The notes under the pieces are model-generated. The model was not told the origin of the DNA. It was given only the letters and a program-made list of their open reading frames with translations, and made no database searches. A stretch of 58,547 nucleotides of DNA from IMG/VR virus record IMGVR_UViG_3300027861_000035, positions 1 to 58,547 of that record; one strand, written 5' to 3'. Shown here piece by piece: positions 1 through 58,547 of the stretch; position 1 is the stretch's first letter, and each line of letters begins with the position of its first letter. The stretch comes from a virus. The position numbers and the translations under genes are program-made.

Positions 1-325
1 CACTTACAAGAGATGAAGTTCCTAGCTGGCCTTGGTTTGTAATAGAAACGAAGTCCTGGTCTGTAAAGGGTACGCCTTCCCTAATGTAAAGCGTTGCGCT
101 CGTCACGTCTACACTTCGAAGAACTCCCCCATATTCCTCATCGGTAAGGGGTGCGCCTAAAGATATAACAGAGGACGCTTCTACTACTGAGGAAGCTCCT
201 TGACCTACTTGAAAATGATTTATTTGGTAGGAAGAGATATCACATTCATCCCTAACATTGGATTGACTTACTGGACCACTTGAGGGCATAAGGCCCACTC
301 CTTCCGTTAAAAGATTAAAATTCAT
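1..325 (-). CDS. partial phage protein, N-terminal part only
   Basis: The reading frame opens with ATG at 325 and stays open to the left edge, giving about 108 residues of N-terminus. Its start shares one base with the stop of the next upstream gene (TAATG), so the two are translationally coupled. The visible part is polar, rich in Ser, Thr, Val and Gly, with no signal peptide, membrane segment or catalytic motif. Its place after two virion-type genes suggests another structural protein, but this is inference only. Confidence 0.6.
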   Translation of the reverse strand, partial: MNFNLLTEGVGLMPSSGPVSQSNVRDECDISSYQINHFQVGQGASSVVEASSVISLGAPLTDEEYGGVLRSVDVTSATLYIREGVPFTDQDFVSITNQGQLGTSSLVS

Positions 326-1041
326 TATCCTTGTAACTCCGCGCATTTCCTCTTCGCGCCGTTTGAATCTTCCCAATCCATATCTAGGTCCTTGAGCATT
401 TTATCTAAAGTACCTTTAATGGACCCCTTCCAATTCCTGGGATGTAAGTCACACCAACCACCTGTAGGAGGGGTTGCTCCGCCGTTAGGGCATCTCCTGG
501 CATACTCCGCATCGCCTAAAAGACCATTCGCCCACCCTGGGGGCGCACATACAGTAGAACTAACACCAAGACTTGCGGGTGTTGCGGTAGCCGTGGTCGC
601 GCAATCCTCTGATTCGAATACCCTTCCTACGAAGCTCCCCCAAGTGAATAAGCAATCATCCCCCGTATCACCAAGCCCAGGGTCAACATTGGCACCCTCC
701 TTGCATTTTCCTGCAGAATCGCTTCTCCTCCAAGTTATACTATAAGTACCCTTCCTACGGTCTCCGTCCATTTCCGTAGACACGTCATCATAATACTCAG
801 CCTCTTCTTCCTCACAACCTACACCGTAAAGCACCTCTAAAGACGTACTCATTACTGAAGCGCTTGAGGTGTTGTCCCAATCGCTATAAACAGTAACAGT
901 TAGACGCTGATTGCAATAACATAGAGTTTTAGAGGGATTGCCTGATGCTTCGAAGCTATCTCCGCTCGTAACATCGGTCCCTTCGGATTGACCTATTAGA
1001 GTTCCAGGAAAACTTATGTCTATAATATCTTTAAATTCCAT
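325..1041 (-). CDS. cysteine-rich protein, probably virion-associated
   Basis: This 238-residue protein is not recognised. It carries about ten cysteines, including a C-Y-C motif near residue 42 and a run of acidic residues near 78. It has no signal peptide or membrane span. The beta-rich, Ser/Thr/Gly-heavy composition fits a secreted or virion surface protein, and it sits in a tight minus-strand series with the gene before it (6 bases apart) and the gene after it (TAATG overlap). A head- or tail-decoration role is a guess from context. Confidence 0.6.
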   Translation of the reverse strand: MEFKDIIDISFPGTLIGQSEGTDVTSGDSFEASGNPSKTLCYCNQRLTVTVYSDWDNTSSASVMSTSLEVLYGVGCEEEEAEYYDDVSTEMDGDRRKGTYSITWRRSDSAGKCKEGANVDPGLGDTGDDCLFTWGSFVGRVFESEDCATTATATPASLGVSSTVCAPPGWANGLLGDAEYARRCPNGGATPPTGGWCDLHPRNWKGSIKGTLDKMLKDLDMDWEDSNGAKRKCAELQG

Positions 1042-1047
1042 TAGTTA

Positions 1048-1857
1048 TTAACTCCCGCAGCAATCTTTAAATACAGGCTTCGCTACATTTCCTCCGAAAG
1101 AATAATCACCTATAATAGCATTTTGAACCAATACTATGGTCAAACCTGCCTGAGCGGGGTCGCTCATGTCTCCAGAAGGTACAGTACCAGTAACCGTATA
1201 AGTTTTTATATTCTTAGTATCAGGACACGGCCACTTGCAGCACCCTGCTTTTTTCCATATATAATCACTAAACCGCATTATCCCTCCTACGGTCCACGTA
1301 CTATTCATTGTGCTATTCCAACTGAAGGGGCCGCTCTGGCCTATCACTTCATCGCAAGTCATCATATGTGGCCCATGGACCCACCCGTCTGGGTTGACGT
1401 CTCTTTTACCCTCGCACCACACATGCAAGCACTTGGTGGTGGCTCCAACTTGTATTGTACCCGTGTAAGTCTGTGAAGTACGGCTAGCAGCCTTAAAAGT
1501 GAGAGAGCCTGTTATAGATAGGACGTGAGCGCAACAGTTTTCCCTTGTACCGTCCGCAGCAGCAGCAGCAGCCGCAAAAGATTCTGACCAGTCCGCTGAT
1601 TCACGGAGTTGGTTCTCGGTCCCTTCTGGGACAATAGAAGGTCTGGGACCATAACGCTGGAAGTCGGGTAGGCACGAACTCGTCGAGGGGGTTAGGTTAT
1701 AACATCCAGACGCCGTCATAAACTGAGCAATACTCTGTCCGAGTCCGCTTGTAATGACGTTATGGTCATCGAACAGTACGGTCTCTTCACCTGTCTTGTT
1801 ATCTATCTTGATAACCTCTAGATGTCCTGTGAGTTTTAGTTTTTCGTTGAAGTCCAT
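1048..1857 (-). CDS. phage structural-type protein with N-terminal beta domain
   Basis: The protein has 269 residues. It begins with a segment of the type L-x-V-I-K-I-D-N-K-T-G-E, followed by D-H-N-V-I-T-S-G-L near residues 31-39. This layout (short beta strands, a TGE turn, then N-V-I-x-x-G-L) recurs at the N-terminus of many large-phage virion proteins. About ten cysteines lie in the C-terminal half, a feature shared with the next gene. No enzymatic motif is visible. It is first in a minus-strand series running off the left edge. A weak TATAAT-like element (GATAAT) lies about 45 bases before the ATG. Confidence 0.55.
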   Translation of the reverse strand: MDFNEKLKLTGHLEVIKIDNKTGEETVLFDDHNVITSGLGQSIAQFMTASGCYNLTPSTSSCLPDFQRYGPRPSIVPEGTENQLRESADWSESFAAAAAAADGTRENCCAHVLSITGSLTFKAASRTSQTYTGTIQVGATTKCLHVWCEGKRDVNPDGWVHGPHMMTCDEVIGQSGPFSWNSTMNSTWTVGGIMRFSDYIWKKAGCCKWPCPDTKNIKTYTVTGTVPSGDMSDPAQAGLTIVLVQNAIIGDYSFGGNVAKPVFKDCCGS

Positions 1858-1913
1858 TATGTATGCGTGCGCTCCCGCCCTGCACTCGCGCTCTTATTAT
1901 CTAGGGTAGATAC

Positions 1914-1949
1914 AAAAAAAGCCATGATGAGTATTAACCCACCATGGCT
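1914..1949 (-). terminator. Rho-independent terminator after 1968-2330
   Basis: Read on the minus strand, a 10-bp stem (AGCCATGGTG with CATCATGGCT, one G-U pair) closes a 10-base loop and is followed by seven Ts. It separates the small lipoprotein-like gene from the structural genes downstream. Confidence 0.85.
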
Positions 1950-1967
1950 CAAATTAAAAAAGTAAGG

Positions 1968-2330
1968 TCAGTCTTCTTTTACATCGCACTTGTCGCACTC
2001 GGTTTCAGTAATAGCACCTTCGACCATACCATAGACACCTTTAACGGTGGGAGCTACAAGCTCAACCGTTTCAACGACAGCGTTTTCGGCTACACCGTAA
2101 ACCCCTTGAACGACATCCGAAGGAATGGCATAAACAGAACCCAAAACGGGAACGCTACGCACACTACCATCAACTTCCGAAAGGCTAGATTTAGTACCGT
2201 CAATTGCACGGCAGCCGACAAGTCCACCTAGGACAAAGAGACCCAAAAGAGAGCCGAGAATGAACCAAACTAGTTGGCTCCAATTTGCAAGCAAGCTTGC
2301 TTTGATTTTAGTTAGAATTTGTTTCCACAT
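1968..2330 (-). CDS. small membrane protein or lipoprotein
   Basis: The protein has 120 residues. Residues 1-19 are basic and amphipathic, residues 20-38 form a hydrophobic stretch, and this ends in L-V-G-C, a good lipobox with Cys near residue 40. The rest is polar and Val-rich, with repeated V-x-G-V-Y-G-x-x-E units near residues 75-105. Export and lipidation are likely but not certain, because the lipobox follows an unusually long N-region. A spanin-like role is possible, but no partner gene is seen. An AT-rich -10-like element ends 3 bases before the ATG, and a terminator follows the stop. Confidence 0.6.
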   Translation of the reverse strand: MWKQILTKIKASLLANWSQLVWFILGSLLGLFVLGGLVGCRAIDGTKSSLSEVDGSVRSVPVLGSVYAIPSDVVQGVYGVAENAVVETVELVAPTVKGVYGMVEGAITETECDKCDVKED

Positions 2331-2425
2331 AGTTATATATAATAGGCAATCGAGTACAGAAATGACCCGCTAAGTTCTATTATGTAGTGCATGTCCCTCG
2401 GTAAGCCCCGTCAAAACTAAAAACA

Positions 2426-4330
2426 ATGAGCAATTTCGAACCCACAGGCTTAGGCCATCAAATATTTATGGAGAAGTACGCCTTCCCTGGTGAACAAACA
2501 TGGAAGGAGTGTGCCAAGAGAGTCGCTTCCCACGCAGCAGGCGCGGAGGGGGACGAAAAGAGAGTCTCTATAGAGAAGAAGTTCTACGATTCTATTCGTT
2601 CAGGGGACTTCTGCCCTGGTGGTCGCATCCTTTTCGGGTCGGGACGCTCTCATCAGAACCTCCTTAACTGTTATGTGCTGGACCCTAAGGATTCAGTAGA
2701 CAGTATTGGTAAGACTATATCCGACATGTATAGAATCTCATGCGGAGGTGGGGGTATCGGCTTCAACTTTAGTAATATTAGACCTAAAGGAAACGACATT
2801 GGGAACATTAAGAACAGCGCCCCAGGTTCTATCTCCGTTATGCGTATGATTAACGAGATTGGAAACCATGTACGCGCAGGTAAGAACCGCCGTACTGCTT
2901 TAATGTCCATCCTAAACATCACTCATCCTGATTTTCTAGAGTTCCTTGACGTAAAGTTAGACCGTCATGAGCTTACAAACTTCAACATTTCGGTTGCTAT
3001 AACCAAAACTTTCGTTGAAGCGGTGGAAAATGATGCGGAGTGGTACTTTACATGGGGTGGACGTCACCAAAAATTCTATCAATATGAAGTAGACCGTATT
3101 TCCGAGGAAGGTAATGACAAGGTTAAAGTGGTTGCTTTTGACGAAGAGGACGCGATTGGACGCGCAGCTATGTTTTACAAGAAGCATTTCAACGATTCCT
3201 TTGAAAATTCAGTAAAAATCTACATTTCAGCTAAAGATTTGTGGGGTCGTATCGTTGAAAATGCAATTGAATCGGGCGAACCTGGAATTTTTAACATTGA
3301 TTTTGCAAATGAGTTCACAAATGTCTCGTATTTCGAGTACATGCCATCAACAAACCCATGCGGGGAGGAAGTTTTACCAAATTATGGTAATTGTTGTCTC
3401 GGTCACGTCAATCTTTCCAATATGGTGTCGGATGAAGGCACAGTTGACTGGAAAAAGTTGGCTAGAACAGTACGTTTAGGTGTAAGATTCTTAGATAACA
3501 TACTTTCGGTTAATCACTTCCCAATTACGGAGTGCAAAGACGCTGGATTGAAGTCTAGACGAATCGGTTTGGGTATTACGGGGCTTCACTACTTCTTAAT
3601 CAAGGCTGGTTACCGTTATGGTTCGGATAATTGCCTTGAATTCCTTGAAAGGTTGTTTGGAACCATTCGAAATGAAGCCTACAAAGCGTCTTGCGAGATA
3701 GGAGATGAGAAAGGCTCGTTCCCTGCTTATGACTGGACCCAATTAAAAGATGAAAAATACTTCCAAACACTCCCCTCCCGACTTCGTAACGATATCAGGA
3801 GTAAAGGGCTTCGTAATGCTGTGCTACTTACTGTTGCTCCTACTGGTACAATTAGTATGGTTCTCGGTACTAGCACTGGTCTTGAGCCTATCTTCGCTCC
3901 TGTGTATAAGCGCAAATGGCGTACAGGCACTGATGGGGTATGGAATGAAGCGTTTGTCGTGGACGCGCTCTTCAAAAAGCTCTACTTGGATGGACGGGAC
4001 CTCAATCACTGTGTTGGAGCATATGATGTTAGTCCAGAGGAACACATCAAAGTACAAGCAGTCGTACAGTCGTTCATTGATTCGGCTGTTTCAAAAACAT
4101 GTAACTTGCCTAACAATTATAAAGCAACGGAAGAGGTCAAAGGACAGCTTGCAGAATACGCAAACGAGTTGAAAGGGTTCACCTTTTACCGTGCGGGGTC
4201 CAGAGGTAACGAGCCTCTAACCGCCGTGGACTGGACTTCGATTAACCTGGACAAGCTTATCAGGGAAGGGAAGTATGAAGAACGGTCAGATGGGATTGAT
4301 ACTTGCAGAGATGGAGTATGCGAACTCTAA
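2426..4330 (+). CDS. nrdJ: class II (adenosylcobalamin-dependent) ribonucleotide reductase
   Basis: This enzyme reduces ribonucleotides to deoxyribonucleotides with an adenosylcobalamin radical, feeding phage DNA synthesis. The 634-residue protein shows the glycine-rich C-G-G-G-G-I-G-F-N-F segment (about 106-115), the active-site motif N-P-C-G-E (about 310) with the N, C and E radical-chemistry residues, the partner cysteines in N-C-Y-V-L-D (about 81) and N-Y-G-N-C-C-L-G (about 320), and P-T-G-T-I-S near 473. It ends in C-R-D-G-V-C-E-L, the mobile C-terminal cysteine pair re-reduced by thioredoxin or glutaredoxin. No small subunit (NrdB) gene lies nearby, which fits class II. No Shine-Dalgarno sequence or cobalamin riboswitch is visible upstream. 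It is divergent from 1968-2330. Confidence 0.93.
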   Translation: MSNFEPTGLGHQIFMEKYAFPGEQTWKECAKRVASHAAGAEGDEKRVSIEKKFYDSIRSGDFCPGGRILFGSGRSHQNLLNCYVLDPKDSVDSIGKTISDMYRISCGGGGIGFNFSNIRPKGNDIGNIKNSAPGSISVMRMINEIGNHVRAGKNRRTALMSILNITHPDFLEFLDVKLDRHELTNFNISVAITKTFVEAVENDAEWYFTWGGRHQKFYQYEVDRISEEGNDKVKVVAFDEEDAIGRAAMFYKKHFNDSFENSVKIYISAKDLWGRIVENAIESGEPGIFNIDFANEFTNVSYFEYMPSTNPCGEEVLPNYGNCCLGHVNLSNMVSDEGTVDWKKLARTVRLGVRFLDNILSVNHFPITECKDAGLKSRRIGLGITGLHYFLIKAGYRYGSDNCLEFLERLFGTIRNEAYKASCEIGDEKGSFPAYDWTQLKDEKYFQTLPSRLRNDIRSKGLRNAVLLTVAPTGTISMVLGTSTGLEPIFAPVYKRKWRTGTDGVWNEAFVVDALFKKLYLDGRDLNHCVGAYDVSPEEHIKVQAVVQSFIDSAVSKTCNLPNNYKATEEVKGQLAEYANELKGFTFYRAGSRGNEPLTAVDWTSINLDKLIREGKYEERSDGIDTCRDGVCEL

Positions 4331-4336
4331 TTTTAA

Positions 4337-4367
4337 GTAATTTTTCAATTAAAACCTGAAAAATTAC
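4337..4367. terminator. AT-rich perfect hairpin between nrdJ and the beta-helix genes
   Basis: An 11-bp perfect inverted repeat (GTAATTTTTCA with TGAAAAATTAC, 9-base loop) lies 6 bases after the nrdJ stop and one base before the CTATAAT promoter box of the next gene. It has no strong U-tract of its own. It may end nrdJ transcripts or insulate the promoter. Confidence 0.5.
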
Positions 4368-4368
4368 C

Positions 4369-4379
4369 TATAATATAAT
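4369..4379 (+). promoter_or_regulatory. TATAAT box five bases before the ATG of 4380
   Basis: TATAAT occupies 4369-4374 and the ATG starts at 4380, so the spacer is five bases (ATAAT). No Shine-Dalgarno sequence fits between them. The identical sequence CTATAATATAATATG occurs at 27966-27980. Confidence 0.6.
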
Positions 4380-5201
4380 ATGAATAAAATTATTTTAACC
4401 TTGTTCTTACTGCTAGGTGCTACCGCCCCAGCACTCGCTGATGTTATTACCGTAGACGGTACTATCATTGATGGTCAAACTTTTACGAGTACCCTCTCTG
4501 TGAAAGCTCACGATGTTATTATTCGAAACTGTACTATTGATATGGCTTGGGATGGTTCCGATGGATGGTACGGTATCTCCAATGTGTATTATGACTCCAA
4601 TGGGAACCCTCGCTCAACTAATCTCTTGATTGAGAACTGTACTGTTCGAGGTGGAACTACTGGAATCTATGTCCACCATGCTAGAGTCATGTTTAATGAT
4701 ATTACCGATGTGGGCTCTGATGCTATGAAATGTAGTACTAGAGGCAATGCCCGCTTTATTGGAAATCATACTGCTCGTCTTGGTTTAATTCCTGGTTCTC
4801 ATGCAGACGGTCTTCAACTGGTTGGAGGCTCTAATGTTTTGATTGCTTACAATCACTTCGACATCCCCATCAGTCATGCGGATAGCGGTCCTTGGGGCAG
4901 CAACGCTGGTTGCATGATTCATGATGGAAGCGCTGATATCTCACGCATCTTCATCTTTGGCAACCTATTTGATGGTGGAAACTTTTCCATCTTCCTTACT
5001 CACAAGAACGGCTCCCCTTGGCAAGCTCCTACCATGTGCCGCGTGAATAACAATACCTTTACCGATGATTACCGCTTTGGTCCTTTTTCTTGGGACTACG
5101 ACCCCCTGATTCAGGTCAACGGAAACCGTTGGGCTGATGGAAGCCTTATGGATTACGGTCAATGGGACATCAACACTTGGGATGACTGGCCCAATCAATG
5201 A
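4380..5201 (+). CDS. secreted right-handed beta-helix protein, copy 1
   Basis: The protein has 273 residues. It begins with a clear Sec signal peptide: Lys at position 3, a Leu-rich core, and cleavage after A-L-A near residue 20. The mature part has repeated short beta strands with N-x-x-I-R-N-C-T and L-I-E-N-C-T turns, as in pectate-lyase-type parallel beta helices. H-A-D-G-L-Q near residue 140 resembles the polar ridge of polysaccharide-acting helices. No proven catalytic set can be assigned. The following gene is a paralog with nearly identical signal peptide and C-terminus. Export from the host cell suggests action on envelope or extracellular polysaccharide. A tail-spike role is less likely because tail spikes carry no signal peptide. 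Confidence 0.8.
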   Translation: MNKIILTLFLLLGATAPALADVITVDGTIIDGQTFTSTLSVKAHDVIIRNCTIDMAWDGSDGWYGISNVYYDSNGNPRSTNLLIENCTVRGGTTGIYVHHARVMFNDITDVGSDAMKCSTRGNARFIGNHTARLGLIPGSHADGLQLVGGSNVLIAYNHFDIPISHADSGPWGSNAGCMIHDGSADISRIFIFGNLFDGGNFSIFLTHKNGSPWQAPTMCRVNNNTFTDDYRFGPFSWDYDPLIQVNGNRWADGSLMDYGQWDINTWDDWPNQ

Positions 5202-5211
5202 GGAAAACACT

Positions 5212-6015
5212 ATGAAGAAACTTATTTTAACTACCCTCTTACTGCTAGGTGCTACCGCGCCAGCAATCGCTGATGTTATTACCGTAGACGGTACTATCAT
5301 TGACGGACAAGCTTTTACGAGTCAACTCTCTGTGAAAGCTCACGATGTTATCGTTAGAAACTGTACCTTCTTGCTTCCTATCAACGCAGGGTCTTATGGG
5401 CTTTCTAATGTCTATTATGATTCTAATAGTCAGCCCCGCTCTACTAATCTGTTGGTTGAGAACTGTACCTTTAGAGGTTCCAATTCTTCCGCTGTATATG
5501 TACAGTACGCTAGAGTCATCGGTAATGATATTCAGGAGTGTGGAGCAGACGCAATTAAAATCTCTACCAAAGGGCATTGTCGAATTATAGGTAATTATAT
5601 TGCCCGTATTGGCAGGAATTCGGGTTCCCATGCTGACGGACTGCAAATGACAGGAGGTTCGGATGTTATGATTGCTTATAACCACTTTGATATGCCTGTT
5701 AGCTTTGCAGACGCGAATGGGTATAACAGTAATGCCTGTATTATAATACAAACACAATTAGCACCCGTTGAGCGGATTTTGATTTGGGGCAACCATTTTC
5801 AAGGAGGTAACTATACTGTATATATTACAGAACACGCATCTGGGGGCATTCCTAGCCCCACTAGGATTAGGTTCAATGATAATACTTTTGGAACCGATTT
5901 TCGTTTTGGTGTTCTTCAATGGGACTATGACCCTTGGATTCAGGTCAACGGAAATGTGTGGGATGATGGAACTTTTATGGACATCAACACTTGGGATGAC
6001 TGGCCCAACCAGTAA
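5212..6015 (+). CDS. secreted right-handed beta-helix protein, copy 2
   Basis: The protein has 267 residues. The ATG at 5212 is chosen because it begins the signal peptide (M-K-K-L-I-L-T-T-L-L-L-L-G-A, cleavage after A-I-A) and has AGGAAAA just upstream. Starts further upstream would overlap copy 1. The first 50 residues of the mature protein and the last 12 (ending D-D-W-P-N-Q) match copy 1 closely, while the middle differs more. It has the same N-C-T beta-helix turns and S-H-A-D-G-L-Q segment. The tandem pair arose by duplication. Ten bases separate the two genes. Confidence 0.8.
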   Translation: MKKLILTTLLLLGATAPAIADVITVDGTIIDGQAFTSQLSVKAHDVIVRNCTFLLPINAGSYGLSNVYYDSNSQPRSTNLLVENCTFRGSNSSAVYVQYARVIGNDIQECGADAIKISTKGHCRIIGNYIARIGRNSGSHADGLQMTGGSDVMIAYNHFDMPVSFADANGYNSNACIIIQTQLAPVERILIWGNHFQGGNYTVYITEHASGGIPSPTRIRFNDNTFGTDFRFGVLQWDYDPWIQVNGNVWDDGTFMDINTWDDWPNQ

Positions 6016-6024
6016 TTAAAACTT

Positions 6025-6153
6025 ATGAAGAAGTATCTAACAGAGAAAAATCTCTTGTGGGCTATTTTGGCTGTGTTAACAGTCGTTAGTGTCCTACAAG
6101 TAAAGCATATTTGTGACAGCATTTGTGCCCCTATACCCGTAAAAGGAAAATAA
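6025..6153 (+). CDS. 42-residue single-span membrane protein
   Basis: The short frame starts with M-K-K-Y-L-T-E-K-N-L, has a hydrophobic segment at about residues 10-26, then H-I-C-D-S-I-C and a short Lys-ending tail. It lies 9 bases after copy 2 and 4 bases before the next gene, whose N-terminus (M-K-N-L-L-T-E-K-N) is clearly related. That relation is the main evidence that it is real. Function unknown. Confidence 0.6.
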   Translation: MKKYLTEKNLLWAILAVLTVVSVLQVKHICDSICAPIPVKGK

Positions 6154-6157
6154 TACT

Positions 6158-6529
6158 ATGAAAAATTTACTAACAGAGAAGAACTTTATGTGGCTCGCAA
6201 TCATTGCGTGTGCCGTCCTTAGCTTTACCAAGCCCTTCAACAAAGGAAGGCAGAGTGAGTGTAAACGCATGACCCCCAACCAAAGCCATTGGGACCAGGA
6301 GGAGCGAGGTATGAAAATTGAGCGACAGAAGCGCATGAAACAGCGGGGTAACAGGAACCTCTCCCCTGAGCAGCGTAAGGCTGCAAAGGAATTGAGTGAG
6401 CTAAGTGAACCAGACATGATGGAGTTTTACCGCTCGCAAGAGTCTAATGAGCATACGAAAGCTAATGAGCCTCGCTTCGGAGCGCACGATTTCTTTCTAG
6501 GTCAAGATGCCAAACTATGGGACAAGTGA
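6158..6529 (+). CDS. N-terminally anchored basic protein
   Basis: The protein has 123 residues. It has an N-terminal membrane anchor (about 10-25) sharing the L-T-E-K-N start with the 42-residue protein before it, then a highly charged cytoplasmic or periplasmic domain rich in Arg, Lys, Glu and Gln. No known domain is recognised. It belongs to the plus-strand series that runs from the beta-helix genes to dCMP deaminase and overlaps the next frame by 23 bases. Confidence 0.6.
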   Translation: MKNLLTEKNFMWLAIIACAVLSFTKPFNKGRQSECKRMTPNQSHWDQEERGMKIERQKRMKQRGNRNLSPEQRKAAKELSELSEPDMMEFYRSQESNEHTKANEPRFGAHDFFLGQDAKLWDK

Positions 6530-6734
6530 GTTTCCAATGCATGAATATTTTATTATTTACCTTGCAAAGGAAATGCGACCTGACCTAGTAAAGGATGGGT
6601 TTCTACCCACCAAACTACAACAGTATCTTTTAAATATAGAGAACTATGCGGGTAAGTCGGAGGGGTCAATCCAATCTAGACAGGTTGTAGCTCTTGCTTT
6701 AGCTACGTGGGACCAATTTGAGGAAAAGTTATGA
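6507..6734 (+). CDS. small unknown protein
   Basis: The protein has up to 75 residues and is not recognised. A second ATG at 6537 (M-H-E-Y-F) gives 65 residues and avoids most of the overlap with the previous gene, so it may be the true start. The body looks like a compact helical protein with E-M-R-P-D and Q-V-V-A-L-A-L-A segments. Its stop overlaps the next ATG (ATGA). Confidence 0.5.
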   Translation: MPNYGTSEFPMHEYFIIYLAKEMRPDLVKDGFLPTKLQQYLLNIENYAGKSEGSIQSRQVVALALATWDQFEEKL

Positions 6735-6850
6735 AACTTAGAAATAAAAGAAATAAAAAAGAAGTGACAGCAGGTAAAATACTTGAAGCCCTTGTATTTG
6801 TACTTTTATCTCTTGCAGGTTTTATTGCTTTAGCAAAACTAATTGGTTAA
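6731..6850 (+). CDS. 39-residue single-span membrane protein
   Basis: The frame begins at an ATGA overlap with the previous gene. It has a strongly basic start (M-K-L-R-N-K-R-N-K-K) followed by one hydrophobic helix at about residues 17-38. The next ATG follows its stop directly. Its position and charge pattern support a real inner-membrane micropeptide. Function unknown. Confidence 0.5.
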   Translation: MKLRNKRNKKEVTAGKILEALVFVLLSLAGFIALAKLIG

Positions 6851-7279
6851 ATGGCTACTCAAGAAGATTTAGACTTAGCTTACATGGACATGGCGTGGAG
6901 ATGGGGTAAACTCTCCCACGCTACCCGCAAACAAGTGGGCGCGTTAGTCGTAAAAGACAATCAGATTATATCTGATGGATTCAATGGGACGCCTAAGGGC
7001 TTCTCTAACAGGTGCGAAGGGAGAGACGGCCAAACACTCCCAGAGGTACTCCACGCCGAATCTAACGCCCTTACAAAGCTTGCACGGGGGACTCAGAGTA
7101 GTGACACCGCCACACTATATGTCACACTCTCCCCCTGCTTTCAATGCGCGAAGCTAATTATCCAATCAGGGATTAAACGCGTCGTGTGCGGTGAAAAGTA
7201 CTCCGACCAGAGTGGAGTTCATTTTCTAAAAGAGTGTGACGTAATTGTAGAGTTCTGTGAAGACCTTATCGTAGACTAG
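6851..7279 (+). CDS. deoxycytidylate (dCMP) deaminase
   Basis: The enzyme converts dCMP to dUMP, the precursor for thymidylate. The 142-residue protein has the zinc motif H-A-E (about residue 76), where the Glu is the proton shuttle, and P-C-F-Q-C (about 99-103), giving His and two Cys zinc ligands. T-R-K-Q-V-G-A and F-N-G-T-P-K-G match the substrate-binding segments of the ComEB/dCMP deaminase family. It works with the dUTPase at 43093-43551, whose product is also dUMP. No thymidylate synthase is visible in this window. Its last bases overlap the convergent gene 7276-7518. Confidence 0.92.
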   Translation: MATQEDLDLAYMDMAWRWGKLSHATRKQVGALVVKDNQIISDGFNGTPKGFSNRCEGRDGQTLPEVLHAESNALTKLARGTQSSDTATLYVTLSPCFQCAKLIIQSGIKRVVCGEKYSDQSGVHFLKECDVIVEFCEDLIVD

Positions 7280-7518
7280 TCATCAAGCACTTTGGGAATG
7301 ATTATACTAGGATTTTCCATCTTAAACCTGAGAACCCAGTTTTCCATCTCAGTCTTAGTGAATTCTTTCTCTAATTCAAGTTCGATTGCTTGAAGCTTGA
7401 AATCAATTGCAATCAGGGTGGAGTTAATCCAAATTACCCCAGCGCAGATAGCAGCGACAAGACTCATGGGTAGTAGAGTTTTCTGCGAGATAGTGGATTT
7501 TGGTTCTGAGGCAGGCAT
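7276..7518 (-). CDS. small membrane protein with C-terminal helix
   Basis: The protein has 80 residues: a short polar N-terminus, a hydrophobic span at about residues 15-36, and a charged amphipathic helix (E-L-E-L-E-K-E-F-T-K) towards the C-terminus. Its stop overlaps the stop of dCMP deaminase on the other strand by 4 bases. The size and layout are compatible with a holin or holin-like accessory protein, but nothing specific shows it. Confidence 0.5.
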   Translation of the reverse strand: MPASEPKSTISQKTLLPMSLVAAICAGVIWINSTLIAIDFKLQAIELELEKEFTKTEMENWVLRFKMENPSIIIPKVLDD

Positions 7519-7568
7519 AATAGGCGTTCCTAAAAATATATAGGGTGTTCCTCTATAAAAACCACTAG

Positions 7569-7907
7569 TTATTCGTAAGTAGCAGCTAAGCCTTCAAGTA
7601 CCAAAATATCGTTTATGGTATCCCTCTCAGATTTAACTCGGAGAGCCCCTAAGACGCGTCCATACTTACCGATACCGTGACATATTAGCTCTGCCTTCAT
7701 ATCATTCTTTTCAAGAAGTTCTATTACTCGGTTTTTGCAGATAATGCCACGCGCCTTCTCTTCTAGGTTTCTCGTACGTGTCTCAGGAGCATCTATCCCC
7801 GAAAAACGTATACGTTTCTTAGTCCATATTTTAAACCCTAAATCCACCATTGCGTCAACAGTGTCCCCGTCAAGCACGCGTAATACTTCAATATAATATT
7901 TATACAT
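7569..7907 (-). CDS. staphylococcal-nuclease-like (SNase/thermonuclease) protein
   Basis: The 112-residue protein is a compact OB-fold nuclease of the SNc family that would cut DNA or RNA with calcium. The family motifs are in order: V-L-D-G-D-T-V-D near residue 10, R-F-S-G-I-D-A-P-E near 34-42 with the catalytic Arg and Asp, and K-Y-G-R-V-L-G near 86 with the second catalytic Arg. It has no signal peptide, so it probably acts inside the cell, perhaps in host DNA breakdown. Upstream lie TATAAT (7936-7941) and a CTAAATA box close to the ATG. Confidence 0.85.
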   Translation of the reverse strand: MYKYYIEVLRVLDGDTVDAMVDLGFKIWTKKRIRFSGIDAPETRTRNLEEKARGIICKNRVIELLEKNDMKAELICHGIGKYGRVLGALRVKSERDTINDILVLEGLAATYE

Positions 7908-7988
7908 AGTAAAATATTTAGGGACCCTGACTATTATAGTGTAAGAGATGGGTGCTTAAACGCCCCGACCCCCCTACCTAAACACAAC

Positions 7989-8603
7989 ATGACCGATAAC
8001 AATTACGCCCACAATTCTAACAAATTAGACTCCAAGATAGACTCTTTTTATAGGGCTTATATGGAAGAACACCCCTACGCGAGGGGCTTGGACCACCCCC
8101 CTGGAGGTCCCGCATTTGAGGCTAAGTCCAAGGATGCTGAGGAAGTGAGTTTGCCTACTACGGCTCCTCTTAGGAAGAGGGAGTGGAAGTTCGACACCCC
8201 CCTCCCCGCAGACGAAGTAAAGAGTGTACCTAAATTCGACCCTGTGCGTCAGGTGGGAAGGGTTAATCCCAGGAGTGCTTTCGTCCCTGAAGGTAGTATT
8301 GACGCTGATGCGGTTAATCACCCAGACCATTACATTCCTCCTGACCCTGGGCCTTATGATAATGATACAGTAAAAAAGGATATGGTTAATAGCCCAGGAC
8401 ATTATACCGAAGGAAACCTGGAAGCTATTGATGTTCTTGCTGCAAAGCTAACCCCAGACCAGTACCAAGGTTATCTTCAAGGCTCAGTTCTGAAGTATGT
8501 TCTTCGGAGTAATTATAAAGGTAAGAGGAGCGAAGATATGAAAAAGGCGCAATGGTACTTGAATACCTTAGTAGAGGCCGATAGCCTAAATGAGGGGGAG
8601 TAA
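7989..8603 (+). CDS. DUF3310 (T7 gp1.7-like) protein
   Basis: The protein has 204 residues. Residues about 98-200 match the DUF3310 pattern: V-N-H-P-D-H-Y or V-N-S-P-G-H-Y, then E-A-I-D-V-L, Q-G-Y-L-Q-G-S-V-L-K-Y-V-L-R, and K-G-K-R-S-E-D-M-K-K-A-Q-W-Y-L. T7 gp1.7, a member of this family, is a nucleotide kinase, so a nucleotide-related role is plausible. The H-x-x-H-Y element occurs twice (about 102 and 129). The first 95 residues are Pro-rich and look disordered. Start at ATG 7989, no clear ribosome site. Confidence 0.75.
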   Translation: MTDNNYAHNSNKLDSKIDSFYRAYMEEHPYARGLDHPPGGPAFEAKSKDAEEVSLPTTAPLRKREWKFDTPLPADEVKSVPKFDPVRQVGRVNPRSAFVPEGSIDADAVNHPDHYIPPDPGPYDNDTVKKDMVNSPGHYTEGNLEAIDVLAAKLTPDQYQGYLQGSVLKYVLRSNYKGKRSEDMKKAQWYLNTLVEADSLNEGE

Positions 8604-8607
8604 TACT

Positions 8608-8805
8608 ATGAAAGATAACAAAAAAATGACTGACGATGAGATAGAGGACCTCGTTAAGAAGACTATGGATGAGGTGATGGCTGCTATTACCCCTGGGTTA
8701 GAGGCTAAACATACTGAGTACATGGAGAAGCGAGCTAAGGAGAGGGCTGAGGCTGAGAAGGCTGAGGCTGAACTTGAGGAAGATGATGAAGATGATGAAG
8801 TTTGA
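8608..8805 (+). CDS. acidic coiled-coil protein
   Basis: This 65-residue protein is almost entirely charged helix, with K-E-R-A-E-A-E-K-A-E-A-E repeats and a D/E-only tail (E-E-D-D-E-D-D-E). The ATG at 8608 is preferred over an earlier in-frame start because GAGGGGGAG lies 7 bases upstream, inside the end of the DUF3310 gene. It overlaps the following lipoprotein start. Function unknown. Confidence 0.55.
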   Translation: MKDNKKMTDDEIEDLVKKTMDEVMAAITPGLEAKHTEYMEKRAKERAEAEKAEAELEEDDEDDEV

Positions 8806-9325
8806 GCTACTATTAACCGCTGCTTTACTCACAGGATGTGGGGGAACCAGCGTCCCTTCAGACGGCCCTGGCGACCCTCCTGCTGACCCTGAATATGACT
8901 ACACGGAGGTGGAGCCCAATAACACGCTTAAGACAGCACAGTTCCTTACAGTCCTCCCTGATTCAAACTCCCAAAGTAACCTCCTAGGTGATTTTAATAA
9001 TTCGGCTGAAGATATTGATTGCTACGCATTCTTCTTGAACCCTCCAATAGGAGCCGAGTCTACATTATTTAATTTCACGGTAGAGACAGACGCAAGCATC
9101 ACCCCAAGAGTTAAACTATGGCAGACTGTAGTAGATGACACAGGTATCATCACAGGACATCAACTCCTAGGGACATGGGTATCAAGTGATGGAACCGTAG
9201 TTGCCTTAGATGTAGAGATTCCCTATGATGCGTTCTATAACAATGACCTGATTATGGAGATTGACCCTCTTAGTTGGTCATCACCTTTAAGTGGGACATA
9301 TATATTAAATTTCTGGAGTAACTAA
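8786..9325 (+). CDS. putative lipoprotein with PPC-like domain
   Basis: The protein has 179 residues. It starts with Lys residues and a Leu-rich segment ending in L-L-T-G-C (lipobox), so it should be lipidated on Cys and anchored in an envelope membrane. After a Pro/Gly linker, E-V-E-P-N-N-T-L-x-T-A-Q and G-D-F-x-x-x-x-E-D-I-D-C-Y-A-F match the bacterial pre-peptidase C-terminal (PPC) domain, a beta-sandwich normally attached to secreted proteases. No protease domain is present. Several ATGs are possible (8783, 8786, 8792, 8795). 8786 best fits the GAGG at 8775. Confidence 0.65.
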   Translation: MKMMKFELLLTAALLTGCGGTSVPSDGPGDPPADPEYDYTEVEPNNTLKTAQFLTVLPDSNSQSNLLGDFNNSAEDIDCYAFFLNPPIGAESTLFNFTVETDASITPRVKLWQTVVDDTGIITGHQLLGTWVSSDGTVVALDVEIPYDAFYNNDLIMEIDPLSWSSPLSGTYILNFWSN

Positions 9326-9326
9326 A

Positions 9327-9530
9327 ATGGATACCACACAACTAAAAGAAAAACACGCTAAACTTGAGAAGCTGTTAAAATCCCAAGAGGATGGGCACGC
9401 AACCAAGTTTATTCACATCGCCTCAGAAGGGGCTTACAGAGCTTCGCGCGAGAGGATTGCAGCCACTTACCAACAACTATCTGATGTTGGGGAACAATTA
9501 GGCATCTTACATCCTGTAAGGATGCGCTAG
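9327..9530 (+). CDS. small helical protein
   Basis: This 67-residue protein is predicted almost wholly helical, with heptad-like Leu spacing in the first 20 residues (L-K-E-K-H-A-K-L-E-K-L-L). The start follows one base after the lipoprotein stop. No known family is recognised. Confidence 0.5.
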   Translation: MDTTQLKEKHAKLEKLLKSQEDGHATKFIHIASEGAYRASRERIAATYQQLSDVGEQLGILHPVRMR

Positions 9531-9548
9531 ACTTTCGAGTAACTAAAC

Positions 9549-9860
9549 ATGAATATTAAAGAATTAGCATTAGTATGTGGCATTGCAGGGGTTATCCCCT
9601 TCGCTACTAGTAACTTCTCCCAGAACCCAGATGGGTTTATCCCTATGTGGTCAGAGCAGAAGGGTAAAGGGTATGAGACTACCCTTCTCAATACTCGCCA
9701 AATTATTAGCATTACACCTATTTTTGACCCTTCTCTAGTACTGTCTAGGGTGCGTAACCCCAAATCTGAATACTTAGATGTTACCTTCTCCGATGGTACA
9801 AGGCTAACTGTTGATGAGCAGTACGAAGAATTTAAGAAACGAGTTAGGGATGGCCGCTAA
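9549..9860 (+). CDS. protein with N-terminal hydrophobic segment
   Basis: The protein has 103 residues. Residues 5-20 are hydrophobic (L-A-L-V-C-G-I-A-G-V-I-P-F-A), which could be an uncleaved anchor or a weak signal peptide. The remainder has alternating beta-type segments ending in V-T-F-S-D-G-T-R-L-T-V-D. Not recognised. It is last in the plus-strand series and converges on 9868-10086. Confidence 0.5.
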   Translation: MNIKELALVCGIAGVIPFATSNFSQNPDGFIPMWSEQKGKGYETTLLNTRQIISITPIFDPSLVLSRVRNPKSEYLDVTFSDGTRLTVDEQYEEFKKRVRDGR

Positions 9861-9867
9861 CCAGCGG

Positions 9868-10086
9868 TTACTTTTCCCAGTACATTTGAGACTTGTCAAA
9901 GGGTTTACCGTTTAATTGACCGTCTAAAATTCGTACCATCCGAGTTCTCTCTTCATTCCAATTAGAACGCTCAAGGTCAAATCTTAAAGCATTAGCGTCC
10001 ATCCTCTTTATAAGGAATCTCTCACGGACTATACTGAATATAACCCAAGCTCCTAATACTCCGTACTCTAGTAAAATTTTCTCCAT
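9868..10086 (-). CDS. small membrane protein with cytoplasmic helix
   Basis: The protein has 72 residues. A hydrophobic segment at about residues 5-20 is followed by a long charged helix (R-F-D-L-E-R-S-N-W-N-E-E-R-T-R). Its ATG overlaps the stop of the structural gene upstream (TAATG). This architecture resembles small phage lysis-accessory proteins, but no assignment is justified. Confidence 0.5.
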   Translation of the reverse strand: MEKILLEYGVLGAWVIFSIVRERFLIKRMDANALRFDLERSNWNEERTRMVRILDGQLNGKPFDKSQMYWEK

Positions 10087-11024
10087 TACGTATAGTCGTG
10101 AAACCCAGTATTGTAGTAAGGATTTATAACAATCCTATCGGCTGCTTGAATCCAACTGAAACCATCAGAGACGACTGGAAGGAGTATAGGGAATCTAGAC
10201 TGATAATTACTATTACTCAAGAAGCTGCAGTTATACTCAATAAACTGAATTAAGAATTGTACCCCCGCAACATTATTGCCATACCCTGGTTCTGAAGAGG
10301 TGTTATAACCTCCGCCAGCCATTGGAAAAGTATGACCTGCAAACGTATTCGACCGCCTGATGTAACTCCGCATGTCACCTTCCAGGGGGTCATAAATGTC
10401 GTCAGGGTAGTGCAGATAATCGGCATAGGGTCTCATAATATCGTCAAGACCCCAAGTATGGTTGGTGCCCCCATGGATGGGGGGCGCAACGGACATACCA
10501 TCACTAGTACCAGTTTGAGTTAAAGAGTACGCGGTATGAATAGCGTTAACCCAGGGAACCCTGCTTATGTAAGGTTGGATAGTTTGTACAGACCCTTGAG
10601 GCCCAAACACAAACGCATTACCAGAACCATCAACAGTCCCGTAGGATGTACCAATCTTATCGAATTCATTAGCTAAGACCGAGAACTTTTGAGGTTGGTA
10701 AAAAGCACTGGTACCATAAGTCTGAAATACTTTTTTACAGGAAGTGTGAGCAGTGACATTAAGATGCAGCCTAGTGGCAGTTATATTAAAAGCCTCTGTA
10801 GCGCTAAAGTTACTTAGGTTCCTAAAAGGTATATTAGCTAGACGGGTAGTTACGTATGGGTTCCTAGTATAATCAATAGTTAGCCATTGAGTAATTTCAG
10901 CATAAGCAGAATCAGCGGAAACTGCACCGCTTACTTGGTTTTGTCCTGTTCCTGAAATCCAGGTACCACCCGAAAGGGCGTTATCTACGGGCGCGGGTGT
11001 GGGGGGAAGGGGGGCTTCGGGCAT
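10086..11024 (-). CDS. structural-type protein, unknown
   Basis: The protein has 312 residues. It begins with a Pro-rich stretch (M-P-E-A-P-L-P-P-T-P-A-P) and continues as a Tyr-, Asn-, Ser- and Gly-rich beta-type protein without charged clusters, typical of virion surface proteins. No signal peptide or active-site motif is seen. Upstream, CTAAATATTGTAGAG resembles CTAAATATAGTAGAG before 57199, so both may use the same late promoter type. Confidence 0.55.
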   Translation of the reverse strand: MPEAPLPPTPAPVDNALSGGTWISGTGQNQVSGAVSADSAYAEITQWLTIDYTRNPYVTTRLANIPFRNLSNFSATEAFNITATRLHLNVTAHTSCKKVFQTYGTSAFYQPQKFSVLANEFDKIGTSYGTVDGSGNAFVFGPQGSVQTIQPYISRVPWVNAIHTAYSLTQTGTSDGMSVAPPIHGGTNHTWGLDDIMRPYADYLHYPDDIYDPLEGDMRSYIRRSNTFAGHTFPMAGGGYNTSSEPGYGNNVAGVQFLIQFIEYNCSFLSNSNYQSRFPILLPVVSDGFSWIQAADRIVINPYYNTGFHDYT

Positions 11025-11141
11025 AATGTTATTCTCTACAATATTTAGGGGTTAAGCCTGCACAGTCATTTATTACTTTTTATTTTTTTTTTGAGAATTA
11101 AGACCCTTTTTTTTTAAAGGAGTCCCACCCTACATAACACC

Positions 11142-11477
11142 ATGATAATGTTAAGTGATAGAGCATCCATCGAGGTCGGAAAGATTGTATTTGAACAGAA
11201 GCTCGGAGATGTATGTCTGCGTGTGGGGGTGAAGGGCGGAGGATGTTCTGGATTTTCTTATTCATTGGGGTTCGATGACATTCGGAATAAAACAGACCAA
11301 ATTTCTATTAAAGAATGGCAACCCAAAGATTTGGAGATAGTGTGCGACCCTAAAAGTTTTTTGTATTTGAATAATACCATTATTGATTTTGAGGAAGGTT
11401 TAATGGGTAGAGGTTTCAAATTTGTTAATCCCAACGCTACTAAGTCCTGTGGTTGTGGTGAATCTTTTAGTGTTTAG
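11142..11477 (+). CDS. A-type iron-sulfur carrier (IscA/SufA/HesB family)
   Basis: A-type carriers hold and deliver Fe-S clusters to target proteins. The 111-residue protein has the full family signature: G-V-K-G-G-G-C-S-G-F-S-Y near residue 31 with the first cysteine, D-P-K-S-F-L-Y-L-N near 70, I-D-F-E-E-G-L-M-G-R-G-F-K-F near 82, and the C-terminal C-G-C-G pair. All three cluster-binding cysteines are kept. AAAGGAGT lies about 20 bases upstream. It is divergent from the structural gene 10086-11024. HesB/IscA genes are known as auxiliary metabolic genes in marine phages. Confidence 0.9.
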   Translation: MIMLSDRASIEVGKIVFEQKLGDVCLRVGVKGGGCSGFSYSLGFDDIRNKTDQISIKEWQPKDLEIVCDPKSFLYLNNTIIDFEEGLMGRGFKFVNPNATKSCGCGESFSV

Positions 11478-11615
11478 GAGTCCCTATAGAGAAAGCATGA
11501 ACCTTCGGATATAATGCCTATTCCCAGCTCTCGGATGGGACCCTTAGTGTGGAGTTTTCCGCTGTGAGGCAAAAAGTCTCGTGACCTGCCATAATGGCAG
11601 AGTAAGGCCCAAAAA

Positions 11616-11650
11616 CGCCCTAAGTCCTTACATACCAACGACTTACGACG
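11616..11650. repeat. GTAAGTC-type inverted repeat, copy 1
   Basis: This copy has CCTAAGTCCTTACATACCAA followed by CGACTTACGACG. It is the first copy of a hairpin element that recurs before early promoters at 13420, 14490, 16115, 16729, 17787 and 18980 and, as a perfect palindrome, at 27399. It lies in a 256-base gap after the Fe-S carrier gene that holds no other feature I can name apart from the small CTGCCAT/ATGGCAG inverted repeat at about 11587-11601. Confidence 0.6.
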
Positions 11651-11697
11651 ACTGCCATATATTCTGGTAAAAAGACTGCATTTTTCTCAAGTAGTGC

Positions 11698-11726
11698 TTG
11701 CAATATGGTCGATAATATAATATAAT
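11698..11726 (+). promoter_or_regulatory. sigma70-type promoter, -10 at -13 from ATG
   Basis: TTGCAA (11698-11703), 17-base spacer, TATAAT (11721-11726), then 7 bases to the ATG at 11734. An upstream ATG at 11725 lies inside the -10 box and cannot be transcribed from this promoter. Confidence 0.8.
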
Positions 11727-11733
11727 GAGAAAT

Positions 11734-12255
11734 ATGATAAAATCACTTGTAACGCTGTTAGTTCTATCCACTCCTGTCATGGCACAGTACACACCTCAAC
11801 AGGACACTCTGCTAGACGCTCTGATTGAGGTCGAGTCCAATGGCAAAGATGATGCCGTAGGGGATAATGGGAACGCCATAGGCTGCTTGCAAATCTGGAA
11901 GATATACTGGACGGATGCTGTAGAACGCTCTGGCATCGGTGGCTCGTATAAGGACTGTTATGACCGTGCGTATGCCAAGAGCATTGTAGACGCTTACATG
12001 ACGCGCTACGCCAAAGAAGCGTGGACGAACCCTAAGAAGTTCAACGCTGAGAAGTGTGCCCGAATCCACAACGGCGGACCCAAAGGCTACCGCAAGCAAG
12101 CGACTGAAAAATACTGGAAAAAAGTCCAGAAAGTCCTTGCAATGCCTCACCTAAGCGGGTATAATGCTATACATGAAATCAGTTATCGCCTTTCTACTTG
12201 GTATGCTCTGCACGGCATACCTATTCCCTCCCACGCCAACGGCTGTCCTCTCTGA
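11734..12255 (+). CDS. secreted i-type-lysozyme-like (destabilase) protein
   Basis: The protein has 173 residues. A signal peptide (M-I-K-S-L-V-T-L-L-V-L-S, cleavage after V-M-A) is followed by a domain resembling invertebrate-type lysozyme: L-D-A-L-I-E-V-E-S-N-G with candidate catalytic Glu, G-C-L-Q-I near residue 50, Y-W-T-D-A, Y-K-D-C-Y-D-R-A, V-D-A-Y-M-T-R-Y, and C-A-R-I-H-N-G-G-P-K-G with Y-W-K-K-V near 131. It would cleave peptidoglycan. The cysteine set is smaller than in animal enzymes. The last 35 codons run through the next promoter and gene, so the true functional end may be near residue 136. Confidence 0.7.
   Translation: MIKSLVTLLVLSTPVMAQYTPQQDTLLDALIEVESNGKDDAVGDNGNAIGCLQIWKIYWTDAVERSGIGGSYKDCYDRAYAKSIVDAYMTRYAKEAWTNPKKFNAEKCARIHNGGPKGYRKQATEKYWKKVQKVLAMPHLSGYNAIHEISYRLSTWYALHGIPIPSHANGCPL
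12137..12165 (+). promoter_or_regulatory. sigma70-type promoter inside the lysozyme-like gene
   Basis: TTGCAA (12137-12142), 17-base spacer, TATAAT (12160-12165), then 7 bases to the ATG at 12173. It lies within the 3' part of the preceding gene. Confidence 0.8.
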
Positions 12256-12388
12256 CATGGACAAGCGTGTTATCGCCTATGATGTAATTGAATGGATGGA
12301 CAAGGCAGATTGGGACATTCTAGCTGCCAAGCGTCACCTTATCAGCGCAGGGACAGGTGAAAAGAAATCCTCATTTTGGGGATTTTAA
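12173..12388 (+). CDS. small exported or membrane-anchored protein
   Basis: The protein has 71 residues. An N-terminal hydrophobic segment (S-V-I-A-F-L-L-G-M-L-C-T-A-Y-L-F) is followed by a charged helical domain with I-E-W-M-D-K-A-D-W-D. The start is set by the promoter: the earlier ATG at 12164 overlaps the -10 box. It overlaps the end of the lysozyme-like frame by 83 bases. Function unknown. Confidence 0.6.
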   Translation: MKSVIAFLLGMLCTAYLFPPTPTAVLSDMDKRVIAYDVIEWMDKADWDILAAKRHLISAGTGEKKSSFWGF

Positions 12389-12390
12389 GC

Positions 12391-12419
12391 TTGCAATGTC
12401 TCACCTCATCGGGTATAAT
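12391..12419 (+). promoter_or_regulatory. sigma70-type promoter, leaderless geometry
   Basis: TTGCAA (12391-12396), 17-base spacer, TATAAT (12414-12419), 6 bases (GTAAAC) to ATG 12426. The predicted +1 is the A of the ATG. Confidence 0.82.
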
Positions 12420-12425
12420 GTAAAC

Positions 12426-12572
12426 ATGATAAAAGAAACCAGTTACTACACACAGGCTTTGGAATTTCCCCTCTTCCTGAACTTCCTACTCGCTGAACTC
12501 ATGATGAACTCAAGCGAGGACACGCTAGAAGCCGCTTCCCTCAAGTTCTTGGAGCAGAGCCAAAATGCTTGA
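12426..12572 (+). CDS. 48-residue early protein
   Basis: The small protein has an aromatic and hydrophobic middle (L-E-F-P-L-F-L-N-F-L-L-A-E-L-M-M) that could be a short amphipathic or membrane helix, and an acidic C-terminal half. The start is fixed by the promoter 6 bases upstream. It overlaps the next micro-ORF by 8 bases. Not recognised. Confidence 0.55.
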   Translation: MIKETSYYTQALEFPLFLNFLLAELMMNSSEDTLEAASLKFLEQSQNA

Positions 12573-12654
12573 TGTTCTACTTGCCTTGAATATGCTTGGA
12601 CTCGGGTTCTGCGGCGGCTGGCTTATATTTCAGTCGCAACCCCCTACAGACTAA
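12565..12654 (+). CDS. 29-residue putative membrane micropeptide
   Basis: The ATG lies inside the end of the previous gene. The product is one hydrophobic helix (L-D-V-L-L-A-L-N-M-L-G-L-G-F) with a G-G-W-L-I-F segment and a polar tail. Coupling to the preceding gene is likely. Support is limited to position and hydrophobicity. Confidence 0.35.
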   Translation: MLDVLLALNMLGLGFCGGWLIFQSQPPTD

Positions 12655-12692
12655 CGACTTACGAAAACTTACGCATTTCACCAAAATAGGTG

Positions 12693-12721
12693 TTGCATTC
12701 ACACACTCCATCGAGTATAAT
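12693..12721 (+). promoter_or_regulatory. sigma70-type promoter, leaderless geometry
   Basis: TTGCAT (12693-12698), 17-base spacer, TATAAT (12716-12721), 6 bases (GATAAT) to ATG 12728. Confidence 0.8.
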
Positions 12722-12727
12722 GATAAT

Positions 12728-12955
12728 ATGATAAACAACGATACACAAGCCGTACGCGATGCGGTCAATGCTGGCATCTCTGTCCTCCTTCCTGGATTGG
12801 TAGATGATTATACCCTTACCCAAGAAGAGGGTTACACGCCTCAACAGGCTTTCCATCGGGTTGCTCTCGGGCTTGCCAAGAGGTGCGAAATCACTGCTGG
12901 CGAAGCTGAGACGGTTACACGCTACACGCTTACCAAGTTGGGGGTTTCCGTATGA
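12728..12955 (+). CDS. 75-residue early protein
   Basis: This soluble, mostly helical protein contains L-T-Q-E-E-G-Y-T-P-Q-Q-A-F and I-T-A-G-E-A-E-T-V-T-R segments. The start at 12728 follows from the promoter; longer frames would run through the -10 box. Its stop overlaps the ATG of the next gene (ATGA), so the two and the following micro-ORF form a small operon. Not recognised. Confidence 0.6.
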   Translation: MINNDTQAVRDAVNAGISVLLPGLVDDYTLTQEEGYTPQQAFHRVALGLAKRCEITAGEAETVTRYTLTKLGVSV

Positions 12956-13281
12956 ATCGCCAGTTGATAATGTCTATCAAGACTAGAAGCGAAGGCTTTC
13001 AGATATACTTTGATGAGGGCTTCAAGCTCAGCATCGGTACGGGCAGCAGGCACCATTGCGACAATAGCGGGAACGGGACTGCACCTGGAGGTGAAAAAGC
13101 CACTAGCACAATGGAAGTGGCTTTGATGAACTCAATGGATGATTTCGTAGTCCTTCCAGATGATGTTGCGGGGTGGGTTCCTGTCAACCGTCTTGCGGCT
13201 ATTATTCAAGCAGTTAGCGACAAGCGTTGGAACGATTTCGAGAACCTATGCACTGCAACCGAGGAGTATTACCATGCATGA
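12952..13281 (+). CDS. 109-residue early protein
   Basis: Second gene of the 12728 operon (ATGA overlap). The N-terminal half has alternating strands (F-Q-I-Y-F-D-E-G-F-K-L-S-I) and a Gly/Asn-rich loop. The C-terminal half is helical (V-N-R-L-A-A-I-I-Q-A-V). An internal ATG at 12970 is an alternative start. No domain is recognised. Confidence 0.55.
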   Translation: MNRQLIMSIKTRSEGFQIYFDEGFKLSIGTGSRHHCDNSGNGTAPGGEKATSTMEVALMNSMDDFVVLPDDVAGWVPVNRLAAIIQAVSDKRWNDFENLCTATEEYYHA

Positions 13282-13390
13282 GCCCAGAGAACGCGATGGA
13301 AGCGTATTCCTAGGAGTGTGTTCCTCGTTTGCTATTTCAGCCCTATTCTATGCATTTTTATATTGGGTAATCTTTGGTCATTGGGGTTGA
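13274..13390 (+). CDS. 38-residue single-span membrane protein
   Basis: The ATG overlaps the end of the previous gene by 8 bases. A charged N-terminus (M-H-E-P-R-E-R-D-G-S) precedes one strongly hydrophobic helix (about residues 12-35) ending in F-G-H-W-G. It is third in the 12728 operon. Function unknown. Confidence 0.5.
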   Translation: MHEPRERDGSVFLGVCSSFAISALFYAFLYWVIFGHWG

Positions 13391-13400
13391 TAAAATTCGG

Positions 13401-13479
13401 GGCGCGGGCCCCGCGTCGCCGTAAGTCCTTACACAGCAACGAGTTACAACGGCCAATTTCTTCAATTTAGTTCTTGCTA
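13401..13479 (+). repeat. early-promoter cassette repeat, copy A
   Basis: The copy consists of a GC-rich palindrome (GCGCGGGCCCCGCG, 13402-13415), then GTAAGTCCTTACACAGCAAC with GAGTTAC, then a conserved stretch GGCCAATTTCTTCAATTTAG that ends in the -35 box. The same 80-base module occurs at 14471 and 16098 with few changes. Confidence 0.8.
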
Positions 13480-13502
13480 TCCCTACACGCAGCGAGTATA
13501 AT
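13474..13502 (+). promoter_or_regulatory. sigma70-type promoter
   Basis: TTGCTA (13474-13479), 17-base spacer, TATAAT (13497-13502), 7 bases to ATG 13510. The ATG at 13474-13510 in the longer frame begins before the transcript and is rejected. Confidence 0.8.
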
Positions 13503-13509
13503 GTACAAC

Positions 13510-13737
13510 ATGAAAATGACCAAGCAACACTTCCAAGCCTTAGCCGAAACCTGCGCCCTTATTATCCTCGACATAGAAAAAAATGAAATATGGGAAGAGG
13601 GCTTGAGCGATGGCAAGCAAGGCGAACAGGTGATTCGCAGATTTCAAGAACTGTGCAAAGGGAGCAGCGACGCTTTCAACCCGCACCGATTCGTGATGGC
13701 TGTGCAGCACGCCGTGAACTCCCAAGAAAAAAACTGA
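13510..13737 (+). CDS. 75-residue early protein
   Basis: A soluble alpha-helical protein with mixed charge (K-Q-H-F-Q-A-L-A-E-T-C, I-L-D-I-E-K-N-E-I-W-E-E-G). Start fixed by the promoter. It is a single-gene transcript, since the next promoter starts 9 bases after its stop. Not recognised. Confidence 0.6.
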   Translation: MKMTKQHFQALAETCALIILDIEKNEIWEEGLSDGKQGEQVIRRFQELCKGSSDAFNPHRFVMAVQHAVNSQEKN

Positions 13738-13745
13738 AATAGTCC

Positions 13746-13774
13746 TTGCAATCCAACCCCTTACCTCGTATAAT
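13746..13774 (+). promoter_or_regulatory. sigma70-type promoter
   Basis: TTGCAA (13746-13751), 17-base spacer, TATAAT (13769-13774), 7 bases to ATG 13782. Confidence 0.8.
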
Positions 13775-13781
13775 GTACAAC

Positions 13782-14051
13782 ATGAACAAGCCCAGCACCT
13801 TTGACCCCGCTTACCCTACTTCCAACGCCTTTGAAATGGAAGACCGTCCCGATTGCATGACCTGCTGCGATAGCGGCACATTCTATGACGATGACGGGGA
13901 CATGGATTTCTGCGAATGCGCTACGGGCATGATTGCCACGGAAGAGGCGATGGAGCAAGAACGGAACGGGGGGGATAACGGTTTCGATGATGAGGGCGCG
14001 TTTACCTCGATAGGCTGGGGAGAGGATGAAAGTTACGGGTATTATGGTTGA
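13782..14051 (+). CDS. acidic protein with a four-to-five-cysteine knuckle
   Basis: This 89-residue, very acidic protein has C-M-T-C-C near residue 25 and C-E-C near 44, a spacing that could hold a zinc ion in a small rubredoxin-type knuckle. The C-terminal 30 residues are Gly-, Glu-, Asp- and Tyr-rich and end in E-S-Y-G-Y-Y-G. Start fixed by the promoter. A protein-binding takeover factor is conceivable, but no family is recognised. Confidence 0.55.
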   Translation: MNKPSTFDPAYPTSNAFEMEDRPDCMTCCDSGTFYDDDGDMDFCECATGMIATEEAMEQERNGGDNGFDDEGAFTSIGWGEDESYGYYG

Positions 14052-14076
14052 CAGGGCGTTGTCCTTTTGATATAAT
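14048..14076 (+). promoter_or_regulatory. strong consensus sigma70 promoter for a structured leader
   Basis: TTGACA (14048-14053), 17-base spacer, TATAAT (14071-14076). It is the best match to consensus in the block. Unlike its neighbours it is followed not by an ATG but by a hairpin-rich leader of about 116 bases. The -35 box overlaps the preceding stop codon. Confidence 0.85.
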
Positions 14077-14083
14077 ACGCGCT

Positions 14084-14137
14084 AGGGTTACGGACGGCAC
14101 CCACACAAGAACGTCCGTAGGGTTTCGAGTCCCTGTC
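14084..14137 (+). ncRNA. structured leader or small RNA before the KTSC gene
   Basis: Starting at the predicted +1, ACGGACG pairs perfectly with CGTCCGT (15-base loop), followed directly by AGGG-TTTCGAGT-CCCT, which looks like a tRNA T-arm but with an 8-base loop. The 5' AGGG could compete for the same CCCT, offering two alternative folds. No cloverleaf fits. It is either a regulatory 5' UTR of 14200-14394 or a separate small RNA. Confidence 0.45.
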
Positions 14138-14199
14138 AGAAAAACTCGATTTCCACACTTTTTGACGTAAACCCAAACCCTTCAAAGGGGTATAAAGAT

Positions 14200-14394
14200 A
14201 TGACCAGTTCTTGGATTGATTCTATTCAGTATAACGACTCCAGTAGCTCAGCTACTATGACCCTCACCAACGGGAATTGCTACGACATTGCACCGATGGA
14301 CCGTAAGACGTTCTCGGAATGGGAAGGCGCGGAAAGCACGGGGGAGTTTTATAATAAGACCCTGCGCGATTCGCTCACCGTGACCAAGCTGTGA
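14200..14394 (+). CDS. KTSC-domain protein
   Basis: This 64-residue protein matches the small KTSC domain: M-T-S-S-W-I-D-S-I-Q-Y-N-D at the start, a central L-T-N-G-N-C-Y-D-I strand pair, and S-T-G-E-F-Y-N-K-T-L-R-D-S near the end. The biochemical role of KTSC is unsettled; members occur alone or fused to nucleic-acid enzymes. Unlike the other early genes it has a Shine-Dalgarno-like AAAGGGG (14181-14187) and a long structured leader. Confidence 0.7.
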   Translation: MTSSWIDSIQYNDSSSSATMTLTNGNCYDIAPMDRKTFSEWEGAESTGEFYNKTLRDSLTVTKL

Positions 14395-14470
14395 TGCTAT
14401 AAAAAACGTGTTCGGCGGCTAACCACGGAAACAAACCGCCAACCCCGTATTTTATGCTTGCAATTTTTTA

Positions 14471-14550
14471 GGCGCGGGGCCCCGCGCCGTCGTAAGTCCT
14501 TGAAGAGCAACGGGTTACAACGGCCAATTTCTTCAATTTAGTTCTTGCTA
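14471..14550 (+). repeat. early-promoter cassette repeat, copy B
   Basis: A perfect 18-base palindrome (GGCGCGGGGCCCCGCGCC, 14471-14488) is followed by GTCGTAAGTCCTTGAAGAGC, GGGTTACAAC and the same GGCCAATTTCTTCAATTTAG stretch as copy A, up to the -35 box. Confidence 0.8.
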
Positions 14551-14573
14551 TCCCTACACGCAGCGAGTATAAT
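14545..14573 (+). promoter_or_regulatory. sigma70-type promoter, leaderless geometry
   Basis: TTGCTA (14545-14550), 17-base spacer, TATAAT (14568-14573), 6 bases (GATAAC) to ATG 14580. The spacer is identical to that of the promoter at 13474. Confidence 0.82.
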
Positions 14574-14579
14574 GATAAC

Positions 14580-14699
14580 ATGAAAAATATCCAGTACAAC
14601 CTAACCCTTCCCGTCTTCATCATCGGGGGCTTCATGTTCGTTTGCGCTTTCGGCGCTGTCGTTAGCATCATCGAAGCCATTCTTGGTACGCTCTCATGA
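14580..14699 (+). CDS. 39-residue membrane protein, paralog 1
   Basis: M-K-N-I-Q-Y-N-L-T-L-P-V-F-I-I-G-G leads into one long hydrophobic helix (residues about 10-36) ending in L-G-T-L-S. The protein at 16204-16320 has the same length, start (M-K-N-N-L-Y-N-L-D-L-P-I-F-I) and end (T-G-T-L), and sits behind the same cassette. Both are therefore real genes. Function unknown. Confidence 0.65.
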   Translation: MKNIQYNLTLPVFIIGGFMFVCAFGAVVSIIEAILGTLS

Positions 14700-14911
14700 A
14701 AAAACTACCTGAAAATGCAAAGTTCCCCGTGCCCTCTGGTCCTACCGCTTATTGGGATGAAAAGGATTGGTACGATTGGTGGAAAATGACGGGGGGAAGG
14801 CTTGACCCGAACCCTCATTATGTGAACCCTGACCCTATGCCTCCCATGAGCTACAAGGACACGCTGGAGATGATGAAATTTCTTCAAGATAATATCCAAG
14901 ATGGTGCTTGA
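14696..14911 (+). CDS. 71-residue Trp/Pro-rich early protein
   Basis: Starts at an ATGA overlap with the membrane protein before it. The sequence is rich in Pro, Trp, Tyr and Asp (Y-W-D-E-K-D-W-Y-D-W-W) and then turns helical (Y-K-D-T-L-E-M-M-K-F-L-Q-D). Not recognised. Its position, second after a duplicated membrane gene, mirrors 16320-16538, but the two second genes are not obviously related. Confidence 0.55.
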   Translation: MKKLPENAKFPVPSGPTAYWDEKDWYDWWKMTGGRLDPNPHYVNPDPMPPMSYKDTLEMMKFLQDNIQDGA

Positions 14912-14936
14912 CACCTCAGCCCTCATCGGGTATAAT
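14908..14936 (+). promoter_or_regulatory. sigma70-type promoter, leaderless geometry
   Basis: TTGACA (14908-14913), 17-base spacer, TATAAT (14931-14936), 6 bases (GTAAAC) to ATG 14943. Confidence 0.85.
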
Positions 14937-14942
14937 GTAAAC

Positions 14943-15071
14943 ATGAAAGATAATAACACTAACTGGACCATCGCCATCATCGGCGCTTCGGCTGCCGTGT
15001 CCTGCGTGGTTTACCTGTACGCCTTCAAAGTGGTCGCTATGCTGTCTGGTATGTTAGGACCGTGCGACTAA
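14943..15071 (+). CDS. 42-residue single-span membrane protein
   Basis: A polar start (M-K-D-N-N-T-N-W) is followed by one hydrophobic helix (about 9-36) and a short C-terminal G-P-C-D. It is a monocistronic unit between two promoters. Function unknown. Confidence 0.55.
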   Translation: MKDNNTNWTIAIIGASAAVSCVVYLYAFKVVAMLSGMLGPCD

Positions 15072-15090
15072 ACTTTTTCCGATAAAACAC

Positions 15091-15119
15091 TTGACTTCAC
15101 GACCCTCATCGGGTATAAT
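15091..15119 (+). promoter_or_regulatory. sigma70-type promoter, leaderless geometry
   Basis: TTGACT (15091-15096), 17-base spacer, TATAAT (15114-15119), 6 bases (ACAAAC) to ATG 15126. Confidence 0.82.
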
Positions 15120-15125
15120 ACAAAC

Positions 15126-15359
15126 ATGAAAAACAACCAATACTCTCTTGAAGCTACCTTCAAGCACCAAGGCATCGAGCAGATGCTTTCCAATCTTACG
15201 GGCGTTTCCCGTGTGGGCGCGGTTGCCGAAGGGTCTTGCGCCACCTGTTCGGGTGAGGCTTCCGAGTTCCGTGATGCCCTCTCCCAAAAGGAGTACACCA
15301 TTTCAGCGATGTGCCAGACCTGCCAAGACGAGGTGTTTGGCGCGGGTGAGGATAACTAG
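15126..15359 (+). CDS. zinc-ribbon-like early protein
   Basis: The 77-residue protein carries C-A-T-C near residue 38 and C-Q-T-C near 64, two Cys-x-x-Cys knuckles 26 residues apart, as in small zinc ribbons. The start follows the promoter by six bases. It is followed after one base by the next gene, with which it forms an operon. A nucleic-acid or RNA-polymerase binding role is possible, but only by analogy. Confidence 0.6.
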   Translation: MKNNQYSLEATFKHQGIEQMLSNLTGVSRVGAVAEGSCATCSGEASEFRDALSQKEYTISAMCQTCQDEVFGAGEDN

Positions 15360-15360
15360 C

Positions 15361-15756
15361 ATGGACATATCCATTATCCAGCATAGCTCATTCACCGCGC
15401 TAGACGATAGGGCTTTGCTGTCTAACGAGTGCCTATCCTACATGGGGATGCAAACCTCTAACGAGGTGAAGAGATGCATCGAAGCCACTTTCTTCAAAGG
15501 GTATTCAATCAAGGACGATTTTGACCATAACGCTATCGAGGTACACGATGCACTCGTTATCAACTGCTTGGTTGGAATGCAGCACGAAGCAATCCAAACG
15601 GGCGGGTCTTCAAATTGGAGAGGTATTCTAAACTCCTACGATATGCCCAAAGCCTATCGGGATAGTTTCGAGCTACTCCAAGACGATGATGACCGAATGA
15701 AGGGGATGATGACCGCACGGGAGTTCAGCGAAGCAATGGGCGACAAGCACAACTAA
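15361..15756 (+). CDS. 131-residue early protein
   Basis: Second gene of the 15126 operon. The longer in-frame ORF that begins at 15148 is a shadow of the previous gene; the ATG at 15361 lies one base after that gene's stop. Helical, acidic, with no membrane span; contains F-K-G-Y-S-I-K-D-D-F-D and D-D-D-D-R-M-K-G-M-M. Not recognised. A terminator-like hairpin follows. Confidence 0.55.
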   Translation: MDISIIQHSSFTALDDRALLSNECLSYMGMQTSNEVKRCIEATFFKGYSIKDDFDHNAIEVHDALVINCLVGMQHEAIQTGGSSNWRGILNSYDMPKAYRDSFELLQDDDDRMKGMMTAREFSEAMGDKHN

Positions 15757-15777
15757 CTGGTTGTTTTTCATCGCCTT

Positions 15778-15808
15778 GGGGAGCGGGCGATAAACGCTCC
15801 CCCTCTTT
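15778..15808 (+). terminator. GC-rich terminator-like hairpin
   Basis: GGGGAGCG pairs with CGCTCCCC (9-base loop), followed by CTCTTT. ATCGCC just upstream can instead pair with GGCGAT in the loop, giving an alternative fold, so termination could be conditional. Confidence 0.65.
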
Positions 15809-15828
15809 CACAACAAAATCACGGAGAG

Positions 15829-16040
15829 CATCGCGAGCTTTGCAAGGCTTGCGATGAGAGCGTCAGGTAACGCCCCCGATAACTGGGGGGTATCCTCGGA
15901 TAAATGCGTGCGGGAGAGGGGGTTGTTCCCCGTTGACGGGCTAAGGTGCCAGAGAACCCAAACGCAAGTAACGCCAAGAAGAACCAAACTACAGTTTTAC
16001 AGGCTGCGTATGCCGTTCAAATACGCTTCTTGGTGTGGGT
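15829..16040 (+). ncRNA. hairpin-rich stretch, possible structured RNA
   Basis: No convincing gene lies between 15757 and 16098. The stretch holds a 10-bp hairpin (15829-15838 with 15847-15856), a C5/G5 hairpin (15873-15890) and a G4/C4 hairpin (15918-15931), and is GC-richer than the surroundings. A 62-codon frame (15854-16042) crosses them but has Arg- and Cys-rich, shadow-like composition and no promoter or ribosome site. No known RNA family is recognised. Confidence 0.35.
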
Positions 16041-16097
16041 AATAAAGTAATCCCCACCGCTCTAGCCTCTCCACCTTTAACCTTGACATAAATTCTG

Positions 16098-16174
16098 GCG
16101 GGGGCCGCGAAACACGTAAGTCCTTACACAGCAACGAGTTACAACGGCCAATTTCTTCAATTTAGTTCTAGCTA
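16098..16174 (+). repeat. early-promoter cassette repeat, copy C
   Basis: The GC part is shortened (GCGGGGGCCGC, 16098-16108). The GTAAGTCCTTACACAGCAAC/GAGTTAC part and the GGCCAATTTCTTCAATTTAG stretch are identical to copy A, but the -35 box is changed from TTGCTA to TAGCTA. Confidence 0.8.
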
Positions 16175-16197
16175 TTCGGGGTATGGTTTATTAAAAT
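16169..16197 (+). promoter_or_regulatory. weaker sigma70-type promoter, leaderless geometry
   Basis: TAGCTA (16169-16174), 17-base spacer, TAAAAT (16192-16197), 6 bases (GGGGAC) to ATG 16204. Both boxes are one step further from consensus than in copies A and B. Confidence 0.65.
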
Positions 16198-16203
16198 GGG
16201 GAC

Positions 16204-16320
16204 ATGAAAAATAACCTGTACAACCTTGACCTTCCCATCTTCATCGGTGGAAGCTTCATCCTCATATGCCTTGGCTCTGCCCTCGGCATCATCATCCAAG
16301 CCCTTACGGGGACTCTCTAA
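16204..16320 (+). CDS. 38-residue membrane protein, paralog 2
   Basis: M-K-N-N-L-Y-N-L-D-L-P-I-F-I-G-G then one hydrophobic helix ending in L-T-G-T-L. Paralog of 14580-14699, behind a copy of the same promoter cassette. Its stop overlaps the next ATG (TAATG). Confidence 0.65.
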   Translation: MKNNLYNLDLPIFIGGSFILICLGSALGIIIQALTGTL

Positions 16321-16538
16321 TGAAACCTCAATTTGATTTGTTTGAAGCCACCTTTGGTGAGTGGCTGAATGAGTTGTCTCTGATGAATTATGATGAGAGT
16401 CCTCACTTGAAAGATATTCTTGCTGACCTGTACAACGAGGGGCTTACCCCCTTGGATGCGCGGGATGCTTTGGAAGTGTATCACCCTGAATGGCATAGCG
16501 AGCTAGTATATTTGGAGGAGCATCCCGTTATTTTCTAG
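16320..16538 (+). CDS. 72-residue acidic early protein
   Basis: The start at 16320 is chosen from the TAATG overlap; a longer frame from 16266 lies inside the previous gene. Acidic and helical, with F-E-A-T-F-G-E-W-L-N-E-L, L-K-D-I-L-A-D-L-Y and E-W-H-S-E-L-V-Y-L-E-E-H. Not recognised. The 293 bases that follow hold no gene: an AAAAAGC/GCTTTTT hairpin near 16640, small GCCA/TGGC repeats, and then the next cassette. Confidence 0.55.
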   Translation: MKPQFDLFEATFGEWLNELSLMNYDESPHLKDILADLYNEGLTPLDARDALEVYHPEWHSELVYLEEHPVIF

Positions 16539-16708
16539 GAATAAGGCCCGTGTGTACCATATGGTGCAATTCGGGAAAAAGTGCTACCAAAACACAGTAG
16601 ATTTTGACATAAGCGCATGTTCAAAAAAAAGGGGTTCTAAAAAGCTGATTTTCTCCGCTTTTTGCCATCTTGGCAGAACATAGTGACCCAAACCCTGTCA
16701 AAATGGCA

Positions 16709-16762
16709 GGCGCGGGGCCCCGCGCCGTCGTAAGTCCTTGGTACTGCACGACTTACGTTTTT
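16709..16762 (+). terminator. GC palindrome plus GTAAGTC hairpin and U-tract
   Basis: Perfect palindrome GGCGCGGGGCCCCGCGCC (16709-16726), then CGTAAGTC (16729-16736) pairing with GACTTACG (16750-16757), followed by five Ts. In this copy the hairpin plus T-run looks like a Rho-independent terminator set just before the next promoter. Confidence 0.7.
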
Positions 16763-16796
16763 CTCACATTTTCACGCATTTTACCCATCTAGGCTA

Positions 16797-16825
16797 TTGA
16801 CACGGCACCCCCCATAGTTTACAAT
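16797..16825 (+). promoter_or_regulatory. sigma70-type promoter, leaderless geometry
   Basis: TTGACA (16797-16802), 17-base spacer, TACAAT (16820-16825), 6 bases (GGCGGA) to ATG 16832. Confidence 0.8.
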
Positions 16826-16831
16826 GGCGGA

Positions 16832-17506
16832 ATGAAAGTACAAAGCATATTCCAGAAGTCGCTCCGCACACCCGTAGAAGGTAAGACCCTCAAAAAAGGG
16901 AGCGGAAATAAAAAGTTAGGGTTCGTGGTTAGTTCAAAGAAGTGGAAAGGGAAAAGATTATATTCTCTCACGCTGGAAGAAAGAACAACTTGCCCCACTA
17001 CTTGTCATCATTGGAATGATTGTTATGGGAATAATATGCCATTCGCGCACCGATTCAAGCCTCACAATATAGATATAATTTTGGAGCGTGAAATTGAAAC
17101 ATTGCTCGCGAAACATAAACATGGCATCGTCATTCGATTACATGTTCTAGGTGATTTTTATTCCGTAGATTATATTCAGTTCTGGCGAGAGATGCTAGAA
17201 AAGCACTCGAAACTTTGCTTGTTTGGTTATACCGCTCGCAAGGGAGATAATATTGCACACGCTATTTGGAGGCTGAATAATGAATATCCTGACCGTTGCG
17301 TTATTCGTCATTCGGGGAATAAAGCGTACGATGGTAAACTAGTCCCCACGCAAGGACCATTCAAAGAAAATTGGAGCTATGCCGCCGATGAATCATTTGA
17401 GGGCAAGTCCTTTGATTGTCCAGAACAGACAGGAAAAGTCAAAGATTGTGCCTCATGTGGATTATGCTGGATGACCACAAAAACAGTTAGATTTGCAACC
17501 CACTAA
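16832..17506 (+). CDS. GP88-like protein with two cysteine clusters
   Basis: The protein has 224 residues. It resembles the phage 'gene product 88' family: C-P-T-T-C-H-H-W-N-D-C-Y near residue 54, a central I-R-L-H-V-L-G-D-F-Y-S-V-D-Y-I-x-F-W-R near 105, and C-P-E-Q-T-G-K-x-x-x-C-A-S-C-G-L-C-W near the C-terminus. The two cysteine clusters could bind zinc or an iron-sulfur cluster. The family's biochemical role is not known to me. It is followed after 19 bases by a small zinc-ribbon gene with its own ribosome site, forming an operon. Confidence 0.65.
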   Translation: MKVQSIFQKSLRTPVEGKTLKKGSGNKKLGFVVSSKKWKGKRLYSLTLEERTTCPTTCHHWNDCYGNNMPFAHRFKPHNIDIILEREIETLLAKHKHGIVIRLHVLGDFYSVDYIQFWREMLEKHSKLCLFGYTARKGDNIAHAIWRLNNEYPDRCVIRHSGNKAYDGKLVPTQGPFKENWSYAADESFEGKSFDCPEQTGKVKDCASCGLCWMTTKTVRFATH

Positions 17507-17525
17507 AATAATAAAAGGAGATAAA

Positions 17526-17729
17526 ATGATTACAATATGTTCAGATTGCGGTGGAAGAGATATTCACCAACAAGGAAGCGTTATGGTCCCGATAAACAAA
17601 CCTAATTCCGAGGAGAAAGCCGATAAAATATTAGCTAATTTATGGATGGATGATTATTATTGGTGCATGGATTGTTTGGAAGAATGTACAATTGAAGAGG
17701 TCGAAGATAAAGAAATATTCAGGGGTTGA
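17526..17729 (+). CDS. small zinc-ribbon-like protein
   Basis: The protein has 67 residues. AAGGAG (17514-17519) ends six bases before the ATG at 17526, so this start is preferred over an in-frame start at 17493 inside the previous gene. C-S-D-C near residue 5 and C-M-D-C-L-E-E-C near 49 give a four-cysteine zinc ribbon. The use of a Shine-Dalgarno sequence for this second gene of an operon, while the first gene has none, is informative. Confidence 0.65.
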   Translation: MITICSDCGGRDIHQQGSVMVPINKPNSEEKADKILANLWMDDYYWCMDCLEECTIEEVEDKEIFRG

Positions 17730-17768
17730 ATAATAATAAAATCCTCAAAATATAAATATAAAATAGGG

Positions 17769-17821
17769 GCGGGGGCCCCGATTCGTCGTAAGTCCTTGGT
17801 ACTACACGACTTACGTTTTTT
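17769..17821 (+). terminator. GC-rich block plus GTAAGTC hairpin and U-tract
   Basis: GCGGGGGCCCCG, then CGTAAGTC (17787-17794) pairing with GACTTACG (17808-17815), then six Ts. Nearly identical to the element at 16709 and again placed just before an early promoter. Confidence 0.7.
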
Positions 17822-17844
17822 CACGCATTTTCTTTATTTAGTAC

Positions 17845-17873
17845 TTGCGTCTGGGCACGGGAGCGGGTATAAT
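17845..17873 (+). promoter_or_regulatory. sigma70-type promoter, leaderless geometry
   Basis: TTGCGT (17845-17850), 17-base spacer, TATAAT (17868-17873), 6 bases (GTAAGC) to ATG 17880. Confidence 0.82.
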
Positions 17874-17879
17874 GTAAGC

Positions 17880-18116
17880 ATGAAACAAAATCACAACACT
17901 CTCAGAAACAACACTCTCAACCTCATTTCCCGCGTTCTCGGGAGTCATTTTGCGATGGCTCATAATTCCAGGCTGTTTACTCCCGCCTATGCCTTGAGGA
18001 CGCTAGATGCTTATCGCTCCGTGCGTAGACGCTTGCCCGTTATGGCTTGCGGAAAGCACTACGGTAACCACGCTGGCTCTAAACGTAAACCTTACGAGGC
18101 AACGCAAGGGAACTAG
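17880..18116 (+). CDS. basic 78-residue early protein
   Basis: The start is fixed by the promoter. The protein is strongly basic and Asn-, Arg- and His-rich (M-K-Q-N-H-N-T-L-R-N-N, then R-S-V-R-R-R-L, K-R-K at the end), which suggests nucleic-acid or ribosome binding. It ends 8 bases before the tmRNA-like RNA at 18125 and is probably on the same transcript. A functional link between the two is an attractive guess, not shown. Not recognised. Confidence 0.55.
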   Translation: MKQNHNTLRNNTLNLISRVLGSHFAMAHNSRLFTPAYALRTLDAYRSVRRRLPVMACGKHYGNHAGSKRKPYEATQGN

Positions 18117-18124
18117 ACCCTTCG

Positions 18125-18207
18125 GGGGGTGTACTGGTATCGACACGTGGGAACGCCCCTTGCGGGAACTTGCGTGGAACGGGGTTCGAATCCCCGCACC
18201 TCCTCCA
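18125..18207 (+). ncRNA. tmRNA-like tRNA domain without tag region
   Basis: The 83-nt segment has a 7-bp acceptor stem (GGGGGTG with CACCTCC) containing a G3-U70 wobble, the main alanine identity element. This is followed by TACTGGTATCGACA, which matches the conserved tmRNA 5' D-loop region, then about 34 bases, then a perfect T-arm (CGGGG-TTCGAAT-CCCCG) and an encoded CCA after U73. There is no anticodon arm of normal type and no room for a tag reading frame or pseudoknots. It looks like the tRNA-like half of tmRNA only. The U discriminator is unusual, since A is expected. Confidence 0.6.
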
Positions 18208-18241
18208 CTCAACCTAGACGAGCATTTTCCTCAGATAGGGC

Positions 18242-18270
18242 TTGACTTTTGACTTTTCTTACAGTATAAT
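18242..18270 (+). promoter_or_regulatory. sigma70-type promoter, leaderless geometry
   Basis: TTGACT (18242-18247), 17-base spacer, TATAAT (18265-18270), 6 bases (AAGCAT) to ATG 18277. The -35 region is the first copy of the TTGACTTTT motif that recurs downstream. Confidence 0.82.
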
Positions 18271-18276
18271 AAGCAT

Positions 18277-18399
18277 ATGTCTCACTACGACCCGCTCGAA
18301 AGAGCCCAATTCTTTTTCTATCTCGCAGGCGGTTGCCTGTTCACGGTGGTATTCTCCACCTATATCCTGTGGTTCTGTGGAGTGAACCCAGGGACTTGA
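18277..18399 (+). CDS. 40-residue single-span membrane protein
   Basis: M-S-H-Y-D-P-L-E-R-A-Q precedes one hydrophobic helix (about 12-35) containing G-G-C-L-F. Start fixed by promoter geometry. Its last codons overlap a TTGACTTTTC motif. Function unknown. Confidence 0.5.
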   Translation: MSHYDPLERAQFFFYLAGGCLFTVVFSTYILWFCGVNPGT

Positions 18400-18429
18400 C
18401 TTTTCTTGAAAGTTTCCCCACTTTAGGGC

Positions 18430-18457
18430 TTGACTTTCTCTTTCCTTATGGTATAAT
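18430..18457 (+). promoter_or_regulatory. sigma70-type promoter with a normal leader
   Basis: TTGACT (18430-18435), 16-base spacer, TATAAT (18452-18457). The predicted start is near 18464, leaving a leader of about 52 bases before ATG 18516. It is one of the few early promoters not set against its start codon. Confidence 0.75.
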
Positions 18458-18515
18458 GATACCATACAACGAGGGCAACCCCCTCTCTCACTAACATTTT
18501 ACTAGGTAACAAATT

Positions 18516-18860
18516 ATGACTAAGCATCGTCCCGTCTCTGACCGTATTGCGGAAACGCAAGCACAACTCGCCGCTCTCATCGCCAAGGAGAACAAAGCGC
18601 AAATCAACGAATCCCCTGAGATTCAGGCTCTTGATGAGAAAATCAAAGCCGTTCAGGTATCCATGCTGAAGTTCAACCGTTGGGCTTCAGAGGGAGAGGA
18701 TAAGATTGAGAACTTCAAGGCACGGGTAGTGGAGTGGCAAGAACGCCTCTCCGAAGCTACCACGAAGCGCAAGGAGGCGAATATCCAAATTGAGGCTTTG
18801 CGCTCTACGCGGAAGGCTCTGGCTGAAACCCTTGCTAGTGAGATAGGTCTGGAGGCGTAA
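18516..18860 (+). CDS. coiled-coil early protein
   Basis: The protein has 114 residues, almost entirely helical with heptad spacing: an N-terminal segment (R-I-A-E-T-Q-A-Q-L-A-A-L-I), a middle K-I-K-A-V-Q-V-S-M-L-K-F and a C-terminal R-L-S-E-A-T-T-K-R-K-E-A-N. It would form a dimeric or antiparallel coiled coil. A weak ACTAGGTAAC precedes the ATG. Last protein gene of the early block. Confidence 0.6.
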   Translation: MTKHRPVSDRIAETQAQLAALIAKENKAQINESPEIQALDEKIKAVQVSMLKFNRWASEGEDKIENFKARVVEWQERLSEATTKRKEANIQIEALRSTRKALAETLASEIGLEA

Positions 18861-18949
18861 GCCTCCCCTCGTCTGAGCGAGGTAAAATAGGGTTTAGGCT
18901 CAGAGCGCCCCTGAAAGCCCTAGTGGTTAGTAGGGGGGTTCTTACTTGA

Positions 18950-19005
18950 CACGACCCCGCACGCGGGGCCCCAATCGACCTAAGTCCTTGGTACTAAAGG
19001 GGTTA
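18950..19005 (+). repeat. GC palindrome and GTAAGTC-like element, last plus-strand copy
   Basis: CCCCGCACGCGGGGCCCC is followed by CCTAAGTCCTTGGTACTAAA and GGGTTACGC. The pairing is weaker than in the other copies. It stands at the left of a 1.1-kb stretch (18861-19972) that holds a tRNA, TTGACTTTT motifs and terminators but no protein gene I can support. Confidence 0.5.
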
Positions 19006-19232
19006 CGCACGGTGAAATTTCATACTCTTTTGGCGGATTTCCCAAAGTAATGGTATTTTTTCCACTATTACCTAAAACATTAGGTGATTCAAATGCGTCA
19101 TGGTATAATGGTAGCATCGAAAGGCTATTGCAGCTCATCGGTACTCTTGGAGGGCGGAAAAGCAAGCCCGTATAAAAACTAAACGCTTTTTCGCTCTCTT
19201 ACAATTAGGTTATAAAAATTAAAGTCTTCGGT

Positions 19233-19310
19233 AGGGGGATAGCACAATCAGGTTAGTGCATTCATCTTATATATGAAAGGTTATGGGTTCGAATCCCATT
19301 CCCCCTACCA
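19233..19310 (+). tRNA. tRNA-Ile(UAU)
   Basis: A full cloverleaf can be drawn: acceptor AGGGGGA with TCCCCCT, D-stem GCAC/GTGC with loop AATCAGGTTA, anticodon stem TTCAT/ATGAA with loop CTTATAT (anticodon UAU), variable AGGTT, T-arm ATGGG-TTCGAAT-CCCAT, A73 and an encoded CCA. It should read the isoleucine codon AUA. Most bacteria read AUA with a lysidine-modified CAU anticodon instead, so this tRNA bypasses the need for that enzyme. Confidence 0.9.
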
Positions 19311-19377
19311 ACTTTACATAGTTGTATGTGATACAAGTTACCTCCCTAGCGTAGGGGCTGCCCGCTGGAGCTGCCAC

Positions 19378-19706
19378 TTGACTTTTCTCGTTCGACCCAC
19401 GAGCAGATTTTGCTTCCAGTTTAATGTGTGTTTCGTGCATGTTTACGAGTGTGAAAAATCCAAACTTGACTTTTCTTAGTGATTTTTGTATAAGGGGTGC
19501 ATAGATAGAAACCCCCTCCTGTGAGCTGTAAGGCGCACGCACTTGACTTTTCCTTCTGAGGGGATTTCATGGGGTTAAAATGGGGGTTTGACTTTTCTTA
19601 GTGAGAGGTGGCTTATGCTACCTCTCTTTTTTTTTACTTCGCCCCTATGTGGGGGGGCGTAGTTTGACTTTCTCTGTCTGAGCCCAAAATTGGGACTTGA
19701 CTTTTA
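19378..19706 (+). repeat. array of TTGACTTTTC motifs
   Basis: Six direct copies of TTGACTTTT(C/A) or TTGACTTTC occur at 19378, 19466, 19543, 19588, 19664 and 19697, continuing three at 18242, 18396 and 18430. The copy at 19466 is followed 17 bases on by TATAAG and could be a promoter; the others lack a -10 box. The spacing is irregular. Confidence 0.6.
19603..19635 (+). terminator. strong Rho-independent terminator
   Basis: GAGAGGTGGC pairs with GCTACCTCTC (one G-U pair, TTAT loop) and is followed by nine Ts. It closes the plus-strand early and tRNA region. Confidence 0.9.
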
Positions 19707-19888
19707 CCAATACTAGCATTGTAAGTATGAAAGTAGGGTTGTAATGCGCCATAAATATCGAATAATCGCTCGTATGTCGTATCTAATTCAAGTCTTATGC
19801 CACCAAACTCTTACTAATCCTTGTTTTTTTAGCTACTAATGAGATTTAATACCCTAGTGAGGGGTATAGCTTATAAGAAATAAGAAAC

Positions 19889-19932
19889 AAAAAAACAGCC
19901 TTAACACCCCCACAACAGGGATACTAAGACTG
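19889..19932 (-). terminator. Rho-independent terminator of the 20-27 kb operon
   Basis: On the minus strand ACAGTCTTA pairs with TAAGGCTGT (one wobble), with an inner CCC/GGG pairing, followed by seven Ts. It lies 41 bases after the last minus-strand gene. Confidence 0.75.
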
Positions 19933-19972
19933 TCCATTTGATAAACATCAAACTAAAAGGGAACAAACAATG

Positions 19973-20179
19973 CTATTCCTCCCCCCAATTTCCTTTCTTT
20001 ATGAAAGATTTTACCCCACGGTAAGCTAACAATCTACCCTCTATACACTCTGTTATGTCCTTACCCCCATCAGTAACTACGGGTGGGTATTTAAGAAGTG
20101 CGGTATCCGTATCTATACTTTCCTCTAAGTAGGATAGTATATCTTCTACACCCTGAGTTCGTGATTCTTCTTTGTGCAT
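19973..20179 (-). CDS. small acidic protein
   Basis: The protein has 68 residues: E-D-I-L-S-Y-L-E-E-S-I-D-T-D-T, then C-I-E-G-R-L-L-A-Y-R-G-V-K-S-F-I-K-K. It overlaps the end of the glycosyltransferase-like gene by 34 bases, with no better internal start. Last gene of the minus operon. Not recognised. Confidence 0.5.
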   Translation of the reverse strand: MHKEESRTQGVEDILSYLEESIDTDTALLKYPPVVTDGGKDITECIEGRLLAYRGVKSFIKKGNWGEE

Positions 20180-21261
20180 CTTCGTAGTATGTTAGGAAAC
20201 TCTGCGTGAATATTTAACATATCAGTAAAGAAGTTTCTCGTCCATTCAAACTTAGCTTCCTTAGAGTATTTGATTAAGTCCTGCCTTTTCTCTTGCCAAG
20301 GTGCTAACTCTGCGAAATCACTTTTACCCCAATCAGCATTAAGGTGAGGGTAGTTCTTAAAGTTCCAACCATAATGGACAATTGTATTAGGAGGTATCTC
20401 TTCATCATGTGTCCATGTGTCTGTCCTTAATCTATCGTCTCTTAATGATTCTATGTCCAAATTACTATTTGCTATTGCTAGGCTAGGTGCAATCATATCA
20501 GTTTCATGTCTCATACCTAATGGATGTTTAATCTCCATAAGGTGAATTAACAGGTAATTGAAGTTCATAATATCGTTAAGTAACTTGGGTTTAAGGTCTG
20601 GGACTTTAAACTTAAATAATACTGCTCCTTGTTTCCACTTAGCGATTTTATTCTTGTTCATGCCTGTTAGTCGCATGATGTCTTCAAGGTTCTGTCCCCT
20701 GAAAGCGTTTTTCTTGAAGTCTCTTGAGGTTTGGAACTCATCTACTTGGTCAGGAGCGTGAGCTTTCTTAAACGCATTCTTACGCCCTGGAATCCAGTTA
20801 TAGGACACTACATTCCCGTCAGGTACTTTAGGTATTTCACCTGAGAACCAAAGGTCTTGTTCCAAAATCCAAACTTCGTCCCACGCATCAAAGCAACCCG
20901 CATTCGCCCATTCAATCCATGCTGACCACTTGTTGAGTCCTGCATACGGTTTTCCGTGCCAATTACCATTACCTACAAAACGAAAAGCGCGATTTTGTCT
21001 TCCGAAGTTTTGGCTATACCTTTGAGGCATGGTAGGGTATGATTGAGTGATACCTTGTAACCACTCACTAGCAATGTGTCCTTCATAATCGGGTCTTGAA
21101 GGTTCGGTGTAGTAATCAGGGGAAGCCCAAAATAGGAATATGTCCTTTGGGTCTATCTTTGCTCTCTTTGTTAAGGAGTACAGGAACAATTCTAGCTGCC
21201 ATAGCAAATAGGGTTTATCCTCTACAAATACCGAGTAACATATCTTCTTTTTAGCCATCAT
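20146..21261 (-). CDS. putative glycosyltransferase-like protein
   Basis: The protein has 371 residues. I-C-Y-S-V-F-V-E-D-K-P-Y-L-L-W-Q-L-E-L near the start and E-V-W-I-L-E-Q-D-L-W-F-S near residue 128 have the form of a GT-A fold with a D-x-D-like metal motif replaced by E-Q-D, as in some serine or hydroxyproline glycosyltransferases. H-Y-G-W-N-F-K near 300 would fit the acceptor side. This is a fold-level impression only. TATAAT stands 4 bases before the ATG, so this gene may have its own leaderless transcript within the operon. Confidence 0.45.
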   Translation of the reverse strand: MMAKKKICYSVFVEDKPYLLWQLELFLYSLTKRAKIDPKDIFLFWASPDYYTEPSRPDYEGHIASEWLQGITQSYPTMPQRYSQNFGRQNRAFRFVGNGNWHGKPYAGLNKWSAWIEWANAGCFDAWDEVWILEQDLWFSGEIPKVPDGNVVSYNWIPGRKNAFKKAHAPDQVDEFQTSRDFKKNAFRGQNLEDIMRLTGMNKNKIAKWKQGAVLFKFKVPDLKPKLLNDIMNFNYLLIHLMEIKHPLGMRHETDMIAPSLAIANSNLDIESLRDDRLRTDTWTHDEEIPPNTIVHYGWNFKNYPHLNADWGKSDFAELAPWQEKRQDLIKYSKEAKFEWTRNFFTDMLNIHAEFPNILRRCTKKNHELRV

Positions 21262-21272
21262 AAGTATTATAG

Positions 21273-21500
21273 TTATTTTTTACCGTAAGTACTGTCGTAA
21301 AATGAATTAATTCTCTCTGTATCTTCTTCCTCTACGGCTCTTTGCAGCACTCCTGACGCATTTCTAATATGGGAGTAGTGTTTACTGGAGTCTGTGCCTT
21401 CGTGCCTTACAACGCTTCTTAAGGCGTACTGAATGCCTTGGAACTCATCGGGTGTAAGTGTAATCTCAACATTACCTCTAATTTCGTTATTTTCTAGCAT
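21273..21500 (-). CDS. 75-residue unknown protein
   Basis: I-T-L-T-P-D-E-F-Q-G-I-Q-Y-A-L-R-S-V-V-R and S-H-I-R-N-A-S-G-V-L-Q-R-A suggest a helical bundle of the sort seen in many small phage proteins. Its ATG overlaps the stop of the upstream gene. Not recognised. Confidence 0.5.
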   Translation of the reverse strand: MLENNEIRGNVEITLTPDEFQGIQYALRSVVRHEGTDSSKHYSHIRNASGVLQRAVEEEDTERINSFYDSTYGKK

Positions 21501-21769
21501 CAGTCAATCTCCTTAGAAGAATCGTAGTCTGTAAAAATATAAGATGCGGAGTTTTTACTCTTTCGTAATTCTTCCAACTCTTCGTCAGTAGCGTCTATGG
21601 GTTCCACCAACCATGTGTATGGGTCGCAATCTTCTTCCCATTCTAAAGGGGATTTAGCTATAATTTCTTTTTCTTCTATTATATTCTCAACGGCATTTGC
21701 GGGTGTTTCTCCTTCTACAAGTATGAGTTCATGAGCTAGGACTTTCTTAAATACGATATATTTTTTCAT
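21500..21769 (-). CDS. 89-residue acidic protein
   Basis: An N-terminal beta-type stretch (K-K-Y-I-V-F-K-K-V-L-A-H-E-L-I-L-V-E-G) resembles small domains that begin Y-x-V-x and carry an A-x-N-A-V-E helix. The rest is acidic and ends in S-S-K-E-I-D. Starts and ends exactly at neighbours (one-base overlaps). Not recognised. Confidence 0.5.
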   Translation of the reverse strand: MKKYIVFKKVLAHELILVEGETPANAVENIIEEKEIIAKSPLEWEEDCDPYTWLVEPIDATDEELEELRKSKNSASYIFTDYDSSKEID

Positions 21770-22098
21770 TAGTAGGTTTTGTAGTTGTTACCTATACCTT
21801 TAAACTTATAGGTATAGGGGTTAGTTTTATCAAAGTTCTGCCAAACGATTTCGCCATTCCAAAGGTCTAGTACGAATCGCTTGGTATCAAAAATATTAGT
21901 ACTGTTAGCTGGGAGTTTAGTGTACCGCGATATACCCCACCTTACAGCAAGGTGTATTTTCCCATAAACTTCGCTGTGTGCTTCAAAGCGCGAGTCCGTC
22001 TCATTACCTTTCAATGTAAAGGACTTGTACCTGCAATAACCTCTAATATGCTTCATAGGGTTTTCTAAAACCTCTTTTTCTGTGTACCTAACTCTCAT
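21769..22098 (-). CDS. 109-residue basic protein
   Basis: Rich in Tyr, Lys, Arg and Asn, with R-V-R-Y-T-E-K-E-V-L-E-N-P at the start. No domain recognised. It overlaps the upstream gene by 4 bases (ATGA) and the downstream gene by one base, so it is clearly part of the operon. Confidence 0.5.
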   Translation of the reverse strand: MRVRYTEKEVLENPMKHIRGYCRYKSFTLKGNETDSRFEAHSEVYGKIHLAVRWGISRYTKLPANSTNIFDTKRFVLDLWNGEIVWQNFDKTNPYTYKFKGIGNNYKTY

Positions 22099-22889
22099 GC
22101 GCTTACACCCTTTAGTTCAGCCAGCATAACAGTCATAGGTAACTCAGTATTGATAGCACAGATAGTATCAGGTTCAACAATTCCACTATACAGAGTGGAT
22201 AGGTAATGTAACCAACTATCATGTTGGTAACGGTCAGAAATCATTGGGAATACACTCTTAGCTTTCTGGCTATTCTGCGCTCTGGTATTATGATAGTAAC
22301 CCCTGGAAGCCCCTAGAGATGATTCATAATCATTGTGAATCCCATCCAGAGAAATCTCCATAATCACAGAATCTATCTCCTCAAAGTAACGAATGGTATC
22401 GAGAATCTTCAAAAAAGCAACTGAGGGATGCTGCATATCTGAAGTGTATTGTATAGCCTCACAACTATACAAAATACCTCTATCTGCTATCGTATGTCCT
22501 TTAACATCATACCCTACGGTTGTGGACAATTCAAGAATCCTTTTAAGCATTGCAGTAGTAAGGACAATACCAACAGAAGTATCTGTAGACACATACTTTA
22601 GATTGGGGATATGGTGCTTGGCAACAGTAATGAATGAGCCTGTAGGTAGAGGGTTTCCCTCTTGCAATTTCTCCATTGTCTGTTGGTAAAAGGTAGTAAT
22701 GGATTTCATAGCGTCAATATCTCTTTCAAGAAACAGAGTAGAGTTCCTCGAAATCATTGCTTTCTTATGTTTATTATTATACCTACTATCCGAGAGGCTA
22801 TTTGCCGCCAGCAAAGAAGTAGATGCAAGGTAAAGTGATTTAAGTAAGGAGTAACCCACTTGACGCGGAAGTTTATTAGTTTGTTTCAT
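22095..22889 (-). CDS. 264-residue unknown protein
   Basis: A mostly helical protein with a Lys/Arg-rich first third, S-F-I-T-V-A-K-H-H-I-P-N-L near residue 90 and V-G-I-V-L-T-T-A-M-L-K-R-I-L near 110. No signal peptide or membrane span is convincing and no catalytic motif is seen. Part of the 19973-27274 operon between the sigma-like gene and small genes. Confidence 0.55.
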   Translation of the reverse strand: MKQTNKLPRQVGYSLLKSLYLASTSLLAANSLSDSRYNNKHKKAMISRNSTLFLERDIDAMKSITTFYQQTMEKLQEGNPLPTGSFITVAKHHIPNLKYVSTDTSVGIVLTTAMLKRILELSTTVGYDVKGHTIADRGILYSCEAIQYTSDMQHPSVAFLKILDTIRYFEEIDSVIMEISLDGIHNDYESSLGASRGYYHNTRAQNSQKAKSVFPMISDRYQHDSWLHYLSTLYSGIVEPDTICAINTELPMTVMLAELKGVSA

Positions 22890-23460
22890 TGTTGTAGTCC
22901 CGTAAGTCGTACTTCATCTTCTCGATGGCGTTACGAACTTCATTTTTTGGTTTGTTAGTGATTCGTGAAAGTTTAGAAATGTTTAGAGTGCCATCAGGTT
23001 TAATGATTCTCATGTCAGATATTACAGCATCGGCAATTGCCTGGGATGTAGTGTCTAGGTTAGCGTCATCAAATGCTGAAATAGAGGTTGGCTCTTGTTC
23101 AAGGTTAGCACTTGCATACACATTGCCTGTTTCAGTAGAGAACATTTCGGGGTTAGATGAAAGAGAAACGCATCGTCTGATTTCGTATTTCTTCTTAATC
23201 TTGGTTCCAACATTGTTCTTCTTATTCCACAGACAGGTTTTAATGTATTTATCAAAAGGCGTAGTACCAAAATAGGTATCGAAGTCCTGTCCCGTCTTTC
23301 GAGCAAAGGCATCGCAAGCGTCCATAGCTGTAATTGCAAGTTCTTGGTTACTGTCATCAAAATCATGTGCAACCTTATCCCCTCCAATCTTATGCGATAC
23401 CGCATACATCAAACGCTTATACTTTTTATGGATTTTAAACCATTGGTCATTAGTAAGCAT
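22876..23460 (-). CDS. possible sigma-factor-like DNA-binding protein
   Basis: The protein has 194 residues. The ATG at 23460 shares a base with the stop of the VWA gene (TGATG) and is preferred over a longer frame from 23520. A helical N-terminal half (Y-A-V-S-H-K-I-G-G-D, E-L-A-I-T-A-M-D-A-C, F-D-K-Y-I-K-T-C-L-W-N-K-K-N) has the look of sigma region 2. The C-terminal L-N-I-S-K-L-S-R-I-T-N-K-P-K-N-E-V could be a helix-turn-helix like region 4. The assignment rests on pattern, not on a clear motif. Confidence 0.4.
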   Translation of the reverse strand: MLTNDQWFKIHKKYKRLMYAVSHKIGGDKVAHDFDDSNQELAITAMDACDAFARKTGQDFDTYFGTTPFDKYIKTCLWNKKNNVGTKIKKKYEIRRCVSLSSNPEMFSTETGNVYASANLEQEPTSISAFDDANLDTTSQAIADAVISDMRIIKPDGTLNISKLSRITNKPKNEVRNAIEKMKYDLRDYNNETN

Positions 23461-24371
23461 CAGGACAAAAACCCCGCAAACGCTCGGAACAATGCACCAG
23501 AAAAGTCCTCTTCTGCACAAAGCATATTCTCCCCATAAATATCCTTCTTACGCTCATCCCCTTCAGCACCTAGCATAAGTGTAAGATTAGGAATCCCTCT
23601 AAGGTACTTCATACGCATAGCTTTGGTATCTTCGCTTCTGAATTGGTAATCAGTCACGCCCAAAGAGCAGTATGCTTCACCATCAGTAAGGTTAAACACA
23701 ATACACTTTTTAGTTTTTACATTCTTCGCAATCCATTTCTGCAATGCGGGGAGAACAGCGTACTCGCAAGTATAACTTCCATCGTAATCACCAGACTTAA
23801 AAATAATAGGAGAGTTAGTACCTACCTTCAACAAACGGTCATAGTTGTTATCGCGCTTAGACGAAGTAAACACTCTGGAAAGAACAGCCATTCCGCCATT
23901 CTTAGTTCCTGTAAGCGAAGTACCATGAACTGTAGGAGCAGACTTAATAAAAACCTCAATAGGAATCTTACCCTTCAAGACAGTTGCATTAGCCTTCGCA
24001 AATGCAGATGCTACCGCCGTACATACATTAATGTAAGTTAGCTTACCTACACTTGTATCAATAGTATTACTCATACTACCTGAACCATCAATGAGAAACA
24101 CAATAGTAGTGTCTGCTGATATAGAACGAATGGTTTTCTGAAAGATGTTATCCGCATACTGATACTTATGCAAAGAGCGAGGGTTCAAGTACCCTTTCCT
24201 AGATGCTACCTTACGAGTCTTATTCTGCTCAAGCAACAAAGTGATATGCCTCTTAAACTTTTCATAAAGTTCATTTCTCATAGAGAGAGTATTCTCCGCT
24301 AAAGAAGCTGAATACCTCTCTGGTTCATACAAAGGCTTTTCGGAGAAAGCCAAACCTGTCGTTTCGGGCAT
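23460..24371 (-). CDS. VWA-domain protein with intact MIDAS
   Basis: The protein has 303 residues. Residues about 90-270 form a von Willebrand A domain: V-F-L-I-D-G-S-G-S-M-S gives the D-x-S-x-S metal site, T-S-L-T-G-T near 157 the MIDAS Thr, and F-N-L-T-D-G-E near 233 the second Asp. It resembles the VWA half of CobT and of ViaA-type partners of MoxR ATPases. Together with the AAA+ gene (26465) and the HExxH gene (25152) it forms an ATPase-effector module. The gene starts and ends at one-base overlaps with its neighbours. Confidence 0.8.
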   Translation of the reverse strand: MPETTGLAFSEKPLYEPERYSASLAENTLSMRNELYEKFKRHITLLLEQNKTRKVASRKGYLNPRSLHKYQYADNIFQKTIRSISADTTIVFLIDGSGSMSNTIDTSVGKLTYINVCTAVASAFAKANATVLKGKIPIEVFIKSAPTVHGTSLTGTKNGGMAVLSRVFTSSKRDNNYDRLLKVGTNSPIIFKSGDYDGSYTCEYAVLPALQKWIAKNVKTKKCIVFNLTDGEAYCSLGVTDYQFRSEDTKAMRMKYLRGIPNLTLMLGAEGDERKKDIYGENMLCAEEDFSGALFRAFAGFLS

Positions 24372-25147
24372 TAGAGAATCACCAAGGTAGGGGTTTGTGA
24401 CTGGGAGAAAGAAATGTCGTAAGTAATAGTACCTTTTTCAATTACCTTCCGTATAGAAGAGCTTAGGGTATCCGTATCTAAATTAATATCAATCGCCTTA
24501 AAGTTAAGCTCATTTACTCCACAACCTGTATACGCGAATGAGGAGGTAGGAAATACCGCACCATCGGAAGACATAATGATATTATTAGTTAAACCAGACC
24601 AACCATCTGCATCCTTAGATTGGATAAGGTTATCGTTAAGGTCTTGCTGGAAGGAAGCCTTTGCCATACTTACAGCATTGGAGATAGTAAAATCGCTGTT
24701 TAGAGTCATGCCCTTACCCATAAGGAAAGAAACTGCATTGTTAATTTCTTTAAGTGAATCGTCTCCGCTTACTTTAGGAGTATTGGCAGAACCCATAAAA
24801 GCAGAATACTTTTTCCGCGCTTCCTCAACACGCATTTTCACAGTTTCAGGTCGAGCATACGACATTGCATGAACATCCGTTACAGTTTCTCCAGAACGAA
24901 CCATGCGGTCAAAGTACTTAACTTGCTTGCACTCACTAGACGAACCAAAGATAGTAGCTAAATCGTTACGACAGGTATCAATAAGACTGTTTAGGTCACG
25001 AACACAATCATTTTGTGCTGATTGATAAACCTTGAACTCTGCTTTGTAATCAGCAACATCTTGGTCAGTAAAAGTAGCAAGTGTTTGCTCAGGCAAATCA
25101 TTGTTAGAGAGAGGATGTTTAATGTGGTATAGTTTAGGTGAAGTCAT
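24371..25147 (-). CDS. unknown protein inside the AAA+/VWA module
   Basis: The protein has 258 residues. The ATG at 25147 is preferred over a TTG at 25168 that overlaps the previous gene. The first half is helical and contains cysteines (N-D-C-V-R-D, D-T-C-R-N-D); the second half is Ser/Thr-rich with beta character and ends S-Q-T-P-T-L-V-I-L. Not recognised. Its fixed place between the metallopeptidase-like and VWA genes suggests it belongs to the same complex. Confidence 0.6.
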   Translation of the reverse strand: MTSPKLYHIKHPLSNNDLPEQTLATFTDQDVADYKAEFKVYQSAQNDCVRDLNSLIDTCRNDLATIFGSSSECKQVKYFDRMVRSGETVTDVHAMSYARPETVKMRVEEARKKYSAFMGSANTPKVSGDDSLKEINNAVSFLMGKGMTLNSDFTISNAVSMAKASFQQDLNDNLIQSKDADGWSGLTNNIIMSSDGAVFPTSSFAYTGCGVNELNFKAIDINLDTDTLSSSIRKVIEKGTITYDISFSQSQTPTLVIL

Positions 25148-25151
25148 GGTT

Positions 25152-26462
25152 TTAGTTTGTTGCGTCAAAGATTACAGTATCGAAAGTTACAGTACGGTCA
25201 GAAAATGATTCGGTTGCTGTATGAACCCGAATATTTTTAAATGATTTGATTTGTTGCACCATCCCAGGGGACATCACAACATTTTCTCTCTCTTTCTCTA
25301 ATAGTTCCCTAAGCTCTTGTGCATTCTGCGGAGCAGACTGTTCAGAGCTATCAGTAGTTTCATTTAGAGAAATGTCCATAGAGGTAACAGTTTTACCTGA
25401 AGCATCCATTGATTGGTTAGTATTAACTTTAAGGTCTTTAAGTAGTTCTTTAGCCGAGTCTACAGCAGATTTTTCAGCATCTTGTTGGGCTTCTTCATGT
25501 TTCGCAACAGTCGTTTTGTCTAGTTGCTCATCTAGAGAATCCCCAATACTATGATTAACCTTGCCGCCAAAGTAACCATTAATATCAAACTCAGAATCGT
25601 CACCATCTTGAGATTGCTTCGCATCAGGAGGCATACCGCAATGTTTAATGTACTCCTCATAAATGTGAGAAGCTATTTCCTCTTTGTAGGCAGTAAACAA
25701 CCCAGTCGGATAAGAAAGAGCATCTGCATCAATAATACCTTGAGTGTCCCCATAAGTACTTTCGATGTACGGAAACTTGTGCATACCTTTATGGTGCATA
25801 AGAATCATATACCCAATAGAAACTAAATCCCTACTTTCGTTAGAGAAACTACCATTCTTAATCGCTTCAAGTAGTTGTGCCTCACCCTTCTTGTCTATCT
25901 TGTCGATATACTTTCTAAGGTTTGGAGGGGTGTTAGCGTCAATTCTAACATCCTCTACTGCATTGATTAAAAACAACAAATCGCCTAACACTTTGCGAAT
26001 AAATGAGATGTCTGCTCCACACGCCTCATTACCTAGAATCTTGTCCATAGTAATAGAAGAATCGGTAAACACTCTTTCTGCTAGGGTTAGCCCATAACAA
26101 TCAATCTGCTCCATCAATGTTCTGAGGAATTGAAATGACAATTTATGGTAGAACTTCTCGCTAGGAGTAAGTTTAATATGATGCAACTCATGTATCATTG
26201 CACCAATAGTTTCATCTACTCGACCCACTTGCAAAAGATTAAAAGGGATTATCACTTCCCCCCTTGATACACACGCTCTTGGAGATTCGGTTGCATTGGT
26301 AGGGAAAGCGATAGAAACCTTTTTATCAGGAACAATAATGTCTCGGTAATATTCAATAAGTGTCTGCACATCATACAGAGTTTTAGGTGCAAGGCTTTCA
26401 ATTTGGCTACCTTCACCTAACCACCGATTCATGTATTCGGCATCTATGGTAGGCTCTTCCAT
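25152..26462 (-). CDS. HExxH metallopeptidase-like protein of the VWA module
   Basis: The protein has 436 residues. M-I-H-E-L-H-H near residue 88 is an HExxH zinc motif. L-I-N-A-V-E-D-V-R-I-D near 166 resembles the N-x-x-E-D-x-R-I segment of CobT-like and VWA-associated metallopeptidase domains. A long acidic, low-complexity linker (about 290-380) precedes a C-terminal F-D-T-V-I-F-D-A. It lies 2 bases after the AAA+ gene. It may be the chelatase-like or protease-like scaffold that the ATPase remodels. Confidence 0.7.
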   Translation of the reverse strand: MEEPTIDAEYMNRWLGEGSQIESLAPKTLYDVQTLIEYYRDIIVPDKKVSIAFPTNATESPRACVSRGEVIIPFNLLQVGRVDETIGAMIHELHHIKLTPSEKFYHKLSFQFLRTLMEQIDCYGLTLAERVFTDSSITMDKILGNEACGADISFIRKVLGDLLFLINAVEDVRIDANTPPNLRKYIDKIDKKGEAQLLEAIKNGSFSNESRDLVSIGYMILMHHKGMHKFPYIESTYGDTQGIIDADALSYPTGLFTAYKEEIASHIYEEYIKHCGMPPDAKQSQDGDDSEFDINGYFGGKVNHSIGDSLDEQLDKTTVAKHEEAQQDAEKSAVDSAKELLKDLKVNTNQSMDASGKTVTSMDISLNETTDSSEQSAPQNAQELRELLEKERENVVMSPGMVQQIKSFKNIRVHTATESFSDRTVTFDTVIFDATN

Positions 26463-26464
26463 TA

Positions 26465-27274
26465 TCAGTTTACCTCAAACATACCAAGCGAATCGGCATA
26501 CTCACGAATGATGTTAGCATCATTGATAACGCTGCAAGAATCTTCCTCGTACATAGAAAGCAGGACATTGTTAAGAATATCTTTGAGAGAGAACTTATCC
26601 ATAAGAGGAACGCACTCCAAAACCATACGAGTTGAAATCTGCGAAGAGATTTTGCTATCCTTGTACTGTTGGTGAGAGTAATCATAAACCTGAACAAGAG
26701 GCTTCGATTTCTTAGAAACCTCACCCCCGAAAAGATGAGTAATGTACTTGGAAAGTTCCTTTCCCTTAATGTAATCAAGGTGAAAAGGAATAAAACGGTC
26801 CTTCAAAGCACGGTCTAGTGAACGCGCAGAAGAATAGTCCAGCCCGATATTTGCAGTAGCAACGAAACGCACCGAGGGTTCTACCGTAATGGTTTCCCCA
26901 GAACCACCAAGTTCCTCAACACGAATGTCCCTACGGAAATCCAACAATGGAAAAATGATATTAAAGGCATCATCCGAAGCCCTGGAAAGTTCATCAAGAA
27001 TAATGAGCGTATTAGGAGTCTGAATGGCTTTAATAAAGTCCGAGGTTTGGAATCGGGTCGTACCGTCCTCCAAAACATGATAGCCGATAAGAGAAGTCCT
27101 AGCGTCCTGTGTGGAACCCATGTTAATTACAACTGGATTCAGTCCTAGTGAGGTTGCTACTTCCAGGCAAAGTGTGGTTTTGCCACACCCTGTTGCCCCT
27201 GTAAGTAAACAGTTTTTGCCCGACTCAATTAGAGTCGAAAGCATTTCTTTTTTAGTTTCGTCAATTACGAACAT
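26465..27274 (-). CDS. MoxR/CobS-like AAA+ ATPase
   Basis: The protein has 269 residues. Walker A G-A-T-G-C-G-K-T-T near residue 25, Walker B L-I-I-L-D-E-L-S-R-A near 91, sensor 1 F-V-A-T-A-N near 136, and an arginine-finger region A-L-K-D-R-F near 160 make it a complete AAA+ module of the MoxR/CobS clade. Such ATPases work with VWA partners, as CobS with CobT in cobalt chelation. CobS-like genes are known in T4-like cyanophages. It is first in the operon, with a consensus promoter at 27334-27361 and a leader of about 53 bases. Confidence 0.85.
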   Translation of the reverse strand: MFVIDETKKEMLSTLIESGKNCLLTGATGCGKTTLCLEVATSLGLNPVVINMGSTQDARTSLIGYHVLEDGTTRFQTSDFIKAIQTPNTLIILDELSRASDDAFNIIFPLLDFRRDIRVEELGGSGETITVEPSVRFVATANIGLDYSSARSLDRALKDRFIPFHLDYIKGKELSKYITHLFGGEVSKKSKPLVQVYDYSHQQYKDSKISSQISTRMVLECVPLMDKFSLKDILNNVLLSMYEEDSCSVINDANIIREYADSLGMFEVN

Positions 27275-27333
27275 TAGTAAGTCCTATGGTTAAAGTATAG
27301 TTAAACGGACGGGACTTCTCCCGAACGACCCCC

Positions 27334-27361
27334 ATTTTAACATAATCTCCTCCAATGTCAA
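27334..27361 (-). promoter_or_regulatory. sigma70 promoter of the 20-27 kb operon
   Basis: On the minus strand TTGACA (27361-27356), 16-base spacer, TAAAAT (27339-27334). It should drive the AAA+ gene and the co-oriented genes behind it. It has no leaderless geometry. Confidence 0.8.
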
Positions 27362-27398
27362 TAGCCTAGGTGTAAGAAATCGAGTAAAAACGAACATT

Positions 27399-27433
27399 CG
27401 CCCTAAGTCGTTACACAGCAAGGACTTAGGGCG
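27399..27433. repeat. perfect GTAAGTC-family palindrome
   Basis: CGCCCTAAGTC (27399-27409) pairs perfectly with GACTTAGGGCG (27423-27433) around the loop GTTACACAGCAAG. It is the same element as in the early block, again placed between a gene end and a sigma70 promoter, here facing the minus strand. No T-run follows. Confidence 0.75.
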
Positions 27434-27466
27434 CATATAGGCTCTGCGACAAACTGTACTCTGTGT

Positions 27467-27886
27467 TTACTCGGAATCAGAATCCGTAGTGTCCAGTTCG
27501 TCCTTATCCGTATCTAACAACCACATTAACTCAAGCTGCGAAGACGAAAGTGTTTCCCTACTATCAACAATATTGAAAGTTCTGCGTACTTTACTCTCAA
27601 CCTCTTTGTCTGTGAAGATTAACCTATCCCAAAAATCAATAAAGGTTCCACTATCTTCTCTTGTTATATACAGAAATGCGAGTACTTGAAAAGCCTGTCG
27701 TAAAAATCTATTAGATTTATACCCTTTTTTGGTTAGGTCGTGACTGTCCTCATAACCTAGCAACCTGGAAATGAGGTTTGACTCGTTCGGAGACATAGAA
27801 AGATTAAGAAGAGGTTCCAGGTTCCTGAAACACGACAACTCCTCTTCGGACATCTTTAACTTAACAATGTAGTTTTTGCGTTCCAT
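27467..27886 (-). CDS. 139-residue unknown protein
   Basis: Helical with an acidic C-terminus (D-K-D-E-L-D-T-T-D-S-D-S-E). Contains L-S-M-S-P-N-E-S-N-L-I-S-R-L-L and F-L-R-Q-A-F-Q-V-L-A-F-L-Y. No domain recognised. A TTGACTTTTC motif (opposite orientation) overlaps its start region. Confidence 0.5.
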   Translation of the reverse strand: MERKNYIVKLKMSEEELSCFRNLEPLLNLSMSPNESNLISRLLGYEDSHDLTKKGYKSNRFLRQAFQVLAFLYITREDSGTFIDFWDRLIFTDKEVESKVRRTFNIVDSRETLSSSQLELMWLLDTDKDELDTTDSDSE

Positions 27887-27965
27887 CTTTGACTTTTCTA
27901 ATTACACCATCGCATGATGGTTATAAGTATCTAGGTAATCAGGAACATGATTGTAGTCGCATGGA

Positions 27966-27977
27966 CTATAATATAAT
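27966..27977 (+). promoter_or_regulatory. TATAAT box five bases before an ATG
   Basis: CTATAATATAATATG is identical over 15 bases to the sequence before the beta-helix gene at 4380. TATAAT is 27967-27972 and the ATG starts at 27978. Confidence 0.5.
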
Positions 27978-28070
27978 ATGGAGGCAAGGTATAACATAAA
28001 GGTGATGCGTCAAGAGTGGTTTTTGACTTTCACGCTTATACCTTCGTCATTTTTGGTTTGTGCGAACTAG
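27978..28070 (+). CDS. possible 30-residue micro-ORF
   Basis: The frame directly follows the promoter-like box. M-E-A-R-Y-N-I-K-V-M-R-Q is followed by a short hydrophobic stretch (W-F-L-T-F-T-L-I-P-S-S-F-L-V). It runs opposite to, and overlaps by 35 bases, the end of 28036-28386. Support is only the repeated promoter geometry. The same transcript could instead be antisense. Confidence 0.25.
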   Translation: MEARYNIKVMRQEWFLTFTLIPSSFLVCAN

Positions 28071-28386
28071 ATTTGTGGTTTGAGTGAGTTGAATCCCGCC
28101 GTTCAGGTTTGTCTGAGCGGTGGGGTTTGACTTTTGACTTTCCACCAAATCCCACCGTCAAATCAGGTTTCCAGGCATTATCAAAAGTCCTACCAAACTC
28201 GGAAGCTGGGGCACCTTGAACTACAAAGCCTGTCTCGTTGACTTTCTTCATACGCTTCCTCTTCTTGCCCTTCCCCGCTTTATCGAGTGAGATAGCGACA
28301 GCTTGCTTCTGAGGATAGCCCTCATCGCTTAGCTTGCTTATATTAGAGGACACGTCCTCTTGACTTTTACCTGTTCGTAGGGGCAT
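28036..28386 (-). CDS. DUF6496-like basic protein
   Basis: The protein has 116 residues. The ATG at 28386 begins M-P-L-R-T-G-K-S-Q-E-D, which with S-S-N-I-S-K-L, G-Y-P-Q-K-Q-A-V-A-I-S-L and K-A-G-K-G-K-K-R-K matches the short repeat-like family DUF6496 seen in many phages, so the longer frame from 28434 is rejected. The C-terminal half is basic, Ser/His/Lys-rich and looks disordered. Several TTGACTTTT motifs lie within it on the opposite strand. Confidence 0.65.
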   Translation of the reverse strand: MPLRTGKSQEDVSSNISKLSDEGYPQKQAVAISLDKAGKGKKRKRMKKVNETGFVVQGAPASEFGRTFDNAWKPDLTVGFGGKSKVKPHRSDKPERRDSTHSNHKSSSHKPKMTKV

Positions 28387-28480
28387 GATTGTTTGACTTT
28401 TCCTTGTGGGGGGGTATGGGTATAGTAAGAGCACCTATAGGACTTGACTTTTACTAAGTTTCCCATACTTGACTTTTACT
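28127..28480 (+). repeat. second cluster of TTGACTTTT motifs
   Basis: Copies in plus orientation lie at 28127 (doubled, TTGACTTTTGACTTTCC), 28360, 28393, 28444 and 28469, with further ones at 27889 and 28023. Part of the cluster is inside the coding sequence of the minus-strand gene 28036-28386. Confidence 0.55.
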
Positions 28481-28494
28481 AAACTTATATAGGT

Positions 28495-28534
28495 AAAAAA
28501 AGAACCCCTCGGGCCAAAGGCTTCAAGGGGTTCT
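28495..28534 (-). terminator. Rho-independent terminator after 28552-28779
   Basis: On the minus strand AGAACCCCT pairs perfectly with AGGGGTTCT (16-base loop) and is followed by seven Ts. Confidence 0.9.
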
Positions 28535-28551
28535 TAAATTTAAAGAAAGTT

Positions 28552-28779
28552 TTATGCCTCGTTCAAGATTTCAACTTCGGCAGGTTCAGCAATCTCATCT
28601 TCGAGACCAAGCTCTGCCCTAATCTCCTCGATGGAATCCAGCATTTCTTGTTTCTGCTCCTTTGCTTTATCAAGCGCAGTTTGAGTTTCAGAAATGTAGT
28701 TGTCCACCCCTTGGATGCCGTTCTCGTAACCTTCCAGCATTTGAGCCAGATATTTTTCAGATGTTGATGTAGTGTTCAT
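28552..28779 (-). CDS. acidic coiled-coil protein
   Basis: The protein has 75 residues, a single long helix with heptads (Y-I-S-E-T-Q-T-A-L-D-K-A-K-E-Q-K) and an acidic tail. TATAAT stands five bases before the ATG (spacer ACATT) and a terminator follows, so it is an isolated transcription unit, apparently leaderless. Function unknown. Confidence 0.6.
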   Translation of the reverse strand: MNTTSTSEKYLAQMLEGYENGIQGVDNYISETQTALDKAKEQKQEMLDSIEEIRAELGLEDEIAEPAEVEILNEA

Positions 28780-28809
28780 AATGTATTATAGAAAATTTTG
28801 CGCGATTGT

Positions 28810-29118
28810 TTAACCAAAATCTGAAGAAAGTTCCTCATCAGCAATAATTGCTCGCAAGGTTACGAGCTTGCCTACGCCATTATCCAGTACGTGAGTGCAG
28901 TTGTGATGTTCAAATATTTGACAGAACCCTCCGAGAGGAGTCCTAATAACCTCGGACTCATGATTCCCCTCGAAATCATTATGGTCTATCGTGTGATGCG
29001 TAACACCTATAATAGTATTTGGGATAATGTCCCTCGTAGTATAGATACCGAAAGAGCCTGGGCTAACCTCAGATTCTCTTATCGTTACGTAATGGGGAAG
29101 TGGTTTATATTCTTTCAT
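28810..29118 (-). CDS. SET-domain-like protein
   Basis: The protein has 102 residues. G-S-F-G-I-Y-T-T-R-D-I near residue 22, I-R-T-P-L-G-G-F near 58 and A-I-I-A-D-E-E-L-S near 90 follow the order of a minimal SET methyltransferase fold (G-x-G-hF-A, then the N-H-S pocket, then G-E-E). The N-H-S-x-x-P-N motif is degenerate here (E-H-H-N-C-T-H), so lysine methyltransferase activity is uncertain. Confidence 0.55.
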   Translation of the reverse strand: MKEYKPLPHYVTIRESEVSPGSFGIYTTRDIIPNTIIGVTHHTIDHNDFEGNHESEVIRTPLGGFCQIFEHHNCTHVLDNGVGKLVTLRAIIADEELSSDFG

Positions 29119-29134
29119 ATTAATAGTGAGTGTG

Positions 29135-29211
29135 TGGTAGGACGAGCGGGATTCGAACCCGCACTTAACAGATTTTAAGTCTGTTGCCTCTACCGATTGG
29201 GCTACCGTCCC
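29135..29211 (-). tRNA. tRNA-Leu(UAA), class I shape
   Basis: On the minus strand: acceptor GGGACGG with TCGTCCT (G-U pairs at both ends), D-arm with loop containing AATCGGTAGA, anticodon stem ACAGA/TCTGT with loop CTTAAAA (anticodon UAA), variable TAAGT, T-arm GCGGG-TTCGAAT-CCCGC, A73 and encoded CCA. The anticodon reads the leucine codon UUA. The five-base variable region is unlike the long arm of normal bacterial tRNA-Leu. Confidence 0.85.
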
Positions 29212-29226
29212 GCATTACTTAATGCC

Positions 29227-29460
29227 TCAATCAACAAGAAGTTCAGGAATTCTAGTTTCCATGTTGTCTGGATTCATAAAAACCTCAGGTCGTCCTTTAA
29301 GGCAGAATTTAAGTCCTTGCTCCGTAAGAATCATTGACCGCCTAGAATTACCTGGGACCGAGTAGACGGCTACCGCAGTGTCGCGCCTAAGAATAATAGT
29401 ACCTGCGATTTTCTCGTCAGTTACCTCTGCAAAATAATCAGCTTGAATTAGTGTGTCCAT
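29227..29460 (-). CDS. 77-residue unknown protein
   Basis: Beta-type small protein with I-I-L-R-R-D-T-A-V-A-V-Y-S-V-P-G near the middle. TATAAT stands five bases before the ATG (spacer AGTGC), with no ribosome site. Not recognised; lies between the tRNA and virion-type genes. Confidence 0.5.
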   Translation of the reverse strand: MDTLIQADYFAEVTDEKIAGTIILRRDTAVAVYSVPGNSRRSMILTEQGLKFCLKGRPEVFMNPDNMETRIPELLVD

Positions 29461-29473
29461 GCACTATTATAGT

Positions 29474-29968
29474 CTAAGCGTCCACTAAATGGTAAAAAAG
29501 TTTCAAGAAAACTGGCTCGGTTGAGTTACCCTGGCCTGGACCTCTAACGTTATAGTGAATCAAATCTTTTCCAGGGGCTAATGTAATAGGAGTAGTTACA
29601 GCGTAATTACCGCTAATAAAGTCGCACATCCATATAACCAAATCAGATGTTGAGTCTTCCTCAGCGAGTGTGCCGAACATGGCTTTAGGGTCCGCGACCC
29701 CCCCATTGTTCCACCCCACCTCAACCATGCTTAATACGATACGCTTTGTTATATCATTATTAGTTATAGCGATAAATGAAGAGCGTGCGGGCGCGGTTGC
29801 CTGTAAATGGTCCTTGCTACTATCCAATCCAGGAAATGTTAAATTAGTGGGGGCAGCGGAGGCTCCAAGAGAGCCTCCATTAGCAGCCCAAGTAGAACGG
29901 TACAAGATACCTGCGTCCGAGACCCCCGAAACAATCATTAAACGCTCTAGATTATTGCTTTGTATCAT
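29474..29968 (-). CDS. structural-type protein, paralog 2
   Basis: The protein has 164 residues. It shares with 29965-30438 the segments D-x-x-x-D-H-L-Q-x-x-A, G-T-L-A-x-E-x-x-T-S-D and a C-terminal L-x-x-G-K-x-L-x-x-Y followed by F-Y. The pair are tandem paralogs. The beta-rich, charge-poor composition suggests a virion decoration or fibre-associated protein. Four-base overlap with its partner. Confidence 0.55.
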   Translation of the reverse strand: MIQSNNLERLMIVSGVSDAGILYRSTWAANGGSLGASAAPTNLTFPGLDSSKDHLQATAPARSSFIAITNNDITKRIVLSMVEVGWNNGGVADPKAMFGTLAEEDSTSDLVIWMCDFISGNYAVTTPITLAPGKDLIHYNVRGPGQGNSTEPVFLKLFYHLVDA

Positions 29969-30438
29969 TCGCTTTCAACGTAACTATAAAAAACGGTGAC
30001 CACGTTAACATCATCGTTTACTGTACCCGCAATACCTTGCGCTCTATACAACATAAGACCTTTATTCACTTCTAACTCAAAGATAGCCTCAAACCGCGCT
30101 TGACCGTACTGCCCTGCGACAAATTGAAGGATATCAGAAGTTTCTCCTTCTTGTGCAAGGGTTCCTACGTATCCAGGGGTACCTCCTGCCTGACTAACAG
30201 AAACTTCATTAACTACAATTTTATGATTTGGTCTTCCAGGAAGTAACATTCTATCCGTAGTGCCTGGAACTACCCCCGCCGCAAGCTGAAGGTGGTCAGC
30301 GCCCGTGTCCATTCCAGCAAAATCCGCTGTAACTGAGACAGCGTCGCTAACAGAACCCCAAAAAGTGTTCGCAATAACCTCTCCAGGTCTGCGGGGCATT
30401 GAGGGTCCCTGCATCATCATTCCATTCATTATCGCCAT
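29965..30438 (-). CDS. structural-type protein, paralog 1
   Basis: The protein has 157 residues. It starts M-A-I-M-N-G-M-M-M-Q-G-P and shares the D-H-L-Q, G-T-L-A-Q-E-G-E-T-S-D and G-L-M-L-Y elements with 29474-29968. CCTATATAAAGTACT before the ATG may be a late promoter. It is first of a two-gene unit. Confidence 0.55.
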   Translation of the reverse strand: MAIMNGMMMQGPSMPRRPGEVIANTFWGSVSDAVSVTADFAGMDTGADHLQLAAGVVPGTTDRMLLPGRPNHKIVVNEVSVSQAGGTPGYVGTLAQEGETSDILQFVAGQYGQARFEAIFELEVNKGLMLYRAQGIAGTVNDDVNVVTVFYSYVESE

Positions 30439-30477
30439 AGTACTTTATATAGGGCACATTACCCTACACCTTATACA

Positions 30478-30510
30478 ATAAAAAAGAGGACTTCTTTCGA
30501 AGCCCTCTTT
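30478..30510 (-). terminator. Rho-independent terminator after 30538-30810
   Basis: On the minus strand AAAGAGGGCTTC pairs with GAAGTCCTCTTT (one G-U pair, GAAA tetraloop) and is followed by a T-run. Confidence 0.88.
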
Positions 30511-30537
30511 AAGGAGAATAACAAACTTTTGCTTACA

Positions 30538-30810
30538 TCAGTCCGTGTAAGCAATCCCTTCCGTACGATACATACGGAAAGAGTTTTTTGCGGGGGAACC
30601 TACTCGATTCATAAGGACTCGCTCCTTAGTAGCAGTGCTCCAGCGTTGGTTCTGAATCTTACGCCACTCATTCTGAATTCGGGTCGCTTGGCCCTTGGTC
30701 ATATAGTTGGTGTTAAATCCGCGAACCATGTGCTGGTTTTGCGTAGTAACCAGAACTTCAGGAGTACTGTCGTTCTTAGCGTTATCATATTTAAAAGAAA
30801 TTCGTTTCAT
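30538..30810 (-). CDS. 90-residue basic protein
   Basis: Arg/Lys/Asn-rich, with N-T-N-Y-M-T-K-G-Q-A-T-R-I-Q-N-E-W-R-K-I near residue 33. It looks like a small nucleic-acid-binding or internal virion protein. Not recognised. Closed by a terminator. Confidence 0.5.
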   Translation of the reverse strand: MKRISFKYDNAKNDSTPEVLVTTQNQHMVRGFNTNYMTKGQATRIQNEWRKIQNQRWSTATKERVLMNRVGSPAKNSFRMYRTEGIAYTD

Positions 30811-30890
30811 AGTGTTTTTACCTCTTGGTTAAGTTGAAGGGCATCGGCTTGCCCACACTATGTTATAGTCCCTCAGGCACCAAAAGGACA

Positions 30891-32147
30891 CTAATTATCA
30901 GAATTTTTTAACGCCTTAGGCTTGGAAATTTCTTCTACAGAGATTAATTTTTTATCGTCAAATACGGGCTTATAGGACAAAGTTTTACCGTCTTCGAGAA
31001 TCTTCTCAGCAATTTTAATAGTTACATGATTCCTGATAAATCTTTTGATGTTTCTAGCACCATATTCAAGAGAAAAGGAGTTATCAACGACATAATCCAC
31101 CAGTTTCTTTGTTGTTCTTACAGGTAGAGGTTTTAGATTGATTCTGGCTATCGTAGTGGCATCATCTTTTGTAAGCTGATTGAAGTACACTATGCCATCC
31201 AAGCGATTTATGAACTCAGGGCTAAAGGTTTCCTTGAACTCACTCTCAATTATACTCTTAGAAGCTTCATAACCTCTAATATCTTCCCCAAACCCTAGCA
31301 AATTCTTGCCCACGTTGCCTTTAATACCTACATTGCTCGTAAAACAGACGATAGAGTCCGTAAAATCAAGCTCAGTGCCCTGGCTATCCATCAACTTACC
31401 ATCATCTAGAAATCCTAGAAGAAGATTCAACAGTTTTGGGTGAGCCTTCTCGATTTCATCAAACAAAATAATCCATTCGGAAGACTGCTCGGCTTTTTCA
31501 GATAAAATACCCTTTTCGTTATGACCAATATATCCAGGAGGACTACCGATTAGTTTGGCATATTCATGCCCTGTGGAGTACTCCCCACAATTAATCTTTA
31601 ATAGTTTTTTCGGGTCCCCTAAGTATTCCTTGGCTAACAAACGAGCTAGTTCTGTCTTACCTACACCTGTAGGTCCGATAAAGAACAAAGATACGAACTC
31701 ACCGAGTCCAGAGCTAAGCAGTTTAATGGATTTCATGCACTCATCGACAGCTTCTGGTTGCCCAATAAGCTTATCCTTGATACGTGCAGTTAACTTGTTT
31801 ATTTCAGATAACGTAAGAAGCCTCCCTTTCGGCAGTTGAGCGTCAAGCTCACCAATTTCATTTAAAGTCTTACATACGAAATCTATCTGAAATATAGGAT
31901 AGACTTCTATAACACACTCAAATAGAGACTCGGCTACTTCCGACAGGTCAAACCTAGTGTGCCCCTCAACAGTACTAGTAACGACATTGCGTACATACGC
32001 TCCAATCTTAACCCCTGGCTGGTCAATCAATTTTCCTATTGCTACAACAATTGTCCCTAATTCTACGTCCGTGAATTTTTTAACACGCACGAACTCATCA
32101 ATGTGAGGGTTGTATACAACATAACTGTCCTGGTCTTTTTTAGGCAT
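30891..32147 (-). CDS. Clp/HSP100-type AAA+ ATPase
   Basis: The protein has 418 residues. The ATG at 32147 overlaps the previous gene by 8 bases and is preferred over 32213. The AAA_2-type domain shows Walker A G-P-T-G-V-G-K-T-E-L-A near residue 173, the pore segment G-S-P-P-G-Y-I-G-H near 213, Walker B I-I-L-F-D-E-I-E-K-A-H near 240, sensor C-F-T-S-N-V-G, and E-F-I-N-R-L-D near 310. Y-G-A-R-N-I-K-R-F is the ClpB/ClpA C-terminal sensor 2 region. Only one AAA+ domain is present. It would remodel proteins; no phage peptidase partner is next to it. Confidence 0.88.
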   Translation of the reverse strand: MPKKDQDSYVVYNPHIDEFVRVKKFTDVELGTIVVAIGKLIDQPGVKIGAYVRNVVTSTVEGHTRFDLSEVAESLFECVIEVYPIFQIDFVCKTLNEIGELDAQLPKGRLLTLSEINKLTARIKDKLIGQPEAVDECMKSIKLLSSGLGEFVSLFFIGPTGVGKTELARLLAKEYLGDPKKLLKINCGEYSTGHEYAKLIGSPPGYIGHNEKGILSEKAEQSSEWIILFDEIEKAHPKLLNLLLGFLDDGKLMDSQGTELDFTDSIVCFTSNVGIKGNVGKNLLGFGEDIRGYEASKSIIESEFKETFSPEFINRLDGIVYFNQLTKDDATTIARINLKPLPVRTTKKLVDYVVDNSFSLEYGARNIKRFIRNHVTIKIAEKILEDGKTLSYKPVFDDKKLISVEEISKPKALKNSDN

Positions 32148-32481
32148 TCTTACGGGATTTTTTAAGGTCTTCGAAGGAGAGACTTTCAACGGTGACGTTT
32201 TTATCAGACTCAATCCTTTGTTCGGATTGAGTCATTTTAATCATCATGTCTAGAATCTTTACAATCTTATCATTAGCGTCTTGGGACAAACCCAAGGCGT
32301 GAATCATTTCGGTTTTAGCCTTATCATCATCAGGGCTAGAATCGACTAGGTTTTTAAAGTAAGTAAATGTCTCTAACGCCCTATTACGGTCCTCACCACA
32401 ATCACGAAGAACATCTTTCGCAATCTTATGAATTCTATTAGGCTCAAAGAACCTACCCTTAGGGATATACGTACGAGCCAT
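32140..32481 (-). CDS. 113-residue helical protein
   Basis: Basic N-terminus (M-A-R-T-Y-I-P-K-G-R-F-F-E-P-N-R) then helical with L-R-D-C-G-E-D-R-N-R-A-L-E-T-F. Possibly an adaptor for the Clp-type ATPase that follows with overlap, but that is context only. Not recognised. Confidence 0.55.
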   Translation of the reverse strand: MARTYIPKGRFFEPNRIHKIAKDVLRDCGEDRNRALETFTYFKNLVDSSPDDDKAKTEMIHALGLSQDANDKIVKILDMMIKMTQSEQRIESDKNVTVESLSFEDLKKSRKNA

Positions 32482-32482
32482 A

Positions 32483-32902
32483 TTAATTAACCGACTTCAT
32501 GTTTTTAACGGAGTCTTTCTTGTCTTTAGTAGCAAAACCAGCTTCTTCACGGCCTTTTTCACCTGCCTTAACGGTTTTACCGCCGTGCTTTGCTTTTGTA
32601 CGCTCACTATACCCTTTAATCTCTGCATAGGGAGTTCCAGCGGGAAAGCTCTTAACGACCTTATCATTGGATTTCTCGCCCCAAGTACCATGAGTAATCA
32701 CATAAATGTTACTGGACTTGGGCGTAGTGAAAATTTGACCATACGTAGCTTTGCTGAACGCATCATCAATTGTAGCGAATGAAGGAATACGTGTCTTGCG
32801 TGAGTCGAAGTCGGCTTTCTTGCCTTCTTTATCCTCAGGCTTGAAGCCTGAGTTCTTCTTCTCATCAAGATTGAGATTCCATGAATGAAATAAGTTTACC
32901 AT
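32483..32902 (-). CDS. 139-residue Lys-rich protein
   Basis: Both ends are Lys/Asp/Ser-rich and look disordered; the middle (Y-G-Q-I-F-T-T-P-K-S-S-N-I-Y-V-I-T) could be a small beta domain. Not recognised. ACTAAATAGAG upstream resembles other CTAAATA boxes. Confidence 0.5.
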   Translation of the reverse strand: MVNLFHSWNLNLDEKKNSGFKPEDKEGKKADFDSRKTRIPSFATIDDAFSKATYGQIFTTPKSSNIYVITHGTWGEKSNDKVVKSFPAGTPYAEIKGYSERTKAKHGGKTVKAGEKGREEAGFATKDKKDSVKNMKSVN

Positions 32903-32928
32903 AAGATTAGTTCCTGTACTCTATTTAG

Positions 32929-33213
32929 TTACCTAAAAGGGAGTGGAGGTAGTTTATATTCGTCAGAGTAGCTGCTGACGACTTCCCTTGAAGGTGCGGG
33001 AGTCTCCTTAGGAGGGCTCTTCTTAGGTTTTGAGGTGGATGCTTTTACACGCTCTTTCCGTTTAGTTTCCCATGTAAACGCCCACATAACCTCCTTGATA
33101 GACGCATAAGCATAAAATACCCCACTCCCTATAAGGAGAGGGATTATGACATGACTTAAGCTAACAAATGTCCAGGCAATAGCCTTAAAACCAAAAATAA
33201 CTATATCTTCCAT
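32929..33213 (-). CDS. single-span membrane protein with Pro/Lys-rich tail
   Basis: The protein has 94 residues. A hydrophobic segment covers about residues 8-40, followed by a basic Lys/Pro/Ser-rich tail (K-P-K-K-S-P-P-K-E-T-P-A-P) ending Y-K-L-P-P-L-P-F-R. Function unknown. Confidence 0.5.
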   Translation of the reverse strand: MEDIVIFGFKAIAWTFVSLSHVIIPLLIGSGVFYAYASIKEVMWAFTWETKRKERVKASTSKPKKSPPKETPAPSREVVSSYSDEYKLPPLPFR

Positions 33214-33278
33214 ATTAGGTGAGCTTTATTGGAGCCTCACAGTATATAATAGTCGCCCTGAGGGCGTTCCTGGCTACG

Positions 33279-33875
33279 TTAATCCGTCACTTCAGGCATA
33301 TATACAAGGATATACTCGTTCCAGCACGGTCTACCGTCGTTGTGGTAGGGAATTCTGGGGGTACGGGTTCTATCAACAACAGAAATGTACCTAGGGTCTC
33401 CTTCAAACCCTTCAACTATAAAGTCGATACTCTCAGGCGGGACGTCTTCAACAAGAATAACCCCTCTAGGGGCTAACTTAGAGTGAAAGTAATTCAAGCA
33501 GAATAATTGGCTTTCCTTGGTATGAGGCCCATCGTCAAGAACTAGGTCCCATTTAGTATCTCCAAAAGCAGAATCCAATTGAGCGGGGTCATACCCATCC
33601 ATCTGGTGGAAGGTAATGTTAGGTGCTTGATGCTCTTTCGCAACGCGAACCAAGGGTTCAATATCAACCCCATGAAGTTCCGCATTTGGAAAATAATGAC
33701 CTAAAGCCTCTAAATCCCCAGACCCAAGCCAAGATACGCCAAGCTCTAAAACCTTTTTAGCAGTTTCTCTTTTTGGAGATAAGAAGGGCCCATAAAAATA
33801 AGAAAAGGCGTGCGTTGTATGCTTATCAGTACCCCCAATTAACTCATGTAACTCAATTAATGTTTTATTTTTCAT
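33279..33875 (-). CDS. SAM-dependent methyltransferase-like protein
   Basis: The protein has 198 residues. The ATG at 33875 lies one base after the upstream stop and replaces a longer frame from 33935. V-L-E-L-G-V-S-W-L-G-S-G near residue 41 is motif I, L-H-G-V-D-I-E near 66 the acidic loop, and W-D-L-V-L-D-D-G-P-H near 108 motif IV, as in class I enzymes acting on sugars (MycE and cephalosporin-hydroxylase-like type). It sits at the end of the recombinase-glycosyltransferase cluster, so a sugar or surface substrate is likely. Confidence 0.75.
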   Translation of the reverse strand: MKNKTLIELHELIGGTDKHTTHAFSYFYGPFLSPKRETAKKVLELGVSWLGSGDLEALGHYFPNAELHGVDIEPLVRVAKEHQAPNITFHQMDGYDPAQLDSAFGDTKWDLVLDDGPHTKESQLFCLNYFHSKLAPRGVILVEDVPPESIDFIVEGFEGDPRYISVVDRTRTPRIPYHNDGRPCWNEYILVYMPEVTD

Positions 33876-33876
33876 A

Positions 33877-34476
33877 TTATCGCTTAACTCCATAAAAATA
33901 CAAGTCCTTTGCGTCTGTATCAACGCTAAATTCATACTCCGAAAAAATACTATCTACGTCCAAAACGATTCTAATGTCTTCCTCAGTCAGGTTCTTATAA
34001 TAAGAAGACCATTGCGCGTTAACACGTTGGGTTGCGGGGGAGTCTTGAGGCGAGGTACGGGGGGTCCCATGTTCAGGACGGCCAGTAGTAGCACAAGAAA
34101 AAAGAAAGGCTCCCTTAGAGCGTAACATTCTAATAATGTTAGGTAATGTTTTCTCGTAATGCATATCATGCTCAAAGCACTCACAAGAAATTACGAAATC
34201 AAAATACTCGTCTTCGTAGTCTAATAAATGCCCAGGTGAAACTATATCAACGCAAGGTCCTGCTGCTACATCACATCCAATATACTCATACTGCTTGCCT
34301 GGATTGAAACTACTACGGCAACTACCATTAACATTATAAGAGCCAACCTCTAAAACTTTAAGTACTTTATCCACAGAGGTTGACGTTTTAGCGCTATCAT
34401 CAAATCCAAAAAATTTATTTACAGGAGCGTAGTGTGAATGATAATTAAGATAGGCTTGTTGTTGGGGGTGCGCCAT
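33877..34476 (-). CDS. class I SAM-dependent methyltransferase
   Basis: The protein has 199 residues. V-L-E-V-G-S-Y-N-V-N-G-S is motif I, Y-I-G-C-D-V near 67 binds the cofactor ribose, F-D-F-V-I-S-C-E-C-F-E-H near 93 is motif IV and I-R-M-L-R-S-K-G-A-F-L-F near 114 motif VI. These are the marks of a methyltransf_11-type enzyme. TAATG overlap with the recombinase gene. Confidence 0.82.
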   Translation of the reverse strand: MAHPQQQAYLNYHSHYAPVNKFFGFDDSAKTSTSVDKVLKVLEVGSYNVNGSCRSSFNPGKQYEYIGCDVAAGPCVDIVSPGHLLDYEDEYFDFVISCECFEHDMHYEKTLPNIIRMLRSKGAFLFSCATTGRPEHGTPRTSPQDSPATQRVNAQWSSYYKNLTEEDIRIVLDVDSIFSEYEFSVDTDAKDLYFYGVKR

Positions 34477-35447
34477 TAGACTAAATCTCCCGCTGAAGCT
34501 TTGGAGGCTAGTATGGCGTCTAGGTCCTTAGCTCTATGCTTTCCCGTTTCACCTTTCATAGCATACCACCCTTTAGAGGGGGATTCTACCGCGCCACTCT
34601 TAAAAGCAGACACGGTCATACCATAATCATTAGTAAGCCCTTTATTGTACAGAAGCTCAAACTCACAGTTCTGGTAAGGTACAGTTACTTTGTTCTTAAC
34701 GCATTTAACAGTACCTGTAATACCTAAAGGATTCTTATGCTCATCAAACAAAACGTTAGACTTAGAAGAACAGGTTTCAATAGACACACCACAATAATAT
34801 AGAAGTGCTTTTCCGCCTCCTGCTTTAGTGCGAGGGTCTCCAAACATAACTCCAACCTTACTGCGTACTTGATTAATAATAAGCAGCGCAGCTTTATGCT
34901 TACGGAGGAGAGGGTTGATTCGCCTCAAGCATTGACCCGCAACCTTTGCTCTAAGGGCTCCCCCCATCTCGCTGTTCTTTCCAAACGTATCTTCCATCTC
35001 CTTACGGGTAGGAGAGACTCCAATAGAGTCGTACCCAATGACAATGGGGGTATCCTTATCAGTCTCTCTAATAGCCAGGATAGCCTTCTCAATCGCTTCA
35101 AAGCAATCCTCCATAGATTCAGGCATTAAATAGATGAGCTTCTCAGGGTCCACCCCAAGCGTCTTAGCGAACGCAGGGGAGTAGGCGTGCTCGTTGTCAA
35201 TCATTACGGTGTAATAACCCTGCTTCTGAGCCCCAACGAACGCATGGGTAAGAAATACCGTTTTAGCGGTACTACTCTCACCGTAAATCTCTGTAATAGC
35301 ACCGATGGGATACCCACCACTGTACTTACCAGAGAGAATTTTGTTAAGGGGTAATGACCCCGAATCTATAAAACCATGTATTTGGTCTTCTTCTGAAAGT
35401 AGCGCTGCTCCGTCTAATCGTTTGCAAATATCCGTTAAAAAGCTCAT
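34476..35447 (-). CDS. RecA/UvsX-like recombinase
   Basis: The protein has 323 residues. It forms filaments on ssDNA and pairs homologous strands. Walker A is G-E-S-S-T-A-K-T near residue 55 (an S-T-A-K variant of the usual G-x-G-K-T), V-M-I-D-N-E-H-A-Y near 81, Walker B-like I-V-I-G-Y-D-S-I-G near 135, and L-L-I-I-N-Q-V-R near 190, the DNA loop 1 region. G-G-K-A-L-L-Y-Y near 212 fits RecA loop 2. TATAAC stands five bases before the ATG (spacer ATAGT). With gp46/47- and gp32-like genes nearby it supports recombination-dependent replication. Confidence 0.9.
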   Translation of the reverse strand: MSFLTDICKRLDGAALLSEEDQIHGFIDSGSLPLNKILSGKYSGGYPIGAITEIYGESSTAKTVFLTHAFVGAQKQGYYTVMIDNEHAYSPAFAKTLGVDPEKLIYLMPESMEDCFEAIEKAILAIRETDKDTPIVIGYDSIGVSPTRKEMEDTFGKNSEMGGALRAKVAGQCLRRINPLLRKHKAALLIINQVRSKVGVMFGDPRTKAGGGKALLYYCGVSIETCSSKSNVLFDEHKNPLGITGTVKCVKNKVTVPYQNCEFELLYNKGLTNDYGMTVSAFKSGAVESPSKGWYAMKGETGKHRAKDLDAILASKASAGDLV

Positions 35448-35490
35448 ACTATGTTATAGTGTTTCAATTCGGTTTTTTAGTAGAGGATTA

Positions 35491-36594
35491 CTAATAACCT
35501 GTCCTCTTTTTTGCTAACCTGTACATCCAAGTGGATACCCGTGCAGGGCCATCGTCTTCTTGTAGCTCTTTATTTCCTTCCTTATCGCACATCCATAAAA
35601 ACGCGCCGTACGGAAACATATTTCTACACTCTTGTAAAAACTTTTCCGCTAATGGTTCTTCTACTTTTAAAGTTTTTAATTCCTGGTGAGTAGCTGTGAA
35701 ATTTGGAATAGTATCAAGGTATACATCTAGAAGTTCGCCACCCCTATGCACTACAGCAAAATCATTATCCATAAAGACCTCGTACAAATACACCAAGGTC
35801 AGTCCAAATGTAATATTTTCTTTAATTTTGGTGTAGTTATCTGCTAAGGTACGGTACAGCCATGTAGGAGGTGAATATGACCAGCGGTGATTACCATAAG
35901 ATAACCATTCACCTTGGTCATCCAATACTTGCCCTCCCAGCATCTTCTCAAGTAGAATATGATGAGGGTCCCAGTTAAGCCATCCGTCCATCCTCACAAA
36001 AAAGGGAGAGTCGGGGTATTTACCATTCTCCCTTAGCATTCCAGGCAGACAAGCTCGTCCCAGTTCCTCTATACTAGAATCTTTAGGGATAATATTACAC
36101 CAATGTACATCAGCCAAATCATAAGTTCGGGAAACTATATTAGACCTATCTTCTGTAATGGGCTGTATAGCAACATTATCAGTGTCAATATAACTACCAC
36201 CCCACCTATACAAAAATACAATACGGTAAATATCACAAATAACTCTCGGGTCGATAATGGTAGAGCCATAAATCTTCCTGGCGAGCGCGTTCTTTTCAAG
36301 GGGAGTATAACGAACTAAATCATCATAAGTATACCGAACTATAGTAAACTTAACATCTTTATGGGCATAATCCTCAGGCTGCGCGTCATTTGAAAATAAA
36401 TAAACAGTCTTCTTTGGATTAAACTTAGAGGTAGTCCATAAAGCTGTTTTAGTTATATCTGCTCTACCTGAGCTTTTCTGCACTTCAAAAGGGTAATTAC
36501 CATTCTCCCAGAAGAAAAATATATTATCCTTTGAGGGGGTTAAACCATTATCAGGGTCAGTTAAGTTTATTACATTTATACGCGATTCTATCAT
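35491..36594 (-). CDS. glycosyltransferase with DxD sugar-binding region (GT32-like)
   Basis: The protein has 367 residues. Y-R-W-G-G-S-Y-I-D-T-D-N near residue 130 is the G-G-x-Y-x-D-x-D motif of the glycosyltransferase sugar-binding family (OCH1/GT32-type), which binds Mn and the nucleotide sugar. I-F-F-F-W-E-N-G near the start is the typical first strand. The start overlaps the fusion gene by 38 bases. Part of the sugar cluster. Confidence 0.82.
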   Translation of the reverse strand: MIESRINVINLTDPDNGLTPSKDNIFFFWENGNYPFEVQKSSGRADITKTALWTTSKFNPKKTVYLFSNDAQPEDYAHKDVKFTIVRYTYDDLVRYTPLEKNALARKIYGSTIIDPRVICDIYRIVFLYRWGGSYIDTDNVAIQPITEDRSNIVSRTYDLADVHWCNIIPKDSSIEELGRACLPGMLRENGKYPDSPFFVRMDGWLNWDPHHILLEKMLGGQVLDDQGEWLSYGNHRWSYSPPTWLYRTLADNYTKIKENITFGLTLVYLYEVFMDNDFAVVHRGGELLDVYLDTIPNFTATHQELKTLKVEEPLAEKFLQECRNMFPYGAFLWMCDKEGNKELQEDDGPARVSTWMYRLAKKRTGY

Positions 36595-38164
36595 TAGTTG
36601 TGTCCTCCTCTGTGTACCCTAAAGAAATTAGAACGGGATGAACTAAATCCTTGTGAGGGTACCTGTTAACATCATCAAAAATTATTATACCATCTTTGAC
36701 CATTTTCTGGTCGAAGTAATGAATAGCTTCTAACACACAAGAAGTTTTATGGTTACCGTCGATTAAAACTAACCTGTACGAATTAAGCATGCTAGGCTCT
36801 TCTTTATAAATAGGAACGCCATCTGCAAAAATTTTATAGAAATCTGAATCAGTTAATTTAAAGTAAAGGTAATCTTGCTTATTCTCATGTGCAAAATTAA
36901 ATAATAGAGATTGAGTGTAATACCCTAACCTATTCGTGTACCCAGGATAATTGGCATTATCTTCTATCCGATGTTGATTCCATTCATAGTCCCAGAAAGA
37001 CATATTACCGTAAGGGTCGATGCCTATATGTATATTCGATTGACCTGCCTTAGCGAACGTCTCCATAACTAGTTTCGAGCTCCCACCTTTATAAACACCT
37101 ACTTCTGCTGTGCCTCCATCCAAGTGTAGGATACTAGTGCAGCATCTTATGGTTTGAGATGCAGTCGGACCATCTGGAAACATACCAGTATGCTTTGAGA
37201 AGTCTTCAATTACAGGGACATTAGAAGCGTTATCATCGAAATCCACAGGGGTAGCTTCTTCAGGTACTGGCTTCCACTCCTTAACCTTTAACTCAGGAAG
37301 AGTATCTTTTAAGGTGCCATACAATTCAAATTTGGCACGTAAAGTATCCTTCTCTTTTTCCGTAAACTTCTTAGTACCCTGAAAAGATTCAGTACTCTTC
37401 TCGTCCAGTAACTCAAAAACTCGCGTATAATCTACCCATACATCTGTGGTTGTGAGGATTTCCCCCTCCCCAGTATCAGTATTGTTTCGAGCGTAATATT
37501 CAAAACCCTGAGAAAGATGCCCATTGACATGCAAGGAGCCATTCCAAACATATACGTAAGTCGGGTCAGCAGCCCCTTCAAGAATGGTATTCCCGTAAAC
37601 CCACTTCTTAACGTCTTGCTGCCATTTAGGGTGAGGGTGTTGAGGCGCTTTAAGGTCTCCTGGATTTCCAAAACCTGAAGACTTTAATAAATTTGTGGAA
37701 ATTATGTTACTACCTTCACAGCTATTACATACAGGTTTAACGGTATCTACTCTATCTTTATCATGCATCCACATCAATTGAATTTCTGGCTTGTAGGCAT
37801 CCCCTCCAGTCTCCTCCAGACGTTTAATGCCTTGAGTTAAGTGCCAAGGGAAATACATATCATCATCATCCCAAATAGCAGTGTATTCGCCATTGCAAAA
37901 CGTTATTGCGCTATTATACACGTCAACTATAGAATCAAACTCCCCCGCATTGATAAGCTTTATATCACTCCTACCACTCAACTCTTCGCTTAGAGTAATA
38001 GGAACCTTATGATTATTAAATATTATAAGCTCTTTATCTTTATAACTTTGATTATCATAATAAGCAACTGCTTTAGAGAGAAACTCAAACCTTCCTTTCG
38101 TAGCACATAAACATGTTACTTTAGGTCGGTGAGTAGGAGGTCCTTTGTATTGATTGTCTTCCAT
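36557..38164 (-). CDS. fused GT2 glycosyltransferase and methyltransferase
   Basis: The protein has 535 residues. Residues 1-260 are a GT-A family 2 glycosyltransferase: V-T-C-L-C-A-T-K-G-R-F near 10 and A-I-W-D-D-D-D-M-Y near 97, the DxD site. Residues about 330-530 are a class I methyltransferase of the methyltransf_24 type: G-T-A-E-V-G-V-Y-K-G-G-S near 350, I-G-I-D-P-Y near 377, V-L-I-D-G-N-H near 480, and D-G-I-I-I-F-D-D near 505. One chain that could attach and then methylate a sugar. Confidence 0.82.
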   Translation of the reverse strand: MEDNQYKGPPTHRPKVTCLCATKGRFEFLSKAVAYYDNQSYKDKELIIFNNHKVPITLSEELSGRSDIKLINAGEFDSIVDVYNSAITFCNGEYTAIWDDDDMYFPWHLTQGIKRLEETGGDAYKPEIQLMWMHDKDRVDTVKPVCNSCEGSNIISTNLLKSSGFGNPGDLKAPQHPHPKWQQDVKKWVYGNTILEGAADPTYVYVWNGSLHVNGHLSQGFEYYARNNTDTGEGEILTTTDVWVDYTRVFELLDEKSTESFQGTKKFTEKEKDTLRAKFELYGTLKDTLPELKVKEWKPVPEEATPVDFDDNASNVPVIEDFSKHTGMFPDGPTASQTIRCCTSILHLDGGTAEVGVYKGGSSKLVMETFAKAGQSNIHIGIDPYGNMSFWDYEWNQHRIEDNANYPGYTNRLGYYTQSLLFNFAHENKQDYLYFKLTDSDFYKIFADGVPIYKEEPSMLNSYRLVLIDGNHKTSCVLEAIHYFDQKMVKDGIIIFDDVNRYPHKDLVHPVLISLGYTEEDTTNDRIAYKCNKLN

Positions 38165-38172
38165 AATAGTAT

Positions 38173-38787
38173 TTAATAGTGTTCTCCTAAAACCTCAGAA
38201 ATAAATTTAGGAGGGTGTTTCAACCCTATCTCTGCGTAAAGAACGAAATCCGATTGCTCGCGTTTATCTTTCCATCCCCCTATACCGTGCCACACCCATC
38301 TCTTTGCTACTAATTGCATGCAATCGATATTGCCATACACAACGGGGTTCCCTGTAAGGACCGTATATTTACTATAATCCCTTTCAGGCTGGTACCCTCT
38401 CCACTGCTGTCCGTGTTTATCAACGTGTGTTATCAGCCCCATCATTTTTACAACAAAGACTAGAACATCATCCGAGTAAGTAGAGAGAACTTCCAGGCAA
38501 TCGGGATGCAGAACGTTGTCTGGGTTAAAATGAATAATGTATTCGCCTTTAGCCTTATTTATACCAAAGTCACGAAGGGAATGACCCCAATCATTATAAC
38601 GCTTCTTAGTGCAGACTACTTCGACTGGGAAATCTTCTTCAGTAAGAAGAGGACCATCATGAATACAAATAATCTCGAAGTCTTTACACGTTTGATTTAG
38701 AATGCTATTAACCCCACGCAAAAAAGTATCATGGTCGATACTTCCCTGGTAATGAGGCATAATAATACTAAATCTAGGAGAGGTCAC
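38173..38787 (-). CDS. GT2-family glycosyltransferase
   Basis: The protein has 204 residues. F-S-I-I-M-P-H-Y-Q-G opens a GT-A fold, with I-N-K-A-K-G-E-Y-I-I-H-F-N-P-D-N near residue 73, where the usual D-x-D is replaced by N-P-D-N. It is shorter than full-length GT2 enzymes. The start is GTG at 38787, overlapping the stop of the membrane protein gene (GTGA). Confidence 0.78.
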   Translation of the reverse strand: MTSPRFSIIMPHYQGSIDHDTFLRGVNSILNQTCKDFEIICIHDGPLLTEEDFPVEVVCTKKRYNDWGHSLRDFGINKAKGEYIIHFNPDNVLHPDCLEVLSTYSDDVLVFVVKMMGLITHVDKHGQQWRGYQPERDYSKYTVLTGNPVVYGNIDCMQLVAKRWVWHGIGGWKDKREQSDFVLYAEIGLKHPPKFISEVLGEHY

Positions 38788-38945
38788 TCCCCACCCCTCA
38801 AGTAAGAATCCTTGTCAAGGGATTTCCTAGCAGTACTACTAGTAGGCACTCGCATAATAACGTGAAACTGTAGGGCTGGGAGAGCGAAGCCTAAAATAAA
38901 GGCTATAAAGCCGATACCCGCTACTATAAAACTAACTGTTTCCAT
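38784..38945 (-). CDS. 53-residue membrane protein within the sugar cluster
   Basis: M-E-T-V-S-F-I-V-A-G-I-G-F-I-A-F then a hydrophobic helix to about residue 31 and a basic tail (R-K-S-L-D-K-D-S-Y-L-R). The frame overlaps both neighbours (14 bases with the glycosyltransferase before it, 4 with the one after), so it is placed as a real operon member. It could anchor the sugar enzymes, but this is inference. Confidence 0.6.
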   Translation of the reverse strand: METVSFIVAGIGFIAFILGFALPALQFHVIMRVPTSSTARKSLDKDSYLRGGE

Positions 38946-40179
38946 CGTCTGTACCTGCATCTTCTTGTTTGTGTTTAAGCGTACCTTCTTTGGCCTTTAT
39001 AATCTCATTATAAAGTTCAATTCTTCCGTATACATTTTTGTTGATATCAAAATGCTTATCGACTACCTTTTTAAGGTTCTGACCCATCTCACGTGTATGT
39101 TTAGGGTCCTTAATACATTTGGTAAGGTACCTAACCCAGTCCTTTTTAGGGTTATCGGAATCAATAAGATACCCTGTATGACCATTAAAGATAGTCTCGT
39201 CATAGCACCCTACATTAGAAGCTACGAGAGGTACGCCATACCTACCACACTCAGCAACCTTAATTTCAGATTTTGAGTCATTGAAGTTATTCATTTGAAG
39301 GGGGGCTATAGCGATATCAATGTTAGTGTACATCTTACCATAATTCTCAGCAGGTAGGGCTCCATACACTTGAAAATTGTGATGTCTAATACCATGACTC
39401 AACATATTTTGATAATTATCCCACACATCTTGTTGCCAGTCAGGCTCAGGCTTACCCGTCTCCTTATTGATAGGCATAGGGGGACGACCATACCAACCCC
39501 AATGTACATTCTCAGGACCTGCTCTAGCGTTTACAGCCATTGCTACTCCAGGGAACTCCTTAACATCCTCTTCATGGTGAATACCTCCAACCCATCCTAT
39601 CCTAGTTAGCTTCTTTCTAGGTGGGGGTAACTTAAGTTCATTCCATGCAGGTAGGTTAAAGTCGATTGCGTTTTTAATAATAACCAAAGCACGACCAACA
39701 TGCTCAGCTATCCTCTCCGCAAACTTTCTCTGGGTAACTGATACAATATCTACCATACCATAAATTCGCTTAGTTAGGTCTGCGAGTTTATTATCTTTAT
39801 AAGCGCCAAACAACCTATGACCTTCATACAAATCAGTAAGCAAGTCATCATTATCGTAATGCGTTAACTTACCTGCAAGCCCTGCGCGGTGCATCAACTC
39901 CAAGGTGTAATTACCTCCGAAGTTATGAATGTTCTGATGGAAAACTACGTCTGCCCATTCAATGTTTTCAGGAGTCCAATCCTTTAAAATAACAGGCTTA
40001 CCATCTTGGTTAGCTTGCATAGCTTCTTTATCCCATCCTAGAGGGTTCATATCCATACGGACTTCAACCTCATCAGAGTGCAACTCCTGCAATTTATTAC
40101 AAGGGAGGATGACACGATAATACGCGCATCCTCCCTCGTTTGCAGGACAAGCTAAAATCTTCAACTTGTCTTTTTTCAT
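38932..40179 (-). CDS. GT4-like glycosyltransferase
   Basis: The protein has 415 residues with a GT-B fold. K-I-L-A-C-P-A-N-E-G-G-C-A-Y-Y-R is the N-terminal loop, H-Y-D-N-D-D-L near residue 107, I-G-W-V-G-G-I-H-H near 195, and I-A-I-A-P-L-Q with S-E-I-K-V-A-E-C-G near 300-320 is the E-x7-E-type nucleotide-sugar site. A related arrangement occurs in many large myophages. Transfers a sugar to a virion, DNA or cell-surface acceptor not identified here. Confidence 0.85.
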   Translation of the reverse strand: MKKDKLKILACPANEGGCAYYRVILPCNKLQELHSDEVEVRMDMNPLGWDKEAMQANQDGKPVILKDWTPENIEWADVVFHQNIHNFGGNYTLELMHRAGLAGKLTHYDNDDLLTDLYEGHRLFGAYKDNKLADLTKRIYGMVDIVSVTQRKFAERIAEHVGRALVIIKNAIDFNLPAWNELKLPPPRKKLTRIGWVGGIHHEEDVKEFPGVAMAVNARAGPENVHWGWYGRPPMPINKETGKPEPDWQQDVWDNYQNMLSHGIRHHNFQVYGALPAENYGKMYTNIDIAIAPLQMNNFNDSKSEIKVAECGRYGVPLVASNVGCYDETIFNGHTGYLIDSDNPKKDWVRYLTKCIKDPKHTREMGQNLKKVVDKHFDINKNVYGRIELYNEIIKAKEGTLKHKQEDAGTDDGNS

Positions 40180-40183
40180 ATTT

Positions 40184-40933
40184 TTAGTCTACTTTAAGGC
40201 TTTTAAGGTTGGATAGAAAATCAGTGTCGTCATCATCCTTGGACTCAGGAGTCCCCTTTCCACTTGGACCACCAGCCACAAGAGTCTCTAGTTCCATTGC
40301 CATCGTCTTAAGGTCATCATACTCAGCAACCTTTACAAGGCCATGAATATCATGAAGCTCATCCATCCATTCTGAAGCCTCTTTTTTAGTACCTGCTTGG
40401 CTCTGTTTAGGTTTAGGCCCAGACTTGTCGTAATTAGGCCACTGCCCTTGAGTATCTTTCACGACCTTGAAATCCCAGCCTTCTTCCAAGCTAGTAATAT
40501 CACCATAATCCTCATCAAAGAAGCAATCGAGAATCTTACCGAAGAGCTTCATACCCATGGAAAGAATCTTTACACTACCGTCTCGGCGGTCTACAACATT
40601 TGTGTAATAACGTTTGCGGGGCTTAATCTGACGAGCGAGGTCTTGAGCCTCATCCTTCATCGGACCTTCCACCTTCCACAATCGAAAATACAAATCACAT
40701 ACAGGGCAGTCGCCGCCTTTTACTCGGGGGCAGTGATGATTTTTATCGTTGATACGGTGAATTGCCGTCTCAGCGTAGAATTCAGAACCCTCTTCTTTAG
40801 GAGGGAGAACACGAATAACCGAAGTACCTTCTTCCATCATGAAGAATTTCTTAAGGAAATCATCGTTACCGCCACCACTTTGGGCTTTCTGAATTTGTTC
40901 GTACTTTTTACGTAGCTCGTCTAAGTTTACCAT
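40184..40933 (-). CDS. T4 gp32-like single-stranded DNA-binding protein
   Basis: The protein has 249 residues. The basic N-terminal helix (L-D-E-L-R-K-K-Y-E-Q-I-Q-K) matches the cooperativity domain. F-F-M-M-E-E-G-T-S-V-I-R-V-L-P is the first OB strand, H-H-C-P-R-V-K-G-G-D-C-P-V-C near residue 67 is the zinc module, and the C-terminus is acidic (D-D-D-D-T-D-F). It coats ssDNA during replication and recombination. A leader of about 70 bases follows a GACTATAACAG box at 41003-41013. Confidence 0.88.
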   Translation of the reverse strand: MVNLDELRKKYEQIQKAQSGGGNDDFLKKFFMMEEGTSVIRVLPPKEEGSEFYAETAIHRINDKNHHCPRVKGGDCPVCDLYFRLWKVEGPMKDEAQDLARQIKPRKRYYTNVVDRRDGSVKILSMGMKLFGKILDCFFDEDYGDITSLEEGWDFKVVKDTQGQWPNYDKSGPKPKQSQAGTKKEASEWMDELHDIHGLVKVAEYDDLKTMAMELETLVAGGPSGKGTPESKDDDDTDFLSNLKSLKVD

Positions 40934-41014
40934 TGTTTTTTTATTGTTGAAATTAGTTTTGAATAGATATCACAAGCCAGAGTGGCGTGCGGTTTCCCTT
41001 CATTCTGTTATAGT

Positions 41015-41467
41015 CTAACTGGTGTAATTATCCCCAATTAATTTGGATTCTGCTCGTTTATTAGCAGATATTTGGACTAGCATATCCTTCTGATGGTCAA
41101 GGGAGTTAAGGATGTTTTTCGCTAAGTAATACTTGTGCGATGCTTCTTGGTAGGCAAGCTGTGCTTTGGCTACTGATTCGCAGGTAATAACGTAGGAGTC
41201 TAAAGCCCTGTCGGTAGCTTTCTTACCCTCCTCTATAAACTCTTGGCGTCTTTCCTCTTTAACACTAGCCTCTTCACGGTCACGCTTAAACCCAAAGTTC
41301 TCCATCTCCCGTTTGGCGTAAGCAAGAACCGCGCCAAAAAATGCGTATACTCCTGTATGAGTAAGAAGTGCCTGCTCTACGCTATGCTCATTGATATTGA
41401 GATACTTTTTAGTTATATCCAAATACGAAGTTTCGAGGCTGTGATACGTGGTTTGAATATCATTCAT
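41015..41467 (-). CDS. 150-residue helical protein
   Basis: Almost entirely helical with long coiled-coil character (K-R-E-M-E-N-F-G-F-K-R-D-R-E-E-A). A-L-L-T-H-T-G-V-Y-A-F-F-G near residue 33 is a recognisable motif in unknown phage proteins next to helicase and SSB genes, so a replication-accessory role is likely. Overlaps the next gene by 8 bases. Confidence 0.55.
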   Translation of the reverse strand: MNDIQTTYHSLETSYLDITKKYLNINEHSVEQALLTHTGVYAFFGAVLAYAKREMENFGFKRDREEASVKEERRQEFIEEGKKATDRALDSYVITCESVAKAQLAYQEASHKYYLAKNILNSLDHQKDMLVQISANKRAESKLIGDNYTS

Positions 41468-41804
41468 GAGGACTAAAAATAAAGGTGAATAGTTCAGGGT
41501 TTAACCCTGCAAATTGCTGTATCATATTTGAAGTTACAGTTGTTAAGTACTCATTACCTAGTGTAGGCATCTCATCATCATCTCCTAGCCCATAACAATC
41601 AAAACCTATATGGCAAATTTCATGAAGTAGAGTTCCTTTGTAATCTTCAGGGCATTGATTGGGGTCAATCGTAAGAAGGCATTTAGGGAAATCAACACAA
41701 CCATAAAGGTTATCCTTAAGAAGACCTTGTTGCTTAATAGTAAATGTTTTGATGCCAGTATAAACAACCATAGGATGTTCTAGCTTAGGGAATTTAGGTG
41801 TCAT
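41460..41804 (-). CDS. small HExxH metallopeptidase-like protein
   Basis: The protein has 114 residues. L-L-H-E-I-C-H-I-G-F near residue 56 is a zinc HExxH motif, and G-N-E-Y-L-T-T-V near 79 supplies a downstream Glu as third ligand, as in gluzincin-like phage proteins. It overlaps the helicase gene by 11 bases. Substrate unknown. Confidence 0.65.
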   Translation of the reverse strand: MTPKFPKLEHPMVVYTGIKTFTIKQQGLLKDNLYGCVDFPKCLLTIDPNQCPEDYKGTLLHEICHIGFDCYGLGDDDEMPTLGNEYLTTVTSNMIQQFAGLNPELFTFIFSPHE

Positions 41805-43086
41805 TTGATGTGGTTTGGGTTATTACTAGTCTAGTATAATCAATAGCGATGGGGGTAATGAATCTTGCCCGACCATTACGAGACTTCATAAGGTAGAGTC
41901 TAGCTAGACCCTCATCGAATTCCTGTTCGGTTTGGTTAATTGAAAAGACTAAATCGCAAACTCGGATTTTTCCATACGAATCAGCAAGCTCCGAGTCTGT
42001 AATAATGCTGACCTTTTTACCTTCTCGATTCGTTTGGGTTGCAGTCCAAACAAGACATTCGTACTCACTAGCACACCCACGAAGTTCTTGTGCGAGGCGT
42101 TCTTGCCCTGCGTACTCCGCCATGTCTTTCTCCGTCTTCATCAACTCAAGGTAATCCATTACAATTACATCAGGAGTAAAATCTTCATAGTTCTTTAACT
42201 GGTTGAGGTAAGCTCGTAGTCCAGTAACAGAAAGCCTCTTGCAGGGAAACTCTTTAATAACAAGACGACCTCGTTCCTCCCACTGCTTTGAAATAGTATC
42301 CAACCGTTCTTCAATGTCGTCTACACGATTCGCCAATTCCTTTTGCTGAATTCTCGTAAAGATACTATCCAATCTTTGAGCAACTCTATCCTCTGCCATT
42401 TCAAGAGAGATGTACAGAACATTATGCCCATCCAATACAGAACGGGCAGCTTGATTTGCCAAGAACAAGGACTTACCTACCCCTGGAGGGGCTACAACCA
42501 TAGCCATCTCTTTATGTGCAAGACCGCCCTCAAGAGCCTCGTTAATACTCTCGAAAGGGGTACGGAACTTAGGAACGATAGCGGCATTATTTAGACGCTC
42601 CCACCTTTCTTTAACATCGGTAAAGTAATCGGTTCCTAGGTCAACGTTTCTATTAACAGAAAACGCATTCCTAACCTCCTCTTCAATAGCTCCAAAATTC
42701 TTTTTCTTTAGGTGGTCAACGGATTTAAGAATAGCATCCTTAACAGCCTGCTCCTTAGCAAACTCCTCTACCTTATCAAGATAGAACTCCTGGTTATCAA
42801 TAGATTTTTCATCAAGCCCATTAATAGCCCCTAACTCGTCTCGGTAATCTCCGAATAACTCATTAGAGGTTAAAGTAGACTTGGTTTCTTCTAGAAGCTG
42901 GTCGTCCGTTGGGAGCTTCTTGTATTGTAGGAAGAAATTGGTGATGACGGTATACATCTTTTGGTGGGACGGGAACTCGAAGTACTCGTCCTTGACCATT
43001 GGCATAATCTGCAAGAGGAAAGCCTCGTCAGATTTTGCCAGATAAATGATACCCCTTTGAATTGAATCTTGAAATTTGTAAGCCAC
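41794..43086 (-). CDS. DnaB-type replicative helicase
   Basis: The protein has 430 residues. An N-terminal helical domain (about 1-150) precedes a RecA-fold motor: Walker A V-A-P-P-G-V-G-K-S near residue 197, H1a L-Y-I-S-L-E-M near 223, Walker B V-I-V-M-D-Y-L-E near 308, H3 W-T-A-T-Q-T-N-R near 345, and the C-terminal R-N-G-R-A loop. The start is GTG, with TATAAT five bases before it (spacer AGGTC). No primase gene is seen in this window. Confidence 0.92.
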   Translation of the reverse strand: MAYKFQDSIQRGIIYLAKSDEAFLLQIMPMVKDEYFEFPSHQKMYTVITNFFLQYKKLPTDDQLLEETKSTLTSNELFGDYRDELGAINGLDEKSIDNQEFYLDKVEEFAKEQAVKDAILKSVDHLKKKNFGAIEEEVRNAFSVNRNVDLGTDYFTDVKERWERLNNAAIVPKFRTPFESINEALEGGLAHKEMAMVVAPPGVGKSLFLANQAARSVLDGHNVLYISLEMAEDRVAQRLDSIFTRIQQKELANRVDDIEERLDTISKQWEERGRLVIKEFPCKRLSVTGLRAYLNQLKNYEDFTPDVIVMDYLELMKTEKDMAEYAGQERLAQELRGCASEYECLVWTATQTNREGKKVSIITDSELADSYGKIRVCDLVFSINQTEQEFDEGLARLYLMKSRNGRARFITPIAIDYTRLVITQTTSNDT

Positions 43087-43092
43087 GACCTA

Positions 43093-43551
43093 TTATAGTC
43101 CCGTCATGTTAATTCCTGACCCCGTACTGCCAAAACCCCCAGAACCCCTAAAAGTCTCTTCCTCTATAAACTCAGCGGCCGTCACCTCTTGAAGGATTGC
43201 GGTAGGCAGTTTAGATAGCACTAGCTGAGCTATACGTTCGCCAGCCTTTACTGTAGTATTAGAGGGGGAAATACACGAAAGGGCAATCTTTACCTCACCA
43301 CGATAATCCGAATCTATGGTGCCTGGAGAGTTAGGTATAACACACCCACGCTTACACATAGAGCTTCGTAACCGTAACTGACCTTCGTACCCTTTAGGGA
43401 TAATGATATGAATACCAGTACCTAGTATTTTTGTGGTACCCGTAGGTATGACAGCATCCTCAGTTATAGCTAAATCGAACCCAGCGGACTCCTCTGTATG
43501 AAACTTAGGAGTAGGATTCTTAGACGTGTTTAAGATTTTTATAAATATCAT
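43093..43551 (-). CDS. dut: dUTP diphosphatase (dUTPase)
   Basis: The protein has 152 residues and is trimeric in the family. Motif I S-A-G-F-D-L-A near residue 22, motif II R-L-R-S-S-M near 61, motif III G-T-I-D-S-D-Y-R-G-E near 80, motif IV G-E-R-I-A-Q-L near 101, and motif V R-G-S-G-G-F-G-S-T-G at the C-terminus are all present. It makes dUMP and keeps uracil out of DNA. TATAAT lies 9 bases before the ATG. Confidence 0.94.
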   Translation of the reverse strand: MIFIKILNTSKNPTPKFHTEESAGFDLAITEDAVIPTGTTKILGTGIHIIIPKGYEGQLRLRSSMCKRGCVIPNSPGTIDSDYRGEVKIALSCISPSNTTVKAGERIAQLVLSKLPTAILQEVTAAEFIEEETFRGSGGFGSTGSGINMTGL

Positions 43552-44045
43552 TAGTCTTCTATTATAGTACTTTTTCGAGCCTTTTCAACACCTTCAACTT
43601 CTTTGCCTACTGATTTTTTAGACACCTCGGCACGGGCTTTAGCTTCTGTATCACTTACGCGATTAAAACCCATATCTTTAGCCCCTTGCTCATCTAGAGT
43701 GTACCCTGCATAGGGTCTTTGAGAGTTATAGTCAGAATGTTCTTCCTCCCCCCCTAAAATGCTATTTTTGGCAGCGGCAATTTCTTTCCTCATCCATTCA
43801 TGCTCCGCATCAGCGCGGTAGGACCTAGTTTGGAACAAGTAACCCCCCTTAACTGAGACATTGGCTACTCCCAAGGAGTAATCTCTTTCAGACCACCCCT
43901 TACACTCACCCTCACCGCATGGAAATCTAATATTACCGCTCTCAGAACGCCCAAACTCTTTTTCAATATCAGCGTAATCAGTAAAGGAAATAATTAATTC
44001 GGTAGCAGTACGACAGTTTAAACAAATATGGTTATAAATAGGCAT
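43551..44045 (-). CDS. zinc-ribbon (FmdB-like) N-terminal protein
   Basis: The protein has 164 residues. M-P-I-Y-N-H-I-C-L-N-C starts an FmdB-type zinc ribbon, completed by C-G-E-G-E-C near residue 44. The remainder is charged and Ala/Glu/Lys-rich. Overlaps the neighbouring genes by one base on each side. Role unknown; such ribbons are common near phage repair genes. Confidence 0.65.
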   Translation of the reverse strand: MPIYNHICLNCRTATELIISFTDYADIEKEFGRSESGNIRFPCGEGECKGWSERDYSLGVANVSVKGGYLFQTRSYRADAEHEWMRKEIAAAKNSILGGEEEHSDYNSQRPYAGYTLDEQGAKDMGFNRVSDTEAKARAEVSKKSVGKEVEGVEKARKSTIIED

Positions 44046-45658
44046 TATAGTTTTTTAACCTTTGAGATGTGGTTCTCCTTAGTAACTTCTAAGATATCCG
44101 ACCAGTCTTCTATAAGAGACGTCAAATTATCGTTATGAGTTATAATAAATAATCTTTTCGTTAAGGTTATTTGTTGTATTAACTCATACAACCCTTTTAT
44201 ACCCTCCTCATCTAGCGAGTCAGCGATTTCGTCAAAGAATACGACATTGGACCTTTCCTTTCCTGTAAGGAGAAGGAGGTCGTTTAGAGCCAGCATGACG
44301 GAAAGGGATAGTTTCTTCTTTTCTCCCCCAGACAACGTACTGAAATAAGAAGTCTTCTTTTTATTGAGGATAGTTTCTTGTAGCAGGTCATCAAATTCTA
44401 TGGAGAAATTACCTTGAGTTAGAAACCCAAGATAGTAATTAGAACGCTCATTGAAGAATGAAAGGATATTACGGATAACATACTTAACTAAACCTTGTTC
44501 TGAGAATGCAGTCTCCCAGAACCTCATAAGGTCGTACTGCTTTTGAGCAGTAGACATATCCTCTATATGCTCTTTACATATCTGCTTCTGAGTCTTGAGT
44601 TGACCTTTTAATATTTCAATTTCCGCTTCAAAAGATTTAACCTTTTCGATAAGGTCGAAATCCTCAAGCTGGATAGGAAGTTTGACTTCTGACAACTCCT
44701 TCCTTATCTTATGAACAAAGGGTAATATGTCCTCCATATCCTCGCCTGATTGCTTAGCGATTTTTTTATCTTCTTGTAACATTTCCCAGATATGGAAAGA
44801 TACTTTATCACAATGTTCGCATTTACCGTTCTCGTATTTTTCAATACGCGCTAAGGCACGTTCCGCAATACCACGAACCTCATTTTTCTTGGAAAGTAGA
44901 CGGTTATACTCTACCTCTAAATCATGGTTCTTGCGCTCTATCTCTTGTATCTCTGAAATGGTATGGCTTTTAACAAAAGCAAGCTTTTCGGGGGTAAGGG
45001 ATTTATCAGCCTCCTTACACATCTTCGTAAGGTCATTTTTACGGTCACGTATAACACCCAATTTAAAGTTAGCATCATCAACTAAGGTGCTGTATACTTT
45101 CTTATCGTTATTGTTCTTTGATTTTATCGCCTTAATGTGTTGCCTCTGCTTAAACAACTCAGAGACGCTTAGAAAGTTCTGGATGATGGTTCTCTTCTCT
45201 TCCGCGCTTGCGGTGAGGAAGTTGGTGGAGTTCCCTTGACCGAAAACTATCGAGGCTAAAAATACGGACGAATTCGTATTAAGGATACTCTCTAGATATT
45301 TTTGAGTTTGATTAACCCCCTCTTTGGTGCAGTTCTCACCGTCAACCCTTACTTTAAGCATGGGAGGCTTTTTAGTCCTCTCAATAACCACGTTATCGTT
45401 AACTCGTATGGTTACTCTGCATTTACCTTTCGTATTAAGATTGCCGAGGCTCTTTTCCGTAGTCTTCCTGATAGTCTTTCCGAATAAAGCAAATGCAACA
45501 GCCTCAATAATGCTACTCTTCCCAGCACCATTTGAAGACTTTGGCTTGGTATCGTTATTAACTCCAACTACACGGACAAGCTCCGAGAAATCCTCGAAGT
45601 CTACCTCTGCTTCTTCAATAGATAAGAAGTTTTCTATTTTTATTGTATTAAGTTTCAT
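44045..45658 (-). CDS. SbcC/Rad50-like subunit (T4 gp46-like)
   Basis: The protein has 537 residues. An ABC-type ATPase of the Mre11-Rad50 class: I-E-N-F-L-S-I near residue 8, Walker A S-S-N-G-A-G-K-S-S near 41, a coiled coil with zinc hook C-E-H-C near 276, signature S-G-G-E-K-K-K-L-S near 450, and Walker B V-V-F-F-D-E-I-A-D-S near 482. It works with the following gene to process DNA ends for recombination-dependent replication. Confidence 0.92.
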   Translation of the reverse strand: MKLNTIKIENFLSIEEAEVDFEDFSELVRVVGVNNDTKPKSSNGAGKSSIIEAVAFALFGKTIRKTTEKSLGNLNTKGKCRVTIRVNDNVVIERTKKPPMLKVRVDGENCTKEGVNQTQKYLESILNTNSSVFLASIVFGQGNSTNFLTASAEEKRTIIQNFLSVSELFKQRQHIKAIKSKNNNDKKVYSTLVDDANFKLGVIRDRKNDLTKMCKEADKSLTPEKLAFVKSHTISEIQEIERKNHDLEVEYNRLLSKKNEVRGIAERALARIEKYENGKCEHCDKVSFHIWEMLQEDKKIAKQSGEDMEDILPFVHKIRKELSEVKLPIQLEDFDLIEKVKSFEAEIEILKGQLKTQKQICKEHIEDMSTAQKQYDLMRFWETAFSEQGLVKYVIRNILSFFNERSNYYLGFLTQGNFSIEFDDLLQETILNKKKTSYFSTLSGGEKKKLSLSVMLALNDLLLLTGKERSNVVFFDEIADSLDEEGIKGLYELIQQITLTKRLFIITHNDNLTSLIEDWSDILEVTKENHISKVKKL

Positions 45659-46661
45659 ATTCTCGTATCTCCTCTAAAGCATCTAGTAACTCAGCCTTGG
45701 AGAAAATAGTGTTTGCATTATCAATGTATTCGTGGATAATATTATCGTCAACCGTCAACAGCGAATCGTAATCTATATGTGATACTTCATACTTCGGAAG
45801 TACATCATCAAAGACAATTTCCAAGTGATTTACTTTATGTTTCTTTAGTAGAATTTCTGTTAACTCTTTTTCACTAGCAGCGTCAAGAGTATCTAATTTA
45901 ACTCGTAAAATAGTAAAGAACGAGTCGAAGCGGTAACGTTGTGAGTCAGCTTCAATAGAATGCAGCGTAGAGGTGACGTGTCGAATACCGAAATCAATAG
46001 GTTTACGGATAACTTCCACCTCCCCATTTCGAATAATTAGTTCGTGTATGTACTTCTGTGCATTAGCCTCCCCGAAGGAGGTTGAATACTGTGTCCCAAG
46101 CACATAGACATTTTTACCGTAAATCTTTGGTTTGTGTATATGACCTAGGAAAACCAAACGTTTCTTACCGAAATGAGACCTTTTAATATAAGACTCATAC
46201 TCGTAAGAACCATTAGCCACACAACCGTCAAACCCGAAGTGGCCGAAGACATGATTAGTACTGGCTTTAAGGTCCCGCACTATGAGTCGCTCGTCCTCGT
46301 AATGAGGTATGAAATCGAAATCTACGGTATCAAGACGAACGGTTGTAGTTTCTGAAAATACAGTTGCAATATCAGAAAACAAGGATAAAGTAGTTTTCGT
46401 AGAACCGTCTTTAGCTATGGTGTCGTGATTACCACGGTTAATGTATATTTTTTTAGTATGAAGACCTTCTAGTAACTGTCTAAAAGCTAATAATTCAGCA
46501 CCTTTTGGATTCCTTCTATGGAAGATATCGCCATTGATTATAACTGAGTCTGGGGGTTTCCTGTTTACGAGCTTCGTAAGGGTGGAAATCTGAGACTCTA
46601 GATATCCAGGCATGTAGTCTGACCTTAAGTGCAGGTCAGTTAAAAGAACTGTTCTATGCAT
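45648..46661 (-). CDS. SbcD/Mre11-like nuclease subunit (T4 gp47-like)
   Basis: The protein has 337 residues. The ATG at 46661 overlaps the polymerase stop by 8 bases and starts M-H-R-T-V-L-L-T-D-L-H-L, the first metallophosphatase motif, so it is preferred over 46691. I-N-G-D-I-F near residue 40, R-G-N-H-D near 72, G-H-F-G near 131 and G-H-I-H-K near 164 are the other metal-binding motifs. Partner of 44045-45658, which it overlaps by 11 bases. Confidence 0.92.
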   Translation of the reverse strand: MHRTVLLTDLHLRSDYMPGYLESQISTLTKLVNRKPPDSVIINGDIFHRRNPKGAELLAFRQLLEGLHTKKIYINRGNHDTIAKDGSTKTTLSLFSDIATVFSETTTVRLDTVDFDFIPHYEDERLIVRDLKASTNHVFGHFGFDGCVANGSYEYESYIKRSHFGKKRLVFLGHIHKPKIYGKNVYVLGTQYSTSFGEANAQKYIHELIIRNGEVEVIRKPIDFGIRHVTSTLHSIEADSQRYRFDSFFTILRVKLDTLDAASEKELTEILLKKHKVNHLEIVFDDVLPKYEVSHIDYDSLLTVDDNIIHEYIDNANTIFSKAELLDALEEIREYET

Positions 46662-48180
46662 CTTGGAAGAATGATTGAATTTTCGGGGCATTAAGTAATT
46701 TACCTTTGGGGCTAAACTCAGCCTCCATTAAGTGTCCGAAGGACGTACCAACCTCAACATCTACTTCAAAGGGTACTACGAAATCAATTCCGTACATCCC
46801 CTTAAAATCATCAGTCATAGGTAAGACCACTTTGAGTAGCGTAGCTACTTTCTCTATATCCTTTTTATCGCATTGTACCTCTACTGAGTCGTGTACTGTT
46901 GCTAAGATATCAAAATCTAAGCCCGTAGCTGCTCTGTACTTGTGTAATCTGCGGATAGAATGAAGCATAAGGTCCGAGGCAGAACTTTGAATGACGAAGT
47001 TCATACCTTGCCGAAGGGCGCGATATTGGTATTTCTTAAGGGGGCTCTTAATATTAGGTAGGTGCCTACGTCTGCCAAAAATACTAACCGCGTAAGAGTT
47101 TTCCTTAATGAACTTGTGAATACTAGTAATCCATTTGAAAACCTTAGGGAATGAGTCCTGATAAGCTTTAAAAATACCCTTGCAATAGCCTACACTCTTA
47201 CCTATCTGCTGAGAGAGCTTGTTAGGACCCCCTCCATACACGATAAGGAAGCTAACGGACTTTGCAATCTGACGCTCCTCCTTGGTCACATCATCGGCAT
47301 TCTTTCCAAACACCAAAGATGCTGTAAACCTGTGCAGGTCTTTTCCTGAATTGAATGCTTGGATGAGAGCTTTATCTCCGCAGCATTGTGCAAGTACCCG
47401 AAGCTCCGCTTGAGAGAAGTCTGCGGCGAGAAATGCCTTCCCTGGGTCGGCTACCATAAGTTTACGGATATTAACAGCATCCCCCTCAACATCTCTTGGC
47501 AGTGTATGGAAAGATACTCCCTTCTTTTTACCGCTTACATTGTAAGTGGAGCAAGACAGTCTTCCCGTAACCACAGTGGCGAAGTTATACTGCGAGTAGA
47601 TTCTACCATCCTCATTATACTCAATAGCTTTCTCTACACCTTTAACGTAAGTTCTATGCTGTTTAGTACGGTACTTATATTTTAGAAGAGTTTGAATAAA
47701 CTCCTTTGCTTTTTTGTTGGTAGTAGCCGCTAAAACCTCGGATAAATGCTCGTCACTAATCTGAGGCATCCTAGTCTTCTCAGAGAACATACTAGGAGTT
47801 AAATCAAACCCATCGGATGTAAACAATAATGACCCCATCTCTGGTATAGAGTTAGGGTTTACTTCCCCTACGGGAGATAGCTCTTGAATCTTGGCTTTAA
47901 GGTCCTCTAACTCAGTAATAAGGGTATCATCTAGAACTTTAAGATAATCAGTATCTACCTTAATACCAAAGTTCTCAACCATGCTTAAGATAACAAGGAT
48001 GTCCTTTAGAAGATTATCATAAACTTTATGAACCTCCTTCTCCTTCATCTGCTGTTTAAGCACATGATAAGCCCTGAGCGTAAAATCGCAATCCATGGCG
48101 TTACCAAACGCCAAATCATCTAAGGGCATGTTAGCCCAAAAATCTGGGTCTTTCTTAGCTTGTTTGGCTACTGTTAGCAT
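46654..48180 (-). CDS. DNA polymerase family A, polymerase part
   Basis: The protein has 508 residues. Motif A D-F-S-Q-A-E-L-R near residue 245, motif B R-Q-I-A-K-S-V-S-F-x-I-V-Y-G near 297, and motif C V-H-D-S-V near 420 define the palm and fingers. The first 40 residues contain F-G-N-A-M-D-C-D-F-T-L, the exonuclease motif III (Y-x-x-x-D region) that belongs with the exonuclease half encoded by 48642-49616. So the normal single Pol A gene is broken between exonuclease motifs II and III, with a nuclease gene in between. Confidence 0.92.
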   Translation of the reverse strand: MLTVAKQAKKDPDFWANMPLDDLAFGNAMDCDFTLRAYHVLKQQMKEKEVHKVYDNLLKDILVILSMVENFGIKVDTDYLKVLDDTLITELEDLKAKIQELSPVGEVNPNSIPEMGSLLFTSDGFDLTPSMFSEKTRMPQISDEHLSEVLAATTNKKAKEFIQTLLKYKYRTKQHRTYVKGVEKAIEYNEDGRIYSQYNFATVVTGRLSCSTYNVSGKKKGVSFHTLPRDVEGDAVNIRKLMVADPGKAFLAADFSQAELRVLAQCCGDKALIQAFNSGKDLHRFTASLVFGKNADDVTKEERQIAKSVSFLIVYGGGPNKLSQQIGKSVGYCKGIFKAYQDSFPKVFKWITSIHKFIKENSYAVSIFGRRRHLPNIKSPLKKYQYRALRQGMNFVIQSSASDLMLHSIRRLHKYRAATGLDFDILATVHDSVEVQCDKKDIEKVATLLKVVLPMTDDFKGMYGIDFVVPFEVDVEVGTSFGHLMEAEFSPKGKLLNAPKIQSFFQDA

Positions 48181-48655
48181 TGCGTAGGTTTTCGAGGTAT
48201 AAGGTAAATTCTAGGAGGGTGAATACTTTACACTTTGTATCTCTGCATGATTCTCGGAGCCAATTAATCGCCCCGTCACGAAAGCCGTCGCCGTGTGTTA
48301 TTATAATAGTCTCTGCCTCATCTACTTTTTGAGTGAAATTCATCATTAAGTATGGAAGCTTCTCGTCAACGCTTCCTGCTGACTGCTGATACTTACATTC
48401 AATGCGTATATCGCGTCCCTGGTACCGCAAAAGAAACTCACTTCTACATTTAGTACCGTAAATGCTCTCGTAAGGTGCGTTCTTTAGTAGAACATTATCA
48501 GTAGTAAGCCGCTCCTCTTCTTTAGGCCATTTACGGCTAGGGATTTCTAGAGCTTGAGTTATAGCATCTTCAATTATATCTTCGAACTTTGCACCGTTCG
48601 TAGCAGCTTTTCGGCCTTGGGGGTCAATTTTCATAATCATTTTAAAACTCTTCAA
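48155..48655 (-). CDS. PD-(D/E)xK nuclease-like protein inserted in the polymerase gene
   Basis: The protein has 166 residues. N-G-A-K-F-E-D-I-I-E near residue 20 is the helix-1 Glu region, and R-S-E-F-L-L-R-Y-Q-G-R-D-I-R-I-E-C-K-Y-Q near 70 gives the beta strand D-x(n)-E-x-K core. S-A-G-S-V-D-E-K-L-P follows. It overlaps the exonuclease ORF by 14 bases and the polymerase ORF by 26, in a different frame from both. It may be a free-standing homing nuclease or a repair nuclease. Confidence 0.7.
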   Translation of the reverse strand: MKSFKMIMKIDPQGRKAATNGAKFEDIIEDAITQALEIPSRKWPKEEERLTTDNVLLKNAPYESIYGTKCRSEFLLRYQGRDIRIECKYQQSAGSVDEKLPYLMMNFTQKVDEAETIIITHGDGFRDGAINWLRESCRDTKCKVFTLLEFTLYLENLRNANSSQTS

Positions 48656-49616
48656 GTTCCCTAGGCCAATGTTCCTTTACTATATCCATAAGACCGTGAG
48701 GTTTATTCTCATCTACGAGAGAGTGCATGATTTGAGTGTCATGTATGTTGTTAAAGGTAGGAACTCCCCAGTTTTTAAGGAACTTTAAATCAAACTTGCA
48801 GTTATGAAAGATTTTACCGATGGAGGGGTCCTTCAAAAGCAGCGTAAAGCTGTCACGGACACGTGAGATATCATCATCAGAAAGTTCGGACTCTCTATGA
48901 TAAATTGGGATAACGAAGGCTTCTCTATCTCCAGTAGCAAGACCAATGGATGTAATCTTATCTTTTTTGTAGTCCAGCCCTGTAGTTTCAATATCAATTG
49001 AAACGATATCCTTAGTACAGGCGTGCTTCATAGCTTTAAGCGCGGAGTCAACATCGTTGTGAAGATTATAAGTCGAGTTGGCTAGTTTATTTTTACCTAG
49101 AATAAACTTATCATAAGCGTTATCTATATCCTGTATAAAGAGAGTCCTAAGTTTAGGCTCTGAGTAAATAGAGAATGGGTGGTAAAGAGGCACTACAGGA
49201 ACACTCTTACCATCCACATCAATCCAAAACTCCTTACCTCTCTTAGTGCCAATACCAGACTTCCTCAAAAGAGTCTTCATGGCTAGATTTCCTAGTACGA
49301 AGATAAGGTCTGGGTCAGCGGTCTTGATGTTGTCTTCTAGGAGGGGGCGATTCTCATGAATCATTGCAGTAGTCGCATCTTTCTCAGAAACCCCTAGGGA
49401 TTTGATAGCGGCAACAAACTGATACTCGTCCCGTTTTAGTTTAGTCTTTTCAAGTAGTTGGGTTAAGACCCCAAATTCGTTGTCTTTAAATGAAAAAACT
49501 TGACCTCGCTGATTAACACAAGAGTCGTGAATGAGCATAATATGCTCTGAACCCACCGTATCAAGGTGAGCATTCTCAGTTTTTTCAAAACTTTCTAGTA
49601 GTTCGTCTATATTCAT
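48642..49616 (-). CDS. UDG-like plus 3'-5' exonuclease part of DNA polymerase
   Basis: The protein has 324 residues. The N-terminal half resembles the uracil-DNA-glycosylase-like domain fused to SPO1-type DNA polymerases: V-L-G-N-L-A-M-K-T-L-L near residue 105 and P-L-Y-H-P-F near 142. The C-terminal half has exonuclease motif I S-I-D-I-E-T-T-G near 204 and motif II H-N-C-K-F-D near 274, then stops at E-E-F shortly after H-D-T-Q-I-M. Motif III is missing here and is found at the start of 46654-48180. Confidence 0.85.
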   Translation of the reverse strand: MNIDELLESFEKTENAHLDTVGSEHIMLIHDSCVNQRGQVFSFKDNEFGVLTQLLEKTKLKRDEYQFVAAIKSLGVSEKDATTAMIHENRPLLEDNIKTADPDLIFVLGNLAMKTLLRKSGIGTKRGKEFWIDVDGKSVPVVPLYHPFSIYSEPKLRTLFIQDIDNAYDKFILGKNKLANSTYNLHNDVDSALKAMKHACTKDIVSIDIETTGLDYKKDKITSIGLATGDREAFVIPIYHRESELSDDDISRVRDSFTLLLKDPSIGKIFHNCKFDLKFLKNWGVPTFNNIHDTQIMHSLVDENKPHGLMDIVKEHWPRELEEF

Positions 49617-49620
49617 CGTC

Positions 49621-49631
49621 TATAACAGGTT
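49621..49631 (+). promoter_or_regulatory. TATAAC box five bases before the ATG of 49632
   Basis: TATAAC (49621-49626), spacer AGGTT, ATG 49632. The same TATAAY-N5-ATG/GTG geometry is found before 28779, 29460, 35447 and 43086 on the minus strand. Confidence 0.55.
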
Positions 49632-50042
49632 ATGGTGAAGAAAAAAAATCATTACCTCGACAATAAAAGATTCGAAGAGATTATTAAGCTCTATTTAGTG
49701 GACCCTGAGGAGCACGAAACTGAACTAGTAATGTTGCTTGATATACTTATTACAAACATTTTAAAGTCTTTTAAGTTTAAGGTAGACCCTGACGATGCTA
49801 AGCAAGAATGCTTCATGCTGGTATTCAAGACATTAAAGAACTTTAAGTCTGGAAATGGTTCAGCTTTCAACTACTTCACGACAGTTATTGTAAACAACCT
49901 AAAGTTGATATACACTAAGGATAAAAAGTACCACAAGAAGCTTCAAGATTATAAGGACGCCATCCTAGGCCCAAACCTAAACGCTACGCGGGAATACGAG
50001 GACCCTTACGCACCTTCTTCTTTTTCTTCTTCTTCGGTCTAG
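49632..50042 (+). CDS. T4 gp55-like late sigma factor
   Basis: The protein has 136 residues. D-P-D-D-A-K-Q-E-C-F-M-L-V-F-K-T-L near residue 50 followed by N-G-S-A-F-N-Y-F-T-T-V-I-V-N-N-L near 77 is the sigma region 2 core as seen in gp55-type factors, which bind host core polymerase and recognise late TATAAATA-like promoters. The C-terminus ends in a Ser/Phe run. One of the few plus-strand genes in this half; its 3' end overlaps the convergent gene by 59 bases. Confidence 0.75.
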   Translation: MVKKKNHYLDNKRFEEIIKLYLVDPEEHETELVMLLDILITNILKSFKFKVDPDDAKQECFMLVFKTLKNFKSGNGSAFNYFTTVIVNNLKLIYTKDKKYHKKLQDYKDAILGPNLNATREYEDPYAPSSFSSSSV

Positions 50043-50352
50043 GGTTAAAGAAGCTATGCACTCTAGGGTACTCAACGTAGACTTTAATATCTCCGTTAAT
50101 AACCTCTACTACAGTAGGTGCGCTAGAAATAGAGAAAGCAGCAAACGCGTGGGGTAGTTCCCAGCTAGAGATAAGGTAACACACCTCGTCCCCCTCTTTA
50201 GAAGCCCACGCCTCAGCCTCCTTTATCACCTTATTAGACCATTTATCCCAGTCGGAATAATACAATAAGGTGTAACTACTACTCTTCTTATTCTTTAAAA
50301 GGGAATTAAGAACCTTTTCGTCTTTAGCTGTTAGACTTTTCAATACTCGCAT
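49984..50352 (-). CDS. thioredoxin-fold-like protein with polylysine tail
   Basis: The protein has 122 residues. Y-T-L-L-Y-Y-S-D-W-D near residue 28 and S-S-A-P-T-V-V near 77 (cis-proline position) outline a thioredoxin fold, but the usual C-x-x-C is absent (W-S-N-K instead), so redox activity is unlikely. The tail is R-P-K followed by a run of seven Lys in all and V-R-K-G-P-R. It may act as a small adaptor. Overlaps the gp55-like gene on the other strand. Confidence 0.55.
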   Translation of the reverse strand: MRVLKSLTAKDEKVLNSLLKNKKSSSYTLLYYSDWDKWSNKVIKEAEAWASKEGDEVCYLISSWELPHAFAAFSISSAPTVVEVINGDIKVYVEYPRVHSFFNPRPKKKKKKKVRKGPRIPA

Positions 50353-50692
50353 CGAGTTCGCTCAGGTTAGGGACTTCTAAAACAACTTCGGAGTCAACAG
50401 GCTGTACGCCAGCAGTTTCCAGTACTTCGGCTTTCTCTTCTTCGGACATGCCCTCGATAGCCTTATTAACATCATCCATAAAGCTATTAAGCCCACGGAA
50501 CATCATAACTTTAGCGAACTCGCCATCGGACATTTTAGAATCCTTCCCAATTACCGCGCCTTTTACTGCGTTCCATTGAGATGATTCTGCTTGAGTTAGT
50601 TTCATGTAAATCTTCATACGTCTTCCTTCATTACGGATTTTAAAAACCCAATCATTAGTTTTTAGGTTTATTTTGGTTTTTTCGACTTTCAT
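50324..50692 (-). CDS. 122-residue helical protein
   Basis: The region after residue 25 (M-K-I-Y-M-K-L-T-Q-A-E-S) is helical and acidic, with S-F-M-D-D-V-N-K-A-I-E-G-M-S-E-E-E. An ATG at 50617 is an alternative start giving 97 residues. Not recognised. Divergent from 50698 with only 5 bases between the two start codons. Confidence 0.5.
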   Translation of the reverse strand: MKVEKTKINLKTNDWVFKIRNEGRRMKIYMKLTQAESSQWNAVKGAVIGKDSKMSDGEFAKVMMFRGLNSFMDDVNKAIEGMSEEEKAEVLETAGVQPVDSEVVLEVPNLSELDASIEKSNS

Positions 50693-50697
50693 AGAAT

Positions 50698-51204
50698 ATG
50701 TCCAATTTAAGAAATATCTTAGGGAATGGGGAATTCGGCAAAAAGCCGAGGGTTAATAGTAAGAGAAAGGGTGCTAACTTCGAAAGAAAAATGGCTCAAA
50801 TGTTTAATGAGCGGTTTAAAACTACCGAGTTTAACAGGACCCCTGGTTCGGGAGCATTTGGGTCAACCCATCAACTCCCACAACATCTTATAGTCCATGG
50901 AGACCTAATAACGCCACAAAATTTCAAATATACTATCGAATGTAAGAGTGGCTATACGCTAGAGCTTGATGACCTGTTCAAACCTACCAGTAACTTCTTC
51001 AAGTTTATTGAACAAGCCAAAGGGGATGCTCAAAGATGCTCTAGGGAGTGGATGCTTATCTACAAGAAGGACAGGCGTAAAGAGCTTGTCGTCGTAGACG
51101 GTCCCTTAGCGTGTCTAACGCACTTCGTTGTTGTAGGCGACAACTATTACGTGTATCTCCTTAAAGACGTTCTAGCGCTGCCTGAAGCCTTCTGGTTCAA
51201 CTAA
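50698..51204 (+). CDS. Holliday-junction-resolvase-like PD-(D/E)xK nuclease
   Basis: The protein has 168 residues. K-R-K-G-A-N-F-E-R-K near residue 22 (the E of helix 1), R-T-P-G-S-G-A-F-G near 47, H-G-D-L near 67 and Y-T-I-E-C-K-S near 78 are the ordered motifs of the Hjc-like/VRR-type resolvase fold. It would cut branched DNA before packaging. Ends 8 bases inside the convergent gene. Confidence 0.75.
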   Translation: MSNLRNILGNGEFGKKPRVNSKRKGANFERKMAQMFNERFKTTEFNRTPGSGAFGSTHQLPQHLIVHGDLITPQNFKYTIECKSGYTLELDDLFKPTSNFFKFIEQAKGDAQRCSREWMLIYKKDRRKELVVVDGPLACLTHFVVVGDNYYVYLLKDVLALPEAFWFN

Positions 51205-54013
51205 AGACTCTACCCGCATCGTAATCCACTACCTTAGCGTCAATAGTCTCTCCTTGCTCTTTAGCGATGAGACGAATGAGGGCTAACGCTTTGAGAGCTT
51301 TACTTTTACCAGGGAAACCACCCTCAAACTCCTCACCCTCATGTTTGACTTTTAAACAGAAAGGGAATAGGGTAGTAATAAGCTTATCTCCAACCTGTTG
51401 AGGGTCCCCCACCTCCATAGGAGGGAGTTTCTGTAGGATACGGGAAAAAGGAGACCCTGTAAAGGACTCTTCTTCTTGACTTTCTGGGTCTTCTCCCATA
51501 GTACCTTCAACGGACTCTCCCACGGACTTTTTCTTATTAGAAACCTTTCTCTTAGAAGACTTCTTCTTGGAAGACTTCTTCTTGAGAGGAGGGGGAGGCG
51601 TTTCAGAAGTTTCTTTGCTATCCCAATCTTCGAGGTCAGGCTTTCTAGTTAAAGGTGTGGTAGTCGCAAACGCCTTTCTTCCTTCAGTGGGGAGTTTAGC
51701 TTCCCCTTGAAGTTTACGACCTCCATTACCCGTCTTCTTGGCAGTTACCCTCGTATCCGAAATAGTATTACCATCAGCGTCATGAATTTGAGAACTGCTC
51801 GCAGTAAGGGAAGCTGTTCCATTACCTGCAAAGAGTCTTTGTGCTACTCCATCGTATATACCATGATTAGTGCTAAGAGTAAGATTCCCTGGAGAGCCTC
51901 TGAACATAACCTCATCATCAAAAGTACCAGCCGAAAATACAAAATCATTATATGCAGCGGCTCGGGCATATTCAGGGTCTCTTTGAGCCCTTTGCATTCG
52001 TTGAAACTGCCATAACTTTAGAGCGGCAAACCTCGCGCCTGATTGGCCTTTTTCCTTTAGCTTAGCCTTAATACTTTTTAATTCCGCTTTATAAGCCGCG
52101 TCAGCTTTACGACCATCGGCAACGCTAGTTCCAGCCGCATGAGAAGGAGGATACCTTTCCAGTTCTGATAAGTAAGCTGTAAGGTCCGCTCTATTCGGGT
52201 CACTTAAATTTCCAATCTTAGCTTCAATGTTCTCGCGCATTACACGGTCAGTCTCTACCGCCTGAACACAACTCTGCGCATCATCTGCTGTCATAGCCTC
52301 AGATTTCACGGCCCTATCTAAAAAAGAGCTATGTAACCTATCAGACGTTAACCTGTAACGTTGTGCTAAAGCAATCTGTGCGGTAGTGGCCTTGCCTGCC
52401 GTAGGGATAGAAGCATAAGCCTTATTTAAAGAGCTAGAACCTATTACCGTGTCACCATCCAACGCTTTATAGTTTTTGACCGATAAACTCAATTTATAGT
52501 TACCGTTTGCATCTTTATACACAGCACTTTTAAAAGGGTCATTCATTTTTTCAACAGCTTCGGGTGTAAGAATAATATCTACATCAGATTTGTACCCCAT
52601 CTCACTAGCTTGAGAAGGTCGGCAGACACCTAAAACTCCATCTTTAGGTATACCCGCCAGTTCGAAGAACAGCTCTGTTTGCATAGCGGCTTCTGTCATA
52701 GCCGCTCGGATTTCGTCTTCAGGTCCTACGCCGAGGCTCTGCAACCTTTTAAAATATTCAATTTGGTCGAACTCATCGCTCAATAAAGCAGCCTCTAGGT
52801 ACTCCGTGTTTGCAGTCGATAAAGTGTGAGCGTCCATTAAACGAAGGTGTAGGTGCTTAAGCGCCTCCCTCTGTTGCTCTTTATCCCCCGCTAAAAGAGC
52901 AATTTTAATCTCTACAATATCTTCAGTAAGCTTACCATCCCTATCATTTTTTCCTGATGATTTAGATTTACCTACAGCCATAGGGTAGACTTTTAAAGCT
53001 TCATCGTCGGATATAGTTTCTGGCAGTACTCCTGAAGGCAGTAAACGTACACCTCGTAAACCCTCAAGGCTCTCATTTAAACCCGTACCAAACGTAGTGC
53101 CATAGGTATTATGGTCCTCAAGCGCAAGTTCTTGCAAGGCGTCGAAAAGTTCGGCATCAGCATTTAACCTACCAAAGAACACTCCTTTTGTACCTGTGGA
53201 ACCTCTAATAGTAGTAATTCTAAGGGCTTGCCTCTCCTCCATAGTAAGCTTACCTTCGGGTATTATTCTGTGAAGGGAACCAGAAGTCTTCCAATCTGCT
53301 AATTTTACAGTTTCTACTTTTTCAAGAGCCGTAACTAAAGACACGACACATAAAAGAGCTTGCTGCTTAGCCTTATTAGCCATTTCACGTCTAGCTCCGC
53401 CCATAATAGAAGCCAACGCTCTCCCTATCCTAGTACGTGCGAGAGGAGTATTGACAGTCTTCTCTAGCTTCTCTACAGTCTCTTTCGAAGCGCCCTCGCT
53501 CATACCTCTTGCGTCTACAAAGAATTTCTCTATAAGTTTACGTTGCTCGGGGGAGAACTGTACACCTCCCTCCGCACTACCAATCACACCAGTACCGTCA
53601 CGGTTAATAAGGTCAGGCTGCGTAGGAGCCTTATCCCCCTCTCCTGCGGGAGCCTTATCCTCCTCTTCTGCGGGAGCCCACGCATTCAAAAGTTTTCGTG
53701 CCCATGACCCTGAATGGCTAAGTTTCGGCCACTCATTTTGCCAGCCTGCGTTATCAAGACTTTTATTACCTACATTAGACCCTGAGATGGTTACTTTCCC
53801 ATCTTTTAAAACCATACTAATGTTTTTCTTCTTACCCTTACTGTATTGAAGTTGACCGCTAAGAGCGGCTTTAAAAGTCGCTTCAATTTCCCCCACAGCC
53901 GCTTGCTGCTCAGGCGTAGGGTCAAACGCTTCATTTAAAGTAGACGGAGTCCATGTCCTCTTCCGAAGTCCGCTGTAGGAAGAGAGTAGCTCAGTAAAAA
54001 CGCTTGTAGTCAT
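51197..54013 (-). CDS. large unknown protein before the tail tube gene
   Basis: The protein has 938 residues. The ATG at 54013 is chosen because a longer frame to 54052 would run through a terminator hairpin. The sequence is Ala-, Leu- and Lys-rich and helical, with a middle region (G-Y-K-S-D-V-D-I-I-L near residue 500, L-S-L-S-V-K) that has a nuclease- or nucleotidyltransferase-like look, a Lys/Ser-rich linker (K-K-K-S-S-K-K-K-S-S-K) near 825 and a compact C-terminal 80 residues. Not recognised; a virion or packaged internal protein is possible. Confidence 0.7.
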   Translation of the reverse strand: MTTSVFTELLSSYSGLRKRTWTPSTLNEAFDPTPEQQAAVGEIEATFKAALSGQLQYSKGKKKNISMVLKDGKVTISGSNVGNKSLDNAGWQNEWPKLSHSGSWARKLLNAWAPAEEEDKAPAGEGDKAPTQPDLINRDGTGVIGSAEGGVQFSPEQRKLIEKFFVDARGMSEGASKETVEKLEKTVNTPLARTRIGRALASIMGGARREMANKAKQQALLCVVSLVTALEKVETVKLADWKTSGSLHRIIPEGKLTMEERQALRITTIRGSTGTKGVFFGRLNADAELFDALQELALEDHNTYGTTFGTGLNESLEGLRGVRLLPSGVLPETISDDEALKVYPMAVGKSKSSGKNDRDGKLTEDIVEIKIALLAGDKEQQREALKHLHLRLMDAHTLSTANTEYLEAALLSDEFDQIEYFKRLQSLGVGPEDEIRAAMTEAAMQTELFFELAGIPKDGVLGVCRPSQASEMGYKSDVDIILTPEAVEKMNDPFKSAVYKDANGNYKLSLSVKNYKALDGDTVIGSSSLNKAYASIPTAGKATTAQIALAQRYRLTSDRLHSSFLDRAVKSEAMTADDAQSCVQAVETDRVMRENIEAKIGNLSDPNRADLTAYLSELERYPPSHAAGTSVADGRKADAAYKAELKSIKAKLKEKGQSGARFAALKLWQFQRMQRAQRDPEYARAAAYNDFVFSAGTFDDEVMFRGSPGNLTLSTNHGIYDGVAQRLFAGNGTASLTASSSQIHDADGNTISDTRVTAKKTGNGGRKLQGEAKLPTEGRKAFATTTPLTRKPDLEDWDSKETSETPPPPLKKKSSKKKSSKRKVSNKKKSVGESVEGTMGEDPESQEEESFTGSPFSRILQKLPPMEVGDPQQVGDKLITTLFPFCLKVKHEGEEFEGGFPGKSKALKALALIRLIAKEQGETIDAKVVDYDAGRVFS

Positions 54014-54015
54014 GT

Positions 54016-54054
54016 AAAAAAAAAGGTGGCTCCTAATATATTTAGGAGCCACCT
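54016..54054 (-). terminator. strong hairpin terminator abutting the next start codon
   Basis: A 13-bp perfect stem (AGGTGGCTCCTAA with TTAGGAGCCACCT, five-base loop) followed on the minus strand by nine Ts and then AC-ATG of the 938-residue protein. It should end tail-tube transcripts. Confidence 0.9.
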
Positions 54055-54075
54055 CAGATATAATCTAATTATAAA

Positions 54076-54753
54076 TTAGGTCAAGGGAGCGAGAATATCT
54101 TCGAACACATTATCACCATTCTTGAAGTACCCAACCATGTCGTACCTTAGGGTACACTCAATGGAATGGAATTCGTTAGAAGAGTAATTAAACTCAGCAA
54201 GCCTAAAGTTCTTAGGGTAACAGCCATATAAGCGTGCAACCCATTGAGGTTTACGAGTGTTGTCTAGAAGAACAACATCTACGGTACGCTTAAAGCCTCC
54301 TCCACCTTGGATAAGCTGCCCTGCGATGTTTGATGCAACGCTAGTTGAGTGGGTACCCGTAATTGGGTCATACGTAGTACGCATCCAATTGAAAAGTGCT
54401 TTAGCCGCATCACCTTTAAGAAGGTTGTCAAAAGTAACAACCGTCTCTTCAGTGGACGGACGCCCAGGATAGTAAAACTTGTCGTTAACACGGTCAACCA
54501 TAATATCTTCAACGCTGTAGCCAATTTGGCCTACTTGCTTCGCAGCAAGAGTTAAAACGTTGTCAGGGTCGGTTAGACCAGTGTTTGCAAGAATACTTCC
54601 TACAACGCCTCCAATCCCATTAATGCGGATTAGCCAGCTATATGTACGATATGAATCGTACCGATGAAATAGTTCCGTGCCAGCAGTAAAGCCAGCTACG
54701 TCTAAGACTCGGCCTGTTTCGCCAAAAAAGTCTGATAAGTCTACATTAACCAT
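54076..54753 (-). CDS. tail tube protein (T4 gp19-like)
   Basis: The protein has 225 residues. The N-terminal L-I-R-I-N-G-I-G-G, central F-Y-Y-P-G-R-P-S-T-E-E and the C-terminal C-Y-P-K-N-F-R-L-A-E-F-N-Y with E-C-T-L-R-Y-D match the contractile-tail tube family that forms the inner channel. AGGAGAA lies about 13 bases before the ATG, a clear ribosome site. It follows the sheath gene, as in T4. Confidence 0.9.
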   Translation of the reverse strand: MVNVDLSDFFGETGRVLDVAGFTAGTELFHRYDSYRTYSWLIRINGIGGVVGSILANTGLTDPDNVLTLAAKQVGQIGYSVEDIMVDRVNDKFYYPGRPSTEETVVTFDNLLKGDAAKALFNWMRTTYDPITGTHSTSVASNIAGQLIQGGGGFKRTVDVVLLDNTRKPQWVARLYGCYPKNFRLAEFNYSSNEFHSIECTLRYDMVGYFKNGDNVFEDILAPLT

Positions 54754-54790
54754 AGTATTTGTTATTCTCCTATTTTATATAGCTTTCAAG

Positions 54791-56989
54791 CTATGAGGGT
54801 AAGTTAAGCCCCAGGGTTGCGCTTGTAAGGTTAAGCTCGAAAACGATAACTTCCGCCGCTTTAGTGGGCTGAAGAATTACTTTACACCATAACTCGCTTC
54901 TGTCGATGCGGATTGGAGTGTTGGTAGTGCCGTCACAGATAACCTTGAAATCTATCACACCTCGACGGCTCTTAATGTCAGCCATCATAGGTTCAACAGC
55001 GTTGACGATACGCTTCCAAGTTGCTGCGTCGTTAGGCTCGAAAACGAACTGTCGCGTGGATGCAATAAGCATCTTACGAATGACAATCATCAAGCGACGA
55101 ACATTAATTCGGTCAAGCGCAGTTGCCGTTCTTTGAGTAGTGCGTTGACCCCACAGAACAATACCTTCAGTGGCAAACTTCTGTACAGGGTTAATGATAT
55201 TTCCAGGACCGTAGAGAGCATCTCGGTCCCCTTGGGTTAGAACCATCTCCACATCAACAGGCTTCGTCAAACGACCTCGCACAAGACCCGCAGGAGCGAA
55301 CCAAGCATCAAAATTGTTATCAGTAAAGGCCATCTGTCGAATCGCAAAGATATCGGGGGAGACGTACTCATCCACTTGCGTAAAGGTATTAAATAACTTC
55401 ACCCAAGGCCAGTACACGCAGGCATAAGAACTATTAAGCGCGGCAGTTCGACCTTCCGCAGTTCCATTTGACCATGCAATAGCATTTTGGGGGGAAGTAA
55501 CCCCTAATGGAGGGTTAGTTACAAACAGGAACTCTTGGGAATCCGCTGCAATAGAAATTGCGTTATTAACAATATTCTGTTCAGTACACCCAGGAATCGC
55601 TAAGATAGAGACATCAATGTCTTCCTTAAGAAAAGAGTAAATACCGTTAGCTTGGGCTGCATCTCCAATGACCGCAGCTTTTACATCTGGGTCAGCGAAT
55701 GACATTCCAGCCGAAAGGTCACCGTTAATACCACTAGCATAATCGTAGGTACCATCAACTAACTTTCCGTATTTAATATCGGTTGCATTGAATTCACTAG
55801 TAACTGTATCTCCTGAAGCAGTAAAGATAGTAACCTTACCACCTCCGAAGCCCTCTCCCCAAGAAGTAGGTAATGTCCATAGCACGTCATCTCTACTCGA
55901 AAGGTCTACTGCAAATTCACCAATCATCAAATCAGATGTCTTGTTAGATTCATCAGCCGTACCGTTAAGAACGGCAGAAGGAGAAAGGTCAATCCCAGTA
56001 GCATTATAAACACACTCAACTTCGACCCCTTGCTCGGTACCCCCTCCTCTTAAGATGCTAAACTGGGACCTAGCTCCCTGATTAGACCTAGTAAGGTTCT
56101 GTAATCCAGTATTTTTAATACCATAGGTTTCAACGGTACTACTAAAGTTGTACCCTGCACCAGGATATAAACTGCGGGTGATATAACCACCACCACTTAC
56201 AGCGGATAACTCGAACTCAGTTCCAGAAGAAGTAACTCCTGAAGCGACCGCAATATCTGCAACTCCGTTATTGGGGGTTAGCGTCATGTTACCGCTTACA
56301 GCAGATAGAGCAGCGTTGTTCGCAGACAAACTGCTGACAGTTCCATCTACGCCACCTGTAGTTCCTGGGGGGATAACACCAAATGACGCTGTTGAAGACC
56401 ATGCGTAAATCTCGACTTCCGCGCCCGAGCCCGCGAACGAGCCGACAAAGTCACCAGTAGCGCTGGTTAGCCTGTTGAAAGATACAGGAGAATTAGGCGT
56501 AGTGCGAATATTGACCTGATTCATAATAGCATCAGCGCCTCCTACAAGGGAAGCGTTACTTGACGCTGCGGGGCAGTTGAAGATTAGGGGGGTAGTAGTC
56601 CTATCAAGTCCGACACCATCCTTAACGCTCACAATAAAGAGATAGTTGTTATTCGTAGTAAGTTCCGTGGCACCAACGTGAGGACAATTACCAACCTTAA
56701 CACCAACCTCAGCTACAGCAGCATCAGTAGTAGCAGTTCGCGTAAAGTAAACTGTATTGGTTCGGTCTAGGATATGGTAAGCACCGATAAGACCAAAACC
56801 ACCTTCAGCGTCATCGGGGCGACCGAATCTACTAACGAGTTGGTCCGCGTTGGTAACTAAAGTAGCTAATCCAACTGGACCTTGAGAGGCAAAGCCAAGA
56901 ATCCCTACCGAAGTAGAGTTAAGGGACGGGCTGTAATCAGACCAGTCCTTTTCGATGACATATACACCAGGGCTAACGTATGCAGGCAT
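54791..56989 (-). CDS. contractile tail sheath protein (T4 gp18-like)
   Basis: The protein has 732 residues. Y-V-S-P-G-V-Y-V-I-E-K-D at the N-terminus and a C-terminal V-L-W-G-Q-R-T-T-Q, N-V-R-R-L, F-E-P-N-D, W-K-R-I and L-I/F-D-F-K-V series are the conserved sheath core that contracts around the tube. The middle (about 130-420) is Gly/Ser/Thr-rich and variable, exposed on the sheath surface. AGGAGAA is present 14 bases upstream of the ATG. Confidence 0.95.
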   Translation of the reverse strand: MPAYVSPGVYVIEKDWSDYSPSLNSTSVGILGFASQGPVGLATLVTNADQLVSRFGRPDDAEGGFGLIGAYHILDRTNTVYFTRTATTDAAVAEVGVKVGNCPHVGATELTTNNNYLFIVSVKDGVGLDRTTTPLIFNCPAASSNASLVGGADAIMNQVNIRTTPNSPVSFNRLTSATGDFVGSFAGSGAEVEIYAWSSTASFGVIPPGTTGGVDGTVSSLSANNAALSAVSGNMTLTPNNGVADIAVASGVTSSGTEFELSAVSGGGYITRSLYPGAGYNFSSTVETYGIKNTGLQNLTRSNQGARSQFSILRGGGTEQGVEVECVYNATGIDLSPSAVLNGTADESNKTSDLMIGEFAVDLSSRDDVLWTLPTSWGEGFGGGKVTIFTASGDTVTSEFNATDIKYGKLVDGTYDYASGINGDLSAGMSFADPDVKAAVIGDAAQANGIYSFLKEDIDVSILAIPGCTEQNIVNNAISIAADSQEFLFVTNPPLGVTSPQNAIAWSNGTAEGRTAALNSSYACVYWPWVKLFNTFTQVDEYVSPDIFAIRQMAFTDNNFDAWFAPAGLVRGRLTKPVDVEMVLTQGDRDALYGPGNIINPVQKFATEGIVLWGQRTTQRTATALDRINVRRLMIVIRKMLIASTRQFVFEPNDAATWKRIVNAVEPMMADIKSRRGVIDFKVICDGTTNTPIRIDRSELWCKVILQPTKAAEVIVFELNLTSATLGLNLPS

Positions 56990-57010
56990 GTTTTAATATT
57001 CTCCTATTAA

Positions 57011-57199
57011 TTAAGCGTTTGTGATTTTAACCATTTGTCGCTGCTCAGCGACACGAATTAAATCAGTGATTGAATCGGTGGGGACTACAACCGACTGTTT
57101 TGAAGGAACCCAAATATGGTCAAATTGACCCGAAGGGGTCTTAATAATCACTTCAAGTCCTTGGTGAGTGGTATTTTTAATTTTCTTATAAACAGACAT
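57011..57199 (-). CDS. 62-residue tail-region protein
   Basis: A small beta-type protein (L-E-V-I-I-K-T-P-S-G-Q-F, W-V-P-S-K-Q-S-V-V-V-P) just before the sheath gene. AGAGGAAAA lies before the ATG and CTAAATATAGTAGAG upstream resembles a late promoter. Probably a small virion component. Not recognised. Confidence 0.6.
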   Translation of the reverse strand: MSVYKKIKNTTHQGLEVIIKTPSGQFDHIWVPSKQSVVVPTDSITDLIRVAEQRQMVKITNA

Positions 57200-57276
57200 T
57201 AGGATTTTCCTCTACTATATTTAGAACACTCGCTCGCAAAACATCGCAGATTTTTTAAATTCGTATTGATTTAAAT

Positions 57277-58464
57277 CTAAGGAGTCGTTGATTGAGTTGC
57301 TTGAGTCGTTGTATTAGTTCCTAGAGTCGTTGCTATAGTTGCTGTAGTCGTTGCTAGAGTTGATTGAGTTGCTTGAGTCGTTGTATTAGTTCCTAGAGTC
57401 GTTGATTGAGTTGCTGTAGTCGTTGCTAGAGTTGATTGAGTTGCTTGAGTCGTTGTATTAGTTCCTAGAGTCGTTGATTGAGTTGCTGTAGTTGCTAGAG
57501 TCGTTGATTGAGTTGCTATAGTTGCGGGAGTTGCTTGAGTAGTAGTTGCTAGAGTTGATTGAGTTGCTTGAGTCGTTGTATTAGTTCCTAGAGTCGTTGC
57601 TATAGTTGCTGTAGTCGTTGCTAGAGTTGATTGAGTTGCTTGAGTCGTTGTATTAGTTCCTAGAGTCGTTGATTGAGTTGCTGTAGTTGCTAGAGTCGTT
57701 GCTAGAGTTGATTGAGTTGCTTGAGTCGTTGTATTAGTTCCTAGAGTCGTTGCTATAGTTGCTGTAGTTGCTAGAGTCGTTGCTAGAGTTGATTGAGTTG
57801 CTTGAGTCGTTGTAGTTGCTAGAGTCGTTGCTAGAGTTGATTGAGTCGTTGTAGTTGCTTGAGTTGCTTGAGTAGTAGTTGCTAGAGTCGTTGATTGAGT
57901 CGTTGATTGAGTTGCTTGAGTCGTTGTAGTTGCTTGAGTCGTTGCTAGAGTTGATTGAGTTGCTTGAGTCGTTGTATTAGTTCCTAGAGTCGTTGCTATA
58001 GTTGCTGTAGTCGTTGCTAGAGTTGATTGAGTTGCTTGAGTCGTTGTAGTTGCTAGAGTCGTTGCTAGAGTTGATTGAGTTGCTTGAGTCGTTGTAGTTG
58101 CTAGAGTCGTTGCTAGAGTTGATTGAGTCGTTGTAGTTGCTTGAGTTGCTAGAGTCGTTGATTGAGTTGCTTGAGTCGTTGTAGTTGCTTGAGTTGCTAG
58201 AGTCGTAGTTGCTAGAGTTGCTAGAGTCGTTGATTGAGTTGCTGTAGTCGTTGCTAGAGTCTGAGTAGTCGTTGCTATAGTTACGGGAGTTGCTTGAGTA
58301 GTAAAAGTAGGGATTTGCTGAGCAGTTGGAACTGTAGCGAATCCCCCTCCCCTATTATCCAATTGATTTAAAGCGAAAGCAGCGCCGCCGCCTGCATAAA
58401 AGCTTTCTAGAGTTTGAAATCCTGAAGTTTCTTCTATGTATTGTTCAAAATTTAAAGTTTTCAT
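57277..58464 (-). CDS. threonine-rich tandem-repeat protein
   Basis: The protein has 395 residues. After about 60 ordinary residues (M-K-T-L-N-F-E-Q-Y-I-E-E-T-S-G-F, a Gly/Ala patch) the remaining 330 use almost only Thr, Ala, Gln, Ser and Leu with a few Ile, Asn, Gly and Pro. The base unit is about three residues, T-x-(A/S/T), and a longer unit G-T-N-T-T-T-Q-A-T-Q-S-T occurs seven times. There are no charged or aromatic residues in the repeat part. A fibre or surface coat is plausible. The frame stays open upstream to the right edge, so the true start could lie outside; an 8-bp hairpin precedes this ATG. Confidence 0.75.
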   Translation of the reverse strand: MKTLNFEQYIEETSGFQTLESFYAGGGAAFALNQLDNRGGGFATVPTAQQIPTFTTQATPVTIATTTQTLATTTATQSTTLATLATTTLATQATTTTQATQSTTLATQATTTTQSTLATTLATTTTQATQSTLATTLATTTTQATQSTLATTTATIATTLGTNTTTQATQSTLATTQATTTTQATQSTTQSTTLATTTQATQATTTTQSTLATTLATTTTQATQSTLATTLATTATIATTLGTNTTTQATQSTLATTLATTATQSTTLGTNTTTQATQSTLATTTATIATTLGTNTTTQATQSTLATTTQATPATIATQSTTLATTATQSTTLGTNTTTQATQSTLATTTATQSTTLGTNTTTQATQSTLATTTATIATTLGTNTTTQATQSTTP

Positions 58465-58547
58465 TTCGCTTGTATTTGTAAAGCGAAAAACATTACCTGG
58501 AATGTAAGACTCTACTTTAAAGCGTACAGTACGTCTAACTACACGGT

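Follow-up and report, generated by a model that had tools for sequence, protein, structure and literature searches.

How can a gene be translated if its promoter ends at its start codon? We addressed this question for a block of tiny open reading frames (ORFs) on the plus strand of an uncultivated bacterial virus. The DNA analysed, referred to below as the window, is the whole of a 58,547-base IMG/VR virus record. It covers part of a contractile-tailed phage genome and contains genes for the tail sheath, the tail tube, DNA polymerase, DnaB helicase, a UvsX-like recombinase, an SbcCD-like nuclease and ribonucleotide reductase. A blastn search of the block against named phages gave no match. An earlier note had described thirteen starts in which 6 or 7 nt separate the -10 box from the ATG, and all 13 are present:

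11698 to 12255 (+): unit 1, TTGCAA-N17-TATAAT-N7-ATG 11734, 173 aa; Destabilase (i-type lysozyme), signal-like N-terminus
12137 to 12388 (+): unit 2, TTGCAA-N17-TATAAT-N7-ATG 12173, 71 aa; promoter within the 3' end of the preceding ORF
12391 to 12572 (+): unit 3, TTGCAA-N17-TATAAT-N6-ATG 12426, 48 aa
12693 to 12955 (+): unit 4, TTGCAT-N17-TATAAT-N6-ATG 12728, 75 aa
12952 to 13281 (+): second cistron of unit 4, start overlapping the upstream stop (ATGA), probably translationally coupled
13474 to 13737 (+): unit 5, TTGCTA-N17-TATAAT-N7-ATG 13510, 75 aa
13746 to 14051 (+): unit 6, TTGCAA-N17-TATAAT-N7-ATG 13782, 89 aa; stop TGA within the TTGACA of the next promoter
14048 to 14394 (+): contrast promoter TTGACA-N17-TATAAT (14071), long leader, then KTSC-domain gene 14200
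14545 to 14699 (+): unit 7, TTGCTA-N17-TATAAT-N6-ATG 14580, 39 aa
14696 to 14911 (+): second cistron of unit 7, ATGA overlap; stop TGA within the unit 8 -35 box TTGACA
14908 to 15071 (+): unit 8, TTGACA-N17-TATAAT-N6-ATG 14943, 42 aa
15091 to 15359 (+): unit 9, TTGACT-N17-TATAAT-N6-ATG 15126, 77 aa, Cys-rich
16169 to 16320 (+): unit 10, weak, CTAGCT / TAAAAT-N6-ATG 16204, 38 aa
16320 to 16538 (+): second cistron of unit 10, TAATG stop/start overlap
16797 to 17506 (+): unit 11, TTGACA-N17-TACAAT-N6-ATG 16832, 224 aa, GP88-family
17845 to 18116 (+): unit 12, TTGCGT-N17-TATAAT-N6-ATG 17880, 78 aa
18242 to 18399 (+): unit 13, TTGACT-N17-TATAAT-N6-ATG 18277, 40 aa
11621 to 17818 (+): recurrent intergenic dyad TAAGT-N16-ACTTA/GTTA, at about 11621, 13422, 14493, 16117, 16731 and 17789

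The spacing is 6 nt in nine units and 7 nt in four. The remainder of the promoter description, a -35 box, a 17-base spacer and TATAAT or a near match, held for 12 of the 13 units, which have a TTG-type -35 box at exactly 17 nt, and failed for unit 10, where both boxes are degenerate. In the four N7 units (11734 to 13782) an in-frame ATG lies inside the -10 box and would therefore be absent from the mRNA of that promoter. Downstream cistrons that start by stop/start overlap (12952, 14696 and 16320), together with stop codons placed inside -35 boxes (14049 and 14909), indicate extreme packing. The only consensus promoters in the block that do not abut an ATG are those at 14071 and at 18452 (upstream of gene 18516); since both have leaders, the leaderless rule is not absolute. 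The intergenic dyad, which is preceded by a GC-rich palindrome and also occurs in relatives, begins about 85–115 nt upstream of a leaderless ATG.

Counting against shuffled sequence, a check proposed in the earlier note, favoured the geometry when the -35 box was required: 10 instances with ATG at 6 or 7 nt were found in the window, a count inflated by recent copies among the units, against a shuffle mean of 0.3 (maximum 1). With TATAAT-N6-ATG alone and one mismatch allowed, the whole window was barely above background (29 versus 21.3 in shuffles; 4 of 100 shuffles reached 29). The proposed count in related phages, carried out with the same -35 and ATG test on contigs fetched via protein homology or a single seed motif, also gave excesses over shuffles in G007 (12 versus 0.7, plus six at spacing 5), G004 (9 versus 0.43), G006 (6 versus 0.07), G002 (3 versus 0.2) and G005 (3 versus 0.13). 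The spacing histogram had its sole peak at 6 (5–7) nt, for ATG only; no comparable peak was found for GTG, TTG or CTG starts in the window and relatives. Like sigma70 -10-adjacent leaderless genes, the units thus have their -10 box 5–8 nt before the start codon more often than expected by chance. When IMG/VR was scanned with TTGACA-N17-TATAAT-N5-CATGAAA (the N6 pattern), at least 120 stretches matched, compared with 22 in the full scan for a control with the spacing five bases longer (N11). A 6/7-nt ATG peak was not found in T4 (50 kb), P-SSM2 (50 kb) or phiYS40 (150 kb).

In keeping with the earlier note, which saw no Shine-Dalgarno (SD) sequence fitting the gap, the units lack one: a core (AGGA, GGAG or GAGG) at -18 to -4 occurred in 0 of 13, versus 21 of 72 other window genes (background positions: 12 and 7). 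A C directly precedes the ATG in 84 of the 101 distinct units, against 12 of the 72 other window genes; within the window the units scored 9/13 (p = 0.0003 for the same comparison). Grouped by spacing, C at -1 was found in 59/68 units at N6, 16/21 at N7 and 9/12 at N5, that is, it tracks the ATG and not the -10 box. The units accordingly carry an initiator-like pyrimidine/purine step at the start codon. Bacterial RNA polymerase favours a pyrimidine followed by a purine at positions -1 and +1, and the C at -1 is most simply read as placing the transcription start on the A of the AUG. The codons following the ATG were A-rich in the leaderless units (p = 0.01). We also considered a weaker 5' structure of the leaderless mRNAs and rejected it, as their first 40 nt were predicted to fold no more weakly than those of other genes. 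Judged from sequence, the mRNAs of the 13-unit block almost certainly start at the AUG and have no ribosome-binding leader. The central proposal of the earlier note, leaderless mRNAs, is therefore strongly supported by the spacing, the C at -1, the restriction to ATG, the missing SD and conservation across phages.

This conservation is broad: about ten further phage contigs contain blocks filled with the same geometry, and the layout is found again in many phages that are only distantly related. The block is repeated in G001 (82.7 kb), which is near-identical to the window, and G003 (129.9 kb), a distant relative whose shared proteins, among them sheath, polymerase, helicase and recombinase, are 28–68% identical, carries leaderless units of its own. 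Further blocks occur in L220 (13 units), L187 (9), L192 (8) and L146 (6), in all of which we found 0 units at control spacings on the block strand; their N6 counts include the seeds used for fetching and were not used as evidence of enrichment. No protein homology to the window was detected for L187 and L192. Unit 9 has homologues in G003, G006 and L220. Among the closer relatives checked, most have the GP88-family gene (unit 11) starting 6–8 nt past a -10 box, and two remoter homologues, in Roseobacter and Sphingomonas phages, lie within ordinary gene runs; this gene retains its predicted leaderless geometry across divergent relatives. An apparent orthologue of unit 12 is leaderless in L026 and L028 and, in L282, is preceded by a leader carrying the SD sequence AGAGGA, so the state can switch.

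We consider it very likely that compact, portable promoter-ORF cassettes make up the block as an array, and that host sigma70 polymerase transcribes them into leaderless mRNAs read by SD-independent ribosomes. Each cassette fuses a host-type sigma70 promoter (TTGNNN-N17-TATAAT) to an ATG, which makes the A of the AUG the predicted first base of the transcript. Host RNA polymerase would transcribe leaderless mRNAs from the cassettes, and the host's 70S ribosomes, or its 30S subunits together with IF2 and fMet-tRNA, would initiate at the 5'-terminal AUG without SD pairing; a second cistron, if any, would be translated via the stop/start overlap. Such a cassette would need a control region of only about 45 bp, its self-contained form would permit duplication and shuffling of small accessory genes, and the design would work under any host ribosome-binding preference. 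Early expression is plausible in view of the host-type promoters, and the tiny ORFs also fit. The earlier note had suggested the use of 70S ribosomes under altered host initiation; the data would agree equally well with unmodified host ribosomes translating leaderless mRNAs in the ordinary way. A phage-encoded bS21, a possible initiation shifter, was not found in the window, G001, G003 or G007.

Alternatively, the host itself, an actinobacterial or Deinococcus-like organism, may be widely leaderless, and the phage may follow its host's habit. In Actinobacteria and Deinococcus-Thermus, leaderless genes make up about 20% or more of the total (PMC3160421), and the low SD use elsewhere in the window agrees with this explanation, which we regard as possible but doubtful. 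A scan for GP88 in 85,462 species genomes returned one record, a 130.6-kb phage contig of the Prochlorococcus single-cell assembly AG-409-P03, and this contig is a relative with the same leaderless blocks. Non-phage contigs of the assembly show no excess of TATAAT-N6-ATG (7, the same number as the reversed pattern gives across the whole assembly), which argues against a host habit, though the association is weak, with the gene in 1 of 300 family genomes (AG-409-P03 only). The -35-containing pattern, moreover, occurs 0–1 times per genome in many genomes of the cyanobacteria phylum. The Prochlorococcus link, a weak single-cell association, serves as a host lead and not as an assignment; the cyanophage mark psbA was absent from G001, G003 and G007.

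Leaders of 1–3 nt, with SD-free, 30S-dependent ribosome loading in place of true leaderlessness, appear unlikely: sigma70 start choice shifts by 1–2 nt and the -2 position is often a purine, as such leaders would allow, but the C at -1 adjoins the A of the ATG at spacings of 5, 6 and 7 alike.

The window also has a second promoter-like class, consisting of CTATAATA without a -35 box, 3–4 nt before a start:

4369 (+): CTATAATA
21271 (-): CTATAATA
28790 (-): CTATAATA
29471 (-): CTATAATA
43097 (-): CTATAATA

In relatives the motif stands 4 nt before genes. These sites are candidate phage late promoters, whose transcripts would be leaderless too. In a wider reading, widespread aquatic phages could run an SD-independent takeover programme, in hosts that are rarely leaderless, under which phage messages could still be translated when the host's SD-led initiation is switched off. 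Leaderless sigma70 cassettes would act first and leaderless CTATAATA genes later, and small tmRNA-like RNAs from the same blocks might take part. We consider so comprehensive a programme improbable.

Copying has contributed to the block. The upstream cassettes of units 5 and 7 are 95% identical, so the 13 units are not all independent; the sequence upstream of unit 10 is a degenerate copy with 67% identity to both, other upstream pairs share 60–66%, and the repeat families extend into the first codons. The exact geometry is seen in 12–13 units, and of the suggested deliberate strategy, selection on the geometry is supported, though some units are copied cassettes. That the geometry is mostly inherited, through repeated copying of a single ATG-abutting promoter cassette with leaderlessness itself functionless, is nevertheless very improbable, since spacing, C at -1 and ATG are constant in phages whose spacers, discriminators and genes vary widely, blocks occur in L187 and L192 despite undetectable protein homology, and the convergence of unrelated upstream sequences on the same spacing is largely shown.

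Leaderless initiation from cassettes, if true, would be a modular design across phages and not an isolated curiosity. TATAAT-N6-ATG with C at -1 offers a simple rule for locating the true starts of tiny phage ORFs, which gene callers can miss, and the cassettes are natural short promoter-start modules for testing what ribosomes need at a 5'-terminal AUG.

Among known systems, leaderless genes directly behind a -10 box are well documented for Actinobacteria and Deinococcus-Thermus (PMC3160421, PMC12340547). The phage units resemble these in their TAtaaT-like box about 12 nt before the start, their lack of an SD and their predicted transcription from the start codon. They differ in adding a strong TTGACA-type -35 box at 16–17 nt, in using ATG only, preceded by C, and in being massed in cassettes. 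For the Thermus phage phiYS40, leaderless middle and late transcripts (Sevostyanova 2007, as reviewed in PMC3594737) and a rise of IF2 and fall of IF3 during infection (PMC3594737) are described. Phage phiYS40 is similar in its contractile-tail sheath gene and numerous leaderless mRNAs and differs in that its leaderless genes are middle or late and its host comes from a leaderless-rich phylum; because phiYS40 lacks a sigma70 -35/-10-N6/7-ATG peak in the 150 kb covered, the block is not of the phiYS40 type at the sequence level. The cI mRNA of lambda, transcribed from the sigma70 promoter PRM, is leaderless with a 5'-terminal AUG, but it represents one gene and no array. Phage morons, self-contained units of promoter, ORF and terminator, are likewise small accessory ORFs with their own promoters, duplicated as cassettes, and, as in morons, a GC-rich palindrome lies 5' of many leaderless units. 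Morons are usually leadered prophage insertions, whereas in the leaderless units the promoter is fused to the start codon. The candidate late promoters are similar to T4-type late promoters (TATAAATA, no -35) in that CTATAATA stands without a -35 box before larger genes; T4 late mRNAs carry leaders, in contrast to the placement of CTATAATA 3–4 nt before the start codon. We did not find massed sigma70 leaderless cassettes in phages described in the literature searched. Leaderless genes are already known in bacteria and phages; their massing in near-consensus cassettes across phages looks new.

The leaderless blocks of several phages, runs of small promoter-ORF units without a Shine-Dalgarno sequence, repeatedly hold two kinds of small RNA, tmRNA-like RNAs and Pistol ribozymes. 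The tmRNA-like RNAs (80-83 nt) consist of the tRNA-like domain alone, the tag-coding part being absent, in the window and in four loci of other phages (L-numbers). All five score above the Rfam cut-off for tmRNA, and an alanine-type G3-U70 pair is legible in their sequences. They could be decoys of tmRNA/SmpB, or else a tRNA-like class of unknown kind. One of the four, L282 (QCKN01000003.1, 130,604 bp), is a contig of 130.6 kb from a single-cell assembly of Prochlorococcus and represents a relative of the window phage.

tmRNA-like RNAs
window 18125-18207
L282 3956-4036
L053 12375-12454
L044 4138-4220, minus strand
L052 13959-14041

Pistol ribozymes
window 18867-18943
L282 1621-1716
L044 5471-5534, minus strand
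L052 9872-9957
L220 2768-2853, minus strand
L187 323-383, minus strand

Between genes lies a GC-rich palindrome followed by a conserved dyad, TAAGT-N16-ACTTA, the start of which precedes a leaderless ATG by ~85-115 nt. It may be a terminator, an operator or a cassette boundary, and also occurs in L282, L039, L044, L052, L053, L220, L187, L192 and L146.

Intergenic dyad
window 11621, 13422, 14493, 16117, 16731, 17789

At window 14048-14053 and 14908-14913, an ORF ends within the -35 box of the promoter that follows it: its stop codon TGA is part of the TTGACA.

Boxes of the form CTATAATA, with no -35, stand 3-4 nt 5' of start codons in the window and are also present in L009-L020. They are likely phage late promoters, which would yield leaderless mRNA.

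CTATAATA boxes before start codons
window 4369, plus strand
window 21271, 28790, 29471, 43097, minus strand
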